DNA of 64,000 bases, taken from positions 62,001 through 126,000 of the forward strand of contig NZ_FNZK01000002.1 of NCBI RefSeq assembly GCF_900109225.1. Direction: 5' to 3'. The translations under genes and the position numbers were made by a program. Source of the DNA: Propionispira arboris (GTDB lineage: Bacteria; Bacillota; Negativicutes; Selenomonadales; Selenomonadaceae). The notes beneath the pieces are model-generated. The model saw only the letters and a list, made by a program, of their open reading frames with translations. It searched no databases and was not told the origin of the DNA. Shown here in pieces: positions 1 through 64,000 of this stretch. Position 1 is the first letter of the stretch, and the number at the start of each line of letters is the position of its first letter.

Positions 1-1760
1 TTAAGGAAAAAGTGTCAGATGTCTATAAACTGTATCAGAAAAAATTACGAGCGAACAATGCGCTTGATTTTGATGACTTATTGATGATCACGGTTGTGCT
101 TCTTGAAGAACATCAAGATATTTGTGCCAAGTATCAGGCTCGTTTTAAATATATTATGGTGGATGAGTATCAAGATACAAATGGTGCCCAGTATCAGCTG
201 ACGAAATTATTAGCTGCACAGCATCATAATCTGTGTGTGGTCGGTGATGCGGATCAGTCGATTTATGGCTGGCGTGGTGCGGATATTCGCAACATTATGG
301 ATTTTGAAAAAGATTATCCAGAAGTGCAGACAATCAAATTGGAGCAAAATTATCGTTCAACCAAAACGATTTTGGCTGCGGCGAATGCCGTTATTGAAAA
401 CAACATTGATCGTAAACCAAAAGAACTTTGGACGGAAAATGCTGGCGGCGAAAAGATCACGTCATATTTAGCGAATGATGAACGTGATGAAGCCCAGTTT
501 ATTGCAACAACCGTTATGAAACAAAAAACGATTTTCAATTCATCCTTTGGTGATATTGCAATTTTATATCGTACCAATGCGCAGTCGCGCGTACTCGAGG
601 AAGGGTTCATGCGGGCGGGCATTCCTTATACGATGGTTGGCGGTTTGAAGTTTTATGATCGCAAGGAAATCAAAGATATCCATGCCTACTTACGAGTGAT
701 CTTTAACCCAGCGGATACGGTAAGCTTGATGAGGATCATCAATGTGCCAAAACGTGGTTTAGGTGATGCTACAATTGCCAAAATGAATGAATTTGCGGCT
801 ATGAATGATATGACTTTATTCGATGTTGTATCAAATCCGGCACAGGTTCCGGGGCTTACAGCGCGCGTAAAAAAACCACTTGAAATTTTTGCTGAGTTTG
901 TTTTTAAAATGATGGCCTATCAAGATAATCTTTCGGTGCATGATCTCATTGATCGTGTTATGAATGAATCGGGCTATATTGCAGAATTGGAATCAGAAAA
1001 AAAACCAGAAAATGAAACGCGCCTGGAAAACTTGAAAGAACTTTTGAGTGTGGCCAAAGACTTTGAAAAAGGTGATGAAATTCCTAATTTAGAGAATTTC
1101 CTGAGTCAGGTTGCCTTGGTGTCTGATATTGATAATGCGAATTTAGAAGAGGATCGTGTTACGTTTATGACACTTCATTCAGCGAAAGGTCTAGAATTTC
1201 CAATTGTGTTTATTGCTGGGATGGAAGAGGGACTGTTTCCACATTCGCGGACACTGATGAATGAATCGGAACTAGAAGAAGAACGCCGGGCTTGTTATGT
1301 AGGGATTACCCGGGCTGAGCGTAAACTGTATTTGACAAATGCGCGCGGTCGGATGATTTATGGTCATACCGTATCCTATCCCCAGTCACGTTTCTTAAGT
1401 GAAATTCCGGAAGAATATATGGAACGACTTGTCGTTCGTCAAAATGCCTACGGCTTTGCAAACTCCAGTGTTGTTCAGCAGCGTGGCTATGGCAGTGCAT
1501 TTCGGCCATCCGTTCAAATGCAGCAAGCATCGGGTCATGGTACGATTACGACACCAGTTATGCAGCAAACAGGCACGGCCATCCGCCCCGATACCAATGT
1601 GAATTGGCATGTAGGCGATAAAGCAAAACATGGTAAATGGGGGACCGGTACGGTTGTATCGGTGCGCGGCAGTGGAGAAGAAGTGGAACTTAAGATTGCG
1701 TTTCCAGGACAGGGAATTAAAGGACTTATGCAAAAATATGCGCCGATTTCCAAAGAGTAG
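1..1760 (+). CDS. pcrA: ATP-dependent DNA helicase PcrA/UvrD (5' truncated)
   Basis: This is an SF1A 3'-5' DNA helicase used in repair and in clearing replication conflicts in the cytoplasm. The frame is open from base 3, so the N-terminal part with Walker A lies before the window; the GTG at 12 is not the real start. Visible motifs are Walker B/motif II (VDEYQDTN), motif III (GDADQSIYGWRGAD), motif IV (QNYRST), motif V (TLHSAKGLEF) and motif VI (EERRACYVGITRA). The last ~55 residues form the Tudor-like RNA-polymerase-binding tail typical of PcrA (HGKWGTGTVV). ligA follows after 42 bases, the usual pcrA-ligA order in Firmicutes. The identification is firm. Confidence 0.97.
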   Translation, partial: KEKVSDVYKLYQKKLRANNALDFDDLLMITVVLLEEHQDICAKYQARFKYIMVDEYQDTNGAQYQLTKLLAAQHHNLCVVGDADQSIYGWRGADIRNIMDFEKDYPEVQTIKLEQNYRSTKTILAAANAVIENNIDRKPKELWTENAGGEKITSYLANDERDEAQFIATTVMKQKTIFNSSFGDIAILYRTNAQSRVLEEGFMRAGIPYTMVGGLKFYDRKEIKDIHAYLRVIFNPADTVSLMRIINVPKRGLGDATIAKMNEFAAMNDMTLFDVVSNPAQVPGLTARVKKPLEIFAEFVFKMMAYQDNLSVHDLIDRVMNESGYIAELESEKKPENETRLENLKELLSVAKDFEKGDEIPNLENFLSQVALVSDIDNANLEEDRVTFMTLHSAKGLEFPIVFIAGMEEGLFPHSRTLMNESELEEERRACYVGITRAERKLYLTNARGRMIYGHTVSYPQSRFLSEIPEEYMERLVVRQNAYGFANSSVVQQRGYGSAFRPSVQMQQASGHGTITTPVMQQTGTAIRPDTNVNWHVGDKAKHGKWGTGTVVSVRGSGEEVELKIAFPGQGIKGLMQKYAPISKE

Positions 1761-1790
1761 AATCAGTTGGAACAGCATGATTTTGTTTAA

Positions 1791-3794
<2,004 letters not shown>

Positions 3795-3961
3795 TTCTCA
3801 AATTAATAGAACATTTCGCTTTGTCGTGCTATAATGATATTTAGTTTGGTTTATAGATATGCATTAAATATTTTATATCCCATTTTTGGCAGACGGATAG
3901 ACTCGATGCAATTTCTTTAATGCATGATATATAATATAAATGATTAAAATGGAAAGCAGCT

Positions 3962-4038
3962 AAAATTGAAAGTAAAGCAGCGCAAAAGGACGAAGTGGTT
4001 CTTTTGGGAACAATCTCGCGGCTTGACTTTCAGTTTTT
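3962..4038 (+). ncRNA. Candidate structured leader upstream of gatC
   Basis: The 280-base gap before gatC holds a long imperfect inverted repeat. Bases 3962-3978 and 4021-4038 can pair over about 17 positions with few mismatches, and a second hairpin (CAAAAGGAC with GTTCTTTTG) is nested inside. No T-box consensus and no T-run are visible, so this is not an obvious T-box or simple terminator. A TATAAT-like hexamer lies near 3830 and an AT-rich -10-like stretch near 3930. A function as an mRNA leader is inference only. Confidence 0.35.
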
Positions 4039-4074
4039 AACTTTTCGTTAATTTTATAAATGGATGGTGAAATA

Positions 4075-4365
4075 ATGAAAGTTACAGCTAAAGATGTTGA
4101 GAGTGTAGCGATATTATCGCGTCTTGAACTTAAAGAAACAGATATGGAAAAATACACGAAACATTTAAACGCATTTCTTGAATATGCGGATGTGATGACC
4201 AGCTTGAATACCGATGGCGTAAAACCGACAGATCACGTACTTCCTTTGCAGAATGTTTTCCGTGAAGATGTGGTTAAACCTTCCTTGGATCGAGAATTAG
4301 CCCTTTCCAATGCGCCGCAGCGTGAAGATGGCTATTTTAAAGTACCAAAAATTCTGGAAGATTAA
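4075..4365 (+). CDS. gatC: Asp/Glu-tRNA amidotransferase subunit C
   Basis: This is the small stabilising subunit of the GatCAB amidotransferase, which converts Glu-tRNA(Gln) and Asp-tRNA(Asn) to the amide forms. The typical opening ([17 protein letters not shown]) and tail ([13 protein letters not shown]) are visible. The length of 96 residues is standard. The ATG at 4075 gives the family's N-terminus; an in-frame ATG at 4060 would add five residues that do not look conserved. The ribosome site is weak. It is first in the gatC-gatA-gatB operon. Confidence 0.95.
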
Positions 4366-4387
4366 GCAAAGAGCAGGAGGAAAAAAC

Positions 4388-5860
4388 GTGAGATTATTTG
4401 ATAAACCAGCACATGTTTTACATGATATGCTTGTGAATAAAGAAATTACAGCAGTGGAACTTCTCAATGATGTCTTTTTACGCATAGATGAAGTGGAAGA
4501 TCAGGTTAAAGCTTATTTAACCCAGACCCGTAAAACGGCTCTTGAACAGGCCCGGCTTGTGGATGCGAAAATTGCGAAAGGCGAAACGATTGGTTTTCTG
4601 GAAGGTATTCCGGGCGCCATTAAAGATAACATTTGCACAATGGGTGTGAAAACAACTTGTGCTTCGAAAATGCTGGAACATTTTGTACCGCCTTATAATG
4701 CAACGGTAGTGGAAAAACTACAGACGCAAAATCCGGTTATTTTAGGAAAAACCAATATGGATGAATTTGCCATGGGTGGATCAACCGAAAATTCCGCTTA
4801 TTTTCCAACTCATAACCCTTGGAATCTTGATTGCGTTCCCGGTGGTTCGAGCGGTGGATCGGCAGCGGCTGTAGCAGCTGGAACGGCTATCTGGTCAATT
4901 GGTTCGGATACGGGTGGATCCATACGTCAACCAGCTTCTTTTTGTGGTATAGTTGGCATAAAACCAACCTATGGTCGTGTATCACGTTATGGACTGGTTG
5001 CTTTTGCATCTTCGTTGGATCAAATTGGTCCTTTGACACGTGACGTAACAGACTGCGCACATTTACTCAATATCCTTTGTGGTTATGATGCAAAAGATTC
5101 TACTTCCATTAATGCTGAGGTGCCAGATTTTACAAAATCCTTAGTTAAGGATATCAAAGGACTCAAAATTGGTCTGCCCAAAGAATATTTTGTAAAAGGG
5201 ATGGACGCAGATGTTGAACGTGCTATCCGCACGGCTATTAAAAAGCTCGAATCCCTTGGGGCTGAAGTAGTTGAAGTATCGATGCCGCACACAGATTATG
5301 CAATTTCAACGTATTATTTATTGGCACCGGCCGAAGCAAGCTCCAATTTAGCCCGTTATGACGGCGTAAGCTATGGTGAACGTGTTGATGGTATCGACAT
5401 TGTTGATATGATGAATAAAACACGCAGTGCAAAATTTGGTGAAGAAGTCAAACGCCGCATTATGATTGGTAGTTATGCCTTGAGTGCTGGTTATTATGAT
5501 GCCTATTATGTAAAAGCGCTAAAGGTCCGTACTTTAGTAAAACAAGATTTTGATGAAGCTTTTGAAAAAGTAGATCTTATCGTCGCACCAACCGCACCAA
5601 CACCAGCTTATAAAATTGGTGAAATGAATAGTGATCCACTCAAGATGTATTTGCAGGATATTTGTACGATTCCGCTCAATCTGGCAGGACTTCCTGGCAT
5701 CTCGATTCCTTGTGGTTTTACAAATACAAAAATGCCGGTTGGTCTTCAGCTCATCGGTAAACCGCTTGATGAAGCAACCATTATCCGTGCTGCTTATACA
5801 TATGAACAAAGCAATGAATTTCATAATAGTATTGCACCACTTGGGGAGGATAAAAAATGA
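4388..5860 (+). CDS. gatA: Asp/Glu-tRNA amidotransferase subunit A
   Basis: This is the catalytic amidase-signature subunit of GatCAB, which releases ammonia from glutamine. Counting from the GTG start, the Lys-cisSer-Ser triad falls at K79, S154 and S178, within [15 protein letters not shown] and [10 protein letters not shown]. These positions agree with the known GatA triad. The start is GTG at 4388, eight bases after AGGAGG; frames opening further upstream overlap gatC and lack a ribosome site. The length is 490 residues. Its stop overlaps the gatB start by four bases, indicating translational coupling. Confidence 0.97.
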
Positions 5861-7299
5861 GTTACGAAACAGTCATTGGGCTTGAAATCCATAGTGAATT
5901 AAAAACAAATACAAAAATATTCTGCGGCTGTGCCACTACGTTTGGTGCTGAACAAAATACAAATGTCTGTCCTGTCTGTCTTGGACTGCCAGGTGTACTG
6001 CCGGTTATAAATAAAAGGGTTGTCGAATTTGCAATTAAGGCGGGTATTGCTTTAAACTGCAAAATTAATAATTTCAGTAAATTTGATCGAAAAAATTACT
6101 ATTATCCAGATTTGCCAAAAAACTTTCAGACTTCACAGTTTGATTTGCCGATTGCAGAATTTGGTTATGTTGATATTGAAGTCGATGGCAAAGTGAAACG
6201 AATTCGTATCACGCGTATTCATATGGAAGAAGATGCCGGGAAACTGGTTCATTCCGGTACTACCATTAAAGATTCTGCTACATCAAATGTGGATTACAAC
6301 CGTACAGGGGTACCTTTAATTGAAATTGTTTCAGAACCAGATATATCAAGTCCGGCAGAAGCAAGAGCTTATATGGAAAAAGTGAAATCTGTTTTGGAAT
6401 ATCTTGATGTTTCCAATTGTAAAATGGAAGAAGGAAATCTTCGTGCGGATGTCAATGTATCACTGCGTAAAGTTGGTGCAACGGAACTTGGTACAAAAGC
6501 AGAAATGAAGAACCTGAACTCCTTCAAGATGATTGAAAATGCGTTAGCATATGAAATTGAACGTCAGGAAGAAATTCTCGATGATGGTGGTCACATCGTC
6601 CAAGAAACCAGGACTTGGGACGATGCCAAGGGCATTACACTTTCCATGCGTACAAAAGAAGCAGCGCAGGATTATCGGTATTTGCCGGAACCGGATCTTT
6701 TACCAATTATTACAACGGATGAAGAAATCGAAGAATATCGACGCGGCTTACCAGAACTTCCGGATGCCCGTAAAGAACGTTTTATGGAAAAATTTGATCT
6801 TTCTTCGTATGATGCACTTGTGCTTACGACTTCTCGTCAAATGGCCGATTATTTTGATGCGGCAGTAAGAAATGGTGCGGATGCAAAGCTCGTTGCCAAT
6901 TGGATCATGGGAGATCTTTCGAAACATCTTAACTCGGAAAACAAGGATATATCAGAAAGTTTAGTGACCGCGGAAAATCTTGCGGCAATGGTGACTTTGA
7001 TTAGCAAGGGAACGATTTCCTCGAAAATTGCTAAAACTGTTTTTGAACAAATGTGGAAAACAGGCGATGATCCTGAAAAAATCGTTAAAGAAAAAGGACT
7101 TGTCCAGATTACGGATACAAAAGCGATTGAAGAAATTGTGGATGCTGTGATTGCAGCCAATCCAAAACCGGTTGAAGATTATAAAGGCGGGAATGCAAAA
7201 TCAATCGGATTTTTAGTAGGACAAGTCATGAAACAAAGTAAGGGTAAAGCAAATCCAGGTCTTGTAAATGAACTCTTAAAAGGAAAATTGGACGCATAA
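5857..7299 (+). CDS. gatB: Asp/Glu-tRNA amidotransferase subunit B
   Basis: This is the tRNA-binding, kinase-like subunit of GatCAB. It shows the N-terminal signature [10 protein letters not shown], the zinc-site cysteines around CGCATTFG and CPVCLGLPG, and DFNR-type ammonia-channel residues in [18 protein letters not shown]. The C-terminal YqeY-like tail ends in [15 protein letters not shown]. The length of 480 residues is normal. A GGGAGG ribosome site lies inside the end of gatA. A strong terminator follows at once, closing the operon. Confidence 0.97.
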
Positions 7300-7312
7300 T
7301 AAATTGCATAAA

Positions 7313-7357
7313 AAACAAATAAGGCTGCACAGTATGCAGCCTTATTTGTTTAGAAAG
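7313..7357 (+). terminator. Rho-independent terminator after gatB
   Basis: Bases 7313-7329 and 7335-7351 form a perfect 17-bp inverted repeat around the loop CAGTA. The right arm ends TTATTTGTTT, supplying a partial T-tract. The ribosome site of the next gene begins within a few bases. Confidence 0.8.
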
Positions 7358-7368
7358 AGGTATACACC

Positions 7369-7764
7369 TTGAAATTTATCTTACTGCCATTCGTTGCCTG
7401 GCTGGCTGCCGGTTTTTTGAAATTCAGTATTCATTATTTGCGTTACGGCGAGATGAAATTTAGCGAAATCATCGGCTATGGTGGTTTTCCAAGTACGCAT
7501 ACTTCTATTTTAGCCTCAGCCGTATTTTCACTGGGACTTTATCAAGGGTTTTTCACTCCCCTGTTTTCTTTTGGTCTTGCTAGTTTGATGGTTTGCATGA
7601 TTGATGCGCAGGGGCTTAGACGCCATGTGGGGCGGCAGGCTGTTACGGTTAATAAGCTGGATAAAACAGCAAACTTGCAAGAACGTATGGGGCATACCTG
7701 GTTTGAACTTAGCGGCGGATTGATTGTTGGCATGATCGTTGCTAGTTTGTTTTACCTTATATAA
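7369..7764 (+). CDS. Divergent PAP2 family membrane protein (YuiD-like)
   Basis: A 131-residue membrane protein of the divergent PAP2/acid-phosphatase family (DUF212, like B. subtilis YuiD). The family is recognised by GGFPSTHTS, by DAQGLRRHVGRQA and by the late GHTWFE block. Several hydrophobic segments indicate an integral inner-membrane protein. The start is a TTG eight bases after AAAGAGG. The family's reaction is not established; lipid phosphatase activity is only suggested by homology. It appears monocistronic after the gatB terminator. Confidence 0.85.
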   Translation: MKFILLPFVAWLAAGFLKFSIHYLRYGEMKFSEIIGYGGFPSTHTSILASAVFSLGLYQGFFTPLFSFGLASLMVCMIDAQGLRRHVGRQAVTVNKLDKTANLQERMGHTWFELSGGLIVGMIVASLFYLI

Positions 7765-7866
7765 AACAATAAAAACGTATTTTAGGGCAAGTTTCTCGGA
7801 AGAAGAATAAACCAAATGGATTTGGGTTAGTTTACGTTATTTTTAACATTATAGGAGTGACTAACT

Positions 7867-8340
7867 ATGAAAAAAGGTTTTTTTTATCAAACAGCACTGG
7901 GAACTTTTTATATTGCCGAAGAATATGCCGCGATTACTGATATGAAATTTGTAACCGCAACGATCGAAAATGAAGATGAGATTGTCGAAACACTGCTTAT
8001 TCGTGAAGCTTTCATGCAGCTAAAAGAATATCTAAACGGTTTGCGTCAGCTATTTACATTGCCGCTTAGACCACAGGGAACTGTTTTTCAAAATGAAGTT
8101 TGGCAGATTTTAAAGACGATACCGTATGGTGAAACCCGTTCTTATGGACAAATTGCCACAGCAATCTGCAATCCGCATGCCAGTCAAGCCGTGGCAATGG
8201 CCAATAATAAAAACCCTATATTATTTTATATTCCGTCGCATCGTTTAATTGCGGCGAATGGAAGCTTGAATGGCTATACGGGTGGGGCAGCCATGAAAAA
8301 ATATTTATTAGAATTTGAGCAGCTGCATAAAAATAAATAA
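7867..8340 (+). CDS. O6-alkylguanine-DNA alkyltransferase homologue with Ser in place of the active-site Cys
   Basis: The fold is that of Ogt/MGMT: an N-terminal ribonuclease-H-like part, the helix-turn-helix with arginine finger (PYGETRSYGQIA), the Asn hinge, and the C-terminal NGSLNGYTGG block. The length of 157 residues is normal. The invariant PCHR motif reads PSHR (S124, codon TCG at 8236-8238), so the methyl-accepting cysteine is absent. Family knowledge says such a protein cannot do suicidal alkyl transfer. It may be an alkyltransferase-like (ATL) damage sensor, although classical ATLs have Trp here. A clear GGAG ribosome site precedes ATG 7867. Confidence 0.85.
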   Translation: MKKGFFYQTALGTFYIAEEYAAITDMKFVTATIENEDEIVETLLIREAFMQLKEYLNGLRQLFTLPLRPQGTVFQNEVWQILKTIPYGETRSYGQIATAICNPHASQAVAMANNKNPILFYIPSHRLIAANGSLNGYTGGAAMKKYLLEFEQLHKNK

Positions 8341-8420
8341 AGTAAAAGCAGGAAAACATAATAATTTTGACGAAATGGATAATAATGTTTTCGAGTATAA
8401 AGAAAGATGAGGTACGTTTT

Positions 8421-9083
8421 ATGCAGTACAAGGCGGTTATTTTTGATTTGGATGGGACTTTAATAGACTCTCTGGCAGACCTGGCCGACAGCGCCAATAT
8501 AATGCTTACTGAATATGGTTACCCGACACATGAAGTGAAAGACTATCGATTGATGGTAGGAAATGGTTCACGAATGCTTATGAAACGCTGTTTACCAAAA
8601 GAGACTTCAGAAAAAATTATTGATGAAGCTTTGGCAAAATATAAAAAAATATATGAAAGCCGTTTCTTGGAAAAAACAAGATCATATGATGGGATTTTAG
8701 AATTGCTTAAAGAATTAAAGGCTGATGCAATACCTTTGGCTATTTGTACAAATAAACATAATAAAGCGGCACACACAATTGTTGAAGTTTTATTTGAAAA
8801 GCAGACATTTGATTATTTAATTGGTGAACGGGAAGGAATTCCTCGTAAACCTGATCCGACGGCAGTACTCGAAATAGCGCAGGACATGAAGATTCGTCCC
8901 GAAGAAATTGTCTACATAGGTGATTCCATGATTGATATGAAGACAGCTTTAAATGCCAATATGCTGCCAGTCGGTGTTTTATGGGGATTTCGTGATCAAA
9001 AAGAACTTGAAGAAAATGGTGCAAAAGTTCTTTTAGAACATCCAGCAGAACTTTTAGAAAAAGTTGAGTTTGTTAAAAATTAA
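8421..9083 (+). CDS. HAD-IA hydrolase, phosphoglycolate-phosphatase-like
   Basis: A cytoplasmic HAD-superfamily phosphatase of 220 residues. Motif I is FDLDGTLIDS, motif II is CTNKHN, and motifs III/IV are RKPDP and YIGDSMIDM. The helical cap between motifs I and II places it in subclass IA near Gph. ATG 8421 follows GATGAGGT and is preferred over the ATG-less extension upstream. The substrate cannot be fixed from sequence; phosphoglycolate or a similar small phosphate is a guess from the family. Confidence 0.88.
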   Translation: MQYKAVIFDLDGTLIDSLADLADSANIMLTEYGYPTHEVKDYRLMVGNGSRMLMKRCLPKETSEKIIDEALAKYKKIYESRFLEKTRSYDGILELLKELKADAIPLAICTNKHNKAAHTIVEVLFEKQTFDYLIGEREGIPRKPDPTAVLEIAQDMKIRPEEIVYIGDSMIDMKTALNANMLPVGVLWGFRDQKELEENGAKVLLEHPAELLEKVEFVKN

Positions 9084-9168
9084 ATGATTGAATTTTTAAG
9101 ATGACGAAGTAAATGATATTGTCTGTGGATGGTCAAATTTGTTTATTAGTTTACTTAAAAAAATACAT

Positions 9169-9203
9169 AAAAAAGGAGCTTTGCATTTTGCAGAGCTCCT
9201 TTG
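9169..9203 (-). terminator. Terminator of tatA (minus strand)
   Basis: Bases 9172-9185 and 9189-9202 form a 14-bp stem with one imperfect pair. Read on the minus strand it is followed by T-runs (complement of 9149-9174). It directly follows the tatA stop codon. Confidence 0.75.
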
Positions 9204-9206
9204 TGC

Positions 9207-9377
9207 TTATTCTTTTTTATTGTCATTTTTGGGGTCCGTTGTTTTTGAAAATGCTTTTTTTAATTCGTTGACGCCATTGCCTAAGGCTTTACCAAGCTCT
9301 GGTAATTTACCTGGACCGAAAACAATTAAGGCGATAAACGCAATAATTAATAATTCTGGAATGCCAATACCAAACAT
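9207..9377 (-). CDS. tatA: Sec-independent translocase protein TatA
   Basis: A 56-residue protein reading [14 protein letters not shown] at its start. It has the standard TatA plan: a short N-terminus, one membrane helix, the [14 protein letters not shown] hinge and amphipathic helix, then a charged tail. TatA forms the pore of the twin-arginine export system. The ribosome site is GGGAGG seven bases upstream on the minus strand. No tatC is adjacent, so its partner must be elsewhere. The gene's own terminator closes it. Confidence 0.9.
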
Positions 9378-9488
9378 TATATCCTCCCATAAATTACATG
9401 TTGTCTTTATTCCATTGTATCATAAACGAAGAGAATAAACAGCTGTTAATTTGGTGGTTCTTCTTATGATTTGTCGAAAATGAAAGGC

Positions 9489-10859
9489 TTATATTTCATG
9501 ATGTGGTTGCAGGCTTGGCTGCCAGTAGGGACTTTGTTTCATTTGCTTCATTTTACGGAAATAACTGATTGTGACGAGTAACATGGCGCCAGCCCAGGAA
9601 ATTGGATTGGAATAACAAATTCCCAAAAAACCGAACATATTGGTAATGTACAGCGCAGAAAAACAGCGAAGGACCAATTCGATGATACAAGCAATAAAAG
9701 GAATTCTTGCATCGCCCATACCTTGCAATGTATTGCGGAAGATAAATAATTGACCGAGGAAAAAGTAGCAGGTTGAACTAATCATCAGGTAGGTTTTCGC
9801 AATAGATAAGACTTCGGGTTCGGCATTACTGATAAAAATTGCAATGAGTGTTTCACCAAAATTATAGATTATGAACCCCATAAAAAGACTAATTGCAATT
9901 GAAATACCAGAACAGCTTAAAACTCCCTGGCGAATACGATCTAATTTACGGGCACCGTAATTTTGGGCTGTATACGTTGCCATGGCAATTCCGAAGGATA
10001 ACATCGGCTGCGTAGCAATTTGTTCAATTCGAATGGCGGAGGTGAAAGCGGCTATGGTATTTGGACCGAAGGTGTTGCAGACACTTTGTATAATGAAAAT
10101 ACCAATGGCGATGATAGAAAACTGTAAAGCCATGGGCAGCGCAAGCTTTAGATGCTGCATAGCAAAAGCATAGTCAAGTTTCCAGTCCTCCCGTTTTAAC
10201 TGCAAAATAGGAAATTTTTTCATAATATAAATGATGCAGCATAGCGACGAAATAGCCTGGGCAATGATTACCGCAATAGCCGATCCGGCAATACCCATGC
10301 CAAATACGCAGATAAAAAGTATCGCCAGAACAATATTGATTAACGTTGAAAAAATCAAAAAATAAAGCGGAGTTTTACTATCACCTAAGGCACGGATAAT
10401 GCTCGATAACAGATTATACGCCATCATGGAAATTAAGCCGTAAATTATGATACTGATATAATCATAAGCGCCCTGAATCAAAACAGCAGGTACGTTCATT
10501 ACAGCGAGTAAGGGTTTCAAACAAAGAATACTGAAAATAGTTACCACAATTGTTGCCAGTAAACTGATGCAGATAGATACCGTTACCGAACGGCGGACAC
10601 CAGATTCATCTTTTGCCCCGAATTTTTGGGCTGTAATAACGGTGAGTCCGCCAGTCAGGCCATTACTCAGTGTTAAAAGAAAAAAGAAAATTGGCGATGC
10701 TGCACCGACCGAAGCTAACGCATCCACACCGATTGTCCGACCGACGATGATGATGTCAGCTATATTATATAATTGTTGAAAAACGTTTCCAATGAGTAAA
10801 GGTATAGAAAATGCTAAAATTAATTTAATCGGATTCCCGATTGTCATGTCACGAATCAT
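9489..10859 (-). CDS. MATE family efflux transporter
   Basis: A 456-residue inner-membrane protein with about twelve hydrophobic segments in two similar halves, typical of MATE drug/cation antiporters. The opening (IPLLIGNVFQQLYNIADIIIVGR) is the classical MatE start. The second half contains IRALGDSK-like and LQGMGDAR repeats. ATG 10859 has AAAGGAG upstream on the minus strand. It is transcribed toward tatA and divergently from the molybdenum-cofactor cluster. The substrate is unknown. Confidence 0.93.
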   Translation of the reverse strand: MIRDMTIGNPIKLILAFSIPLLIGNVFQQLYNIADIIIVGRTIGVDALASVGAASPIFFFLLTLSNGLTGGLTVITAQKFGAKDESGVRRSVTVSICISLLATIVVTIFSILCLKPLLAVMNVPAVLIQGAYDYISIIIYGLISMMAYNLLSSIIRALGDSKTPLYFLIFSTLINIVLAILFICVFGMGIAGSAIAVIIAQAISSLCCIIYIMKKFPILQLKREDWKLDYAFAMQHLKLALPMALQFSIIAIGIFIIQSVCNTFGPNTIAAFTSAIRIEQIATQPMLSFGIAMATYTAQNYGARKLDRIRQGVLSCSGISIAISLFMGFIIYNFGETLIAIFISNAEPEVLSIAKTYLMISSTCYFFLGQLFIFRNTLQGMGDARIPFIACIIELVLRCFSALYITNMFGFLGICYSNPISWAGAMLLVTISYFRKMKQMKQSPYWQPSLQPHHEI

Positions 10860-10974
10860 CTATAAAAACTCCTTTTTTATGTACTAGGATTACGATAGTC
10901 GAAAATAAAATATTTGGCAATAGTTTTCTGAAAAAGATTGATTTTTTAATGAATATATTTATGGGATAGAGGTC

Positions 10975-11004
10975 TAGACGTTAGCTATGCTTATACTTTA
11001 TAAT
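10975..11004 (+). promoter_or_regulatory. Sigma-70-type promoter of the molybdenum-cofactor cluster
   Basis: TAGACG at 10975-10980, an 18-base spacer and a perfect TATAAT at 10999-11004 form a good housekeeping promoter. Transcription would begin near 11011, giving a leader of about 155 bases before the MoeA-like gene. Confidence 0.6.
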
Positions 11005-11044
11005 AGAGACTATTACGATGAGATCGATGTAGTAAAAAGTGAAT

Positions 11045-11086
11045 ATGCTCCGTGCGAAAATATCTACGAGCATGACCTTAGATATT
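11045..11086 (+). ncRNA. Candidate H-type pseudoknot in the leader of the MoeA-like gene
   Basis: Two perfect complementarities interlock. ATGCTC (11045-11050) pairs with GAGCAT (11068-11073), and AATATCTA (11059-11066) pairs with TAGATATT (11079-11086). The order a-b-a'-b' is pseudoknot topology, with loops of 8, 1 and 5 bases. It lies within the predicted leader. It does not match a Moco-riboswitch consensus that I can recall. A role as a ligand sensor is inference. Confidence 0.4.
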
Positions 11087-11165
11087 GAGCCTGCATAATT
11101 CTTTGGATTGTTCACGGGGTAATGAGAGAAATTTCATTGCCTTCATAGTTGAGAGGAAGAACAAA

Positions 11166-12191
11166 ATGAATGTCATTAACACAATCGATGCCTGTGGACA
11201 GGTGCTTTGCCATGATATTACGCAGATTATCAAAGGTGTAACGAAAGATGTACGCTTTAAGAAAGGCCATGTAATTCAGCAAACAGATATAGCGGTGCTG
11301 CTTTCTTTAGGCAAAGACCATCTTTATGTATGGGAGAAAAACGAAACGCTGCTCCATGAAAATGAAGCAGCTGAAATATTGCGTCAGATCTGTCAAAATG
11401 ACCATATGATCCCATCTGAAGTTAAAGAAGGCAAAATTGAGCTCATGGCAGCTTGCGATGGTATATTGAAGATTGATGTGGAACGATTGAATAAAATCAA
11501 TGATCTCGATGAAATCATCATTGCTTCAAGGCATAATAATACTCCAGTAAAAAAAGGTGACAAACTAGTGGGTACTCGAGTCGTACCACTGGTTATCGAT
11601 AAAGAGAAAATGCAACAGGCACAAACGATTGCCGGTGATAAACCGATTTTGCAGCTGCTTCCCTATAAAAAATGGAAAGTTGGTGTTGTGACGACTGGCA
11701 ATGAAGTTTTTCATCATCGTATCAAAGACACCTTTACACCTGTGATTGAACAGAAATTGACTCAATACGATTTAAAAATGGATGGACATCGGATTGTCAA
11801 TGATGAATCTGTTAATATTACGCGGGCGATTAAAGAACTGATTGCTGAAGGTATGGAAATGATTATTTGCACGGGCGGAATGAGTGTTGATCCGGATGAT
11901 ATGACCCCAGCGGCCATTCGTGATACAGGAGCTCAGATTGTAACCTATGGTGTACCGGTTTTGCCAGGGGCGATGTTTCTATTAGCCTATTATAATAAGA
12001 ATGTGCCGGTAATGGGATTACCAGGCTGCGTTATGTATGCGAAAATAACGATTTTTGATTTGGTATTTCCGCGGATTGTGGCTGGTGAAAAAATCAAAAA
12101 ATCAGAACTGACAAGTCTTGGCCATGGTGGGTTATGCCTGGACTGTGATGTTTGTACCTATCCGGCTTGTAGTTTTGGCAAAGGGGTGTAG
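11166..12191 (+). CDS. MoeA-like molybdopterin-binding protein with C-terminal Cys cluster
   Basis: A 341-residue protein with a MoCF-biosynthesis (MoeA/MogA-type) domain in its second half. The pterin-binding signature is visible (ICTGGMSVDPDDMTP and GLPGCVMY). It is shorter than canonical MoeA (~400) and lacks its C-terminal beta domain. The last 20 residues carry four cysteines in the pattern CxxCxxCxxxxC before FGKG, resembling a metal or Fe-S site. ATG 11166 follows GAGGAAGAAC; upstream in-frame codons lack a ribosome site. It heads a MOSC-MogA-MobAB cluster and so probably acts in Mo/W insertion or handling of the pterin cofactor. Confidence 0.85.
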   Translation: MNVINTIDACGQVLCHDITQIIKGVTKDVRFKKGHVIQQTDIAVLLSLGKDHLYVWEKNETLLHENEAAEILRQICQNDHMIPSEVKEGKIELMAACDGILKIDVERLNKINDLDEIIIASRHNNTPVKKGDKLVGTRVVPLVIDKEKMQQAQTIAGDKPILQLLPYKKWKVGVVTTGNEVFHHRIKDTFTPVIEQKLTQYDLKMDGHRIVNDESVNITRAIKELIAEGMEMIICTGGMSVDPDDMTPAAIRDTGAQIVTYGVPVLPGAMFLLAYYNKNVPVMGLPGCVMYAKITIFDLVFPRIVAGEKIKKSELTSLGHGGLCLDCDVCTYPACSFGKGV

Positions 12192-12243
12192 TCAATGGTC
12201 CGGCAAATTATTTCTCGCTGCCGAAATTCAAAGAGGAACTATC

Positions 12244-12339
12244 ATGTTTTTGAGGCAGGTCATCAAAAAACATATTTATAAAAAACCGCTGGGACATCAT
12301 TTTTATGATGAACGCAACATGTTCCAAGTTGGTGGTTAA
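12244..12339 (+). CDS. Small ORF of 31 residues, unknown
   Basis: A short frame starts with ATG six bases after AGAGGA and ends just before the MOSC gene. It is rich in Lys and His and matches nothing I recognise. It may be a real small protein of the molybdenum cluster or just spacer. The only support is the ribosome site and the co-directional position. Confidence 0.3.
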   Translation: MFLRQVIKKHIYKKPLGHHFYDERNMFQVGG

Positions 12340-12358
12340 GATAGAGGAGCGATACAAA

Positions 12359-12793
12359 ATGGGCAATGTAATGGCGGTATGTAAAAGTGAAAAAAAAGGC
12401 ACACAAAAACAAAATATTAGCAAAGGGTTTTTTAAAGTAGATCATGGATTGGTGGGGGATGCTCATGCTGGAAACTGGCATCGTCAGGTGAGTTTATTAT
12501 CATTTGATAAAATAGAAGATTTTCGTGCCAAAGGTGCCGAGGTCGAGCACGGTGCTTTTGGGGAAAATCTTGTTGTGGCAGGTATTGATTTTAAAACATT
12601 GCCAATTGGCACACACTTGCGCTGCAATGAAGTTGAAATGGAAGTTACACAAATAGGTAAAGAATGTCATTCACATTGTGAAATCTATAAAGTAATGGGT
12701 GATTGTATTATGCCGCGGGAAGGAATCTTTGTAAAAATATTGCATGAAGGTGAAATAACGGTTGGCGATACGTTGCAGGTCGTTGAAGAATAG
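12359..12793 (+). CDS. MOSC domain-containing protein
   Basis: A 144-residue stand-alone MOSC domain, related to the C-terminal domain of Moco sulfurase and to YiiM. It is recognised by GLVGDAHAG near residue 31, HGAFGENL near 67, and the late block IGKECHSHCEIYK ... GIFVKIL. MOSC proteins bind the molybdenum cofactor; this one carries several cysteines in the conserved late block. ATG 12359 follows GAGGAG. It lies between the MoeA-like and MogA genes, a very common arrangement, and probably shares their transcript. Confidence 0.9.
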   Translation: MGNVMAVCKSEKKGTQKQNISKGFFKVDHGLVGDAHAGNWHRQVSLLSFDKIEDFRAKGAEVEHGAFGENLVVAGIDFKTLPIGTHLRCNEVEMEVTQIGKECHSHCEIYKVMGDCIMPREGIFVKILHEGEITVGDTLQVVEE

Positions 12794-12805
12794 GAGGATC
12801 TTATT

Positions 12806-13294
12806 ATGTTTGAAGTGGCTATTATTACAGCAAGTGACAAAGGCTCAAAAGGGGAGCGAGAAGATATAAGCGGGCAGACAATCCGTGAAATTCTTATGGC
12901 AGCTGGCTACAAAATCCATAGTCAGATTATTTTGCCGGATGAAAAAGAGTTATTGGCAGATAAAATGCGAGAACTTATCAAACAGGATGTTGCCTTGATT
13001 TTAACGACGGGCGGAACGGGATTTTCGCAGCGTGACGTTACACCGGAGGCAACGCTCGCGGTCATTGAACGGCAGGTACCCGGTATTCCCGAAGCGATGC
13101 GTTATTTGAGCCTGCAGATAACAAAACGGGCGATGCTGAGCCGCGCTGTTGCGGGAATTTGTCAAAATACCTTACTTGTAAATTTGCCGGGAAGTCCAAA
13201 AGCGGTCAAAGAATGTTTGAGTTTTGTTTTGCCGGAACTCGAGCATGGACTCAAAATTTTACGCGGTGAAGCAAGTGAATGTGCCAGAACCTAA
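12806..13294 (+). CDS. Molybdopterin adenylyltransferase, MogA/MoaB family
   Basis: A 162-residue cytoplasmic enzyme that adenylylates molybdopterin before metal insertion. Signature motifs are SDKGSKGEREDISG, the TTGGTGFSQRDVTPEAT loop and NLPGSPKAVKE. AGGAGG precedes the ATG by eight bases, and the gap from the MOSC gene is only 12 bases, so the two are cotranscribed. MogA and MoaB cannot be separated from sequence alone; the length favours the short MoaB/MogA form. Confidence 0.9.
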   Translation: MFEVAIITASDKGSKGEREDISGQTIREILMAAGYKIHSQIILPDEKELLADKMRELIKQDVALILTTGGTGFSQRDVTPEATLAVIERQVPGIPEAMRYLSLQITKRAMLSRAVAGICQNTLLVNLPGSPKAVKECLSFVLPELEHGLKILRGEASECART

Positions 13295-13337
13295 ATAAAG
13301 TCGGTGCAATAACCGGATTTTAAAAGGAGGACTGCTT

Positions 13338-14408
13338 ATGGAACTGGGGCTTATTATTCTGGCTGGTGGCAAAAGTTCGCGGATGGGGCGCAATAAAGTC
13401 TGGTTAAACTGGCAGGGGCAAACTTTTTTAGAAAATATGATTCATAAAGCAAAAGACTATGGTTTTACGGATATCATTGTCGTTGCAAATGATGCGGCTG
13501 AACAATATAAGGCACTGTCAATCAAATTGACTAAGGATGTTTATGCTGACTGTGGACCTCTGGGTGGAATTCATGCCGGCCTGAGCTTCGGCAGCTTGCC
13601 CTATTACGTAGTGGTCTCATGTGATATGCCATTGCTGGACTTTCACTTTGTAGAGGGACTTACAGCCTGCTTGGATGGAATAAATCAGGCAATTGTGCCG
13701 CTTACCAAAAAGCATCAACAGCCTTTAGCTGCCATTTACCATCGGGATTGTGTTCCAGTCATTGTTCAACTCCTCGAACGAGGTGAGCGAAAAATTGATT
13801 TATTATTGCAAAATGTAGAAACGAAACGGGTACAGATGTATGATTTTTCGCGAAGCTTTTTCAATGTGAATACACCAGAAGAAATGGTGATTGCCAAAGC
13901 CAAAGCCATAAATGGAAAGCGCCGCATACCGATTGTTTCGATTGTTGCCGGTATGTCAGGCTCGGGTAAAACTACCTTTATAACGAAACTTCTTCCGCTA
14001 TTGAAACAAATGGGACTGCGCACGGCTGTTGTTAAAAGTGATGGACATGGCTTTGATCTTGACCAGGAGGGCAAAGATACCTGGCAATTCAGTCAGGCTG
14101 GTGCCGAGGTGGTAGCGATTGTTTCCCCACAGCAATATGCAATTATTGCGAAGACACAAGAAAAAAAGAGTTTACTAGAAGTAGCCGCTAAAATCGATGA
14201 TGTGGATTTGATTTTGATTGAAAGTCGACAACATGGAGTTTTTCCTATATTAGAAATTTTTCGGGGCGATATCCATAATGAGTTGATTACGCCAAGGGAA
14301 GATTTAGCAGGAATTCTTACAGATCGGTTGAACGTAGATACAAGAATCACGGTATTACCACTTGATGAACCAGAAAAAACAGCGCTGTTTATTCAAGAAT
14401 TGTTTTAA
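13338..14408 (+). CDS. MobA-MobB fusion: molybdenum cofactor guanylyltransferase plus GTP-binding MobB domain
   Basis: Residues ~1-190 are MobA, which joins GMP to molybdopterin: the nucleotide-binding loop is ILAGGKSSRMGRNK, and GPLGGIHAGL and SCDMPLL follow. Residues ~198-356 are MobB, a P-loop GTPase: Walker A is GMSGSGKTTF, followed by KSDGHGFDLDQEGKDT. Both halves are normally separate genes; fusion occurs in several Firmicutes. AAAGGAGG precedes the ATG. It implies that the host makes MGD-type cofactor, for example for formate dehydrogenase. Confidence 0.93.
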   Translation: MELGLIILAGGKSSRMGRNKVWLNWQGQTFLENMIHKAKDYGFTDIIVVANDAAEQYKALSIKLTKDVYADCGPLGGIHAGLSFGSLPYYVVVSCDMPLLDFHFVEGLTACLDGINQAIVPLTKKHQQPLAAIYHRDCVPVIVQLLERGERKIDLLLQNVETKRVQMYDFSRSFFNVNTPEEMVIAKAKAINGKRRIPIVSIVAGMSGSGKTTFITKLLPLLKQMGLRTAVVKSDGHGFDLDQEGKDTWQFSQAGAEVVAIVSPQQYAIIAKTQEKKSLLEVAAKIDDVDLILIESRQHGVFPILEIFRGDIHNELITPREDLAGILTDRLNVDTRITVLPLDEPEKTALFIQELF

Positions 14409-14509
14409 ATAAAAATATATTTCGTGTAAATGAATCGGCTTTCGCTTAGAATATTAGGGCAGCGGGCAGGCAATATAAAACTAAATTCATTTAAAAGGCA
14501 AAACCTTCA

Positions 14510-14616
14510 TTTACAAGCTATCCAAAACAAGATATAATAAAAAGTAGACAGCGTTTCGTTATTCATATGGAACGTACCTGATGCGTGAATAAAGCGTGGC
14601 GACGGCCGCGCTTTTT
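14510..14616 (+). ncRNA. Short terminated transcript or attenuated leader upstream of the RlmD-like gene
   Basis: TTTACA (14510-14515), a 17-base spacer and TATAAT (14533-14538) form a near-consensus promoter. Transcription from about 14545 meets a strong stem, 14591-14600 with 14605-14614 around a GACG loop, followed by TTTTT. TTATTCA and TGAATAA upstream of that stem can also pair. The product would be about 70 nt, ending 35 bases before the methyltransferase start. It could be a small RNA or an attenuator. Confidence 0.5.
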
Positions 14617-14650
14617 ATATTTATAAAGGCGCAAGAATGGAGTAAAAATT

Positions 14651-16021
14651 TTGAAAAAAGAAATACCAGTAAACAGAGGGAAAAAATATACAATTGATAT
14701 CGTAAGTATGGGGCATAGCTGTGAAGGTGTCGGAAAATATGAAGATTTTACTGTTTTTGTGCCATATGCTTTGATCGGTGAAACCGTAGAAGTCGTAATT
14801 ACTGAAGTGAAAAAAAGTTATGCCAAAGGAAATATCAAAAAGATAATTACGGCAAGTCCTCAGCGTGTGGCGGCAAAATGTGCGATTTATGATGCATGTG
14901 GTGGCTGTCAGATCCAGCACATTGATTATCAAGGACAACTTGATATAAAACATCAGCAGGTTGTAGACGCTTTGAAACATATTGGTAAGCAGTCGGAAAT
15001 TTTAATCCATCCAACTTTAGGTGCGGAAAACCCTTGGAATTATCGCAATAAAATGCAATTCCCAATCGGTAAAAAAGATGATAAAGTTATTGTTGGTTGT
15101 TTTGCTCAAGGCTCACATACAATTGTTGATACCAAAAACTGCCTGATTCAAGACGAAGCAAACAATAAAATTGCGAATGTAGTTCGGGATATCATAAAAG
15201 AACTTGATATTAGTGTTTATGATGAAACGTTGCAAAAAGGTGTTTTGCGCCATGTAGTCGGCAGAGTAGGTACTGCCAGTGGTGAAGTTATGGTCGTACT
15301 CGTTATTACAACGAAAGTACTGCCAAAAGCAGATCAGTTTGTTAAACTTTTGGAAAAACGCATACCAAAGCTGGTAAGTGTTATGCAAAACAGCAATCCA
15401 AATGATACCAATGTGGTTCTTGGAGAGCAGACGAAAAAACTTTGGGGCAAAGCAACCATTACGGACAAAATCGGTGATTTTGATTTCATGATTTCGGCGC
15501 GCTCATTTTTCCAGATAAATACCAAGCAGGCCGAAGTTCTTTATAATAAAACATTAGAATATGCGAAGCTTACAGGTGTGGAAACCGTTCTTGATGCATA
15601 TTGTGGTACAGGGACCATTACGCTCTTTTTAGCAAAACATGCGAAAAAAGTAATTGGTATTGAAATCGTTGCGCAGGCAATTCGTGATGCGAATAAAAAT
15701 GCGAAAAACAACAATATTGACAATGTTAAATTCATTGTTGGTGATGCAACTGTCTTAATGCCTGATCTGCATAAAAGAGGCGTAACTCCAGACGTTATTG
15801 TAGTCGATCCACCTCGTGTGGGTTGCGAACAAAATGTACTGGAAATCTTCGCTCAGATGAATCCAGATCGTATTGTCTATGTTTCCTGTAACCCGGCCTC
15901 ACTCGCTCGCGACGTGGCTATTTTAGATGAACTTGGTTATAAGGCCGTAGAAGTACAACCGGTAGACATGTTTGCCCAGACAAGTCACGTGGAAAGTGTT
16001 ACCCTGTTAGTCCGCAAATAA
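14651..16021 (+). CDS. 23S rRNA (uracil-C5)-methyltransferase, RlmD/TrmA family
   Basis: A 456-residue SAM-dependent RNA m5U methyltransferase. The order is an N-terminal TRAM domain (~1-70), Fe-S cluster cysteines (CAIYDACGGCQIQH), the SAM-binding motif (VLDAYCGTGTITL), the DPPRVGC motif and the catalytic-cysteine block YVSCNPASLARD. The start is TTG 14651, about nine bases after a GGAG. RlmD, RlmC and RlmCD cannot be separated here. A diverged partial copy of its 3' end and downstream region recurs at 19104-19552. Confidence 0.92.
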   Translation: MKKEIPVNRGKKYTIDIVSMGHSCEGVGKYEDFTVFVPYALIGETVEVVITEVKKSYAKGNIKKIITASPQRVAAKCAIYDACGGCQIQHIDYQGQLDIKHQQVVDALKHIGKQSEILIHPTLGAENPWNYRNKMQFPIGKKDDKVIVGCFAQGSHTIVDTKNCLIQDEANNKIANVVRDIIKELDISVYDETLQKGVLRHVVGRVGTASGEVMVVLVITTKVLPKADQFVKLLEKRIPKLVSVMQNSNPNDTNVVLGEQTKKLWGKATITDKIGDFDFMISARSFFQINTKQAEVLYNKTLEYAKLTGVETVLDAYCGTGTITLFLAKHAKKVIGIEIVAQAIRDANKNAKNNNIDNVKFIVGDATVLMPDLHKRGVTPDVIVVDPPRVGCEQNVLEIFAQMNPDRIVYVSCNPASLARDVAILDELGYKAVEVQPVDMFAQTSHVESVTLLVRK

Positions 16022-16246
16022 TAAGGGTTTGTTGATGCTGATTATTTGGCATTTCATCCAACTTCCAACATTATTCCAACGGTAAATTATTCTAATATAT
16101 ATAAGCAGCCAATGCAGGTACAGAAATGTACAGCATTGGCTGCTTTTTTCGGTTATCCTAACACTTAACAAAGGATGTTTAAAAAGCTAGTGAACACAGT
16201 TGAAATAAAGGTTGAAGTTCTTTACCAAGAAAAACTTGACACATAC
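15790..16246 (+). repeat. Direct repeat copy 1 (3' end of RlmD-like gene plus downstream)
   Basis: This segment is homologous to 19104-19552. The coding part has diverged, largely at third positions. The roughly 200 bases after the stop are much more similar, including the run from the terminator through AAAACTTGACACATAC. The two copies bracket about 2.9 kb of accessory genes. Confidence 0.8.
16104..16152 (+). terminator. Terminator of the RlmD-like gene
   Basis: GCAGCCAATGC and GCATTGGCTGC pair perfectly around an inner GTACA/TGTAC stem with a GAAA loop, followed by TTTTTT. A slightly degraded version is present in repeat copy 2. Confidence 0.85.
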
Positions 16247-16262
16247 CAGCGAGTGATATCCA

Positions 16263-16384
16263 TTGATAATTTATCAAGATTTTGTTATAATATAAAAAGA
16301 GATAGTTGATGTGGGAAGCGTCGGCTCTCCTCGAATTTAGAATTCTTTGAAGAAGACCGCTCGCAACCGCTAGGCGGTTTTTTT
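16263..16384 (+). ncRNA. Antisense antitoxin RNA (RatA-like) of a type I toxin system
   Basis: TTGATA (16263-16268), 17 bases and TATAAT (16286-16291) give a strong promoter with start near 16298. The transcript of about 87 nt ends at the stem AACCGC/GGCGGTT (16365-16379) with a T-run. It runs toward the 3' end of the holin-like toxin gene on the other strand, ending eight bases from its stop codon. A toxin mRNA reading past its stop would overlap it, which is the txpA/RatA arrangement. Function is inferred from this layout. Confidence 0.7.
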
Positions 16385-16391
16385 CATGCCG

Positions 16392-16469
16392 TTATTTACG
16401 GGATGAAAGAATGGCTACGATCAGTATACCGAAACTTATCATTAACGATAAGGCTTCAAAAACTGTCAT
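16392..16469 (-). CDS. Putative holin-like type I toxin
   Basis: A 25-residue peptide beginning MTVFEALSLMISFGIL and ending in basic residues. It matches the short holin-like toxin family of Firmicutes (acidic start, F-E-x-L-x-L-M core, one membrane helix, basic tail). The ribosome site AGGGGGTGG on the minus strand is unusually strong. Such peptides insert in the inner membrane and are silenced by an antisense RNA, here the convergent transcript ending at 16384. The family assignment is from recall of the motif. Confidence 0.75.
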   Translation of the reverse strand: MTVFEALSLMISFGILIVAILSSRK

Positions 16470-16545
16470 AAAACCACCCCCTACTTCTAGGAGTAGGAAA
16501 AACCGACACCATCAACTATCTCCAGACAATATTATAGCACAATGC

Positions 16546-16790
16546 AGGCAGATTAGAACCTACATCACGTGGCGTTTATGTACTTCCAGATGTGTGGGAA
16601 GATGAGTTCGTGAATCTTCAAAGCCGCTATACTGGAGCATTTATTGGAACGCGTTTGTGAATATCGATTTATTTGTTTGGATGTGTTCATTACAACATCT
16701 GTACAATACCGGTTTTTATTTAAATCAGAATATAGATTTGTTCCAGTTGAGGCATTGCGAGAAGAAATAAAAATAAGATTGAATCATTTA
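16546..16790 (+). pseudogene. Remnant of an AbiEi/DUF6088-like antitoxin and an unknown 3' end
   Basis: Between stop codons the plus strand reads RLEPTSRGVYVLPDVWEDEF followed by VNLQSRYTG, the pattern around the wing of AbiEi-type antitoxins. It is cut off by a stop near 16650. Further on, another frame ends YRFVPVEALREEIKIRLNHL at about 16790, which looks coding but has no start. This whole 16470-16816 stretch is decayed coding DNA. Confidence 0.4.
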
Positions 16791-16816
16791 TGATTATGGG
16801 ATTGGAGGTCTTGATT

Positions 16817-17329
16817 TTGCAGTATGGTATTACAGTTAAATTGCAGACATATCTCAAAATGAAGAATCTGGCTGCTCCGGTCAATGAAGAACTTGCATTT
16901 TGTTGGGACATACAAAAACTGCGAGTGCAGAATCGGAATGTTTTTGTGGCCATCAATACGAGCAGTCGTTACGGAGTAGTAGCGGCTGGTATGAAGTTGG
17001 CTGATGTAAAGGACATGCCTGTTTTTATGAAAAAGATGATATCCATGGGGATGTATTGCATAGGTTATGATATGAAACAGATTGAATGCTACTTTCAGAT
17101 AGCTGGGGATGCAGTATTGACAAAAACACATGGACGAAAAGCCGTCGGGGATATGAATCGGGCAATTATGGATATGGGATTTTTTGATGATACGTTTTTT
17201 AGTGACGAGTATTACCAGCCAGAATTCAGTAGTTACATTAATAGGGATATCTGTAAGCCCGCGGGGTTTGATACATATGGCTATCCAGAAGAGTTTTTTA
17301 AGTCAGATATGGAGCGGTTAAAAATATGA
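16817..17329 (+). CDS. DUF6933-like hypothetical protein
   Basis: A 170-residue soluble protein. A central block (RNVFVAINTSSRYGVVAAGMK) followed by long helices resembles the DUF6933 family, whose function is unknown. The TTG at 16817 follows GGAGG by eight bases and gives the family-like start MQYGITVKLQ; the ATG at 16790 lacks a ribosome site. It lies inside the segment flanked by the 3'-end duplications, so it is probably cargo of a small island. Confidence 0.55.
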   Translation: MQYGITVKLQTYLKMKNLAAPVNEELAFCWDIQKLRVQNRNVFVAINTSSRYGVVAAGMKLADVKDMPVFMKKMISMGMYCIGYDMKQIECYFQIAGDAVLTKTHGRKAVGDMNRAIMDMGFFDDTFFSDEYYQPEFSSYINRDICKPAGFDTYGYPEEFFKSDMERLKI

Positions 17330-17407
17330 TGTTATAGCAGGACTTTTGCCATAAGTTAGATATGTTTCCACAAACAGACAAAATCAGAAAAATGGCTCGA
17401 AATACTG

Positions 17408-17539
17408 ATTATTATCGACAAGATTTTTCTGATGCAGTTCGGTTGATTATGGAGACAATGAGTTGGTCACCAACGCGGAGTTAGAAGGAACGGTGCACCC
17501 TAGTGATTTGAAAAAATCGCTGGGGTGTTTCTTTTTGCT
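17408..17539 (+). repeat. Dispersed repeat copy A (3' end of small gene plus terminator)
   Basis: This copy encodes the last ~25 residues of the small protein found whole at 29839-30135 (ending MSWSPTRS, stop) and then the same terminator hairpin (17496-17527) followed by TTTCTTTTTGC. Upstream sequence has diverged, so the gene is only a stump here. Other copies are at 30060-30190, 33557-33626 and 39866-39914. From 17540 to 17748 no gene is seen. Confidence 0.8.
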
Positions 17540-17748
17540 TAAAGAATGTATAAATTTGCTTTTATATTGATGTGTTGGTAACTGACCGTAATTATTCATA
17601 CGAAAATTTCTAAACTAACATATAGATTTGTAACTCTACGGAGCGTTTATTGAACCATGGCTGAAGTTTCGTTATAGTTATTCTACGGGGGTAAATATTA
17701 TCCGTAGCGTGCTTTAAACGAGTTTCTAAAAAGGGTGGTGATTAATTG

Positions 17749-18099
17749 ATGGACAAGCTATCAAAAGAAGATTTGAAAGAGCAGTATAAAAGCAGAGTAA
17801 TTATTGGGGGAATATACTGCGTGAAATGCAGTCATATCGATAACATTTGGATTCGATCAACAACAGATATGCAAGGAGCGGAAAATCGTTTTGCATTTTT
17901 AGTATCGACTAATTCTTGCCCTGAAATGTGTATGATTGAGGCATGGAAAAAGTTTGGAGCAAATGCATTTTCTTTTGAAATACTGGAAAAAATAAAAAAG
18001 AAAGAAACACAAACAACACGTGAATTTTCCGATGATGTAAATACTTTGCTAGAACTTTGGATTGAAAAACGAAATGGCGAACGGAATGGAGAAAATTAA
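17749..18099 (+). CDS. GIY-YIG-like nuclease family protein
   Basis: A 116-residue protein with the block IIGGIYCVKC that fits the first strand of GIY-YIG-like proteins, followed by a conserved EAWKKFGANAFSFEILE block typical of a small Firmicute family annotated GIY-YIG. The second YIG triplet is not intact (IWIRST), so nuclease activity is doubtful. ATG 17749 is preferred to the TTG directly before it. The DUF2087 gene starts three bases after its stop, so the two form an operon. Confidence 0.6.
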   Translation: MDKLSKEDLKEQYKSRVIIGGIYCVKCSHIDNIWIRSTTDMQGAENRFAFLVSTNSCPEMCMIEAWKKFGANAFSFEILEKIKKKETQTTREFSDDVNTLLELWIEKRNGERNGEN

Positions 18100-18101
18100 A
18101 A

Positions 18102-18374
18102 TTGGAACAAATAATTGATATAACGAAATTTCTTGATAATTCCGGAAAAATCACACAGTTATCTCAAAAAAAAAAATTTAGAGTTGCGACGCTCTGCTAT
18201 TTAGCGGAGAAATTTGAATTAAATCACAATTACACTGAAAAAGAGGTAAATGCCACCTGCGATGAATGGCATACTTTTGGAGATTATTTCGTACTAAGAC
18301 GAGAGCTTGTTGATAACGGGTTATTATGCCGTGAATCAAACTGTTCTCGTTATTGGAAACCGAAAAATGACTAG
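18102..18374 (+). CDS. DUF2087 domain protein
   Basis: A 90-residue protein with the DUF2087 pattern: DITKFLDNSGKITQLSQKKK near the start, then YTEKEVNATCDEWHTFGDY and LRRELVDNGLL...RYW. The domain often occurs next to ArsR-type regulators or alone and may bind nucleic acid; the function is unproven. The TTG start follows GGAG inside the end of the previous gene. In related genomes the GIY-YIG-like and DUF2087 genes are commonly adjacent, which fits here. Confidence 0.75.
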   Translation: MEQIIDITKFLDNSGKITQLSQKKKFRVATLCYLAEKFELNHNYTEKEVNATCDEWHTFGDYFVLRRELVDNGLLCRESNCSRYWKPKND

Positions 18375-18383
18375 GAGAATAAA

Positions 18384-19055
18384 ATGAAATTTATAATATT
18401 TAATGGAAGCCCTGCCGGGGCAAATAGCAATACACATGTGATTGCAGAAGCGTTTTTGAGCGGTGCAAAAAGAGCTGATGCCGACACAGAAAATGTGTTT
18501 TTAATTGATAAGAACATTGGACACTGCAAAGGATGTTTTACCTGCTGGTTTAAAACACCAGGAAAATGCGTGATGCAAGATGATATGACAGAGCTTTTGG
18601 ACAAATATAATGCCGCTGATGTAGTGTGCTTTGCTTCACCTATTTATACATGGAATATGACAGCGGCTCTCAAGAACTTTGTCGACAGACTCGTACCGCT
18701 GAAAAGTCCTCTGATTGTAAATTCGGGCGGGAATTTTGACCTTGCAGATTCCAAACCTAAAACGCAACAATTTGTGGTGATTTCAAACTGCGGCTTTCCG
18801 GGCAACAACAATTTTGAAACCATGAAAGTGGTGGTTGCTTCCTGCAAGCCTGTCCTTGAGATTTATCGTAACTGCGGCAAACTCTTAAAAAGCAAGGATG
18901 AGAAAATCAAAGAAATCGTAAATGAGTATTTGCAAGTTGTCGAGCAGGCAGGATATGAAATGGCAACGCAAAATTACGTATCGGAAGAAACAAAATCAAA
19001 ACTTGAAATGCAGCTCATGTCGATACCTGATTATGTGAAATACATCGGGATGTAG
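18384..19055 (+). CDS. Flavodoxin-fold NAD(P)H-dependent oxidoreductase
   Basis: A 223-residue FMN-dependent reductase of the WrbA/iron-sulfur flavoprotein-like group. FMN phosphate binding is NGSPAGANSNTH near residue 7. The cysteine block HCKGCFTCWFKTPGKC follows, then FASPIYTWNMTAALKNFVDR. It probably reduces quinones or other small acceptors in the cytoplasm. A GGAG ribosome site precedes ATG 18384, nine bases after the DUF2087 stop, so it probably shares that transcript. Confidence 0.85.
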   Translation: MKFIIFNGSPAGANSNTHVIAEAFLSGAKRADADTENVFLIDKNIGHCKGCFTCWFKTPGKCVMQDDMTELLDKYNAADVVCFASPIYTWNMTAALKNFVDRLVPLKSPLIVNSGGNFDLADSKPKTQQFVVISNCGFPGNNNFETMKVVVASCKPVLEIYRNCGKLLKSKDEKIKEIVNEYLQVVEQAGYEMATQNYVSEETKSKLEMQLMSIPDYVKYIGM

Positions 19056-19099
19056 CATAGAATATGAACAATTTGTAGACGGAGTGACGGTTTTCTTTG

Positions 19100-19332
19100 T
19101 CTACAGATATTATCGTCGTAGACCTACCACGCGTAGGCTGCGACAAAGTCGTCCTGGAAAAATTCCGCGCATATGCTCCCGATGCATCTCCTGTAATCCA
19201 GCTTCTCTAGCTATAAATATTGCAATATTATCAGAATTTGGCTATCCAGCCAAAAAAATTCAACCAGTCGACATGTTCGGGGAGACAAGTCATATTGAAA
19301 GTGTGATCCTATTAGTCCCCAATAATAAAGGC
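19100..19332 (+). pseudogene. 3' fragment of an RlmD/TrmA-type methyltransferase
   Basis: The reading DIIVVDLPRVGCDK matches the DPPRVGC region of the intact gene at 14651. A shift of frame near 19190 then gives SCNPASLAINIAILSEFGYP and the family's C-terminus. The block before the shift lacks the YV of YVSCN. It is a dead fragment, part of direct repeat copy 2. The proline of DPPR is also changed to Leu. Confidence 0.8.
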
Positions 19333-19552
19333 TGGTTGATACTTCTTAGCAGGAATATCATTCGACTTCCAACATTTTGCCGACGGTAAATTATTTTAAA
19401 TATATCTAAGCAGTCCATGCAGGTACAGAAGTGTACGGCATTGGCTGCTTTTTTCGGCTATTCTAACATTTTACAAAGGACTTTTTAAAAAGCTAGTGAA
19501 CGCAGTTGAAATAAAAGTTGGATGTCTTTACCGAGTAAAACTTGACACATAC
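19104..19552 (+). repeat. Direct repeat copy 2
   Basis: Homologous to 15790-16246. After the stop codon the two copies stay closely similar through the terminator hairpin and as far as ACTTGACACATAC, then diverge abruptly. The sharp outer boundary at 19552 (16246 in copy 1) marks the edge of the duplicated unit. Confidence 0.8.
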
Positions 19553-19697
19553 GGTTATGTTATTAAATTTGACAAATGACAAAATTATAGATATAACATT
19601 TTGTCATTTGACTACATGATAGTTGGAGTTGTTCTTAAAGGTTTTTATTGAAAAAAATGTCGCAAATAGTATATGATTTTTACGACAGGAGGCGATA

Positions 19698-20302
19698 ATG
19701 ATGGACTCATATACAAAAAAAAATTTTGATAAAATACAAACTCATGGGAACGGTACGGGTTTTACAGCGTCTGACTTTACGGATATTGCAGATTACAAGG
19801 CTGTCAGCAAAAGCTTAGAACGGTTTGAAGATGCAGGTGTGATTCGGCGTGTATTGCGTGGTGTGTATGATTATCCACGTTATAACGATCTTCTACAAGA
19901 GTATGAAGCACTTCTCCTTTGCAAATAGCTCAAGCTATTGCGAGAAATTATAATTGGACAATTATTCCTAGTGGACAGATTGTTTTGAATCAGTTAGGGT
20001 TATCTACACAAGTTGCAGCGAATTGGATATTCATTAGTGACGGCCCATATAAAAGCTATCAAATCGGTAATATTGAAATTCAGTTTAAGCACAGTAGCAA
20101 TAAAAATATTACGGGGATGTCATATAAAACAGCGATGATAGTTCAAGCACTAAAAGAATTGGGAGAAATGTATATTCAGGATAATGTGATATCGAAGCTA
20201 AAAAATTTCCTTACATCAGAAGAAAAAGAACGTCTTTATAAGGAAACTTTAAAAACAACGATTTGGATGAGACCGATTATTAAGTCGATTTGTGAAAAAT
20301 AA
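19698..20302 (+). pseudogene. DUF6088/AbiEi-like antitoxin, frameshifted
   Basis: Residues 1-72 (winged HTH, ending VLRGVYDYPRYNDLLQEYEA) and the rest (SPLQIAQAIARNYNWTIIPS, then LGLSTQVAAN and DGPYKSYQIG) are in different frames. Loss of one C near 19912 explains it: gaa-gca-[c]ct-tct-cct would restore EAPSPLQ. The family is the antitoxin side of AbiE-like type IV systems. A good ribosome site (AGGAGG) precedes ATG 19698. The AbiEii-like stub follows, so the whole pair is dead, unless the shift is a sequencing error. Confidence 0.75.
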
Positions 20303-20317
20303 GGAGTAATATGATAT

Positions 20318-20407
20318 ATGTACAATATTGTGAAGGCTAATAATGGAGAGAGACAGACTTTGTTTCGTAATACAGCGCAAAAAATGGGGATAACACTTGA
20401 TAGATGA
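20318..20407 (+). pseudogene. Stub of an AbiEii-like nucleotidyltransferase toxin
   Basis: AAGGAG is followed by ATG and YNIVKANNGERQTLFRNTAQ then KMGI, which matches the N-terminus of AbiEii-type toxins (the usual continuation is EKDFWVC). A stop comes after 29 codons and the nucleotidyltransferase core is missing. It sits in the expected place right after the antitoxin remnant. Confidence 0.6.
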
Positions 20408-20470
20408 TGTTGACGTACTATCTGTTTTTGCTTACAATAAGTGTAAGTTTACAATTTAATAAATAAATCA

Positions 20471-20806
20471 TAGAGTGGGAAGAGTAAGTGTATATACTTT
20501 TGCGCAGCGAGTCGATGACTGAATATCCAGAGGTGTGATGATCGACCAAGAGTGTATAATGAATGGGTCCTAGAGCTCACCGAAAACTTATACCATAGTG
20601 AGTAGGCTGAGACGGAATCCACCGTTATAGGGAAGGGCATGAGAGAAATCTTGTATCTGAAAAGAGTCGTTTGTTTTACAGGTGGAATAGTTGATGCATA
20701 GGATGAAATTTTCGTAAAATGAATTTGAATAAGGCTGGTACTGCAAACTCCATTTCGCCACGGTATAATGAAATATTCTTATACGAGGCCGAAATGGAGT
20801 TTTTTG
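20471..20806 (+). promoter_or_regulatory. T-box leader, probably tRNA-Trp specific
   Basis: Stem I with the AGTA element (20482-20486) and the specifier loop GAA-TGG-G (TGG at 20564-20566) are visible, and flanking bases pair as expected. The Stem III block (GTAGGCTGAGACGG ... CCGTTAT, 20600-20628) follows. The T-box proper, AAGGCTGGTACTGCA (20731-20745), differs from consensus TGGNACCGCG at two bases. The terminator pairs 20745-20757 with 20790-20802, then TTTTTT. The gene behind it is half a chorismate mutase, so the leader looks orphaned. Trp specificity is inferred from the TGG. Confidence 0.75.
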
Positions 20807-20828
20807 ATGGGAATGAAAATAAAAAGGG

Positions 20829-21047
20829 ATGATGAAAAGCATGAAGATGGATGAAAATTGTTCAAGCGGCGTATTTAAAGTGAATGATGCGGATGTCTGG
20901 GCTGAAAAACGTGTGGAAAAGGTAATTGAAAAAGTCAGGAGAAAGGCTGAATTATATGGAGCAGATTTAGATTTAGTGGAAATGCTATATAGAGATATGA
21001 TTGCCAGATTTATACAGATAGAGCAGAAAAAATTCAGAGAGAAATAG
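20829..21047 (+). pseudogene. C-terminal half of a chorismate mutase (AroQ/PchB type)
   Basis: Only ~55 residues match the family: AEKRVEKVIEKVRRKAELYG then DLDLVEMLYRDMIARFIQIE, which is the second and third helix of AroQ mutases. The first long helix with the catalytic Arg and Lys is missing, so activity is very unlikely. The N-terminal ~20 residues are unrelated. It begins 23 bases after the T-box terminator, so it was probably once an amino-acid-regulated gene. It could still encode a small peptide. Confidence 0.55.
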
Positions 21048-21091
21048 AATGAGGAGGATTTTTACAGAAACTGTATTTTAGGCGGGCAAAC

Positions 21092-21366
21092 ATGGCGATT
21101 GATATAGAAGCATCTTTGAGAAAACAGGATTTTGTATTTGAAGTGATTCACAATGAAAAAACGATTTATATGGCACAAGAAGGAGCTGCGTATTTTCAAA
21201 CTGATTTAGCACAAATAGCACCGACCTTGATTTTAAAGAGTTAAAACACATACTTCATTACCACAATGTTCGAATGGCAACAGAGCGTGAAATTATAAAG
21301 GTTATAAGATTTTCTGCAGGGAACATTCCGATGTTCGGATTAGACACAGAACGGTTGCTATTAAGC
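21092..21366 (+). pseudogene. YbaK/aminoacyl-tRNA deacylase remnant
   Basis: One frame reads FVFEVIHNEKTIYMAQEGAA and ...APTLILKS, stop; the overlapping next frame reads ELKHILHYHNVRMATEREII then GNIPMFGLD. Together they match the start and middle of YbaK/ProX-type editing proteins, with a deletion and frameshift at about 21230. The 3' end is lost. An unrelated 55-residue frame (21373-21540) follows; I do not recognise it. Confidence 0.6.
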
Positions 21367-21581
21367 TAACTAATGAAGAATATGCTATTAAACGGGCTTG
21401 AACAAGTAAAGCCAAAAGCACAGGAAAGTGCCAAAGAAGTACCGATTCTTACTAAAGCGGTTAAGGAACCGTCAAAAATATCGCCATTAGGCACGAGTTG
21501 GCGCGATGCTATGAGATGTCCATTATGGATATCCTCATAGTGTAGACAAAGTTATTAATGTTAAAATAGTAATCCCACTAT

Positions 21582-22454
21582 TTATTTTAGATAGTAGTTT
21601 TCGATTTCATTATTGAGCACGAGAAAGTTTTTATGCTTTGATAATATTTCTGCTACATGATTATTAAAAGTTTCAGACTTCTTTAGGTAAAGTATATAAG
21701 ATTTTTTTAAATTATAGTTTTTTCGGTGACTTACATCAAATTTAGCAATATCCTCCTTTTTGTCATGTGGAAATAGCTGGCAATATTGCCCGTAGAGATT
21801 ACTTATATTCTCTCGATCAGAAAATACTAGCCAAAAATCATTAATTATATGTCTTACAATTTCTTTATTAATTGATATAAATTCAATTTTTTTTGCTGGT
21901 AGGGTGTATTTTTTATTTTGTTCTCTGCATTGGCGATATATAGCTGCTAATCTATGAGCACCATCAGCGTTATAGACAAATATCCTTTTATCCCACTCTT
22001 GTTGTAATAATTTCAACTTACTAGTATTATTCCATAATTCGTCCATGTTACGACAGTTATTGATAAAATCTTCTTCAGTGATGAATCTATTGTATCCATT
22101 TATATTTCCTTCTGGTGATAAGTATAAAGAAAACTCATGAAAACTATTAAAATCCTTTAGAGGTGAATGAGAATCATGTATTCCAGAAATTTGAGATATA
22201 TCAATTTGAGGAGCAGAGGAGCATATTTCTTGAATTGAATTTGCAAAATAATATTCATATTTCTCCAAAAAGTAGATTAATTCAAGATATTCGTCGTGAT
22301 ATATATATGAAGATTGATTCCATAATTTCGGGTAGTCTGTAAAAATAGTATTTTTAAGATAACTTGAGATATACTTTTTTTTATCTAGTTGATTAATATC
22401 TTTTTTTATTATTTTTTTTAATAGTTGATAGAGTTCTTTGAATTTGCCTTTCAT
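21582..22454 (-). CDS. Unknown protein with a ParB-like NADGAHR motif
   Basis: A 290-residue AT-rich soluble protein. In its middle it reads IFVYNADGAHRLAAIYRQC, which resembles the D-G-x-H-R motif of the ParB/sulfiredoxin-like fold (a CTP- or ATP-binding loop in those families). No DNA-binding helix-turn-helix is evident. The ATG at 22454 has GGAGG seven bases upstream and is preferred over the longer frame from 22484. It is a single gene facing the IS element. Function is not known. Confidence 0.55.
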   Translation of the reverse strand: MKGKFKELYQLLKKIIKKDINQLDKKKYISSYLKNTIFTDYPKLWNQSSYIYHDEYLELIYFLEKYEYYFANSIQEICSSAPQIDISQISGIHDSHSPLKDFNSFHEFSLYLSPEGNINGYNRFITEEDFINNCRNMDELWNNTSKLKLLQQEWDKRIFVYNADGAHRLAAIYRQCREQNKKYTLPAKKIEFISINKEIVRHIINDFWLVFSDRENISNLYGQYCQLFPHDKKEDIAKFDVSHRKNYNLKKSYILYLKKSETFNNHVAEILSKHKNFLVLNNEIENYYLK

Positions 22455-22613
22455 ATTTAACCTCCAGTTTTTTTTATTAATCACTCGTATTACTCCTGTA
22501 AGTATTTTTATTTAGCTGTTTTATTTAATTTACCTCTATATTATACTTTTTGGCAAGCATAATAATATTATAAGCGCATTTGCTAAACTGAGTCTGAATG
22601 TCAATGAAAAAGT

Positions 22614-24267
22614 GGTTCTTTCCATAGTTAGTTGAAAATATGTTCATTTCTGGTAAAATAAAAGAAAAGAAAAACGGAAATGAGATAAAACGATGGATGA
22701 ATTTATAAAATTGCTGGATGAAAGCTTAAATTGTGTAAGCCATGAAATCATAGGCGATACAATTTTCATACATGTTGTTTCGAATCGCCCAACGGTTATC
22801 TGCCCTTATTGTGAAAAGCCATCTGCAAAAACTCACTCACATTATGAAAGAAGATTTTAGGACATGCCGATGGCAAGGAAAGAAAGTGCAAATCATGTTG
22901 CATAATAGAAAGATGTTTTGTGATAATCCAGAATGCAAGTATGCTACATTTGATGAAAGATTTATCTTTCTTCCGGCCAATGCCAAGAAAACCCAAAGGC
23001 TAAAAGATGAAATTATTAATATCTCCATAAATGTTAGTTCGATAACTGCAGCGACCTTGTTAAAAAACCACATTGCTGATATAGGTAAAAGCACAATTTG
23101 CAATCTCTTAAAAAGGTAATCCGGTTATTAATAATAAATAAATTGTTAGAATTTGTATTGATGATTTTGCTAAAGGATTATTGTAAAGTTTTCTTAATGA
23201 ATTATCTTCACACAAGAATAACCATTGAAGCAGATTTTGTAGAAAATGTGAATTTGGAAGAAAAGTCTCTTCAACTTCAAAACAGGCTATTAACACTGGA
23301 ATCTAAGATGGAAAAAGCGAAGGAACTACTGCAAGCGGGTCTTAACAAACACCAAATATATAAACAATTAAGCATTGGCTTTTACGTATTTAATAAACTA
23401 ATAGGAATGGCTGAGGATGAGCAGGAAGCCTATTTTAAAAATTCAGGACAAGCAAAACATGAAGAAAAAACTACCCGAAAACTTATATTAATAGATGAAG
23501 TAAGGAAGGCCCATAATTCTGGTCATTCAATGAGACAAATTGCAAAAAAATTTGAAATATCGAGGCAAAATGTATCTCGGTATTTAAGAGATGATGTAAT
23601 CGTGATTCATGGTTCTTATGGTACTAAGCGGAAAAGTATTTTAGATTCATATTTGAATGGGATTGATGTATTAATAAATCAAGGATATACCTGCAATAGG
23701 ATTGAAAAAATAATTCGTCAAAAAGGATGTACAGGTTCCAGTACACTCCTGAGACACTACCGGTCTAAATTAAAAAAATTTTATATGAAAAACATTATAT
23801 GAAAAACAAAACAACAACTGTGACAAAGTTCAAAATACAGAAACCCTTAATTGTAGTTTATTGCTTAAAGCTTTATATAATCCGGTATCCAAAATCAAGA
23901 ATTTGTCATCAGAACAATTAGAGAAAGTTTACGATAAATATCCTATGCTTGAAAAGATCGTTGATTTAGTCAATAAATTTAAAACTGTATTAAAATGTCA
24001 GCATGTAGAAAGCCTCGATAAATGGATTAAGGATGCAGTTATTTTAAAAAATAGAGAAGTTTGTTCATTCATCAATGGCATAACCAGGGATTTTACAGCA
24101 GTAAAAAATGCAATTCAATACGATTATAATAATGGCTTAGCAGAAGTAAGTGTCAATAAATTGAAAGCTATCAAACGAATTATGTATGGACGATGTAGTT
24201 TTGAAATGTTGCGCAAGAAAATTTTACGACGCGAAAATTGCGTATTCAACTAACTATGGAAAGAACC
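22614..24267 (+). mobile_element. ISL3-family insertion sequence with perfect 23-bp terminal inverted repeats
   Basis: The left end (22614-22636, starting GGTTCTTTCCATAG) and right end (24245-24267, ending CTATGGAAAGAACC) are perfect 23-bp inverted repeats. Flanking octamers (22606-22613 and 24268-24275) agree at six of eight positions, a possible worn target duplication. The internal transposase is disrupted. Ends of this type and length suit ISL3. Confidence 0.85.
22694..24253 (+). pseudogene. ISL3-family transposase, multiply broken
   Basis: The frame opens MDEFIKLLDESLNCVSHEII with the zinc-finger-like CPYC, then hits a TAG and frameshift at ~22858. It continues with NRKMFCDNPECKYATFDERF, the ISL3 CxxxxC pattern. 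The catalytic ICIDDFA appears in another frame near 23155, followed by a deletion. A segment with helix-turn-helix MRQIAKKFEISRQNVSRYLR (~23530-23590) and the C-terminal ISL3 block GLAEVSVNKLKAIKRIMYGR are in two further frames. It cannot make transposase. Confidence 0.8.
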
Positions 24268-24888
24268 TAAAAAATCCACCACCTTTTCGGCTAAGAGTTG
24301 GATAGGTAGAAAAGGAATCACCCTGATCTTAAACGTTGACCGCCCCTCGCAAATAAGCATTCACCTGTGAAAGTCTGGTTGTTGGGAAAAACACTTTCGC
24401 CCAGGTATGAAACATCGTGTAAGCGGCATTTGACGAAGAAGGCAGGCGTCAAGCTTTTTAAGCAGTCACCATAAGATGCTGTAGAAAGTGAAAGCCGTAA
24501 CCTTTGCTACAGATCACTAAAATCTATTGTAGCATCAGAACTTCTTAATAAAATAGTTGAAAATAAAAAATAAGCTTTGTAAGTTGGCGGATATCTGCTT
24601 GCAAAACTTATTATACGAGCAAAGCTGACACCCAAAATGCGGACAGGCAGAACGAAGAACTTTAGGGCAAAGACCCTGATCTATGGGGGGCTGCCGCAGG
24701 AAATTGGGTTACCATAGGCCATGAAAAAACAAACCGAGGACGTTCTGTTTGCTGTACCGAAAAACCTGTAATTTAGTATAAGATGTATATTAATGGCGCA
24801 CGAAGCATTTTGAATTTCTTTGAACTACTGAGAAAAAGAGAGACTTTAGGAGAAAAACCTATAGTTATATGGGGAGGAGACAGTATAA
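24268..24888. other. Non-coding stretch of 620 bases, content not recognised
   Basis: No frame with coding character, tRNA or clear terminator is seen. The base composition is less AT-rich than the flanks and the text resembles decayed coding DNA. The last ~30 bases contain GGGGAGGAG, the ribosome site of the next gene. Confidence 0.4.
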
Positions 24889-27054
24889 ATGGAAACTATT
24901 CAAAATATAGCAAGTAAACTTTCTATAGAAGATATAACAGAAAATGAACGAATATTAGTGAAATGTCCAAGTAAAATTTCAAAATCCGATCAGAAATCTT
25001 TGAAGAAAATAATATTAAAAGGGGGAAATGAACAGACTGTTTACGGTTCGCTCATTTTATATGTTTATTATCTAAGTGATGAGGGAGTCCATGAACTGCG
25101 AAAAGAAGGTTTCTTTGGGTATTGGAAAAATGATAGGGATAAAATTCAGGTAAAAAAAGCAACCTCTATTTTATTGAATCATGAAAAGATTATCCAGCTA
25201 TCAGAAGAAACAAAGAACTATCTTCAAAAAAAACAGAATAATGCATGGTTGGGGCAATATTTCTGCATGACACAACTAGAAATTGATCAAATGATAAAAA
25301 GTCATCATGATGACCGAAAACAGGAATTTTATAACAGCCAGATAATTGAAACATCGTTATTGCGAGAATTGATTTCTTATATAGATTTTTTATTTATGAT
25401 AAGAGATAAGAATGCCACTGAAGATGATATAGATTTGGATGACTTCGCTAGTTATCCAAACGAGGAAGTAGCTTCTGCAGTGTCATTTTTGATTTATCGC
25501 TATAATAACTTGATTGGAATAAAGAATGTAAACTCAAATAGTTTTATGGATGCGGATTATGTTTTGTCCGATGAGTTAGAAAGTTTAATTCTAATAACTT
25601 GTAAATTTCTGCGTTTACGTGAATGGGAATTTTATTGGGATCGGTATGGATATGATATTTTAGAAGATGGTTGCTTTTACTCACCAAATCCGACGTTGGA
25701 GAAAAGTATCAAGCTTGGATATATCAATACACAAGTGCAGGAAGTATTATTTTTTAACAATATAAGTGCACAATTAGTAAATGAAAATTATCCATCGTTA
25801 TTCGAGTATAAAAAAATGTTGGAGACACATGAGGATATGGCTTCATATCTGACAATAAAGACTGGAACAGGTTTTTTTGAACGATATGCATTGAAAAACA
25901 TTCTGGAAGTATTTCAACACATAGGAGGATCTAACGCAGAAAAATATTATTTATATTTGGAAGAAATTGCTGTGCTTAGGTATATGGAAAAGGAACTGGT
26001 AACTCCTGCCCAAAAATTGCTAGAAAGGAAGTTTGAAGAATATGCAACGATGAAGGATGCTATTCTCTTCCCAAGACTATTTTTTCTGAATCGGATGCAC
26101 TATCAATACATTTTAAATCATGGAGGCGATACGAAAGCAGTAATTCGTTCTATGGGGCAGATGATTCATTACTCCGATATGGAGGCACTCATCAATACAC
26201 AAATCCATGATATGAAAAAGACAAGAAACTTGCTGAATTTTTATACTTATCAAGGAGGAATATATGACATACAATATACGCCTCTTCTAAAAATAGGAGA
26301 TCACTATTGTTGTCCAACAAATATATGTGCAGTATCGAATTTTATTCGAAACTCTATAGCGTACTCTTACCAAATGGGAAAGAAGAGCCTGTTTTTGGAA
26401 AATACGGGGGAGGATTTAGAGAAACTGTGTGCAGATGCTTTTAAACAATACCCGAAGCTATTTCGAGTAGAGCAAGGAAAAAAATATCAATACAAAGGAC
26501 ATAAAGGGGAAATAGATCTTTTTGTCATTTCGGATGATATTTTATTGTTCATCGAATGCAAAAATCCATTCCTCCCAACGAATGCATTCAGCATGAGAAC
26601 TAGCTTTGACTATATAGAAAAAGCAACTAAGCAACTGAATCATGAAATGCAAGCATTTTCTGATGAAAAATTTCAGAAAATTTATTTAGAATCTATTCAT
26701 ATTCCATATAAAAAAAGAATCCTGTGTTCCTGTATTATCATGGGAAATCGTTTGTTTTCCGGCTATACAGGGGCTGGTCATTCGATTCGATATATCCATG
26801 ATTTACTGGCATTTTTGAAGTTCGGGAAAATTAATCTATTATGCCAAAATCGTGTAATTGTCAAGTCTATTTGGAAAAATGAGCAATTTACAGTTCAGGA
26901 TCTTAAGGTATACTTATCCGATGATGATTCGCCTTCGAAGAAATTTCAAATGGGTGCCATGATGCCTTATACACAAAAAATGTCTTGCGGTACTCATATT
27001 GTAGGGTTCAAGACATATAAGATTGTCATACCTGAACTCAAGGAAGAAGTTTGA
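24889..27054 (+). CDS. Large protein with C-terminal PD-(D/E)XK nuclease signature, possible defence gene
   Basis: A 721-residue soluble protein, mostly of unknown fold. Near residues 545-575 it reads HKGEIDLFVISDDILLFIEC followed by KNP, which is the G-E-I-D ... E-C-K core of PD-(D/E)XK nucleases (Mrr/NERD/Holliday-resolvase-like). An upstream acidic residue in the helix NTGEDLEKLCADAF could be the first ligand. The ~500 N-terminal residues match nothing I recall. AT-rich codon use and its place among mobile-element wrecks suggest acquisition by transfer. A role in restriction or phage defence is inference. GGGGAGGAG precedes the ATG. Confidence 0.6.
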   Translation: METIQNIASKLSIEDITENERILVKCPSKISKSDQKSLKKIILKGGNEQTVYGSLILYVYYLSDEGVHELRKEGFFGYWKNDRDKIQVKKATSILLNHEKIIQLSEETKNYLQKKQNNAWLGQYFCMTQLEIDQMIKSHHDDRKQEFYNSQIIETSLLRELISYIDFLFMIRDKNATEDDIDLDDFASYPNEEVASAVSFLIYRYNNLIGIKNVNSNSFMDADYVLSDELESLILITCKFLRLREWEFYWDRYGYDILEDGCFYSPNPTLEKSIKLGYINTQVQEVLFFNNISAQLVNENYPSLFEYKKMLETHEDMASYLTIKTGTGFFERYALKNILEVFQHIGGSNAEKYYLYLEEIAVLRYMEKELVTPAQKLLERKFEEYATMKDAILFPRLFFLNRMHYQYILNHGGDTKAVIRSMGQMIHYSDMEALINTQIHDMKKTRNLLNFYTYQGGIYDIQYTPLLKIGDHYCCPTNICAVSNFIRNSIAYSYQMGKKSLFLENTGEDLEKLCADAFKQYPKLFRVEQGKKYQYKGHKGEIDLFVISDDILLFIECKNPFLPTNAFSMRTSFDYIEKATKQLNHEMQAFSDEKFQKIYLESIHIPYKKRILCSCIIMGNRLFSGYTGAGHSIRYIHDLLAFLKFGKINLLCQNRVIVKSIWKNEQFTVQDLKVYLSDDDSPSKKFQMGAMMPYTQKMSCGTHIVGFKTYKIVIPELKEEV

Positions 27055-27149
27055 GCTATGATGGTTTGCATATGCCATTAAGTGTTGTTGTTCAGTGCAA
27101 TCGGAGTTTAGAATCGCATCAAAAAGGAATTTTTCCATAATGTATCGTG

Positions 27150-27960
27150 TTGCTGCTTGCAGGTTTTGTCATTGCAGTATCAAGACATTTGCCACACCAT
27201 ACTCACATGTACGGCTTAAAGTAAGCTTCTTGTTTGGCTGTGAGCTCAATAAGCTGTGTGTACAGACTTTGTTGATTGCCTTGGCGGATATCAGGAATAT
27301 TTGTAGATTTCATCTACTACCTTATCCGTAAAGATTTCTTCATTGTTACCAGTATAGGTTGGCTGGACATTCATAGGTGTCTCTGTCTGCGATCGGTCAA
27401 ACGCCGGAAGTTCACATTTCAGGTCTATACGCTGCCGGACAGCAGCATAAGACTGCAGGTTCAGCTTACCCGATAGTTCGTTTTGCCCTACGAGGGATGA
27501 GCACTATGGGATTGTGTTCATCCATTTGATAGTTCAGCATGAACTGGATCTCTTCCTGTGTTTTACGTTTTAACAGAAGTGCTTCATCAAGGATGGTGAC
27601 GACTTTCTTATTTTTCGCTTGCCGCATTCGAGTTGCTGATGCAGGCTGAATTTGGCATCGTTGCGATAGATGTTTCAGTACCAAGCTGTTGCAGTAGGCC
27701 ATTGTAGAACCAGCGCGGTGCAAGTTGCGAATCCGAAAGATACAGCACCATATAGTTCTCCGGATCTAGGCTACTTGCAGCCTAGATCCGGATGAGTGTT
27801 GTCTTGCTACAGCCTGTGCCGTCACCACTACAAAGAGCTTGCTGGTGGTTGGTCGCATAACATAAAAAGTCCTTCGCTTACAGCATCGGAAAGAAATAGG
27901 TAATCCGTGAGGATGCAACGTATGATTCAGCGAGAAGGATTCTTCATACATGAACATCCA
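27150..27960 (-). pseudogene. ExeA/TniB-like AAA ATPase of a transposon, decayed
   Basis: Read on the minus strand, pieces in several frames are in the right order. They are an N-terminus (MFMYEESFSLN), Walker A (GDGTGCSKTTLIR), Walker B (VVTILDEALLLKRKTQEEI, then FMLNYQMDEHNPIVLI), the sensor region (LNLQSYAAVRQRIDL) and the tail (EEIFTDKVVDEIYKYS, then AINKVCTHSLL). These fit the ATPase partner of DDE transposases. Stops and frameshifts separate them. No transposase partner is seen nearby. Confidence 0.65.
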
Positions 27961-28124
27961 GCTCCTTTCCGTTCGGGCAGGGCTTTAAGGATATGAGCCT
28001 TTCGACAAAGAAATTGGCTGGAAACATCAAGCCAAATAAAGAAAAATCCACAGAGAAGATTGACGGTGTCGTGGCCACGCTAATGGCAGTCGATCGGGCA
28101 ATTCGCTGCGAAAATGATAATTAA
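27961..28124 (+). pseudogene. Phage terminase large subunit, C-terminal remnant with internal deletion
   Basis: The frame reads FPFGQGFKDMSLSTKKLAGN then IKPNKEKSTEKIDGVVATLM, two TerL landmarks that normally lie ~50 residues apart. An in-frame deletion has joined them, and everything upstream is gone. It ends RAIRCENDN, stop at 28124. It shows that a tailed phage once occupied this region. Confidence 0.7.
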
Positions 28125-28229
28125 GAAAGCGTGTATAATGGGCGTGGCATTCTGCTGATATAAATACACGTCATTTTCAAATATGTTATAATTATATGGT
28201 ATTATGTTCTAGAAAGTGAGTGGTTGTAG

Positions 28230-29144
28230 ATGGTTGCATCAAGAGAATGTCCGAATATTCCTGAGATGAAATTTGCATTTAATGAAGAATATTTTTGTAA
28301 GATATTAGAAGAAATTGATAAGGAACTGCAAAAGGAAGGCGTAGTTCCGAGAATGCGTCTTTTCTTGGCTTTGAAAAAGATTAGAGAAAAAATCCCTGAA
28401 GTTGGACGGGTTCCGATATTATCGGGAGGAGCAAAGAATGTAACTGCTATAGGATATACTTCTCATAATTTGGCAATAAAAATTTCAGAATGGTTTAGTT
28501 TAAAATATGAACAACGTATGCAAATGGGAGACAGTGTTGTTTATGGTAGGATGATTATAATGGTCGAAGGAGAGCCTTATACAATAGATATGACCGTAAA
28601 TTTTGGTTCAATACAAATCATCTGGCAAGCTGATTACAAGCAATATCCAGATAATATATTAAATTTACCTCAGAAAATGAAACTTTCAAAAGTAATAGCT
28701 GGCAATATTTCAAGGGATGATATTAATAAATTATGTATGGTATATAAAAGGACATATGATGCATTTTATAAGTATCATGAAAGCGGTATGGAGTATGTAT
28801 TGGAAGCTTTGGAAGATGAACGGAATGCGATAGATGGTATAATACAATCAGAAAGATATGGACAATCTAAGTGGGCTAGTTTGCAATTTACTGAAAAATT
28901 AATAAAAGGAATATATTTTCAAAAGGCAGGAAAGAAAGCACCATATAGCCATAAATTAGTAGAATTAGGAAAGTTGCTCTCACCATATAATTTATTTATT
29001 GATGAAGATGTTTGTCGAAAAATTGATTGTAAGCCGGGTATTCGTTATGGAGAGGATGGAGAAGTTAGTTGTCATGAAGCACTCGATGCACATATTGCCT
29101 CGATGAAGGTTTTTAGGTTTCTTACGTCAAAATTACATACGTAA
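28230..29144 (+). CDS. HEPN-domain-like protein, unknown function
   Basis: A 304-residue soluble protein. The C-terminal third contains QFTEKLIKGIYFQKAGKKAP followed by YSHKLVELG, the helix pair and (T/S)H-L pattern of HEPN domains related to those that accompany nucleotidyltransferases. The first ~200 residues are not recognised. No partner nucleotidyltransferase is adjacent. HEPN proteins are frequent in toxin-antitoxin and defence loci, which fits this accessory region, but nothing here proves that role. The ribosome site (GAAAGTGAG) is moderate. Confidence 0.5.
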   Translation: MVASRECPNIPEMKFAFNEEYFCKILEEIDKELQKEGVVPRMRLFLALKKIREKIPEVGRVPILSGGAKNVTAIGYTSHNLAIKISEWFSLKYEQRMQMGDSVVYGRMIIMVEGEPYTIDMTVNFGSIQIIWQADYKQYPDNILNLPQKMKLSKVIAGNISRDDINKLCMVYKRTYDAFYKYHESGMEYVLEALEDERNAIDGIIQSERYGQSKWASLQFTEKLIKGIYFQKAGKKAPYSHKLVELGKLLSPYNLFIDEDVCRKIDCKPGIRYGEDGEVSCHEALDAHIASMKVFRFLTSKLHT

Positions 29145-29410
29145 TATGTTTTTAGTTGGGATATCGACAGGTATGCTCATTTTTTATGAGGTGATATTAA
29201 TGAACTTTTTCACAAATTTTATGGAGCTGGCGGTTAAATCCTTGTCGTATAAATAAGCCTTCTTGCAGATAATGGATATTTGAAATAGATCGATAAAAGC
29301 CCCCATTTTCATGCCAGGATTTGTAGACATTAAGGAATATTTTTTTCTGACAAACTTATAGTTTTCAAAGAGCTTAGTACATCATCCAGAACCTAAAAAA
29401 CCCCAACAAA

Positions 29411-29443
29411 AAAACATGATTTTCGTAATAAAAAAATCATGTT
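29411..29443. terminator. Bidirectional hairpin
   Basis: AAACATGATTTT and AAAATCATGTTT are perfect inverted copies around a short AT-rich loop. Runs of A before and T within the stem allow it to work on either strand, most likely stopping minus-strand transcription. Confidence 0.5.
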
Positions 29444-29505
29444 TCAGCCTATTTTTACTTGCAATCGTTACGAAGTGTAATATAATTAGAGATAGGTGGA
29501 AATTA

Positions 29506-29597
29506 AAAAAGTCGCCGTGTCCTGAGAGTGTCTCACCACTCGCAGGCACGAGCAGGTGAACCAGCACCTACACGTAACAGCTAGCTGTCTACGACGA
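29506..29597 (-). ncRNA. Candidate small structured RNA (~90 nt) on the minus strand
   Basis: On the minus strand TTGTCA (29632-29627), exactly 17 bases and TATAAT (29609-29604) give a near-perfect promoter. The transcript begins near 29597. Its ends, GTCGTCGT and ACGGCGAC, pair over 8 bp and are followed by TTTTTT. Inside are three small hairpins: ACAGCTAGCTGT, AGGTG/CACCT and GAGTG/CACTC. This is a closed, cloverleaf-like multiloop. No tRNA signature is complete. A weaker opposing promoter (29459-29486) exists on the plus strand. The sequence is GC-richer than its surroundings. Confidence 0.55.
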
Positions 29598-29707
29598 CAA
29601 TTTATTATACCGTGATTTCCCTTGAGTGACAAGGGAGATGGTTTGTTCGGTATGATGTGATTGGAGTTTTGACAGGAGCTTGCGTCTGCATGCAATTAAG
29701 ATATAGC

Positions 29708-29750
29708 AAAGCGCATGTGTAGGTTGAATAAACCCGCGCATGCGCTTTTT
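29708..29750 (+). terminator. Strong intrinsic terminator
   Basis: AAAGCGCATG and CATGCGCTTT pair around an inner GGTT/AACC stem and are followed by TTTTTT. No gene ends just upstream on this strand, so it may end an unrecognised transcript from the 29640-29700 interval (TTGACA at 29669-29674). Confidence 0.7.
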
Positions 29751-29838
29751 TGATTTCCCCTGAAACAAACTGTAGGGTGGGTTCCTTTATTGGATTACAA
29801 TAGAGAAACCCCTTGCAGAATGAGGATGGGGGATATAA

Positions 29839-30135
29839 ATGATGATGAAAAATGTATTTGATTCGTTGGCTGCTACGAAGGAACAGGAAATTTTGGTTGG
29901 CTTAGATTTAAGAAAATATTCTAGTGAATATTTTCATGCCAGCGAAAAAGTCATTACGTATCAGGACAAAATCAAAAATGCATTACCCTTGGATTTGCAG
30001 GAAACCTTGGAACAACTTGATGATGAATATAATTGTATGATGCTGAGCGGAATGGATGTATATTATCGACAAGGTTTTTCCGATGCAGTCCGGTTGATTA
30101 TGGAGACAATGAGTTGGTCACCAACGCGGAGTTAG
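29839..30135 (+). CDS. Small conserved hypothetical protein (full copy of the dispersed repeat gene)
   Basis: A 98-residue acidic helical protein, perhaps related to DUF6809-type proteins, with no known function. The opening (MMMKNVFDSLAATKEQEILV) and the ending (YYRQGFSDAVRLIMETMSWS) are intact, and GGATGGGGGAT precedes the ATG. Its 3' end and terminator recur at three other places in the window, where the rest of the gene is missing. This is the only intact copy here. Confidence 0.65.
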   Translation: MMMKNVFDSLAATKEQEILVGLDLRKYSSEYFHASEKVITYQDKIKNALPLDLQETLEQLDDEYNCMMLSGMDVYYRQGFSDAVRLIMETMSWSPTRS

Positions 30136-30190
30136 AAGGAACGGCGCACCCTAGTGATTAAAAAAAAATCACTAGGGTGTTTCTTTTTGC
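30060..30190 (+). repeat. Dispersed repeat copy B, with terminator
   Basis: 3' end of the small gene plus the hairpin CACCCTAGTGATT/AATCACTAGGGTG (30147-30159 and 30167-30179), then TTTCTTTTTGC. This copy has a perfect 13-bp stem and is the best preserved of the four. Confidence 0.85.
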
Positions 30191-30280
30191 TTGTTTTTTT
30201 ATGTCTTTATTTTGGTTAAATTTGTGGGTTACATATACTTGCAGGTGATGAGCAAAACTGTATTCTATATGTAACATAAA

Positions 30281-30319
30281 TTATTTCATTCTAACTTTTT
30301 GAAAGTTAAAATGAAATAA
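30281..30319. other. Long hairpin in a gene-free stretch
   Basis: Bases 30281-30298 and 30302-30319 pair over 18 bp with one mismatch around a 3-base loop. No T-run follows. From here to 30633 I see only a weak 34-residue frame at 30350 and no recognisable gene. Confidence 0.45.
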
Positions 30320-30633
30320 ATAAAGTTAAATACAGGACTGGTGGTCTTTATGAGTATTTTGAAAGATGGATTGGATTTGAAAATTAAATGGTTCTATAAT
30401 AAATGTTGGAATAAAATGAATAACTCGGTTACAATTAAAGTTATCAGACACTGACCGAACGGGGCTATCACTTAGCTGATACGAAATGTAGTAATATTTA
30501 TTAGGGTCTTATTCATAGAAGTCCAATTTAAGTCCGGCTAAGGAATCGGTATAGTTTTTCATGAAATAATAGGAAAAGTGATAGGGCGTCAGGGGAACAG
30601 CTATGATGAAGCAAATGAAGCGGAGGTATTTTT

Positions 30634-31137
30634 ATGAACGATTTAATTTTGATTATAGATATGCAAAACGATTTTATTGATGGGAGTTTGGGAACCAAAG
30701 AGGCACAGGCAATTGTACCGCGCGTTCAAAAGAAGCTTTTCACTACTGACAGTGTTATTATGTTTACGCAAGATACGCACGGACAGGATTACCTGGATTC
30801 GCAAGAAGGAAAGAATCTGCCGATCAAGCATTGTATCAAACCTGAAAAAGGCTGGGAGATTTGTGATGCACTCAAGCCATACGTGAAGGAAAGCAATGTT
30901 TTCGAAAAACCGACATTCGGCTGTACGAAACTGATTCAGGCTGTAGAACCTTATGAATCTATCACACTTGTTGGACTCTGCACGGATATTTGCATCATTT
31001 CCAATGCGCTATTGCTCAAGGCGTTCTATCCAGAAAAGATGATCATAGTCGATAGCAAGTGTTGTGCTGGGGGTACACCAGAAAGTCATGAGAATGCATT
31101 GAAGGCAATGCGCAGCTGCCAGATAAAGATTATATGA
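30634..31137 (+). CDS. Isochorismatase-family cysteine hydrolase
   Basis: A 167-residue cytoplasmic hydrolase of the nicotinamidase/isochorismatase fold. The catalytic triad is visible as D9 (IIDMQNDF), K92 (FEKPTFG) and C116 (VGLCTDIC). The cis-peptide Gly-Leu precedes the cysteine as usual. The short length and CTDI motif are common in nicotinamidase-like members, but the substrate is not certain. GCGGAGG precedes the ATG by eight bases. The gene stands alone. Confidence 0.85.
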   Translation: MNDLILIIDMQNDFIDGSLGTKEAQAIVPRVQKKLFTTDSVIMFTQDTHGQDYLDSQEGKNLPIKHCIKPEKGWEICDALKPYVKESNVFEKPTFGCTKLIQAVEPYESITLVGLCTDICIISNALLLKAFYPEKMIIVDSKCCAGGTPESHENALKAMRSCQIKII

Positions 31138-31240
31138 GTGTAGGTTGTTTAACTTAATCAGATAACCTGATTTGCCAAAATTTGTTGATGTTTATATACG
31201 TTTAAATTTTTAGAGTAATACTTACAGAGGTGCAAAAAAA

Positions 31241-32191
31241 TTGAAAATAGAACGATTAGTTGCGATTCTTTCTATTCTTGCGAATGTAGATCGAATTACA
31301 GCGAAAGAACTGGCCGATCGCTTTGAAGTGTCGAAAAGGACAATTCTTCGGGATCTGGATACACTCAATGGTGCGGGGATTCCGATTATATCTTATCCTG
31401 GTATTGGTGGAGGGGTGGGAGTATCGGAAGGTTATAAGATAAATAAAAATATTCTCTCTACAAGTGATCTAGAAAAAATATTTACTGGACTGAGTGCGCT
31501 AAACAGTATTCAGCAAGATCATGCGATAACAAATTTGCTTGCGAAACTTCTGCCAGACATGAAAGAAAAAACAGATTTTCAAAGTGATTATGTAATAGAT
31601 TTATCTTCTTGGTTTTTTGATAATATGATAACTAAAAAAATATCTGATATTCGACAGGCGATTATACAAAGAAATTGTATTTGTTTGGAATATATATCCA
31701 TTCATACCAGGATGGAGCGTGTAATAGAGCCTCATCGATTAGTTTTTAAGCAATCGAATTGGTATGTTTATGCTTTTTGTAGGGAAAGAAAAGAATTTCG
31801 TCTTTTTAAAGTCCGGCGAATTGCATCTTATAAAATTTTGGATGAAACTTTTGAATTTCATGCTTTTGAAAAGATAGAAGTAGGTAAAGCATATGGAAAT
31901 AATGTTTTTTGTCCGTCGGATCAAGAAAAACAATTCAAAATTATCTTGGAATATGATATATTGAATGAATTTTTTTTGACGGATAGAGTGGATGCTTCTT
32001 TGTGTAAAAGATCTCTGGACGGTGATGCAACGGTTGGGACAATTTGTTTCTCTGCTTCGGAATTGACGTGGGTAGCCGATTTTGTTTTCGGTATTTTGGA
32101 TAAAGTGAGGGTTATCGCTCCAGCGGAGTTGAAAGTTGAAATAAAACAAAGATTAAATAAAATAAATTCTCTATATAAAGGTGACATATAG
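31241..32191 (+). CDS. YafY/DeoR-type transcriptional regulator with WYL domain
   Basis: A 316-residue regulator. The N-terminal winged helix reads RITAKELADRFEVSKRTILR and DLDTL. The middle WYL domain shows the pattern IEPHRLVFKQSNWYVYAFCR, which binds small ligands or nucleic acid. The start is TTG 31241 after AGAGGTG. It lies directly upstream of the DJ-1/PfpI and GyrI-like genes with 50 bases between, so it probably controls or joins that operon. Confidence 0.88.
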   Translation: MKIERLVAILSILANVDRITAKELADRFEVSKRTILRDLDTLNGAGIPIISYPGIGGGVGVSEGYKINKNILSTSDLEKIFTGLSALNSIQQDHAITNLLAKLLPDMKEKTDFQSDYVIDLSSWFFDNMITKKISDIRQAIIQRNCICLEYISIHTRMERVIEPHRLVFKQSNWYVYAFCRERKEFRLFKVRRIASYKILDETFEFHAFEKIEVGKAYGNNVFCPSDQEKQFKIILEYDILNEFFLTDRVDASLCKRSLDGDATVGTICFSASELTWVADFVFGILDKVRVIAPAELKVEIKQRLNKINSLYKGDI

Positions 32192-32241
32192 GTGTCACCT
32201 TTTCTGCTGTAAAATAAGCAGTAGAAGGAGAGTGCTAGGAA

Positions 32242-32820
32242 ATGAAAAAAGAAGTGCTTGTATTCATTTTTGATGGATATGCTGATTGGGAAAGTGCCTA
32301 TGTTTGTGCAGAACTGAATGCACCAGATACACAATACACAATAAAAACACTCAGTTTTGATAGAAAGATTAAAGTATCAATGGCAGGATTTAAGGTTTTA
32401 CCGGATTATTCCATAGAAGAATTACCAGATGATTTTAGCCTGTTGATTTTAACTGGAGGATATGCCTGGATGAAGCAACTAAATAACGCAGTACTACCGG
32501 TTGTCGAATATGCAGTTAAAAGAAAGATTCCCGTAGCTGCCATCTGTAATGCAGCGAATTTTATGGCACAGCATGGATACATAGATCAAATTCGTCATTC
32601 TGGAAATACACTTTTATTTATGAAAGAACAAGCTCCAGCCTATAAAGGGGAAAACTATTTTTTAGAAAAACAAGCGGTTTGCGATAAAAATATCATCACA
32701 GCCAATGGTAGTGCATCTCTTGAGTTTGCAAAGGAAATTCTGCTTTTGATGAAAGCAAAACCAGTGGCAGACGTTTTAAAGTGGTATACGCTGCATAAAG
32801 ATGGATTTTATCCAGAATGA
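32242..32820 (+). CDS. DJ-1/PfpI family glutamine-amidotransferase-like protein
   Basis: A 192-residue cytoplasmic protein of the class I GATase-like superfamily. The nucleophile elbow is AAICNAANFMAQHG with C102, and the acidic residue in FIFDGYADWE supports the DJ-1/PfpI type. Roles in this family include chaperone, glyoxalase or protease activity, and sequence cannot decide. GAAGGAG precedes the ATG. Its stop overlaps the next frame's first ATG. Confidence 0.85.
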   Translation: MKKEVLVFIFDGYADWESAYVCAELNAPDTQYTIKTLSFDRKIKVSMAGFKVLPDYSIEELPDDFSLLILTGGYAWMKQLNNAVLPVVEYAVKRKIPVAAICNAANFMAQHGYIDQIRHSGNTLLFMKEQAPAYKGENYFLEKQAVCDKNIITANGSASLEFAKEILLLMKAKPVADVLKWYTLHKDGFYPE

Positions 32821-32849
32821 TGAAGCAAAATGATGGGAGTTTGTTTTCT

Positions 32850-33509
32850 ATGGAGAAAATAGATTATAAAAAAGTATGTAAAGAATTATATCAACCAAAA
32901 ACAAAGCCCGAACTTGTAGATGTTCCCCCAATGTGTTTTCTTCAAATTGGAGGACAGGGCGACCCGAATGATGCGGATGGAGAATACCAGCGGGCGGTAG
33001 AAATATTATATACATTGTCTTATACAATAAAGATGTTTCCTAAAAAAGGCGTACTACCAAAGGGATATTTTGACTATGTCGTTCCACCTTTGGAAGGTTT
33101 GTGGTGGATGAAAAATGAACAAAATTTTGATTTTTGCAAAAAATCAGAGCTCTGTTGGATTGCTATGATTCGTCAACCGGAATTTGTGACAGAGAATCTA
33201 CTTTCCGTAGCAAAGCAGCATGTAGAAAAGAAAAAATCAAGCCTCAATTTGTCAAAAGCTTGGTTGCGTAATTTTTCTGAAGGGTTATCTGTACAATGTA
33301 TGCATATGGGAAGTTTCGATGAAGAATCACTCACGATTGATAAAATGAGAAAGTATGCTGCTGCCAATGGATATGTTTTTGATTTGTCCATGGAACGACG
33401 TCATCATGAGATTTATTTGTCTGATCCGCGAAAAATTGCAGAATGTAAAATGAAAACAGTTCTTCGTTATCCGATTAACACGTTGGCTGTGTTGGGGGAA
33501 TTTGTATAA
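32850..33509 (+). CDS. GyrI-like domain protein
   Basis: A 219-residue protein of the GyrI-like small-molecule-binding family. The pattern PPMCFLQIGGQGDPNDADGE then YQRAVEILYTLSYTIKM is typical of the Firmicute group starting MEKIDYKK. ATG 32850 follows TGATGGGAG at the right distance. An ATG at 32817 overlaps the previous stop and would add 11 residues. It is the last gene of the WYL-DJ-1 group. It may bind a drug or dye-like ligand; this is a family-level inference. Confidence 0.8.
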   Translation: MEKIDYKKVCKELYQPKTKPELVDVPPMCFLQIGGQGDPNDADGEYQRAVEILYTLSYTIKMFPKKGVLPKGYFDYVVPPLEGLWWMKNEQNFDFCKKSELCWIAMIRQPEFVTENLLSVAKQHVEKKKSSLNLSKAWLRNFSEGLSVQCMHMGSFDEESLTIDKMRKYAAANGYVFDLSMERRHHEIYLSDPRKIAECKMKTVLRYPINTLAVLGEFV

Positions 33510-33556
33510 AATAAAATCGATACGGAGGTTGGAAATTAATTTTTAAGAGACCCTGA

Positions 33557-33626
33557 CTTGGTCACTAACGCGGAGTTAGAAGGAACGGCGCACCCTAGGA
33601 ATTTTAAAAAATCATTGGGGTGCGCC
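33557..33626 (+). repeat. Dispersed repeat copy C
   Basis: It starts CTTGGTCACTAACGCGGAG, the end of the small gene, and keeps the stop, the GAAGGAACGGCGCACCC spacer and the terminator stem. The stem is extended here (GGCGCACCC with GGGGTGCGCC). All upstream coding sequence is lost. Confidence 0.8.
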
Positions 33627-33725
33627 CTTTGGCATAAGTGGGGATTTTTATTGATGTTTAATTCCGTTAGGGCGCATCACTTAACTTTTTCTTGACATTA
33701 CAAAACTTATTTTATAAAATAATAC

Positions 33726-33737
33726 TGACCTCGGTCA
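33726..33737. promoter_or_regulatory. Predicted TetR operator 1
   Basis: TGACCTCGGTCA is a palindrome of the same form as two sites at 35132 and 35205. It lies 72 bases before the GNAT gene that precedes tetR. Confidence 0.55.
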
Positions 33738-33808
33738 ATTGGCGAGGCTAATACTTTATTAATCAATAGACAATTTGTAGTAATATACATATATAGGAGG
33801 TAAAAGTT

Positions 33809-34348
33809 ATGATACAAGCTAGCAGGGAAAATACAGTTACGTTAGAGGTTGTAAATAGAGAAGAATTAACAAAATTTAAGAAAGATCTGCAAGAAGCATT
33901 TGCAGTTGCAGTGGTTGAGACATTTGGTTCTAAATTAGATAAGCCGATTCCTTCTGATGAAGATCTAGAAAAATCTTTCAATGCTGATGGAGCTGTTGTT
34001 TATCATATTTTATCAAATGGAAAAAAGACAGGCGGCGTTGTACTTATTATCAATGCAATAACACAACATAACTCGTTAGACTTTTTCTTTATATCAGTAG
34101 CTGAACACAGTCGTGGCATTGGCTTAAAAGCTTGGAAAGCTATTGAAGAAAAGTACATTGAAACTAAAGTTTGGGAAACTCATACACCATACTTTGAAAA
34201 ACGTAATATTCATTTTTATGTAAATAAATGTGGCTTTCAAATCGTAGAATATTTCAATAAACATCACTCTGATCCGCATGCAACAAGTGACGAGGACTTC
34301 CCGGGAGGCGAAGATTTCTTTAGATTTGAAAAGGTCATGAAACAATAA
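33809..34348 (+). CDS. GNAT family N-acetyltransferase
   Basis: A 179-residue acetyltransferase. The acetyl-CoA-binding region reads FFFISVAEHSRGIGLKAWKA, matching the R-G-x-G-x-(K/A) motif A of GNAT enzymes, and the later FYVNKCGFQIVEY is the motif B end. AGGAGG is eight bases before the ATG. A TetR-type operator lies in its upstream region, so it is probably regulated with the RND pump. The substrate is unknown; drug acetylation is a possibility. Confidence 0.82.
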   Translation: MIQASRENTVTLEVVNREELTKFKKDLQEAFAVAVVETFGSKLDKPIPSDEDLEKSFNADGAVVYHILSNGKKTGGVVLIINAITQHNSLDFFFISVAEHSRGIGLKAWKAIEEKYIETKVWETHTPYFEKRNIHFYVNKCGFQIVEYFNKHHSDPHATSDEDFPGGEDFFRFEKVMKQ

Positions 34349-34472
34349 ATTTTACTTATTTATTGACAGCGTGGTTTGTTAACCATATGATTGACTGAGC
34401 TAGTAATGAAGTGATATATGGAAGCAAGTCGTTTTATTTGCAGATTTTACCCAGTTAGGAGGTAATAGACAT

Positions 34473-35087
34473 ATGAGAGTTAGAAAAGATCCAAAAGTTC
34501 GTCAAGAAGAGCTGATTGATGCGGCTTTAGCATTGTTTAGTTCTGCTGGTTATAAAAAAACAATGATTGTTGATATAGTGAAGCGGGCTGGTGTAGCCAA
34601 GGGAACCTTCTTTTACTATTTTTCTACCAAGGAAGCCGTTTTAGAAGCCATATGTTCGCGCTGGGCGATTGAGATAGCAGCTTCTTATCAGAGGAAAAGT
34701 AAAGCACACACGGCAATAAAAAAGCTACAGAGTTTCATTTCAGAATTAATGCTTCCTAGTCAAGTAGATGAGCTGATTGACAAGCTTTGGGATGAGAAGG
34801 AGTTTAATCTAGTTTATACCATTTGGCAGCAACAGGTGGAGAGCATTTTCAACCCGCTTTTGCATGAAATTATTGAGCAGGGTAATCAAGAGGGAAGCAT
34901 GCAGGCACCCCATATAAAAGAAACGATTGCTTTTTTCTGGAGTACAGTGGACTGCTTATTTGACGTTGCTTTTTTAAAGGAGCCAGAGGAGGTCTTTCTT
35001 ATTAAAGTGAAAATTGCTGGATCTGTTTTGGAACGAATTTTGGGAATAGAGGAAGGAAAACTCGAATTTATCGTTTCCAAAGTCTAA
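34473..35087 (+). CDS. TetR family transcriptional regulator
   Basis: A 204-residue regulator. The N-terminal helix-turn-helix is clear (LFSSAGYKKTMIVDIVKRAG then VAKGTFFYYFSTKEAVLEAI), and the helical ligand domain follows. AGGAGG precedes ATG 34473. Three copies of a TGACC-NN-GGTCA palindrome lie around it: one before the GNAT gene and two between tetR and the RND genes. It is therefore likely the local repressor of both units; the binding is predicted from position and symmetry. Confidence 0.9.
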   Translation: MRVRKDPKVRQEELIDAALALFSSAGYKKTMIVDIVKRAGVAKGTFFYYFSTKEAVLEAICSRWAIEIAASYQRKSKAHTAIKKLQSFISELMLPSQVDELIDKLWDEKEFNLVYTIWQQQVESIFNPLLHEIIEQGNQEGSMQAPHIKETIAFFWSTVDCLFDVAFLKEPEEVFLIKVKIAGSVLERILGIEEGKLEFIVSKV

Positions 35088-35131
35088 AATTTTAAGCTGT
35101 GTAGAAATGGACATCTTTTTCACCACACAAC

Positions 35132-35143
35132 TGACCAAGGTCA
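35132..35143. promoter_or_regulatory. Predicted TetR operator 2
   Basis: TGACCAAGGTCA, a perfect palindrome inside CAACTGACCAAGGTCATT. It is 73 bases from operator 3, in the promoter region of the RND genes. Confidence 0.6.
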
Positions 35144-35200
35144 TTAATTCACAGGAGAAATGTATTGTAGTTATGATGATTCGGGCTATTTTTTTCCTTC

Positions 35201-35220
35201 CAACTGACCTTGGTCAGTTG
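35201..35220. promoter_or_regulatory. Predicted TetR operator 3
   Basis: CAACTGACC-TT-GGTCAGTTG, perfect 9-bp arms around TT. It is the most symmetric of the three sites and the closest to the RND operon. Confidence 0.65.
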
Positions 35221-35343
35221 TCGCAAAACGGCTTCTTGTTACGACAGTTTGAAAAGAGATTACAGGTTAGAACCTATTCATCATAAATTTTGCTTAAAAT
35301 TTTGTAATAAAAAATATGGGTAGATAAGCCTCTTAGGTTGTCA

Positions 35344-35562
35344 CTAAAGAGGAGGAGGATACATGATCGCGGGCAGGTTCGTTACCAGCCTGGTATCGCC
35401 ACCAATCTGGATGTGATTGATGCACAGGGCGCATTGACCACAGCGAAATTTAACTATATTAATGCCCGTTATGATTACAATAAATATACGGTGCAGTTAG
35501 CACAAGCTATAGGGACGATTACGGAGGATGATATACATGATAAAAAAGAAGCCGCGCGTTAG
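35344..35562 (+). pseudogene. TolC-family outer-membrane efflux protein, 3' stub
   Basis: Only the last ~65 residues remain (GQVRYQPGIATNLDVIDAQG, then ALTTAKFNYINARYDYNKYT), which is the final coiled-coil helix of TolC-type channels. A strong ribosome site (GAGGAGGAGG) and an ATG at 35363 survive, but that ATG is out of frame with the conserved part. A deletion of more than a kilobase between start and tail explains this. The RND pump downstream therefore needs another outer-membrane partner. Confidence 0.8.
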
Positions 35563-36646
35563 AACTTTAATGCTGATATTGATGTTGATACTGTTTATCG
35601 GTACGGTTGTTTGGCGGGTTTATAGTGCTCAGCAGCAAGCAGAGCTCGATATCCAACCTTTAGCGGTTACAATGGCAGCAGTAAGCTGGACGCAAAAGCC
35701 CAATACCCTCAATTTGACTGGTACGGTAGAGGGCATAACCTCAGCTATTATCAGTAGCCGTTTTGCAGGAAAAATCGAAGAAATACGTGTCGAGGACGGT
35801 CAGGCAGTTTCAACTGGTACAGAGCTTTTGAGACTAGACACGGTTGAATTAGCGAATGCGGAGCGGATTGCCCAAAATAACATTCGTCAGGCGCAGGCAA
35901 ACCTTAATACGGCGCAGACAGATTATCAGCGTTACTATAATCTCTATGCACAACAAGCTGTTACCAAACAGCAACTAGAAAGTGCGCAGGCTAAAATGAT
36001 TACCAGCCAAGTGGAGGTTGATAATGCCTATGCCAATCTGAATAATGCCCAAAAGCAAATCGATGACGGTAGTCTTAGAAGTCCGGTAAATGGTGTAATT
36101 GCCAATAAAACAGTCACTGTCGGTCAAGTCGTCTCACCGGGTACTGCCCTTATGACGGTAGAACAAATCGATCAAGTGTATGTCGTGGTCAACATTGAAC
36201 AAAAGGATATTGTCACTGCAAAACTGGGAACTGCGGTAACCGTTAAAGTAGATGCATATCCCGAGGAATCTTTTGCTGGCATCATTGCGGTTATCAACCC
36301 CGTAGCAGGCAGTGAGAGCCGGATGTTTCGGGTTAAAATTAAGGTTGATAATGCTGGCCAGTTGTTAAAGTCGGGGATGTTTGCCCAAGCTGCCTTAATC
36401 TCGGGTCAAACGAAATCTGTTCTGGCGGTACCGCGTGCTGCGATGATGACGCAAAAGGGTTTGCATTATGTCTATGTTGCTGAAAATGGTCAAGCAAAAA
36501 AAACATTGGTAGAAATCGGTGATTTAATTGGTGATTTGCTTGAGATTAAAGCGGGCATCGAGGAAGGTCGGGCAGTGGTAATCGACAATCTGGATAAAAT
36601 TAAAGACGGTGATGCCTTAGTGGGTGAAGGAGGGGACAGTCGATGA
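35537..36646 (+). CDS. RND efflux periplasmic adaptor (HlyD/AcrA family)
   Basis: A 369-residue membrane-fusion protein. One N-terminal membrane anchor (~residues 8-25) is followed by the biotinyl-lipoyl halves (SRFAGKIEEIRVEDGQAVST and DGSLRSPVNGVIANKTVTVG), the alpha hairpin (~100-165) and the beta-barrel. ATG 35537 is spaced correctly from ACGGAGG; the ATG at 35528 is too close. It overlaps the TolC stub and is coupled by a 4-base overlap to the pump gene. Confidence 0.92.
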   Translation: MIKKKPRVRTLMLILMLILFIGTVVWRVYSAQQQAELDIQPLAVTMAAVSWTQKPNTLNLTGTVEGITSAIISSRFAGKIEEIRVEDGQAVSTGTELLRLDTVELANAERIAQNNIRQAQANLNTAQTDYQRYYNLYAQQAVTKQQLESAQAKMITSQVEVDNAYANLNNAQKQIDDGSLRSPVNGVIANKTVTVGQVVSPGTALMTVEQIDQVYVVVNIEQKDIVTAKLGTAVTVKVDAYPEESFAGIIAVINPVAGSESRMFRVKIKVDNAGQLLKSGMFAQAALISGQTKSVLAVPRAAMMTQKGLHYVYVAENGQAKKTLVEIGDLIGDLLEIKAGIEEGRAVVIDNLDKIKDGDALVGEGGDSR

Positions 36647-39600
36647 GATTACCGGAGATCAGCATCAAGCGTCCTGTCTTTGCTACAGTTACGTTGCTTG
36701 CCTTGATTCTATTGGGAATTGTCAGCTATTTCCGTATGAACGTGGATGAAATGCCGGACACAAGTTTCCCTTATGTATCGGTTAGTATTACTTATGAAGG
36801 TGCGCAGCCGGAACAAATTGACACGCAGGTTACTAAAAAAGTGGAGGAAGCAGTCGGCGAGGCTAAAGGGGTGAAACATATCCGGTCGGCATCCCGTGAA
36901 GGTATAGCCGAAATTGGCGTTGAGTTTAATTTGGATATAGATCCAGCGATCGCAACGCAGGAGGTGCGGGACAAAATCAGTGCCATTCGCAGCGAATTGC
37001 CTGATAAGATTAAAGAACCCGTAATTGCACGTTTCGATATGAAAGCAGCGCCTGTCGTTGCGATTGCTTTTACCAGCGATAGCATCAATCTACGTGAATT
37101 AAGTGTTTTAGTGGATGATGTGATTAAACCTCGTCTGCAAAAAATTACTGGTGTTGGACAGTTGAAAATAACGGGGCTGCAAGAACGCGAGATTCAGTTG
37201 CTGATGGATCGAGATAAAATAAATGCGTTTCATTTTTCCATACCCGAAATTACCCAGCGGCTGCAGCAGGAAAACCAAGATATTCCTGCAGGTAAGCTTA
37301 CGACAGGAAACCAGAATTTATCTGTACGGACTGCGGGTAACTTTAAAGATCCGCAGGATTTCCTCTCCGCTGTAATCGGTACCAGAAATGGCGTGCCAGT
37401 CTATTATCGTCAGATTGGTTCTGTTAAGGATACGATTAAGGAAATCGAAACGCTTGCGCGTTATGATAACAAACCAGCCATCGGTCTTGAAATCGGCAAG
37501 CAATCCGGTGCCAATGCCGTGAACGTAGCCAAACAAGTAAAAGGTGAACTGGAAAAAATCCAGAAAAATCTACCCGAGGGAATTACCCTGCATATGGTTC
37601 GCGATGATGCAGAGCGTATCGAGGAATCTATTCATGAAGTTTGGTTTGACCTTATCATCGGAGGCTTCTTTGCAGTTGTTACGGTACTATGGTTTTTGGG
37701 TGACTGGCGCAGTACCCTCATCAGTGCCTTGGCGATTCCAGCTTCGATTATCGCTACTTTCTTTTTTATGAAATTAGCTAATTTCTCTATCAACAGTATG
37801 TCGCTTTTGGGATTGTCGTTGTCAGTCGGACTCTTAATCGATGATGCCATTGTTGTCATTGAAAATATTATTCGTCACCGCCAAATGGGCAAGCTGGCTA
37901 TTCAAGCGGCTGCTGACGGAACCAAAGAAATCGCCTTAGCGGTTATGGCGACGACCTTTACCGTAGTCGCAGTGTTTTTTCCCGTCGGGTTTATGTCTGG
38001 TGCCAGCGGCCAATTCTTCAAGGAATTTGGTTTGTCGATTGCGTTTGCCGTCTTGGTATCTCTTTTCATATCTTTTACCTTGACACCGATGATGGCAGCT
38101 TTGTATCTGCCCGTTGGCTTGCAGCATACTGGAGGGCGTCTGGGACAGTGGTGGTTAAAGTGGAATGACTGGTTTGAGCATTTTGCGGATACTTATGCTG
38201 ATTTGCTGAAAAAACTGCTCCAGCAATACCGAAAGAAAGTCTTGACTGGCGCCTTCGCTTTGTTTATGCTCAGCATGATGCTGTTTCAATATCTAGGTTC
38301 TTCCTTTATTCCAAACACCGACAATTCACAGTTTAGTGTAAAAATCAAAATGCAGGCGGGTTCAACTGTAGGAGCGCTGGATGAGCATGCGCAAAAGATG
38401 CTGGAAGCACTTCGCCCGCTTTCTGAGATTCAGCATATTTATAGTACATCGTCTGATCAAGAACAGACTTTCTTTATCACCTTAGTGCCCAAAAAAGAAC
38501 GACAGCGCAGCCAAACTGAGGTTATTGGCGAAGTACGTCAAATCTTAAACAATATTCCAGGAGTTCGGGTGGATATAGAGCAAGGTGACGGTAAGCCGGT
38601 TACTGTTTCAATCACAGGTGATTCCGTAGAAAAACTGGAGGAAATCTCCAATGAACTGCAAAAAAGAATGGAAACTGTACCGGGGGTAAAAGATCTTGTG
38701 ACGAGTCATCGGCCTGGTACTCCAAATCTAAATATTGCAATCAAAACAGAACGGGCAAATGATTTAGGCGTTTCCACAGAAGCCATCGGCAGCAGCCTGC
38801 AAACGATGCTGGCAGGAACGGTCATCGGTAAATATAGTGACAGCGATGAGCGTGTGGATGTCCGTGTCAGGCTGGCAGAGGTGGATCGCAGCCGCCCCGA
38901 AAGCTTGAATACGATTTATGTACCAAGCGAAAAAGCAACAACTGACGGACGAAAAATGCTTATTCCTCTATCGCAAACAGCCGACTGGCAGTATGAAACC
39001 AGTCCAGCAGAAATTAATCGTTATGACCGGCAAAAGGAAATCCGCCTGACCGCCAATTTAGAGAAAACGACTCTTGGTGATTTTAATGATCAATTTTACC
39101 CTGGTGTGCAGGATATTCTTTTACCAACAGGCTATCAGATCAATGCTGCAGGGGTATCAGATGACATGGATGAATCCTTCTCTAGTATGGGCATTGCCTT
39201 AGCGCTTGCGGTATCTTTCATCTTTATGATATTAGCAGCGCAGTTTGAAAGCTATAGTGAACCGTTTGCTATTATGCTGTCTCTGCCTTTAGCCATCATT
39301 GGTGCGTTGCTCGGACTGTTTTTGGCAGGCAGTGATTTAAGTTTGATTTCAACAATCGGCATTATGATGCTTATGGGGCTGGTTACCAAAAATGCGATTC
39401 TTTTAATCGATTTTGCCAAACAGCGAATGCGAGAGCATGTCTCTTGTAATCAAGCTTTGATTGAGGCAGCCCGCATCCGTCTGCGTCCGATACTTATGAC
39501 TAGTGTTGCCATGATTTTTGGCATGCTTCCCATCGCATTAGGTTTTGGACCGGGCTCAGAAGCCCGCGCTCCTATGGCACATGCCATTATCGGTGGTCTG

Positions 39601-39675
39601 ATTACCTCAACGCTGCTTAGTTTGGTAGTTGTCCCAGTCTTTTATTCTTTGATTCATGACTGGAAAAATCGTTAA
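36643..39675 (+). CDS. RND efflux pump, AcrB/HAE1-like inner-membrane transporter
   Basis: A 1010-residue proton-driven pump with the family layout: the IKRPVFATV N-terminus, two large periplasmic loops and 12 membrane segments. The proton-relay aspartates appear as LLIDDAIVVIENI in the fourth membrane helix, and a later GLVTKNAILLIDFA matches the tenth or eleventh. GGGACAGTCG precedes the ATG, and the start overlaps the adaptor stop. It requires an outer membrane. Expression is probably controlled by the nearby TetR. Confidence 0.95.
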   Translation: MRLPEISIKRPVFATVTLLALILLGIVSYFRMNVDEMPDTSFPYVSVSITYEGAQPEQIDTQVTKKVEEAVGEAKGVKHIRSASREGIAEIGVEFNLDIDPAIATQEVRDKISAIRSELPDKIKEPVIARFDMKAAPVVAIAFTSDSINLRELSVLVDDVIKPRLQKITGVGQLKITGLQEREIQLLMDRDKINAFHFSIPEITQRLQQENQDIPAGKLTTGNQNLSVRTAGNFKDPQDFLSAVIGTRNGVPVYYRQIGSVKDTIKEIETLARYDNKPAIGLEIGKQSGANAVNVAKQVKGELEKIQKNLPEGITLHMVRDDAERIEESIHEVWFDLIIGGFFAVVTVLWFLGDWRSTLISALAIPASIIATFFFMKLANFSINSMSLLGLSLSVGLLIDDAIVVIENIIRHRQMGKLAIQAAADGTKEIALAVMATTFTVVAVFFPVGFMSGASGQFFKEFGLSIAFAVLVSLFISFTLTPMMAALYLPVGLQHTGGRLGQWWLKWNDWFEHFADTYADLLKKLLQQYRKKVLTGAFALFMLSMMLFQYLGSSFIPNTDNSQFSVKIKMQAGSTVGALDEHAQKMLEALRPLSEIQHIYSTSSDQEQTFFITLVPKKERQRSQTEVIGEVRQILNNIPGVRVDIEQGDGKPVTVSITGDSVEKLEEISNELQKRMETVPGVKDLVTSHRPGTPNLNIAIKTERANDLGVSTEAIGSSLQTMLAGTVIGKYSDSDERVDVRVRLAEVDRSRPESLNTIYVPSEKATTDGRKMLIPLSQTADWQYETSPAEINRYDRQKEIRLTANLEKTTLGDFNDQFYPGVQDILLPTGYQINAAGVSDDMDESFSSMGIALALAVSFIFMILAAQFESYSEPFAIMLSLPLAIIGALLGLFLAGSDLSLISTIGIMMLMGLVTKNAILLIDFAKQRMREHVSCNQALIEAARIRLRPILMTSVAMIFGMLPIALGFGPGSEARAPMAHAIIGGLITSTLLSLVVVPVFYSLIHDWKNR

Positions 39676-39778
39676 ATAAAGAATGTATAAAAAATAAGAT
39701 GGAATAATGGGCTGATATAGTTAGATTTAATTTATTATTGCATTATTAGGGTAGAAAGTGGTCTCAAAAAAGCAAAGC

Positions 39779-39818
39779 AAAACACCGATTGCCATATCGA
39801 GAATGCAATCGGTGTTTT
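39779..39818 (+). terminator. Terminator of the RND operon
   Basis: AAAACACCGATTGC and GCAATCGGTGTTTT form a perfect 14-bp stem with a 12-base loop, about 100 bases after the pump gene's stop. Confidence 0.8.
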
Positions 39819-39865
39819 ATAATTTCATTATTTTATCTCATAACAAAAAAATGCCTGTATATCCA

Positions 39866-39914
39866 GAACGGCGCACCCTGGTGATTTGAAAAATCACCAA
39901 GGTGTTTCTTTTTG
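39866..39914. repeat. Dispersed repeat copy D (terminator portion only)
   Basis: It holds GAACGGCGCACCCTGGTGAT and the paired TCACCAAGGTG, then TTTCTTTTTGCG. Only the post-stop part of the repeat is left. It may now terminate transcription arriving from either side, including the LysR gene that ends at 39919 on the other strand. Confidence 0.8.
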
Positions 39915-39918
39915 CGTA

Positions 39919-40773
39919 TTATATAGATTTTAATAATAAGTCCAAAAACAATTGTTCTTGAACAGAAAAATGTTTGTTTTTAAAAAATCCTAAGGTTAAT
40001 GTAACAAATGTGTTTGGTTGGCAGGGTAATTCAATTAGTTGGCCAGAATTTAGATAATCTTTAATAAGTAAATTAGGCAAAAAACTAAGACCAATATTAT
40101 TTAAGACAGCATCTCTTACAGATTCGGAATTACTACATTCCATTATTATATTAGGAAGTTTAGGGAGTAGGTGTTCATATTTTTTTCGGTAAGTACAGCC
40201 TTCTTTAAATGAAATCAATGGATAATCAAATATATTTAAAGATTGATTATGTTGGAGATACAGTGCTTTGCCTACAGTCCAAATCATTTTTTCTTTACTT
40301 AATTCAATTTTTGTTATTTTTTCGCTTTTTATATCCGTATGACAAATTATAAAGTCAAATTTATTTTGTATTAATCCATTTAAGGCGCTATCGGTATTTG
40401 AGCAAATTTCTAAAGAGATATTTTTGAACTCATTTTGTGGTGATAAAATTGGAGTAACTAGATATGATGCGCAAAGCGTAGAGACACCTATATTAATCAA
40501 TGAGGAATTTTTTTTGCTTGATAAATATATGTCTTTTTTTAATGAATTATATTCAAGTAGTATATTATTTGCATGTCGCATAAATATTTTTCCGTTTGGT
40601 GTCAAATATATTTTGCCTCCAATTCGTTCAAATAAGGCGGCGTGCATTTCTTTTTCTATTAGTTTTATTTGAGCGGTAATAGCTGGTTGCGTGAAGTTTA
40701 AAATTTCTGCAGCGTGAGTTATATTTTTACAATTTGCAACAGTAAGAAAAGTTTTAAATAAATTTATATCCAT
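39919..40773 (-). CDS. LysR family transcriptional regulator
   Basis: A 284-residue regulator. The N-terminal winged helix is canonical (FLTVANCKNITHAAEILNFT then QPAITAQIKLIE), followed by the periplasmic-binding-like effector domain. It is transcribed away from the two gate-domain membrane genes that begin at 41027, with about 250 bases between. This divergent layout suggests it regulates them. ATG 40773 is preceded on the minus strand by GAAGGTCGC. Confidence 0.92.
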   Translation of the reverse strand: MDINLFKTFLTVANCKNITHAAEILNFTQPAITAQIKLIEKEMHAALFERIGGKIYLTPNGKIFMRHANNILLEYNSLKKDIYLSSKKNSSLINIGVSTLCASYLVTPILSPQNEFKNISLEICSNTDSALNGLIQNKFDFIICHTDIKSEKITKIELSKEKMIWTVGKALYLQHNQSLNIFDYPLISFKEGCTYRKKYEHLLPKLPNIIMECSNSESVRDAVLNNIGLSFLPNLLIKDYLNSGQLIELPCQPNTFVTLTLGFFKNKHFSVQEQLFLDLLLKSI

Positions 40774-41026
40774 AAGCGACCTTCTTTAAAAATAATAAAT
40801 CACGAAACATGATATTCATACCGAACGGATATATTATAGCATAATTCATAAAATTTTTTTTGGAAATCAAAAAAAATGGTGATTTTTAAGATGGCGTGAT
40901 TTGCAATATAATAAACGATGTAGGTAGCACGAATATAGAATAATAAATAGGGGAATTGCTTAATAAAAGCCGGCTTTTAGAGTGGATTGCTTAAAAAAAT
41001 ATATTTATTATGTAGGAGAAAATTAT

Positions 41027-41437
41027 ATGAATGTTTTCTTTTCAGGATTTTTTAATGGAATTAAAATGATGATAAGTTTATCAAAAATTTTGGTTCCAGC
41101 AATTTTAATTGTTAAGATATTAGAATATACTTCTGCTTATAATTATGTATCAAAATTATTTGTCCCGCTTTGTGATGTAGTAGGGTTGCCAGGAACTGCA
41201 GCAATTCCTTTTTTTATGGGAATCGTTAGTAATATTTATGGCGGCTTAGGTGGAATGTTAGCATTAAATTTAGATTACAAAGAGATGACAATTTTAGGTA
41301 CTATGATAGCTATTTCTCATGGAGGAATAATAGAAAATAGTATTGCACTAAAAGCAGATATTAGTATGGGATTGATTTTTTTTGTTAGACTAATAGTAGC
41401 AATCCTTTCTGGAATGATATTGAAATTGGTTTTATGA
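41027..41437 (+). CDS. Nucleoside-recognition (gate) domain membrane protein, first half
   Basis: A 136-residue inner-membrane protein with about four hydrophobic helices and the conserved pattern GLPGTAAIPFFMGIVSNIYG followed by GLGG and SHGGIIENS. This resembles the gate domain of SpmA/YjiH-type proteins, which are often split in two genes. GTAGGAG precedes ATG 41027; the longer frame from 40982 lacks a ribosome site. The substrate is unknown. Confidence 0.75.
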   Translation: MNVFFSGFFNGIKMMISLSKILVPAILIVKILEYTSAYNYVSKLFVPLCDVVGLPGTAAIPFFMGIVSNIYGGLGGMLALNLDYKEMTILGTMIAISHGGIIENSIALKADISMGLIFFVRLIVAILSGMILKLVL

Positions 41438-41454
41438 AAGGATGGTGAGGGTAT

Positions 41455-41922
41455 ATGGAAAATATATATTTTTTTATTTGTTCAACTATAAAAGACTGTA
41501 TTTTGCAAGTACTACAATTAGCAATTGTTATTATTCCAATATCAATATTGGTTGAAATATTTAATAGATTTGGAATAATAGATAAAATATCTTTAAAAAC
41601 AGAGAAAATAACAAAATTATTGAGTTTACCAAAAGAAGCAGCAATAACATGTTTTGCAGGTATCTTTTTGGGGATATTATCAGGTAGCGGTATTATTTTA
41701 GGTACAATAAAAGAAAAAGGATTGGAAAAACATGAAGTAGAAACAATTTTTATCTTAGTAGGTATCTGTCATTCAATAATCGAAGAAAATATTATTTTTA
41801 TAGGTTTTGGCGGTAATGTCTTGATTATAGCTCTTGTAAGGTTTTTTGCAGGAGTATTAAGTGCATATGTATGGCAACTTATTTTTATAAAAAATCATAG
41901 CCTTTTATTGGTAAAAAAATGA
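41455..41922 (+). CDS. Nucleoside-recognition (gate) domain membrane protein, second half
   Basis: A 155-residue inner-membrane protein with GIFLGILSGSGIILGTIKEK and CHSIIEENIIFIGFGGN, mirroring the motifs of the preceding gene. The pair resembles YjiG/YjiH and SpmA/SpmB arrangements, in which two gate domains act together. GGATGGTGAGG precedes the ATG, and only 17 bases separate the genes. LysR upstream is divergent. Transport of an organic acid or nucleoside is a family-level guess. Confidence 0.75.
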   Translation: MENIYFFICSTIKDCILQVLQLAIVIIPISILVEIFNRFGIIDKISLKTEKITKLLSLPKEAAITCFAGIFLGILSGSGIILGTIKEKGLEKHEVETIFILVGICHSIIEENIIFIGFGGNVLIIALVRFFAGVLSAYVWQLIFIKNHSLLLVKK

Positions 41923-41955
41923 ACTGCCTCTGGTTTTTAATACCAGAGGCAGTTC
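41921..41955. terminator. Bidirectional terminator
   Basis: GAACTGCCTCTGG and CCAGAGGCAGTTC form a perfect 13-bp stem. It lies between the gate-domain genes and the convergent ABC permease gene. Confidence 0.8.
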
Positions 41956-42005
41956 ATTTAAATAATTCAAGTAAGAAACAAAATATAGTAGTGATAGAAA
42001 AAGTT

Positions 42006-42704
42006 TCAGGCCAGATTTAAACGATGACTTAGAATATAATTTGTGATGATGAAAAAAATGCCACAGAGGAGTAATGAGGTGACGTAGTAGTTTGCACCAA
42101 GTATAAAAGAAAATATCTGCCCAAAAATGAAAAGCCCAAAAAAAGCTGCGAAAGCACAGAAGATACTATGCTCACGGGAGAGATGACCGATGGACACCGA
42201 AGCGTAGATGATAAGTATCGCTGTGGCATCATACATAAGTGTTCCGTAGATAAAAGCAGCAAAGTGTGTCGTGAGGTTAAGCATATCATCCGGTGTGATG
42301 GTACTGAAAGGAAACTGGACTCCCGCAAGAAGATCCGGGTTTATGGTGACAAATAGGAAAAAAACGGTAGCAAATGTTAGCAGCATACCAGTGAAAGCAA
42401 AGAGAAGTGCTGCGATGAGCTTACTTATAATGAGCTCCCAAGTCTTTACGGGCAAAGTGAAGGTCAGATAACCTTCATTGGAAAAAAAGTTACTGTAAAA
42501 GCGGCGCGTGATGACAACCAGCGTAAAAACCATGACCGCGGCAATGATGAGAACATGGAAAAGCGCCGTAAAGGACATGATTGTCGGCATCTGCATTATA
42601 TAGAAAACTTTTTCAAGCAAAGCAAATAGAATAAGCGCAGCATAGAACGGAAGTAGTTGACGAAATATAGATTTTATTTCATATTTAAAAAGATGGATTA
42701 ACAT
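42006..42704 (-). CDS. ABC transporter permease (YtrC/D-like)
   Basis: A 232-residue inner-membrane protein with six hydrophobic segments and the feature FFSNEGYLTFTLPVKTWELI, which is characteristic of Firmicute ABC-2-like permeases that accompany YtrA-type GntR regulators. Its start overlaps the ATPase stop by seven bases. It is the last gene of a gntR-ATPase-permease operon. The transported substrate is unknown. Confidence 0.85.
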   Translation of the reverse strand: MLIHLFKYEIKSIFRQLLPFYAALILFALLEKVFYIMQMPTIMSFTALFHVLIIAAVMVFTLVVITRRFYSNFFSNEGYLTFTLPVKTWELIISKLIAALLFAFTGMLLTFATVFFLFVTINPDLLAGVQFPFSTITPDDMLNLTTHFAAFIYGTLMYDATAILIIYASVSIGHLSREHSIFCAFAAFFGLFIFGQIFSFILGANYYVTSLLLCGIFFIITNYILSHRLNLA

Positions 42705-43405
42705 TTAAATTCCTCCCTAAATAGTGCATCAAGTGATACACCTTTCTTTTCACGGATTTCATCGACAGAGTCATGGAGAATCAAATTGCCCTGTTTGATA
42801 AGAATGGCTTCATCAAGAATGGATTCAATTTCAGAGATAAGATGTGTCGAGAGGATGATGGAGGCCTTCTCCTGATAGTTCGTAAGGATGGTTTTTATTA
42901 TATAGTCACGAGCGGCCGGATCAACACCACCGATTGGCTCATCGAGCAGATAAAGGTCAGCTTCGCGGCTCATGACAAGGATGAGCTGGACTTTTTCTTT
43001 TGTACCCTTTGACATGTTTTTAAGTTTATCGTCAAGGCCAATCTGCAGATTTTGCAGCATATCGTGTGCCTTATCTATATTGAAGTCTTTATAGAAGTCA
43101 CTGAAGAATTCAAGTATTTCTTTAACGCGCATCCAGTTGTTGATGTAAGTGTGTTCCGGTAGATAGGAGACGATTTTTTTTGTTTCTGTGCCGATCGGGT
43201 GACCGCCGATCGTCAGTGTGCCGCTTGTCGGAACAAGCAGGCCCGTGCAGAGTTTGATGAAGGTCGTTTTACCGCTACCGTTCGGGCCTAGTAGTCCGAT
43301 GATGCGTCCACGGGGAATATCCAGCGTGAGATCGTTCAGGCCGCAGGTGCTGCCGTAGTGTTTTGTGAGGTTTTGACATTGTAAAATGGAATCCATATTA
43401 TTCAC
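42698..43405 (-). CDS. ABC transporter ATP-binding protein
   Basis: A 235-residue cytoplasmic ATPase. Walker A is GLLGPNGSGKTT, the signature is the variant NMSKGTKEKVQ, and Walker B is LYLLDEPIGGVDP. The short signature without the full LSGGQ is common in YtrB-like ATPases. It overlaps gntR by eight bases and the permease by seven, so the three genes are translated together. Confidence 0.92.
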   Translation of the reverse strand: MNNMDSILQCQNLTKHYGSTCGLNDLTLDIPRGRIIGLLGPNGSGKTTFIKLCTGLLVPTSGTLTIGGHPIGTETKKIVSYLPEHTYINNWMRVKEILEFFSDFYKDFNIDKAHDMLQNLQIGLDDKLKNMSKGTKEKVQLILVMSREADLYLLDEPIGGVDPAARDYIIKTILTNYQEKASIILSTHLISEIESILDEAILIKQGNLILHDSVDEIREKKGVSLDALFREEFKC

Positions 43406-43766
43406 CGTCTTTCGTAAATGTTGTTAATAATTGAAGAGTTGCTTTTCGGTCGTAACCGATCGCAGCCATTTTCTCAAGAAAATCGTTCATTTGCAAGCGT
43501 GCAGTTTCTTTTTTTTGTTTATCCAGCATCGTTTTATCCTCCGTAATGAAACGCCCGTTTGTGCGTTCTGCATAAATAATCTCTTCCTGCTCGAGTTGTG
43601 CGAGGGCACGCTGCATCGTGTTTGGATTGACGCCGGCCTCCATAGCAAGATCACGTACGGGTGGTAGTCTGTCACCAAGATTTCGTTTGCCGACAAATAT
43701 TTGATTCTTGATTTGTTCGGCGATCTGGGTGTAGATCGGTCGATCTTTTGTAAAATCCCAAGCCAT
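43398..43766 (-). CDS. GntR family regulator, YtrA subfamily
   Basis: A 122-residue regulator made of the winged helix (IYTQIAEQIKNQIFVGKRNL then GDRLPPVRDLAMEAGVNPNT) and a short dimerisation tail, as in YtrA. ATG 43766 follows AAAGGAG on the minus strand; the longer frame from 43814 enters the operator. It probably represses its own operon through the palindrome at 43786-43821. Confidence 0.9.
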   Translation of the reverse strand: MAWDFTKDRPIYTQIAEQIKNQIFVGKRNLGDRLPPVRDLAMEAGVNPNTMQRALAQLEQEEIIYAERTNGRFITEDKTMLDKQKKETARLQMNDFLEKMAAIGYDRKATLQLLTTFTKDGE

Positions 43767-43785
43767 AGTGAATGCTCCTTTACAT

Positions 43786-43821
43786 TGTATTATTGTATTA
43801 ATTACATAGTACAATAATACA
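43786..43821. promoter_or_regulatory. Palindromic operator upstream of gntR
   Basis: TGTATTATTGTA (43786-43797) and TACAATAATACA (43810-43821) are perfect 12-bp inverted copies with a 12-base centre. It ends 20 bases upstream of the gntR start. YtrA-type regulators are known to bind long inverted repeats of this kind. Confidence 0.75.
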
Positions 43822-44138
43822 GAGAGAGTGTCAAGCAGTATTTATAAATTCGGTAGTAGAAGGCATTATCTTTGAAATTACTAATGAGAATAGATCATGA
43901 CGTGATTGGAAAATAAGACAGTCAAGCTGGTTTTTTTCGCTACATTGTTTGAAGAAATTTTTTTACCTTTGTATTAATTTGGCAGGAACTTTGATTTTGC
44001 GTGAGGAATAAAATTAGTAAATCGTATTTTATCCAAGTTAGTCATGTCCTATTTGTTTGTTATGAAGAAAATAGGCAGTACGGTCACACGCTATAGGTTT
44101 GACAGTATAAAAAACTCAATTAAGGGGATGTCAATATT

Positions 44139-44705
44139 TTGCGTAGATTAATTGGTTTAGTATTTGCTATGACTGTTTTATTGGTTTTCATACCGGGAAA
44201 ATCATATTGCCATACGGCTCCATCTAAAGTAGAAATAGATTCGGACTACTTGACGCATGTAAGTTTCAAAAATCGTTATATTAATACGGTATCAATACAT
44301 ATACTCGAAAATATTTCAGAAAAACATAATAGATCTTTATATAGGGGAATTACAATTACTCGACCATATGGGCACATAATAAATGATAATGGACAGACTA
44401 AAGACAGTTCGGCAGTTGGTATCGGGCCTGTATACATGATTCGTAATGAAAAAAAACTTTCAAGAAAGTTATATGAAACGTTAGATATGAGCGGTGGATT
44501 GATTATATATGATAAAGCATTTCCGACAGACGGAAGATATTATAATTTTATGTGGCGGATTGGCCCCCGATTGGTTTATAAAACGGGTGAAAACTCTTCG
44601 ATAAATATTGGGTATACGTTCATGCATGTTTCTAATGGTTTTAGGACTCATAATCCTGGATATAATGGGCAAGGTCTTTCAGTTAGTTTCGAACAAAAAT
44701 TTTAA
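44139..44705 (+). CDS. PagL-like lipid A 3-O-deacylase (acyloxyacyl hydrolase)
   Basis: A 188-residue predicted outer-membrane beta-barrel. The N-terminus is a signal peptide ending near residue 24 (VLLVFIPGKSYCHTA). The C-terminal block GYTFMHVSNGFRTHNPGYNG holds the H-x-S-N active-site pair (H163, S165) and ends with Phe, as barrel proteins do. The catalytic Glu of the Pseudomonas enzyme is not obvious. Known PagL proteins remove a 3-O acyl chain from lipid A. It supports a lipopolysaccharide outer membrane. The TTG start follows AAGGGGATG. Confidence 0.75.
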   Translation: MRRLIGLVFAMTVLLVFIPGKSYCHTAPSKVEIDSDYLTHVSFKNRYINTVSIHILENISEKHNRSLYRGITITRPYGHIINDNGQTKDSSAVGIGPVYMIRNEKKLSRKLYETLDMSGGLIIYDKAFPTDGRYYNFMWRIGPRLVYKTGENSSINIGYTFMHVSNGFRTHNPGYNGQGLSVSFEQKF

Positions 44706-45188
44706 ATTAGAAAATTTAACGTGAGAGTACCATAAAGTAGTAGATATTAAATTCTTGTTTGTGATTATGATGAGAGTGTAGTGCGTTTTATTAAATATAG
44801 GATCAAAATATCTTGAAAATCATAAAAAAAACTATAAAAATAAAGTCTATAGCCTGGAATGATTACCAATTTCTAGATTATAGGCTTCATTTTATTCAGG
44901 GCAAATATTAAGCTAAGGTATTTCACTTTTATAAAAAACAGAATACTTCTATCGGTATGTTGGATAGAAGTATTCATGGGGAGAAGTTCTTTTATGAATG
45001 GCAATTTACTTATAGTTTTTTTCTGAATTGATTTTTATGGGGATTAATACAAATTTTGATCAGTTATTGTTTTTTTCACAATTTTATATAAATAGCCTAT
45101 TGAAATTAAGAAGTAAAGAAAGTAAAATATAGTTGAGTTGGTCATATATTCACCATGTCATCTAAATAAAGACAATAAGGAGAAATTT
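44706..45188. other. Gene-free 480 bases with two hairpins
   Basis: No gene is seen. A 15-bp imperfect stem (about 44847-44888) ends close after the PagL gene and may terminate it. GAATACTTCTATC and GATAGAAGTATTC (44941-44953 and 44963-44975) form a perfect 13-bp stem without a T-run. Confidence 0.5.
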
Positions 45189-47471
45189 ATGTTAGACAAC
45201 TGTATTTATGTTTCGGGAGCAAGAGAACGAAACCTTAAAAATATTCATATAAAAATACCTAAAAAAAGAATTACTGTTTTTACTGGCGTATCTGGTTCGG
45301 GAAAATCGTCATTAGTGTTTGATACAATAGCTGCGGAATCTCAAAGACAGTTAAATGAAACATACAACAGTTTTATTCGTCATCGTATGCCTCATTATGG
45401 TAAACCTGATGTAGATCGTATCGAAAATTTATCGGTCGCCTTTGTTATGAATCAAAAACGGTTAGGGGGCAATGCAAGGTCAACAGTAGGGACAGTAACG
45501 GATATATATTCTTTATTACGTCTTTTATTTTCACGAATTGGAAAACCATTTGTTGGATATTCTGATGTATTTTCATTCAATAATCCGGTGGGGATGTGTA
45601 ATACATGTCAAGGATTAGGTGAAATCGAAACAATCGATATCGAACGTCTCTTAGATAAAAACAGGTCATTGAGCGAAGGTGCTGTCCGCTTTCCAACTTT
45701 TGAACCGGGTGGTTGGAGGCTGACTCGTTATATTTATTCCGGATTCTTCGATAATGATAAAAAAATTCAGGACTATTCCAATGAAGCATTGGATTTATTG
45801 CTTTATGCTGATAAAATTAAAGTAAAAAATCCCACTACTGAATGGCATAAAACTTCATTGTATGAAGGGCTGATTCCGCGTATCCAAAGAAGTTTCTTGA
45901 AAAAAGAAGATGGAGAAAAAGTAAAATACAGTAAAGATATTAAGAACTTTGTTATAAAACAAAGTTGTCCCCTTTGTCATGGGGCACGTCTAAATGATAA
46001 AGTACTGTCTTGCAAAGTACATGAGAAAAATATAGTTGAATGTACCGACATGCAGGTGGTCAATCTTTTAGAATTTGTTCAAACAATTCATGTTCCTGTA
46101 GCCGCTACAATTATTTCCGAGCTTATTAATCGATTAGAACATATGGTTACGATTGGATTAGGTTATTTAAGTTTAAACCGAGAAACCGCTACTCTTTCAG
46201 GTGGAGAATCACAAAGAATTAAAATGGTAAGACAACTGGGAAACAGCTTAACCGACCTTACTTATATTTTTGATGAGCCGAGTATAGGGCTACATCCATA
46301 CGATATTAGTAAAATAAATACTTTGATGAAACTTTTGCGGGACAAAGGCAATACGGTGCTTATTGTAGAACATGATCCAGATATAATAAAAATTGCTGAT
46401 CATATAGTCGACATGGGGCCGGGCGCAGGAACGCAAGGCGGACAAATCCTATATGAGGGCGATCTGAAAGGTTTAGAAGAAGCGAATACATTGACTGGAC
46501 GTTATTTGTCATATCAACCGAAATTAAAACAAAGTGTACGCATGCCAAAGGGCTGGCTTTCCATTCAAAATGCAAAATTACATAATTTGAAAAATATTTC
46601 AGTAGAAATACCAAAAGGAGTAATGACGGTAGTAACTGGAGTAGCTGGTTCAGGTAAGAGTACATTGATCAATCAAGTGTTGCCACAATTTTACCCTGAA
46701 ATTATTTTCATTGATCAAAATGGAGTACCAGCATCAAAGCGTTCTAATATTGCAACATATACAGGTATTTTTGATATAATTAGAAAGCTATTTGCAACGC
46801 AAAATGGTGTTAATGCATCTTTATTTAGTTTTAATTCAAAAGGGGCTTGTCCTGCTTGTAAAGGCTTGGGTGTTACCTATACGGATTTAGCTTTTATGGA
46901 TACAATCGTTACAATGTGCGAGGAATGCAATGGAAATCGTTTTAATGACGAAGTTCTTCAATATAAATTAAGAGGGAAAAATATAAGTGAAGTTCTAAAA
47001 ATGACTGTAGGTGAGGCTTTGAACTTTTTTTATGAAAAAGCCATTAGCAAGGTTATAAAACGACTCTCAGATATTGGAATTGATTATATTTCTTTGGGGC
47101 AGCCGTTGAACACTCTTTCAGGAGGAGAACTACAAAGAATAAAACTCGCATCCGAACTTGAAAATGACGGACAGATTTATGTATTGGACGAACCATCAAC
47201 GGGGATGCACATGGCTGATATAAAACAGTTGATAGGCGTACTAGAACATCTTGTTGAACAAAATTCTACTCTTATTGTGATTGAACACAATTTAACTGTT
47301 ATTTGTCAAGCAGACTGGATTATTGATTTAGGGCCTAATGCTGGAGGAAATGGTGGCAGAATTATGTTTAGCGGCCTGCCAAAAGATTTAATTGAAAATC
47401 ACGAATCACTTACAGGTCGTTGTTTGGCACAATATATTAAGGAGGAGTGCAAATGTCCACAAAAGAATTAG
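45189..47471 (+). CDS. UvrA-like ABC ATPase (class II, DrrC-type)
   Basis: A 760-residue cytoplasmic protein with two ABC cassettes. Walker A appears twice (GVSGSGKSS, GVAGSGKST), and the signatures are LSGGESQRIKM and LSGGELQRIKL. Zinc-finger cysteines are CNTCQGLGE, CPLCHGARL, CPACKGLG and CEECNGNRF. At this length the UvrB-binding domain of true UvrA is absent, as in UvrA2/DrrC proteins linked to drug resistance. AAGGAG precedes ATG 45189. It overlaps the MarR gene, an arrangement that suggests control by MarR. Confidence 0.9.
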   Translation: MLDNCIYVSGARERNLKNIHIKIPKKRITVFTGVSGSGKSSLVFDTIAAESQRQLNETYNSFIRHRMPHYGKPDVDRIENLSVAFVMNQKRLGGNARSTVGTVTDIYSLLRLLFSRIGKPFVGYSDVFSFNNPVGMCNTCQGLGEIETIDIERLLDKNRSLSEGAVRFPTFEPGGWRLTRYIYSGFFDNDKKIQDYSNEALDLLLYADKIKVKNPTTEWHKTSLYEGLIPRIQRSFLKKEDGEKVKYSKDIKNFVIKQSCPLCHGARLNDKVLSCKVHEKNIVECTDMQVVNLLEFVQTIHVPVAATIISELINRLEHMVTIGLGYLSLNRETATLSGGESQRIKMVRQLGNSLTDLTYIFDEPSIGLHPYDISKINTLMKLLRDKGNTVLIVEHDPDIIKIADHIVDMGPGAGTQGGQILYEGDLKGLEEANTLTGRYLSYQPKLKQSVRMPKGWLSIQNAKLHNLKNISVEIPKGVMTVVTGVAGSGKSTLINQVLPQFYPEIIFIDQNGVPASKRSNIATYTGIFDIIRKLFATQNGVNASLFSFNSKGACPACKGLGVTYTDLAFMDTIVTMCEECNGNRFNDEVLQYKLRGKNISEVLKMTVGEALNFFYEKAISKVIKRLSDIGIDYISLGQPLNTLSGGELQRIKLASELENDGQIYVLDEPSTGMHMADIKQLIGVLEHLVEQNSTLIVIEHNLTVICQADWIIDLGPNAGGNGGRIMFSGLPKDLIENHESLTGRCLAQYIKEECKCPQKN

Positions 47472-47911
47472 AAAAAAATTATTTGCCTTTTCAATGTTTG
47501 ATTATTGCTTGTTCTAATCGCTTTAATGTCGAGGGTGTATCAACAGCACAATACTATATACTTGATGTTTTAGACAAGCAAGGATCAAAGACCACAAAAG
47601 AAATGGCTGAACTAAAGGGAATATCACAATCGGGCATTTCAAAATTAACAAAACGATTGTTGGAAAAAAAATATATAGATCAAGAACGACAAGAAAAGGA
47701 TCGGCGTTCTTATAAAATTGTAATTACACAAGAAGGAAAAGATTTTTTAAATCGTGTAGAGGATTTTGGCAAGGAAATAATGGACTTGATTGAAAAAGCC
47801 TTAACGTCAGAAGAAGTAAAGGGATTTTCTGAAATGTGCAAAAAAATTACGAATTTACATGCTGAAAAAGAAAGAAAAGGTATAAAATTATGGAGGAATG
47901 AAGATGTATAA
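47453..47911 (+). CDS. MarR family transcriptional regulator
   Basis: A 152-residue winged-helix regulator: KTTKEMAELKGISQSGISKL is the recognition region, and DQERQEKDRRSYKIVIT is the wing. GGAGGAG lies inside the end of the UvrA-like gene, and the start overlaps that gene by 19 bases. It probably regulates the UvrA-like gene in response to a toxic compound. Confidence 0.9.
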   Translation: MSTKELEKNYLPFQCLIIACSNRFNVEGVSTAQYYILDVLDKQGSKTTKEMAELKGISQSGISKLTKRLLEKKYIDQERQEKDRRSYKIVITQEGKDFLNRVEDFGKEIMDLIEKALTSEEVKGFSEMCKKITNLHAEKERKGIKLWRNEDV

Positions 47912-48005
47912 ACTCATAGCCATAGATATGGACGGAACGCTTTTAACAGAAGACAAGAAAATTACGACGAAAAAAAGCAAATATTGTATTTCCATCAGAT
48001 TTTGA
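47904..48005 (+). pseudogene. N-terminal stub of a Cof-type HAD phosphatase
   Basis: GGAGG and ATG are followed by YKLIAIDMDGTLLTEDKKIT, the exact motif I of Cof/YidA phosphatases. A stop comes after 33 codons, and none of the rest of the enzyme is present before the next gene. It overlaps the marR stop by eight bases. Confidence 0.75.
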
Positions 48006-48104
48006 TAGAATGTAAGGATATGTTAAACGGAATAGGGGGAAGGCGAGTTCTATCATAAGAGAGAACTCCATGGTAAATAGCAATAGATGAGAGAGGATAA
48101 AAAG

Positions 48105-49541
48105 ATGGAAAATAAAACGTTGATGACAGATTTTTATGAATTGACCATGGCACAGACCTATTTTGACCAGGGGGAAAAAGATAAGAAAGCATATTTTGAT
48201 GTTTTTTTTAGGGAAAGTCCTTTTCATGGAGGTTATGCTATAGCCGGAGGCCTGGATGGGCTGGTTGAATATATTAAAAAATTTTATATTTCTGAGGAAG
48301 ATATAGCCTATTTAAGAAGTCTGGGGAATTTTACAGAAGATTTTCTTTCCTACTTAAAAGAATTAAAATTTAGCGGTGATATCTATTCAGTCGAAGATGG
48401 AACACCGGTATTTCCGAATGAACCTGTCATTACAGTGAGGGCAAATGTGATAGAAGCACAACTCATTGAGACGGCTTTACTTGCTAATTTTAATCATGCA
48501 ACTTTAGTTACAACAGCAGCGAAAAGAATCACCACGGCGGCAAGTGGAATTCCAGTTATGGAATTTGGTGCCAGAAGAGCACGGGGAATTGATTCAGCAA
48601 TTGAAGCCAGCAAATATTCTTATGTTGGAGGCTGCATTGGAACAAGCAATGTGCTTGCAGCAAAAATGTATGATATCCCAGTCTTGGGAACCATGGCACA
48701 CAGCATGATTTGTGATGCTGACAATGAATATGAAGCATTTCTTGCTTATGCAAAAAGTAATCCCAATAACTGTGTTTTTCTCGTAGATACGTTTGACACT
48801 TTAAAAAGTGGAATTCCTAATGCTATAAAAGTGGCAAATGACTATCTGATTCCGAATAACTATCCGTTTAAGGGGATACGGATTGACAGCGGGGACTTGG
48901 CCTATTTGTCAAAGCAGGCAAGAAAATTATTGGACGATGCAGGCTATGCAGATGCAGGTATCTGTTTATCCAACGGTCTTAATGAAAATACGATTAAATC
49001 TCTCATTGATCAGGGAGCCTATATCAATTCTATTGGTTGTGGGGATAATATTGCAGCTTCACTGGAACGAATTGGTGGTGTATATAAATTGGTAGCAGTA
49101 GAAAGAGAAGCTAAGCTGATTCCGAAGATTAAGGTCACGAACGATATCATGAAAACAATTAATCCGGGATACAAAAAAGTATATCGGTTTTATGATAAAA
49201 AAACAGGCTATGCCTTGGGAGATGTATTGGCACTGGCAGATGAAGTGATTCCAGAAGATGGATATACCTTAATAAGCCCTACAGAAGAATGGAAAAAAAC
49301 CTATATATCAGGTTATGAAGTCAAAAATCTTCAAGTTCTTGTTTTCAAAAATGGCAAGCAGGTTTATGAAGTACCAAGTATTCAAGAAAGAAAATTATAC
49401 TGTGAAGAACAGTTTAGAACAATTTATCCAGAAATTAAGAGAAGTGTAAATCCCCATGAATATTATGTGGATTTAACCGAAAATTTGCTGGGGTTAAAAA
49501 AGAAGTTAATTAGAAATTCAATGAATTTTGTCCATTCGTGA
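48105..49541 (+). CDS. pncB: Nicotinate phosphoribosyltransferase
   Basis: A 478-residue cytoplasmic enzyme that makes nicotinate mononucleotide from nicotinate and PRPP in NAD salvage. Family features: TDFYELTMAQTYF near residue 7, MEFGARRARG, GTMAHS (with the histidine that is phosphorylated), and GIRIDSGDL. ATG 48105 is spaced from GAGAGGAT; the upstream frame lacks a better site. A terminator follows at 49621. The isochorismatase-like enzyme at 30634 could be a nicotinamidase feeding it, but they are far apart. Confidence 0.93.
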   Translation: MENKTLMTDFYELTMAQTYFDQGEKDKKAYFDVFFRESPFHGGYAIAGGLDGLVEYIKKFYISEEDIAYLRSLGNFTEDFLSYLKELKFSGDIYSVEDGTPVFPNEPVITVRANVIEAQLIETALLANFNHATLVTTAAKRITTAASGIPVMEFGARRARGIDSAIEASKYSYVGGCIGTSNVLAAKMYDIPVLGTMAHSMICDADNEYEAFLAYAKSNPNNCVFLVDTFDTLKSGIPNAIKVANDYLIPNNYPFKGIRIDSGDLAYLSKQARKLLDDAGYADAGICLSNGLNENTIKSLIDQGAYINSIGCGDNIAASLERIGGVYKLVAVEREAKLIPKIKVTNDIMKTINPGYKKVYRFYDKKTGYALGDVLALADEVIPEDGYTLISPTEEWKKTYISGYEVKNLQVLVFKNGKQVYEVPSIQERKLYCEEQFRTIYPEIKRSVNPHEYYVDLTENLLGLKKKLIRNSMNFVHS

Positions 49542-49620
49542 ATTTGAATATTTATAGTCCGTCTTTTCTAGAGACTACTCTAGCCGTTTGCCGATTAAAA
49601 CTATATAGCGTTTCGCTATA

Positions 49621-49661
49621 AAAAAGAATAGCCCCGCAAAATATGCGAGGCTATTCTTTTT
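49621..49661 (+). terminator. Terminator of pncB
   Basis: A stem of about 17 bp (AAAAAGAATAGCC... with ...GGCTATTCTTTTT) with a short loop, about 80 bases after the stop. It can also act on the minus strand. Confidence 0.75.
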
Positions 49662-49790
49662 GTCCAAATTACATATGTTTTATTGTTGATTTTCAGGGCA
49701 GTCTTTTTTACAAGTGATTATAAAAAAGTAACTAAGTAATCGATTTGTGCGTGTTATAGTAGTTTCACTTATGTATAGGGTAGCATTTTT

Positions 49791-52520
49791 TTAACTCAAA
49801 GTGTTTTCTATTATTTGAAAAATATACCATATTTCATCATCAGAAAAAGAGATTTGATAAAATTTCTCCATTTTTTCAATGCTACTTTTAATGATTGCAA
49901 ATTCGAATGAGTATTGTTCTTCTAAATGATTTTTGTAAATACAAGTTGGTGAGGCCTCTTGTCGATGCATGCGGCTGATTGCGCAAATTAAGTGCATAAT
50001 GAGGCCAATCGTTACATCAGAATCATTGTGCATATTTAATTTTTTTTGTAATTTGTTTAAAAAATCAAAAAAAATGTTTCTGTAATGGTTAATATCCATT
50101 TCTTGAAATTCGGATTGCATGGCAGCAAAAACTTGTTCATAGGCATCACTATTAGTCTTAATTTTACTGATAGCTGCAATTATATTTTGTAAACCGTATT
50201 CATTAAATATTTCTGCGATAGAGAAAAAAGGAATATTATAAAGTTTTGGGTTAATACTGCCGACTACGGCAATAATATTTTTTTGTTTGGAAAGACTGTT
50301 GATTTTACTAGTTAGTTGATTTTTATCATTGATTGACATGGGGAGTACCTGAATGTTTTTTTCATCGAGATGAAGTTTGTCTTCAAGGAGAGTTTTTATC
50401 TTTAGGGCGCTGCCTTCACCAGTAGTACATAAAGCGATGATAATATTATCATTTTTTAATGAGAGGGTATGTGTAATACTATCTGTATATTTTGAAAACA
50501 GCAGTTTATTGGATTTGATATCTTCACAAATATCAAAAATATTTGTATCAATGACTGATTTTCGGGCACATTCAATAACTAATAATGTAGAGACCATATC
50601 TAAGGTTTGGATTTCAAAACCAGTCTCTTCACGAAGTAATTCTCCAAACATAGTTAGTGCCCCCATATCTACGAGCAGGATAATACCAGCACCCTGATGT
50701 TTTTTTATGATTAAGTTTTTAATTTCTTCATAAGCGATGGTGGGAGATTTGTCCATAGCCATGTCATATGCATACAGATTATCAACCTGTACTAAATTAG
50801 CGGCTACTTCAACCATAGAACTAGCAGTACTTCTTCCATGCGTAGCAACAACAATAATAGGGAGGGCAGAATTAAGTTCTGAGTTTGTATTATCGATAGA
50901 CAAAAACATAGTGATGAAGCCAACTTCATCAACAGGAACATGAATATTATAAATTCTTCCCAGTTCTTTTGAAAAATCTAAGGCGATTTTATATTCGACG
51001 GGGTTTTTATCAATAATTTGGCCAATATTATGATTGATAATGGGCTTGCTTTGCTTAATCCGTTCAATACTTGAATTAATATGGAGGCATAGTCCATAAA
51101 AAACTTTTGCTGAAAAAGCCCGGTGCAACTCAAGGCTGCTAGTTTTAAAAAATCTTTTAATTAAAGAGATAAGGGATTCATCAACAAGTTGTGAAAGTTC
51201 ATCTGTATTAAAGGTATCTTTAAAATTCCGGATGAATTTTTTGAAATAATTTTCGATGTCGAAAGACATAGTGAATTTTATATCGTTTTCATCAACCCCT
51301 TGTTTTTGTAAATATTGAATTCGCTTTTCAATTTGTTCATAGAAAGTATTTAATAGAAAGTCATCATGCTTAACAATAAGTGACTTGGATTTGTTAGGCG
51401 TAAAAGAAGTTTGACCATCCCCTTTAACTAAACAATCAATGATTAATGATTCTTTTTTATATAATAATAAGCCTTGTTTCACATGACTTGAAAAATCAGA
51501 CATATGAACGTCTAAAAACTTTTTTTTGCTAGATATACATTTTAAAAATGCATTAGCACAGCCAAATTGGATATCACTTTTTAATTGACCAACATTCCCC
51601 TTGCAGACATATAACAGCAAGGCTCGTAGAACATTAGCTGATACTAAGATTTCACGTCCAATGCGTCGGGATTCGGTTTTGAAAAATTCATAAATGAGAT
51701 GAAGTCGTTCTTCATGAGTTCGGTCTTTCAATGCGGGAATAAAAATATTCATTGGAATTCTGCGGGTAAAGGTTGTTAAGAGGGATTGTTCAATGTCTTC
51801 AGTGGTAGAACAAATAATAAGCAGGTCGCACGTTTTTTTATTATCAACATCGCCTAAGGGACTGTATAGACCTTTATCAATTAAATAGAAAAGCATTTCT
51901 TGCCCCTCTGGCGGTAAGCGATGAACTTCATCCAAAAATAAAATACCACCATCAGCTTTTGCTACAATTCCAGGTTTATCTCGATCGGCCCCAGTAAAAG
52001 CTCCTTTTTTACAACCAAAGAGATATGCAAGCAGGAGCTGTGGATTATTGGCATAATCGGCACAATTAAAAGCAATAAAAGGAGCCGATGAGGGGAAAAT
52101 ATTATTTTCAATAGAAAAATGATACATCATTTCGGCAAACATAGTTTTTCCAACGCCAGTAGGACCTAAAATAATTGTATGAAGACCTCGTGGTGGGTAT
52201 AGTATAGCGGCTTTTGCTCTTTGAATACATTTTTGTAGGCTTTTATTTTTTCCGATGAGCATATTAAAATTTAAAGGCTCTTCTGAAAGTGTTTCAGTGG
52301 GGAGCGATATTGTATGAGGAGGAACAGCGTATAAAACAGGACGACTAATTGATTTAATTAATTTACCACTTTTGTGAAGTGAATTGAGTAGAGCACTGAT
52401 ATTTGAACGTTTTATACCGAGTGCCGCTGCAATTTCATTCGTAGAGCAGCCGGTTTTGCCTTGCTTCTCCGCACTTTTTTCTAAATATTCGATGATTAAG
52501 ACTTCGTTTTTTCTTCCCAT
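49791..52520 (-). CDS. LevR-type sigma-54-dependent transcriptional activator with PTS regulation domains
   Basis: A 909-residue activator. In order it has an N-terminal winged helix (~1-60), a sigma-54 AAA+ domain (~85-310) and a first PRD (~430-540). An EIIA-Man-like domain follows (IIVVATHGRSTASSMVEVAA, with the phosphorylatable His), then an EIIB-like stretch (~690-790) and a second PRD (~800-905). The AAA+ domain shows Walker A GPTGVGKT, the GAFTGA loop that contacts sigma-54, and Walker B GGILFLDEVHR. ATG 52520 follows GAGGTG. It is divergent from the porin-PTS cluster, which has a sigma-54 promoter, so it almost certainly activates that cluster. Confidence 0.93.
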   Translation of the reverse strand: MGRKNEVLIIEYLEKSAEKQGKTGCSTNEIAAALGIKRSNISALLNSLHKSGKLIKSISRPVLYAVPPHTISLPTETLSEEPLNFNMLIGKNKSLQKCIQRAKAAILYPPRGLHTIILGPTGVGKTMFAEMMYHFSIENNIFPSSAPFIAFNCADYANNPQLLLAYLFGCKKGAFTGADRDKPGIVAKADGGILFLDEVHRLPPEGQEMLFYLIDKGLYSPLGDVDNKKTCDLLIICSTTEDIEQSLLTTFTRRIPMNIFIPALKDRTHEERLHLIYEFFKTESRRIGREILVSANVLRALLLYVCKGNVGQLKSDIQFGCANAFLKCISSKKKFLDVHMSDFSSHVKQGLLLYKKESLIIDCLVKGDGQTSFTPNKSKSLIVKHDDFLLNTFYEQIEKRIQYLQKQGVDENDIKFTMSFDIENYFKKFIRNFKDTFNTDELSQLVDESLISLIKRFFKTSSLELHRAFSAKVFYGLCLHINSSIERIKQSKPIINHNIGQIIDKNPVEYKIALDFSKELGRIYNIHVPVDEVGFITMFLSIDNTNSELNSALPIIVVATHGRSTASSMVEVAANLVQVDNLYAYDMAMDKSPTIAYEEIKNLIIKKHQGAGIILLVDMGALTMFGELLREETGFEIQTLDMVSTLLVIECARKSVIDTNIFDICEDIKSNKLLFSKYTDSITHTLSLKNDNIIIALCTTGEGSALKIKTLLEDKLHLDEKNIQVLPMSINDKNQLTSKINSLSKQKNIIAVVGSINPKLYNIPFFSIAEIFNEYGLQNIIAAISKIKTNSDAYEQVFAAMQSEFQEMDINHYRNIFFDFLNKLQKKLNMHNDSDVTIGLIMHLICAISRMHRQEASPTCIYKNHLEEQYSFEFAIIKSSIEKMEKFYQISFSDDEIWYIFQIIENTLS

Positions 52521-52689
52521 ATAATTTTTCACCTCATGATAGATAAGTCTTTTTCATATTAAAGGCGATATTAGCACATTTCTAATAAATAATCAATAGA
52601 TTTCAAATAATTAAACAATTCTTCAATGATAGTGAACTTTTTGCTAAACATGCTAAAAGCAGACTTAAATAAAGTATGGTATTAGATAG

Positions 52690-52760
52690 TTAGTGTATGG
52701 ATATCGTGATTAGTGTATTGCAAAAAGTATTAGTGTATTGGTAAAAGTATTAGTGTATGG
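52690..52760. promoter_or_regulatory. Four direct repeats, 20-bp period: likely enhancer site of the LevR-type activator
   Basis: TTAGTGTATGG or TTAGTGTATTG starts at 52690, 52710, 52730 and 52750, exactly 20 bases apart, so all copies face nearly the same side of the helix. The last copy ends 98 bases before the GG of the sigma-54 promoter, a normal distance for an upstream activating sequence. Confidence 0.8.
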
Positions 52761-52856
52761 ATTTTTTTTAGAACTTTATTTTGCATAGTATAAAAATATA
52801 GTAATTTAACGCAGCTAAAGTTAGAAATATCAATGCTTTTAACAGTTGTAATTAGT

Positions 52857-52873
52857 TGGCACGAAACTTGCTT
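52857..52873 (+). promoter_or_regulatory. Sigma-54 (-24/-12) promoter of the porin-PTS cluster
   Basis: TGGCACGAAACTTGCTT matches the TGGCAC-N5-TTGC consensus. The GG (52858-52859) and GC (52870-52871) dinucleotides are separated by exactly ten bases. Transcription would start near 52883, about 115 bases before the porin gene. Confidence 0.9.
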
Positions 52874-52997
52874 ATTAAAAGAGTGAAAGGGTGTGAACTA
52901 TTTATCTATGGATATTCAGGTGGAAATAAATGAATATTTAATAGAAAAAACAACTTAATAGGGAGATATTGAATATTAGAACTTTAGGAGGAGACTT

Positions 52998-54359
52998 ATG
53001 AAAAAAGGGGTAATATGTGCATTGGCAGCGATGGCTGTGATCTATGCTACAAGCAACGTTTTTGCTGCAGAAAATTTGTTTGCTGATGTTCCTAGAGATC
53101 ATTGGGCATATCAATCAATTACAAAATTAACGAAAGATGGTATCATTCAAGGTGATGGCACTAATTTTAATGGAGATAGGGTTCTTACACGGTATGAAAT
53201 GGCAGCACTTGTTGCTAATGCGATAACAAAAGAAGACAAAGCAGATGCAGCCTCTAAAGTAGAAATTGCTAAACTGGAACAAGAGTTTAGTTCTGAATTA
53301 GCTCAATTAGGTATAAAAATAGATAAGGTTGAAAAGAAAGTAAATAATATTGGTAATGTAAAGTTTAATTTCTGGGGCCGTGTCTTAATGAACACTTATA
53401 AAGATTCGGCTACTAAAAATGCCAATATGGATAGCCAGTATCGTTATAAATTAAAAATGACAAGTCAGCTGCAGGATAATGTGTGGGTGCAATCAAGTCT
53501 TGGCTATGATCAAGGCTACAATACAGGCAGTACATCTAATTCATCTAATAGTGTAGCTTTGCAGACGATGTATATAAAAGTGAAAAGTGGAAATTGGTAT
53601 TATAATTTTGGACGTCAGGGATCAAACGCATCAAGTCCAGTTGATATGCTGGCTACCGGTATGACGATGGCGGCAGGCACTAATTTTGATGGTCTATCAA
53701 CCTATTACGTTGATCCTAAAAATTCAAATAATAAATTTTTTATCGGTCAATTTAATAAAGCTGTGTATTATACGAATGCTGCGTCAAATAGTGTGAGAAA
53801 TATTACTATTTTGAATGCAAATTATGATATTTTGCCAAAGGTAAATTTAACAGCAGCCTACTTTAAAGATGGGGGCCGCCGGGGGATTGATGATAGTTCA
53901 TTGGCTGAAATTACTACAATTGGTGCGACTTATAAAATCTCACCAAAGTATACATTAGTCGGTGAATATGGTAGAAATCAAAAAGCAAAAGAAGCAGCAG
54001 CAGCAGAAGGTGTTAGATATAATGGTTCAAATGATGGTTGGGATGTTTTATTGCAGTATGGACACTCGAATATTGAGAAACCGAAAAGTTGGGATGTCAG
54101 TGTTGATTTAAGAAGAATGCAGCCTGGTTTTGAACCCTATGCAGGGACGGAATGGCTAGGAGGCGTATATTCTCCAATAAATGTTGGTGCAACCAGCAAT
54201 GTCGATAATGTGAAAGGTGTTGGCGTATATTGGGGCTATGTTCCTTATAAAAATGTTTGGACACAACTCAGCTGGTATTATTTGGCTCCGGTTGAAAAAG
54301 GACAAAATGATGGGAAATATAGACAAGGTGTACGTTTGATGGTTGATTTTAGATATTAA
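52998..54359 (+). CDS. SLH-domain outer-membrane porin (OmpM-like)
   Basis: A 453-residue exported protein. A signal peptide ends near AAFA-type cleavage at residue 23 (SNVFAAEN). An SLH domain (~25-75; FADVPRDHWAYQSITKLTKD and ALTRYEMA-like text) attaches to peptidoglycan-linked polymer. A coiled coil (~85-120) follows, then a beta-barrel ending VDFRY. This plan is specific to Negativicutes and relatives. GGAGG precedes the ATG. The sigma-54 promoter directly upstream ties this porin to the neighbouring PTS, so it probably admits the PTS sugar. Confidence 0.92.
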   Translation: MKKGVICALAAMAVIYATSNVFAAENLFADVPRDHWAYQSITKLTKDGIIQGDGTNFNGDRVLTRYEMAALVANAITKEDKADAASKVEIAKLEQEFSSELAQLGIKIDKVEKKVNNIGNVKFNFWGRVLMNTYKDSATKNANMDSQYRYKLKMTSQLQDNVWVQSSLGYDQGYNTGSTSNSSNSVALQTMYIKVKSGNWYYNFGRQGSNASSPVDMLATGMTMAAGTNFDGLSTYYVDPKNSNNKFFIGQFNKAVYYTNAASNSVRNITILNANYDILPKVNLTAAYFKDGGRRGIDDSSLAEITTIGATYKISPKYTLVGEYGRNQKAKEAAAAEGVRYNGSNDGWDVLLQYGHSNIEKPKSWDVSVDLRRMQPGFEPYAGTEWLGGVYSPINVGATSNVDNVKGVGVYWGYVPYKNVWTQLSWYYLAPVEKGQNDGKYRQGVRLMVDFRY

Positions 54360-54364
54360 AAGCA

Positions 54365-54400
54365 GGATCACCATTATAAAATGATAGTGGTGATCCTTAT
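54365..54400 (+). terminator. Partial terminator after the porin gene
   Basis: GGATCACCA and TGGTGATCC form a 9-bp stem with further weak inner pairs and only a short T-rich tail. It may reduce rather than stop read-through into the PTS genes, giving more porin than transporter. Confidence 0.6.
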
Positions 54401-54450
54401 GATTTTGGGGAAAATATAAAATTAATTTATATGATTAGAAGGCGGTTATT

Positions 54451-55770
54451 ATGCAAAAAATGATGAGGAAATTGGAAGACTCTCTCAATAAGTATTTGTT
54501 ACCACTATCCGATATAGTCAATAGAAATCAAATTATTACCGCAATAAAAGAAGGTATGATTGCGACATTGCCGATCATTTTATTATCATCAACAGTGTTT
54601 ATTTTAATATTTTTTCCATATTTAAATCAATTTGCGCCAGCATTGGATGCTTTCTTAAAGCAGGTGTTTCGCCCGTTGATTCCGGTTACGCTGGGTATAA
54701 TAGCCTTGTTTGTTATTTTGAGTACGGCAAATAGTTATTCGCGTTTAAGGAAAATTGATTCGTTATTTGGTGTTTTTGTTGCTGTTGCTTCATTTATGCT
54801 TATTACGCCATTTTCAGTAAAAACTGAGGTTATGGTTGAAGGACAAAAAATTCAGAATGCCATGGTTTCTGGGGTTATTCCTACGGCGAATTTAGGAGCA
54901 ACTGGGATTATTACGGCTTTGATTATAACGATTCTCTCGATTAAAATTTATTCTTATATTTATCATAAAAATATGATTATTAAAATGCCAGAATCAGTTC
55001 CACCGGTCGTATCAAAACCGTTTGAATCGATCATCCCAATCGGACTTACCTTGTTGATTTTTTTAGGGGCGCGTTTGTTGATTGAACAAACTGATTTTGG
55101 AACATTACAGAATATGATCTACACCTTATTAACGAAACCACTGCTTGGCTTAGGTGGAAATATATGGGTGGTATTATTCTTATTTGTTATTTCTCAGATC
55201 TTATGGTTCTTCGGTATTCATGGCACTAGCGCAGTGATTGTGCCGATTTGGAAACCGGTAGCTACCGTTATGATGGTTGAAAATTTGGACGCTTTTAATG
55301 CAGGGCTTCCATTGCCGTATTTAATGACTTATGCATTTATGGCATTGATTGCTCATTGCCGCCTTTCACCGATTTTAGCATTAACTTTTTTAGGTAAGTC
55401 AAAACAGGCGAAGTCCATTGGTAAAGTATCACTTATACCCGCACTATTTAATATTCACGAACCATTTATTTACGGACTGCCGATTGTATTGAATGTGCCC
55501 CTTATGATTCCATGGATTATTGTAGAACCGTTGCAAATTGGACTGGCATATGGCTTGGCTGTATGGACCGATTGCATACCGGTTCTTCAGATGCCATTTA
55601 CTTTACCACCAATTTTGCAGGGATTATTGGCGACGAATTTTAATCTATGGTCGATTGTGATTACTCTTGCCGTTTTTGTTTTTGGCTTTATTTGCTGGTA
55701 CCCATTTATTAAAATTTTGGATAAGCAGATGCTGCTAGCAGAACAATCTAATTCAGACCGTGAGGTGTAA
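54451..55770 (+). CDS. PTS lactose/cellobiose-family IIC component
   Basis: A 439-residue inner-membrane permease with about ten hydrophobic segments. The core motif WFFGIHGTSAVIVPIWKP and the later LIPALFNIHEPFIYGLPIVL are hallmarks of the cellobiose/chitobiose/lactose IIC family. It carries the sugar inward while IIB phosphorylates it. AGAAGGCGG precedes ATG 54451. IIB and IIA follow as separate genes, and together they form one complete transporter. Confidence 0.93.
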   Translation: MQKMMRKLEDSLNKYLLPLSDIVNRNQIITAIKEGMIATLPIILLSSTVFILIFFPYLNQFAPALDAFLKQVFRPLIPVTLGIIALFVILSTANSYSRLRKIDSLFGVFVAVASFMLITPFSVKTEVMVEGQKIQNAMVSGVIPTANLGATGIITALIITILSIKIYSYIYHKNMIIKMPESVPPVVSKPFESIIPIGLTLLIFLGARLLIEQTDFGTLQNMIYTLLTKPLLGLGGNIWVVLFLFVISQILWFFGIHGTSAVIVPIWKPVATVMMVENLDAFNAGLPLPYLMTYAFMALIAHCRLSPILALTFLGKSKQAKSIGKVSLIPALFNIHEPFIYGLPIVLNVPLMIPWIIVEPLQIGLAYGLAVWTDCIPVLQMPFTLPPILQGLLATNFNLWSIVITLAVFVFGFICWYPFIKILDKQMLLAEQSNSDREV

Positions 55771-55888
55771 AGGAACTTTTATAAATTAAATAGATATACT
55801 ATGTTTAAACGCTTTTTTTACAGGTTGTTTTTATATACAGTCAATGATTTGAGCTGCATCATTATGATAAATAAAGGGAGGACACTAG

Positions 55889-56203
55889 ATGAATATTTTA
55901 TTGGTTTGTGCTGCGGGAATGTCAACGAGCTTAGTGGTAGCAAAAATGAAAAAATTTTTAAAACCGGAAGAAGCTGATTGGGTTATTAGTGCTATTCCAT
56001 CGGAAGAACTTGCCCAGCAAGTAGATAAATATGATGTTGTGCTATTGGGACCACAATTAAAATTTAAAAAAGAGATATTGGAAGAAATTACTGCACCGAA
56101 GGGAATACCATTAGAAGTTATTAATATGATGGATTACGGTACAATGCGTGGTGATAAAATTTTAGAATTTGCTAAGATGCTTTATAATAACAAAAATCGT
56201 TAA
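55889..56203 (+). CDS. PTS lactose/cellobiose-family IIB component
   Basis: A 104-residue cytoplasmic phosphocarrier. The active-site loop LLVCAAGMSTSLVV places the phosphorylated cysteine at C7. The length and LGPQL motif are standard for the cellobiose/chitobiose type. GGGAGG is ten bases from the ATG. It takes phosphate from IIA and passes it to the sugar. Confidence 0.93.
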   Translation: MNILLVCAAGMSTSLVVAKMKKFLKPEEADWVISAIPSEELAQQVDKYDVVLLGPQLKFKKEILEEITAPKGIPLEVINMMDYGTMRGDKILEFAKMLYNNKNR

Positions 56204-56245
56204 ACAAATAACGGTGCAGGTGCACTGTTTGGGAGGCAAAGAGAT

Positions 56246-56584
56246 ATGGAAGTTGGAGAAGAAGTTATTTTTAAACTTATCACGCATTCAGGGAGCGCAC
56301 GCAGTAATGTTTTTGAAGCATTTCAGTTTTGTCAAGTCGGTGATTATGAGGGTGCTAAGAAACTAATGAAAGAAGCCGATGAAAATATTCTAGAGGCACA
56401 TAAGGCGCAGACCAAGTTAATACAAAAAGAAGCTTCTGGGGAAGTGATGGAAGTGAGGTTATTGATGGTTCATGCGCAGGACCATTTGATGACGTGTATT
56501 TTAGCAAAAGAAATTATGATGAATATGATGAAAATACAAGAAGAATTAAATGAAATTAAAACGCACTTATCATTGAACAAATAA
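56246..56584 (+). CDS. PTS lactose/cellobiose-family IIA component
   Basis: A 112-residue all-helical trimeric phosphocarrier. The motif VHAQDHLM gives the phosphorylated H76, and D79 binds the central metal. The N-terminal GSARSNVFEAFQ is also conserved. GGGAGG precedes the ATG. It completes the IIC-IIB-IIA set and is followed after 13 bases by the hydrolase gene. Confidence 0.93.
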   Translation: MEVGEEVIFKLITHSGSARSNVFEAFQFCQVGDYEGAKKLMKEADENILEAHKAQTKLIQKEASGEVMEVRLLMVHAQDHLMTCILAKEIMMNMMKIQEELNEIKTHLSLNK

Positions 56585-56597
56585 ACGAGGAGATGAG

Positions 56598-57881
56598 ATG
56601 ATGGGGGAAATAACTATTTCAAAAAACAAGAGACATTTTCAAAAAGGCGATCGGAATTTTTTCTATTTAGCAGATACGGTATGGAGTGCTTTTACCAATG
56701 CTTCTTTTTCGGAGTGGCAGGAATATTTGGATTATCGCAAAATGCAAGGTTTTAATGCATTGCAAATCAATATTCTTCCGCAATGGGATGCCAGTGGATC
56801 AGATATTGATATACAAGCTTTTGTGGTGAAAGCAGATGGAACTTTTGATTTTTTTAAATTAAATGAAGCTTATTTTGATAGAGCGGAAAAAATGATTGCG
56901 ATGGCTGTTGAACGTGGATTTTTACCAGCATTAGTCTTGTTGTGGTGTAATTTTGTTCCCGATACTTGGTCTGATAAAATTAAAAAATGTGATAAAATGC
57001 CTTTATCAGCAATAGAAAATTATGTAAAATGTGTGGCGGCTACATTTTCCAAATACAATCCGATTTATATAATCAGTGGGGATTCAGATTTTCCAACGCA
57101 GCTTGCAAAATCATATTATGGGAAAGCTTTGGCATTAATCAAAAAACTATCACCGGAATGCTTAACAACAATGCATATACAGGGACGTTTAATGGAGTTG
57201 CCGGAAGAATATACAAAGGAAGACGGAATCGACTTTTACATGTATCAATCAGGACATAATACGGATTTTCGCCATATGGCGTATGTTATGGCAAATCATT
57301 TTTATCATAAAAAGAATATGAAACCGGTGCTTAATTCAGAGCCTTGCTATGATCAAATGGGATTTAGTCGACGTATATACGGTCGATTTACAACATTTGA
57401 TGTAAGAAAAGCTGCATGGCAAAGTGTTTTGTCTGGAGCTAGTGCTGGAATTACTTATGGTGCACATGGAATTTGGAGCTGGCATAAGCCGGGAAAAAAT
57501 TTTGGCGCTACCGGTGAAGGTTTTGATAAACCTTATTATTGGCGAGATGCACTGAAGTTTGAAGGAGCATGGGACTATTCTTTTTTGAAGTGGATTTTTG
57601 AAACGTATGATCTATTTGATCTTAAACCACAAAATTTAATTGCTAATACAACGGAAGAAATTCGAATGGCAATGAAAACAGATCGAAGCGTAGTACTTGT
57701 TTATATGCCTTCAAATACGACGCTGACAATTAATGATGATTTGTCGGAATATAGTTTTGATATTATCGATTTAACGACAAAACGGTTTGCAAAACCAGTT
57801 ATTCAATATATAAAGGGGCAAACTATTATGCAGATGCATAATTTTCATGCAGATGTATTATTTTTGGGCACGCGAAGATAA
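56598..57881 (+). CDS. DUF4038/GH140-like glycoside hydrolase
   Basis: A 427-residue protein without a signal peptide, so it acts in the cytoplasm on imported sugar. The family is recognised by FFYLADTVWSAFTNASFSEW near residue 20, by LQINILPQWD, and by late SGASAGITYGAHGIWSWH. Characterised members include GH140 apiosidases and other unusual exo-hydrolases. It is encoded where a 6-phospho-glycosidase is usually found in a cellobiose-type PTS locus. GAGGAG precedes two adjacent ATGs (56598 and 56601). The precise substrate is not deducible. Confidence 0.8.
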   Translation: MMGEITISKNKRHFQKGDRNFFYLADTVWSAFTNASFSEWQEYLDYRKMQGFNALQINILPQWDASGSDIDIQAFVVKADGTFDFFKLNEAYFDRAEKMIAMAVERGFLPALVLLWCNFVPDTWSDKIKKCDKMPLSAIENYVKCVAATFSKYNPIYIISGDSDFPTQLAKSYYGKALALIKKLSPECLTTMHIQGRLMELPEEYTKEDGIDFYMYQSGHNTDFRHMAYVMANHFYHKKNMKPVLNSEPCYDQMGFSRRIYGRFTTFDVRKAAWQSVLSGASAGITYGAHGIWSWHKPGKNFGATGEGFDKPYYWRDALKFEGAWDYSFLKWIFETYDLFDLKPQNLIANTTEEIRMAMKTDRSVVLVYMPSNTTLTINDDLSEYSFDIIDLTTKRFAKPVIQYIKGQTIMQMHNFHADVLFLGTRR

Positions 57882-58036
57882 TTTAGTCAATAAAACAACT
57901 TGATTGGAATAGTGATGCTTATGGATATTTACAGGACTGAAGAGAATTACAGGAAAAAAACGTTAGAGCAGCTTTGAACGATATCGCCTATCAAATTGCT
58001 GGAATTGTAAAATTAAATGAGGTGATTTTAAAGTTT

Positions 58037-58795
58037 ATGGAATATAAACAAAGATTGTTGATTCGGGCAGATGATTTAGGATATAGCGAAGGGACGAATT
58101 ATGGAATTGCTAAAACTGTAAATCAAGGAATTGTTCGTTCGGTGGGGTTGATGACGAATATGTCGGCAGCTGAACATGGCTTGAATTTATTTGACTTGGA
58201 AGCTATATGCTTAGGATTGCATACAAATATTTGTGCGGGTCGGCCCTTGTGTGATCCGGTCTTGATTCCTAGTCTGGTGGATGCGGGTGGGATGTTTAAA
58301 TCTTCCCAAGAATATCATCAATCCAATATTGATTTTGTTGTAATCAATGAAGCTGTCCTTGAAATTGAGGCACAACTGCAACGCTTTATTGTAATGGTAG
58401 GAAGATTACCGGATTATATTGAAGGTCATGCGGTAAAGAGCTGCAATTTTTTTCAGGCACTGAAATTGGTAGCTGTGAAATTTCAATTAAAATACATTCC
58501 ATTATCGTTGTCGGAAAAACCAATATTAGTTGGTGAAAAGAAAATATATGTTCATATGAATAGCATGCGGATTGATTATAATCCGTGGAAAACATTGGAA
58601 ATGATAGTTGAGCATCCACATTTTGATGGTTGTGAGTCGATGATATGCCATCCAGGGTATTTGGATGAAGATATATTGAAGTACTCATCACTTACATTTC
58701 CTAGACCGTTAGAAGTTTCAATGTTATGTGATCCTAAAATATGTAAGTTTATCGAAGCACATAGAGTAGAATTAATCACGTATAATGATATTTGA
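58037..58795 (+). CDS. ChbG/YdjC-family carbohydrate deacetylase
   Basis: A 252-residue cytoplasmic metal-dependent deacetylase. Motifs RADDLGYSEGTNYGI, GLHTNI, EGHAVK-like and CHPGYLD give the metal and catalytic residues. Family members remove an acetyl group from chitobiose-phosphate or related sugars. ATG 58037 follows GAGGTGAT; the longer frame from 57974 lacks a site. Its presence next to a chitobiose-type PTS suggests that the imported sugar carries an N-acetyl group. Confidence 0.85.
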   Translation: MEYKQRLLIRADDLGYSEGTNYGIAKTVNQGIVRSVGLMTNMSAAEHGLNLFDLEAICLGLHTNICAGRPLCDPVLIPSLVDAGGMFKSSQEYHQSNIDFVVINEAVLEIEAQLQRFIVMVGRLPDYIEGHAVKSCNFFQALKLVAVKFQLKYIPLSLSEKPILVGEKKIYVHMNSMRIDYNPWKTLEMIVEHPHFDGCESMICHPGYLDEDILKYSSLTFPRPLEVSMLCDPKICKFIEAHRVELITYNDI

Positions 58796-58859
58796 AATTA
58801 GAATATTGAAGTTCTTATTCGTAACTTTGGTTAAATTGTATTGAAAGGACGGGATCGTA

Positions 58860-60209
58860 ATGAGGAATATATATTGGAAAGTCTTGATTTTTATTGCAGT
58901 CGTGTTGAGTTGTAATTTTTCAGCAGGATTGGCTAAGCCAGTAGAAGCAACGTATCGTAGCGTTATAGATGTAAATGATTGGGGGCCGACGATTTCTAAA
59001 GTTATTGTGGATATAGGGAGCGAAGTCGATGAAGGAGCAGTAGATAAAGAAACTTTTAAGGTTTATGTAAAGCGAAGTGTTCCTCATAAGGAATCAGCTG
59101 GAACCAGCATGGATCTCTCTCAAAATTCATCAACGATAACAGAGGAACCCAAAATTCTGGGGGATCGTGAAGGATATCGTGAAATAAAAAATGTTTATGT
59201 ATCTGATAAAAATGGACAATCTGCTAAAAAAGGACATTATATTGCGATTGAGATGCAAGTTGGACCTAAAATAACTTTAGGATTACCATTGAACTTTGAT
59301 TTGAAAGCAAAACAAAATAAATGGATTGATTGCACCTATACTATTACGCAGCAGAAACCGATAAAATCTGCGCACCGTAATGTTGAAGGCCTTATTGTAA
59401 CAAAGTTTGCAGGCAGCATAAAATCAAGTATAGATGCGTTTACATTTGATAAGGTAACGTACAATGATATAACATTGTCTTATGGAAGTTTTGAACCAAA
59501 GGATAAAGAAAAACATCCTTTGATCATTTGGCTGCATGGAATGGGTGAAGGTGGGACAGACGCCTCTATTGCAGTTGCAGGTAATAAAGCGGTTAACTTC
59601 GCTGATCCTAAGATTCAAGCTTATTTTGGTGGAGCGTATGTCTTAGTACCACAAGCAAAGACTTTTTGGATGGATGGGTTTCATGAATTTGGTGATGGAA
59701 CCTCTAAATATGAAGATTCGCTTATGGCGCTGATTAGAAATTATGTATCGCTGCATAAAGAGATTGATTCAAACCGTATATATTTAGGTGGGGATTCAAA
59801 TGGAGGGTATATGACGATGTTATTGATTCGTGATTATCCGAAAGAATTTGCTGCCGCATTTCCAACATGTGAAGCATTGAAAGACAGTCTTATCACGGAT
59901 GAAGATATTGAAAAAATGAAAACTGTTCCTATTTGGTTTACAGCGGCTAAAACAGATGAAGTGGTTCCTCCTATTGAATATGTGATTCCAACTTATCAGC
60001 GCCTTGTATCGGCTGGAGCAAATGTACAGTTTAGTTTTTTTGATAATGTTAGCGATCGTACGGGTTTATATAAAAAAGCTGATGGTACACCTTTTGAATA
60101 TAATGGACACTGGTCTTGGATTTATGTCTATAATAATGATTGCATAGTGAAGGTAAATGATAAACAAATCAGCCTTATGGAATGGCTGGCAAAACAACAA
60201 CGTTTTTAA
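58860..60209 (+). CDS. Exported alpha/beta-hydrolase esterase (CE1-like/peptidase-S9-like)
   Basis: A 449-residue exported protein. The signal segment (~7-25) contains a possible lipobox with C18 (VVLSC). An immunoglobulin-like N-terminal part (~30-170) is followed by the alpha/beta-hydrolase: HPLIIWLHGMGEGG (oxyanion side), GGDSNGGYMT (nucleophile serine), KTDEVVPP (acid) and NGHWSW (histidine). Such proteins release acyl groups from polysaccharides outside the inner membrane. It may prepare the sugar before the porin/PTS route. GAAAGGACG precedes the ATG. Confidence 0.82.
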   Translation: MRNIYWKVLIFIAVVLSCNFSAGLAKPVEATYRSVIDVNDWGPTISKVIVDIGSEVDEGAVDKETFKVYVKRSVPHKESAGTSMDLSQNSSTITEEPKILGDREGYREIKNVYVSDKNGQSAKKGHYIAIEMQVGPKITLGLPLNFDLKAKQNKWIDCTYTITQQKPIKSAHRNVEGLIVTKFAGSIKSSIDAFTFDKVTYNDITLSYGSFEPKDKEKHPLIIWLHGMGEGGTDASIAVAGNKAVNFADPKIQAYFGGAYVLVPQAKTFWMDGFHEFGDGTSKYEDSLMALIRNYVSLHKEIDSNRIYLGGDSNGGYMTMLLIRDYPKEFAAAFPTCEALKDSLITDEDIEKMKTVPIWFTAAKTDEVVPPIEYVIPTYQRLVSAGANVQFSFFDNVSDRTGLYKKADGTPFEYNGHWSWIYVYNNDCIVKVNDKQISLMEWLAKQQRF

Positions 60210-60292
60210 AGAGACCTAATAATTTGACTATAACGTACAGATAGACTTTTTGGGAAATTATCAATTATAGATCATGGGTTATTTGTATAAGC

Positions 60293-60350
60293 ATAGCAGT
60301 CGTTCGATGGATATTCATATTCTGAGTATATATCAACGGCTGCTATTTTT
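60293..60350 (+). terminator. Terminator closing the porin-PTS-esterase cluster
   Basis: ATAGCAGTCGTT (60293-60304) and AACGGCTGCTAT (60335-60346) pair with one wobble around a 30-base loop, and TTTT follows. Confidence 0.65.
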
Positions 60351-60457
60351 ATACACACTGTTTAATATGTACTTTTTATTGACAGAAGTATCAGACAACC
60401 AAACGTTCAATGCAGCAGACTCAATAGCTGATAAGCGAGGAGCGTTTTAGCTGCAGG

Positions 60458-60504
60458 TTGACTCAATCTCGTATAAAGTGATATGCTATACTACATAATA
60501 GCAT
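60458..60504 (+). promoter_or_regulatory. Promoter and overlapping palindrome upstream of the response regulator
   Basis: TTGACT (60458-60463), an 18-base spacer and TATGCT (60482-60487) form a plausible promoter. The inverted repeat ATGCTAT/ATAGCAT (60483-60489 and 60498-60504) overlaps the -10. The 180-base leader up to the gene contains GGTC/GACC and other short stems but no gene. Confidence 0.45.
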
Positions 60505-60686
60505 GAAAATAGATGGTCCGCAGACCAGTCATGTGGGAGAATGCGTTCTGTTGAGGTGGAGAACTTTATAAAAAATTATTATCTGCCCGAGAGTCGGAGC
60601 GACTTGTGTTTAAAATATTACGTGGTATGTTCAATATGTTACCGAATTAACAAATTACATCAACTTACCGCTGAAGGAGAAACAGC

Positions 60687-61334
60687 ATGCAGACGAATAT
60701 CATGATCGTAGATGATCAACTGTTATTCAGGGAAGGATTAAAAGCTGTCCTGGATTTGGAAGAGAGCATAAATGTTATATCTGCAGTGGGAAGTGGCAAA
60801 GAAGCACTTTTGGGACTTGATCAAAATGCTACTTTAGATTTAGTATTACTCGACATAAGAATGCCTGAAATGAATGGTGTGGAGACTGTTAAACTTATTA
60901 AGGAAAATTATCCTGAGCTTAAAGTCCTTATGCTAACAACGTTTAATGATGAAGAATATATAATGGAAGCTTTGGCTAATGGAGCTAATGGATATGTACT
61001 TAAAGATATTGAAATTGAAAAATTAGTAGAAGCCATTCATGATGCGATTGGGGAAAAAATGATTCTACCTCCTTCTGTAGCGTCTAAGCTTGCCCAAGGC
61101 TTGCTGAAAGTTTCTCCCCCAAAAAAAAGTTCAGCATTAGCTGAACTTGAGCTGTCTGAACGAGAAAAAGAAATTGCCATTATGCTAACACAAGGTTTTT
61201 CGAATAAGCAAATTGCGATAGGTCTTTTTATTTCAGAAGGAACGGTTCGTAATTATATCAGTAATATATATAGTAAGATTGGTGTTAATGATCGGACTAA
61301 TGCTGTGATATTCTTAAAAAGTTATGGTTTATAA
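60687..61334 (+). CDS. NarL/LuxR-type two-component response regulator
   Basis: A 215-residue regulator. The receiver domain has the acidic pair VDDQ, the phospho-acceptor Asp in LVLLDIRMPEMNG, and Thr/Lys in MLTTF and YVLKD. The LuxR helix-turn-helix is ELELSEREKEIAIMLTQGFS followed by NKQIAIGLFISEGTV. GAAGGAG precedes the ATG. It is followed by an ABC transporter and then by a membrane protein cut by the window end that is probably its sensor kinase. Confidence 0.93.
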   Translation: MQTNIMIVDDQLLFREGLKAVLDLEESINVISAVGSGKEALLGLDQNATLDLVLLDIRMPEMNGVETVKLIKENYPELKVLMLTTFNDEEYIMEALANGANGYVLKDIEIEKLVEAIHDAIGEKMILPPSVASKLAQGLLKVSPPKKSSALAELELSEREKEIAIMLTQGFSNKQIAIGLFISEGTVRNYISNIYSKIGVNDRTNAVIFLKSYGL

Positions 61335-61375
61335 ATTAAGATGATTTTAATGAGTTTAATGCTAAGGAGACAGAT

Positions 61376-62092
61376 ATGTTAGAGGCACGAGATTTAAGTC
61401 TTATTTATTGCAATGAACGAAATGATGAGTTTTACGCGATTCATGATGTCAATTTTTTTGCAAACCGAGGCGAAATGATTGGAATCGTAGGTCCTTCTGG
61501 GAGCGGAAAAAGTTCGCTTTTATATATACTGTCTGGATTAAAAAAGCCCACGGTTGGTACGGTATATTATCAAGAACATGCATTAGAAGTCATGTCATAT
61601 AATGAGTTGGCGGAGATTCGCAGAAAAGAATATGGATTTATATTTCAACGGCATTTCCTTATTAATTATTTAACCGTACTCGACAATGTTTTGTCCGTGG
61701 TTAATAGAAACGATAAATTTTGGCGTAATACGGCTATTAACCTCCTTGAAACGTTGGGGATTGCTGATTTTGCCAATCAAAAACCTTATAAAATGTCAGT
61801 TGGCGAACGTCAAAAAGTTGCTATTGCCCGTGCTTTAGTAAGTCAGCCTAAAATTATTTTCGCTGACGAACCTACGGCATCTCTTGATCACAGCAATGCT
61901 AGAATGGTGATGGATATTTTTGCGAGTTTAAAAGGAGAGATTACTATTTTGGTAGCAACACATGATGATTCAATTTTAGATCAAGCTGACAGGGTGATCC
62001 ATATGTGGGATGGGCGCATTGCTAAATCTTCTATTCCAGTAAGCGCAATTGAAAATATAAAGCAATCTAATCCAATCATGCATAGGAGCTAA
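61376..62092 (+). CDS. MacB/LolD-like ABC transporter ATP-binding protein
   Basis: A 238-residue ATPase. Walker A is GPSGSGKSS, the signature region is YKMSVGERQKVAIARAL (S-V-G-E-R rather than S-G-G-Q-x), and Walker B is IIFADEPTASLD. This form belongs with FtsX/MacB-type permeases. AAGGAG precedes the ATG. It is one base from the permease gene, so both are translated together, probably under the response regulator. Confidence 0.92.
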   Translation: MLEARDLSLIYCNERNDEFYAIHDVNFFANRGEMIGIVGPSGSGKSSLLYILSGLKKPTVGTVYYQEHALEVMSYNELAEIRRKEYGFIFQRHFLINYLTVLDNVLSVVNRNDKFWRNTAINLLETLGIADFANQKPYKMSVGERQKVAIARALVSQPKIIFADEPTASLDHSNARMVMDIFASLKGEITILVATHDDSILDQADRVIHMWDGRIAKSSIPVSAIENIKQSNPIMHRS

Positions 62093-62093
62093 A

Positions 62094-63227
62094 ATGATAA
62101 AACCACTTTCTGTTTGGAAATACTACAAAAATAATCAAAGGAAAGTTGTAGCGGTTTTCTTGGTAACTTTTCTTTGTGTTTTTTTACAATCCGTTTTGCT
62201 GGCTTTTGCAACAGCTATGATTAATTTTCAAAAAGCAACAACGCTCGGACTTGTATCATCGCTGGGCATAATTGCTACTGAACAACTGTCTCCGGAAAAT
62301 CGACAATGGTTAAGGCAATCCCTTGAGCAAGGGCAAGATGTTTCTCAAGTTATACCATCTGCGATCAGAATTACATCACTGTATGGTCTCAATAATGCTT
62401 ATATCCTTTTTTTACATTCAAAAGATACGGAAGCTGTAATGAACTGTTTAAATCTTTCACTAATTGATGGACAGCTTCCTACCCCCGGATCCAATGATGT
62501 CGCTTTGCACTGGAAAATTGCCGCCAATAAGGGGTTGAAAATCGGCGATCATTTTGGTAGAAAAACATCCAAAACTGAATTATTAATTGGGGATTGCCGT
62601 TTAGTAGGTCTTTTGGAAGGAAGTGCAGCTATCGGTATTGCTGATTTTGATTGCCCTGAACAGAAACTAACTGAATCGGAACTCGTAAACGTGATTATTC
62701 CTAAAAAGGGGCAGTTTCTTCAAGTTAAAAACTATATAGCACAACTTATCCAAGAAAATGACGATTTATGGTTCTATAATAGCGATGCAGAAGAATCTTT
62801 TTATCGCAATGAAACGAATAGTATTGTTATGATTTTAAACATTATTTATTTAGTAATCACAGGCATTGTAATCATTTGCGTAAGTTTTTTGTTTTATATT
62901 TATTTTTATCAAAGGCGTTCTGAATTCGCCTTATTGGAAGCGTTAGGACATTCCCGGCAAACTATTATCGGCAAGGCGTTTTTAGAAATTGCAGGCATCA
63001 ATTTGCTAGGATTTATTGCTGGAATACTCATCGCAGCAGTCTGCGAAGGGGCTTTGAATCATTTTATTTTATTTGATCGCGGTCTGTCCTTGGCGTTATG
63101 GGATAGCAGCTATGCGTTTAAACTATTATCCACGCCATTGGTTATTACTTTCACTAGTTTGTTACCAGTCTGGCGTCTGCTAAAAAAAGTTGATCCACTG
63201 TCTATTATCGAAGGGGACATTGAATAA
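62094..63227 (+). CDS. FtsX/MacB-like ABC transporter permease
   Basis: A 377-residue inner-membrane protein: one N-terminal membrane helix (~20-45), a large extracytoplasmic domain (~50-235) and three C-terminal helices with the FtsX signature (RRSEFALLEALGHSRQTIIG). The usual substrate classes are peptides, lipoproteins or stress signals; none can be assigned. The start is ATG 62094 directly after the ATPase stop, with AGGAG inside that gene. Confidence 0.9.
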   Translation: MIKPLSVWKYYKNNQRKVVAVFLVTFLCVFLQSVLLAFATAMINFQKATTLGLVSSLGIIATEQLSPENRQWLRQSLEQGQDVSQVIPSAIRITSLYGLNNAYILFLHSKDTEAVMNCLNLSLIDGQLPTPGSNDVALHWKIAANKGLKIGDHFGRKTSKTELLIGDCRLVGLLEGSAAIGIADFDCPEQKLTESELVNVIIPKKGQFLQVKNYIAQLIQENDDLWFYNSDAEESFYRNETNSIVMILNIIYLVITGIVIICVSFLFYIYFYQRRSEFALLEALGHSRQTIIGKAFLEIAGINLLGFIAGILIAAVCEGALNHFILFDRGLSLALWDSSYAFKLLSTPLVITFTSLLPVWRLLKKVDPLSIIEGDIE

Positions 63228-63274
63228 AAACCTTATTGTGAGTTCATAAATTATCGATTCTTGTCATATGACAT

Positions 63275-63334
63275 ATGTCATTTTACTTATTACTCAAAAC
63301 ATGATTTGAGTGAATGGTAAAATGACATTTTTTA
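63275..63334 (+). terminator. Terminator after the ABC transporter genes
   Basis: Bases 63275-63298 pair with 63305-63328 over 24 positions with about three mismatches, and a T-run follows. Confidence 0.75.
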
Positions 63335-63386
63335 ATTTATTATTCATTATTGCATCATATTCATTCAACTTGTATCTATATTTTAT

Positions 63387-63483
63387 GCATGGTAAAATTA
63401 TAATGGATATACCATGCTAGCGGTGCTTAAGTACTATCATTATAGGAAATTCATGCCTTCTAGCAATTTTGCTAGTTTTTTTA
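63387..63483 (+). ncRNA. Possible short transcript with operator-like palindrome and terminator
   Basis: A perfect TATAAT (63399-63404) sits in the centre of an 8-bp palindrome, GCATGGTA (63387-63394) with TACCATGC (63410-63417). About 60 bases later CTAGCA/TGCTAG (63460-63475) plus TTTTTTTT is a terminator. The -35 is weak. A product of ~75 nt would end 75 bases before the next gene, as a small RNA or an attenuated leader. Confidence 0.4.
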
Positions 63484-63558
63484 TATAAAAACTAGTTATG
63501 TGGTGCTTGTAGTAATAAAATATTAAATGATGTTAAATCGTCGTTATGAGGCAGGAAA

Positions 63559-64000
63559 ATGAGCTCTTCGGATAGTAATTTGACTATGGATGAAAAAACT
63601 GAAAATACGATTACCCGATTAATATATTTAATATTATTAATTGGGATAGTTTTGGTTGTTATACAAAACCAAGAGCAAAGATGGCTGCTTTTTTCTATTT
63701 CTACTTTGATGGCTATATCAATAACGGTTCGTAGAGCCATAATTTATGATTCATTCCGGTATTTGTATATCGGAAAAATCAATATTATCTTTGATATGAT
63801 ATTGATTATTATAATTAATTATTTTGATCAAAGTTTTCTTTCCTATATATTTTTTCTGGTACTAATTATTGATGCTTCCTTATCCTATTCATCTGGTTTC
63901 ACTGCTAAAATAACGCTACTGGGATATATTATACAGGGAGTTGAAAGATACTTTCAACTCCCTGACTTTAATGTTTTCGTTTTACAAATGTTAGCTGATT
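63559..64000 (+). CDS. Membrane protein, probable sensor histidine kinase N-terminus (truncated by window end)
   Basis: A frame begins at ATG 63559 after AGGCAGG and stays open to the last base, at least 147 residues. It has a short polar start (MSSSDSNLTMDEKTENTITR) and then five or so hydrophobic segments. No kinase box is reached within the window. Its position after a NarL-type regulator and ABC transporter suggests the missing sensor kinase of that system, but the membrane part alone cannot prove it. Confidence 0.6.
   Translation, partial: MSSSDSNLTMDEKTENTITRLIYLILLIGIVLVVIQNQEQRWLLFSISTLMAISITVRRAIIYDSFRYLYIGKINIIFDMILIIIINYFDQSFLSYIFFLVLIIDASLSYSSGFTAKITLLGYIIQGVERYFQLPDFNVFVLQMLAD

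Follow-up and report, generated by a model that had tools for sequence, protein, structure and literature searches.

A predicted CelR/LevR-type sigma-54 unit with an OmpM-type porin at the head of a lactose/cellobiose-family PTS locus in Propionispira arboris and other Negativicutes

Why would the gene for an outer-membrane porin stand first in a sugar phosphotransferase (PTS) cluster, opposite the gene for a sigma-54 activator? The question is raised by a 64,000-nucleotide stretch of the Propionispira arboris genome (hereafter, the window), in which the activator gene on the minus strand diverges from a porin-led PTS cluster on the plus strand. A sequence-only reading of the window had described a LevR-type activator, four repeats with a 20-bp period, a perfect -24/-12 promoter and a porin heading the PTS locus, and all of these elements are present. 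We consider it quite probable, judging from sequence, that the locus represents a sigma-54-dependent disaccharide-PTS regulon of the CelR/LevR type, which acquired an outer-membrane porin and is run by the adjacent activator.

The LevR/CelR-type activator (49791–52532, minus strand) is composed of HTH, AAA+, PRD1, EIIA-Man, EIIB-Gat-like and PRD2 domains according to Pfam and NCBIfam. Pfam recovered Sigma54_activat (E 6.6e-38), two PRD stretches and EIIA-man, and gave no match at 0.001 for the EIIB-Gat domain; the best NCBIfam match was DagR (E 5.2e-157), under the model cut-off (524 vs. 1400 bits). The AAA+ domain is of the sigma-54 type, with Walker A at residue 123 and a GAFTGA loop at residue 177. 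Residues H484, H565, C702 and H847 are kept in 15 out of 15 aligned sequences (the window's own counted). Translation likely starts at the ATG at 52520, which has AGGTG ahead of it, and not at the listed GTG.

On the plus strand, the porin gene (52998–54359) is followed by lactose/cellobiose-family PTS genes, identified with both Pfam and NCBIfam, for EIIC (54451–55770; PF02378), EIIB (55889–56203; PF02302) and EIIA (56246–56584; PF02255). EIIC passes the cut-off of the lacE subfamily TIGR00410 (278.9 vs. 236), and EIIB and EIIA score under their NCBIfam cut-offs. Three enzyme genes complete the cluster: an apiosidase-like glycoside hydrolase with no obvious signal peptide (PF13204; 56598–57881; Pfam and translation), a YdjC/ChbG-like carbohydrate deacetylase (58037–58795; Pfam and NCBIfam), whose start was taken from the sequence and whose domain-search query started within the gene at 58046, and an EstA-type esterase with a hydrophobic, signal-like N-terminal stretch (58860–60209; Pfam and translation). 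We infer that the substrate is a beta-linked, possibly acylated disaccharide.

Ahead of the porin lies a predicted -24/-12 sigma-54 promoter, TTGGCACGAAACTTGCT (52856–52872, plus strand), which has the form TGGCAC-N5-TTGC with the correct spacing and is the sole perfect match in the 64 kb. A chance origin was ruled out by mismatch counts across the window (five matches with two or fewer mismatches vs. 1.34 expected) and by a genome-wide control, in which TTGGCAYRNNNNTTGC had 23 matches compared with one for the reversed pattern; rpoN has one full match in the genome. A catabolite-responsive element at the promoter was considered and rejected (two TGWAANCGNTNWCA matches with one mismatch in the window, none near 52500–53000).

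Further upstream are four direct repeats of TTAGTGTAT (52690–52758, with copies at 52690, 52710, 52730 and 52750), all on the plus strand and spaced by exactly 20 bp, which we regard as putative upstream activating sites. Shuffling ruled out chance here as well: the four copies in the window compare with 0.44 expected and were reached in none of 100 shuffles, and the four GTGTAT words in the 250 bp ahead of the promoter were reached in none of 1000. Genome-wide, AGTGTAT pairs (gap 3–33) occur at only three LevR-type loci (C15:22143-22189, C28:395628-395960 and the window) and one other place (C34). The GTGTAT-type core motif also precedes PTS genes of relatives. Near activator relatives in Lucifera and Clostridia, such repeats lie ahead of cellobiose-type PTS genes, and at nine of these loci, judged by eye, they are joined by a promoter of the TTGGCAT, TTGGCAC or TTGGTAT type.

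The porin has one SLH domain (Pfam), which carries a TRYE motif as in OmpM, followed by an OmpM-related C-terminal region, and it matches the Veillonella OmpM structures 8bys and 8bym. The sequence alone aligns to 8bys over residues 1–198; a profile made from 16 such porins (the window's included) aligns full-length to 8bys and 8bym. OmpM from Veillonella parvula is built of an SLH domain, a stalk and a barrel. An NCBIfam iron-uptake-porin model matches as well, under its cut-off. The fold prediction, in which a coiled-coil stalk and a 16-strand beta barrel were sought, was poor (mean pLDDT 39). There are 13 porin-like matches in the genome, the window porin among them.

Among 380 genomes of the class, LevR matches at E 1e-100 were found in 84 (P. 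arboris included), and no close ortholog of the window porin or EIIC was found: EIIC identity was at most 34%, and porin relatives reached 37% over the best long alignment, with values as high as 50% confined to the SLH end. A genome of the same genus (G048) has a closest activator match of 44% and no porin match at 1e-30, and appears to be without the window locus. Support from recurrence therefore comes without orthologs of the exact gene set.

A search for the levR-porin-PTS gene order in other Negativicutes had been proposed from the sequence, and the arrangement does recur. In this class, an SLH porin lies within 8 kb of 19 of the 26 LevR genes adjoining a Lac-family EIIC, compared with two of the 68 with other PTS types (Fisher p 3e-12); counted per genus, the figures are 8/9 and 2/22. 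A LevR gene was counted if its ORF reached 600 aa, genes sharing their first 300 residues entered the count once, and L063 was omitted owing to its overlap with L064 and L065. The survey comprised 80 LevR regions, among the matches listed, ordered by how closely they resemble the window activator, and Lac-type loci are therefore over-represented near the top. No porin was found within 8 kb at seven of the 26 Lac-type loci (some stretches end at contig ends). Among 43 Lac-IIC loci that lie outside Negativicutes or have no assignment to the class, none had a porin, and there is none at the Halanaerobiales locus L142. A predicted CelR/LevR-type sigma-54 unit that heads porin and PTS genes, recurring in Negativicutes, is well supported by this comparison.

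The promoter recurs with the porin. A strong -24/-12 site lies directly 5' of 11 of the 18 porins in Lac-IIC LevR loci and of none of 41 other porins (p 1e-7), counts that are not independent, as eight of the 11 directly preceded porins come from one genus (g55, Pelosinus). The background was eight in 804 mechanical ORFs (150 aa or longer and bearing no family label, the window's included). Five of the other seven porins sit inside operons, behind a -24/-12 promoter, and no sigma-54 site was found for two of the 18 (L066 and L291). The count omits porins starting <150 bp from a stretch end (e.g., L285), ORFs <250 aa and repeat entries that agree in their last 120 residues; L342 (1593 aa, no promoter, unlikely to be a porin) was kept as a separate group outside the 41. 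GTGTAT repeats passed a shuffle test (at most 4/1000) at eight of 11 sigma-54 porin units, with three Pelosinus promoters representing eight; they were weak at L273 (71/1000) and absent at L279 and L293.

In a tree of the porins, the window porin sits on a long branch outside any starred group. The sigma-54-led porins do not fall on one side of a branch, and the starred branches force at least three label changes (gains or losses); CelR-linked OmpMs might have been recruited to sigma-54 control more than once. Relatedness alone does not confer the promoter, because two P. arboris porins that are without a sigma-54 site (L054 and L055) nest within the main clade of sigma-54-led porins.

How might such a unit work? 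We infer binding by the activator, a single transcription unit and control by phosphorylation. The activator would bind the four TTAGTGTAT sites, which lie ∼100–165 bp 5' of the -24 element, and DNA looping would let it open the sigma-54 promoter at 52856. The resulting single unit would provide an outer-membrane step (the OmpM-type porin), an inner-membrane step (the Lac-family EIICBA) and sugar-processing enzymes. When sugar is missing, phosphorylated EIIB would phosphorylate PRD2 (the H847 equivalent) and turn the activator off; when it is present, PRD2 would be dephosphorylated, and HPr-dependent phosphorylation of EIIA-Man (H565) would keep the activator active. VpOmpM1 admits monosaccharides and excludes disaccharides, as stated in passages of its description (PMC10628300), so a dedicated disaccharide pore would have a purpose.

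We weighed other sources of control over the porin. Its sigma-54 promoter might be served by one or several paralogues, the candidates being a CelR-like activator encoded on contig 15 and a LevR of the Man type on contig 28, in which case the porin would respond to more than one sugar. Both loci have the AGTGTAT motif of the window, and the recognition-helix region is similar in the contig 15 paralogue; however, the window activator adjoins its sites and is divergent from them, and the window repeats hold to their 20-bp period more strictly than the repeats at either of the other loci. We regard control by a paralogue as unlikely. Still less probable, in our judgment, is that the porin is expressed chiefly from a housekeeping promoter, with sigma-54 merely modulating and the sugar signal not setting porin level. 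Sigma-70-like hexamers do occur in the region (the best, 10/12, at 52496–52525 on the plus strand, ∼470 bp 5' of the porin), but their number is not above that in shuffles (34 vs. 38.2), and no listed hexamer falls in the interval from the -12 element (52872) to the start of the porin (52998).

The porin itself might be mainly an outer-membrane tether, which is the function of OmpM, and its placement in the PTS unit incidental, with no role in sugar entry intended. OmpM1 is a tether according to passages of PMC10628300, and the SLH domain with its TRYE motif is as in OmpM. Against this account, to which we give very little weight, porins are enriched specifically at LevR loci with a Lac-type PTS; the remaining LevR loci show no such enrichment.

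In enterobacteria, sugar-specific porins are encoded within PTS operons (ScrY, BglH and others); these are of another porin family and, to our knowledge, have no SLH tether and are not regulated by sigma-54/PRD activators. The window shares with them a porin in a PTS operon and differs in porin family and regulator. The CelR/sigma-54 cel operon of Clostridium acetobutylicum and Bacillus thuringiensis shares more, as far as passages of PMC10864463 describe it: activator architecture and phospho-sites, multiple upstream activating sites, a -24/-12 promoter and Lac-family EII genes. Its hosts are single-membrane, whereas the window unit begins with an SLH porin. The sequence-only reading held LevR systems to be known from single-membrane Firmicutes, a restriction that fails: P. 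arboris has 14 LevR-type genes, and double-membrane Salmonella has the LevR-like sigma-54 activators DgaR and GfrR, which control PTS operons as the window activator would (passages of PMC4987338). In that paper GfrR is described as being without the HPr-phosphorylated histidine, and the word "porin" is absent from the main text. The OmpM paper (PMC10628300) has no "operon" in its main text and no sugar-linked regulation in the passages available. What looks to be new is that OmpM-type porins are repeatedly linked to CelR and sigma-54, across seven families. LevR-like activators in Salmonella and enterobacterial PTS porins qualify the earlier suggestion that the combination might be undescribed.

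A broader proposal goes beyond the favored regulon, and we put it forward tentatively: in diderm Firmicutes, PTS phosphorylation, acting via LevR/CelR and sigma-54, might select which OmpM paralogue is installed, with CelR-linked OmpMs being disaccharide-permeable. If this is true, diet would remodel outer-membrane permeability and anchoring together, OmpM being both pore and wall tether. Porin choice in diderm Firmicutes seems little studied, and a literature search showed no such regulatory study. The pattern predicts an enhancer-dependent sugar regulon spanning both membranes in members of the seven sampled families; in those single-membrane relatives that were examined, this regulon occurs with no porin. 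A regulon common to one- and two-membrane relatives may thus acquire an outer-membrane step in the two-membrane ones. The pattern also yields sugar-specific predictions of porin function and a cheap route to substrate proposals for OmpM paralogues.

The gap between porin and EIIC holds a 14-bp hairpin with a weak T tail (54364–54397, plus strand), possibly a partial terminator or an mRNA 3' stabilizer. A hairpin 3' of the porin is also seen at L278 and L273 and, weaker, at L284 (z -2.2), and was not found at L276, L275, L282 and L279; only some of the loci examined have it, so the trait is not general. The hydrolases vary too, with PF13204, YdjC and EstA in the window vs. GH1 or GH4 in many relatives; Pelosinus fermentans has comparable porin-GH1/PTS units (L140/L284). 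A relative of the EstA-type esterase is present in the porin operon of G282 (L282).

The porin that the sequence-only reading placed at the head of a PTS locus, opposite a LevR-type activator, was found in the window (G000:C36:62001-126000 of a 4.26-Mb host genome in 40 contigs). Pfam profiles match the activator (49791-52532, minus strand) in a sigma-54 interaction domain, in two PRD stretches and in an EIIA-Man domain. Its GAFTGA sequence is at residue 177. The divergent unit runs from the SLH porin (52998-54359, plus strand) through lactose/cellobiose-family EIIC, EIIB and EIIA and a PF13204 hydrolase to a YdjC/ChbG-like deacetylase and an EstA-type esterase. Between activator and porin unit, the claimed 20-bp-period repeats and perfect -24/-12 promoter held up: four copies of TTAGTGTAT stand in exact 20-bp steps, a count matched by 0/100 shuffles, and TTGGCACGAAACTTGCT (52856-52872) is the only perfect promoter match in the window, where 1.34 would be expected even at two mismatches; both are beyond chance. 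A near-perfect sigma-54-like site with one mismatch, TTGGCATGATCGTTGCT, was also noted at 7727-7743, ∼140 bp ahead of a 157-aa ORF (7867).

The host genome has 14 LevR-type activators (L061-L074) next to PTS genes of Gat-like, Man-like or Lac-like type; a Sigma54_DBD profile matches seven of them near the N-terminal end (E ≤ 0.001), six over the curated cut-off. The host-order search covered 189 genomes, 108 of them without a match, and every genome listed belonged to the host's own family. The host's class relatives point to a Negativicute.

The levR-porin-PTS gene order recurs in other Negativicutes. We compared 80 regions surrounding LevR-type genes in class genomes, along with the own-genome regions; this set held 94 distinct LevR genes. 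An SLH porin lay within 8 kb of 19 of the 26 that adjoin a Lac-family EIIC, versus two of the remaining 68 (42 Man-type and 26 Gat/other; Fisher p = 3e-12), and counting by genus gave 8/9 versus 2/22. Among named relative loci, 48/80 had a Lac-family EIIC; a porin was present in 4/5 of the Negativicutes loci and in 0/43 of the others (41 assigned to other classes, two unassigned). One of these 43 (L142) belongs to Halanaerobiales. These bacteria, too, have an outer membrane (PMC5007114), so possession of that membrane is not enough to place a porin at the locus. Elsewhere in the host genome (L071; C22:54000-73900), PTS, glycosidase, SLH porin and GH4 genes form a cluster with a Man-type LevR gene close downstream; we found no sigma-54 site before the cluster's porin, and this is a further PTS–porin link, possibly with another regulator. 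Contig C26 (L054) has an EIIC–porin pair too.

Promoters were scored with a simple weighted sigma-54 consensus (maximum 16, GG and GC required). A site scoring ≥14.5 within 400 bp upstream was found for 11/18 porins at LevR loci with Lac-family EIIC, a count that overstates independence because the genus Pelosinus supplies eight of the 11, versus 0/11 other host-genome porins and 0/30 class-genome porins picked by similarity (Fisher p = 1e-7). The background rate was 8/804 unlabelled ORFs. Five of the other seven porins (L274, L275, L276, L282 and L293) occupy the second or a later position in a unit led by a promoter that scores ≥14.7, and for the porins of L066 and L291 neither a direct nor an operon-leading site was found. 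Direct and in-operon cases together span seven genera of seven families: f1 (the window's), f8 (Pelosinus), f10, f16 (Massilibacillus), f17 (including Propionispora), f28 (Lucifera) and f31.

The closest activators found to that of the window were from Lucifera butyrica (61% identity) and from Clostridia. In nine of these loci (L113-L117, L119 and L122-L124; activators 42%–61% identical), the DNA behind the activator was read by eye: all had at least one GTGTAT-type site, together with a promoter of the TTGGCAT, TTGGCAC or TTGGTAT type, ahead of IIA, IIB or IIC genes. Because such sites precede PTS genes in these relatives, the TTAGTGTAT repeats are predicted CelR-type upstream activating sites, which would make the activator footprint proposed from the sequence well placed. 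At the porin units, we counted GTGTAT or ATACAC on one strand in the 250 bp before the promoter. Two or more copies were present in eight of 11 units, a count reached by at most 4/1000 shuffles (window, L278 and L284, 0; L276 and L282, 1; L274, 2; L288 and L275, 4). L273 has a single site (71/1000), and neither motif was found in that stretch at L279 and L293. A repeated AGTGTTT seen by eye at L293 is perhaps a variant of the activator site. In the host genome, AGTGTAT pairs (gap 3–33) accompany three activator loci, namely the window's, a second CelR-like one on contig 15 and a Man-type LevR one on contig 28, and occur at one further place, on contig 34. This makes cross-talk among the three activators a live rival. 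We also noted nine of 267 distinct sigma-54 sites (L273, L282, L283, L195, L200, L205, L214, L349 and L027, some of them related) in which GTGTA directly precedes the -24 box (GTGTATTGGCAT is an example); equal base use would give an estimated ∼0.3. The arrangement looks as if an activator site touched the promoter, able to block or tune it.

The sigma-54-led porins do not form one clade: their starred branches in the porin tree force at least three label changes, gains or losses, and two host porins without a sigma-54 site (L054 and L055) nest within the main sigma-54 group. The branch of the window porin is long. Among 380 class genomes we found no close relatives of the window EIIC (at most 34% identity) or of the window porin, whose best long match was 37% identical and whose matches of up to 50% covered only the SLH end; the activator match in a same-genus genome (G048) was just 44%. 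The wiring recurs, yet the window's particular locus looks isolated. By title and abstract opening, none of the literature matches listed (Negativicutes, OmpM/SLH, diderm Firmicutes, Pelosinus, LevR/PRD, and PTS-linked and sigma-54-dependent porins) described an SLH porin under CelR/sigma-54 control, and the terms porin and Negativicutes are both absent from a 2025 survey of sigma-54 regulons (PMC12316311). The ∼50 such regulons reconstructed in diverse Firmicutes (Nie et al. 2016, as cited in PMC10864463) could already include such cases.

CelR and LevR stay inactive when PRD2 is phosphorylated in an EIIB-dependent manner, and phosphorylation of EIIA-Man, which depends on HPr, keeps them active (PMC10864463, PMC4987338); the PRD2 histidine that matters varies between species (PMC10864463). 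The phospho-control residues of the window activator (H484, H565, C702 and H847) are identical in 15/15 aligned sequences, its own included. Given this known control, their conservation suggests that the porin–PTS unit would switch on with its own PTS sugar and be dampened when better sugars are available, with the porin supplying the outer-membrane step. ScrY of enterobacteria is a dedicated pore for a disaccharide PTS, the role proposed here for the window porin. OmpM1 of Veillonella parvula passes monosaccharides and not disaccharides (PMC10628300), so it is reasonable that a disaccharide PTS should have a pore dedicated to it. A perfect 14-bp hairpin (54364-54397; z -4.8) separates the porin from EIIC and may lift porin over PTS expression; it is absent in L276, L275, L282 and L279, weaker in L284 and similar in L278 and L273. 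The PF13204, YdjC and esterase enzymes suggest an acylated or N-acetylated plant-type glycoside as substrate. The PF13204 (apiosidase-like) protein (56598-57881) has no obvious signal peptide, and its PTS operon contains neither GH1 nor GH4 enzymes; its substrate may be a phosphorylated disaccharide.
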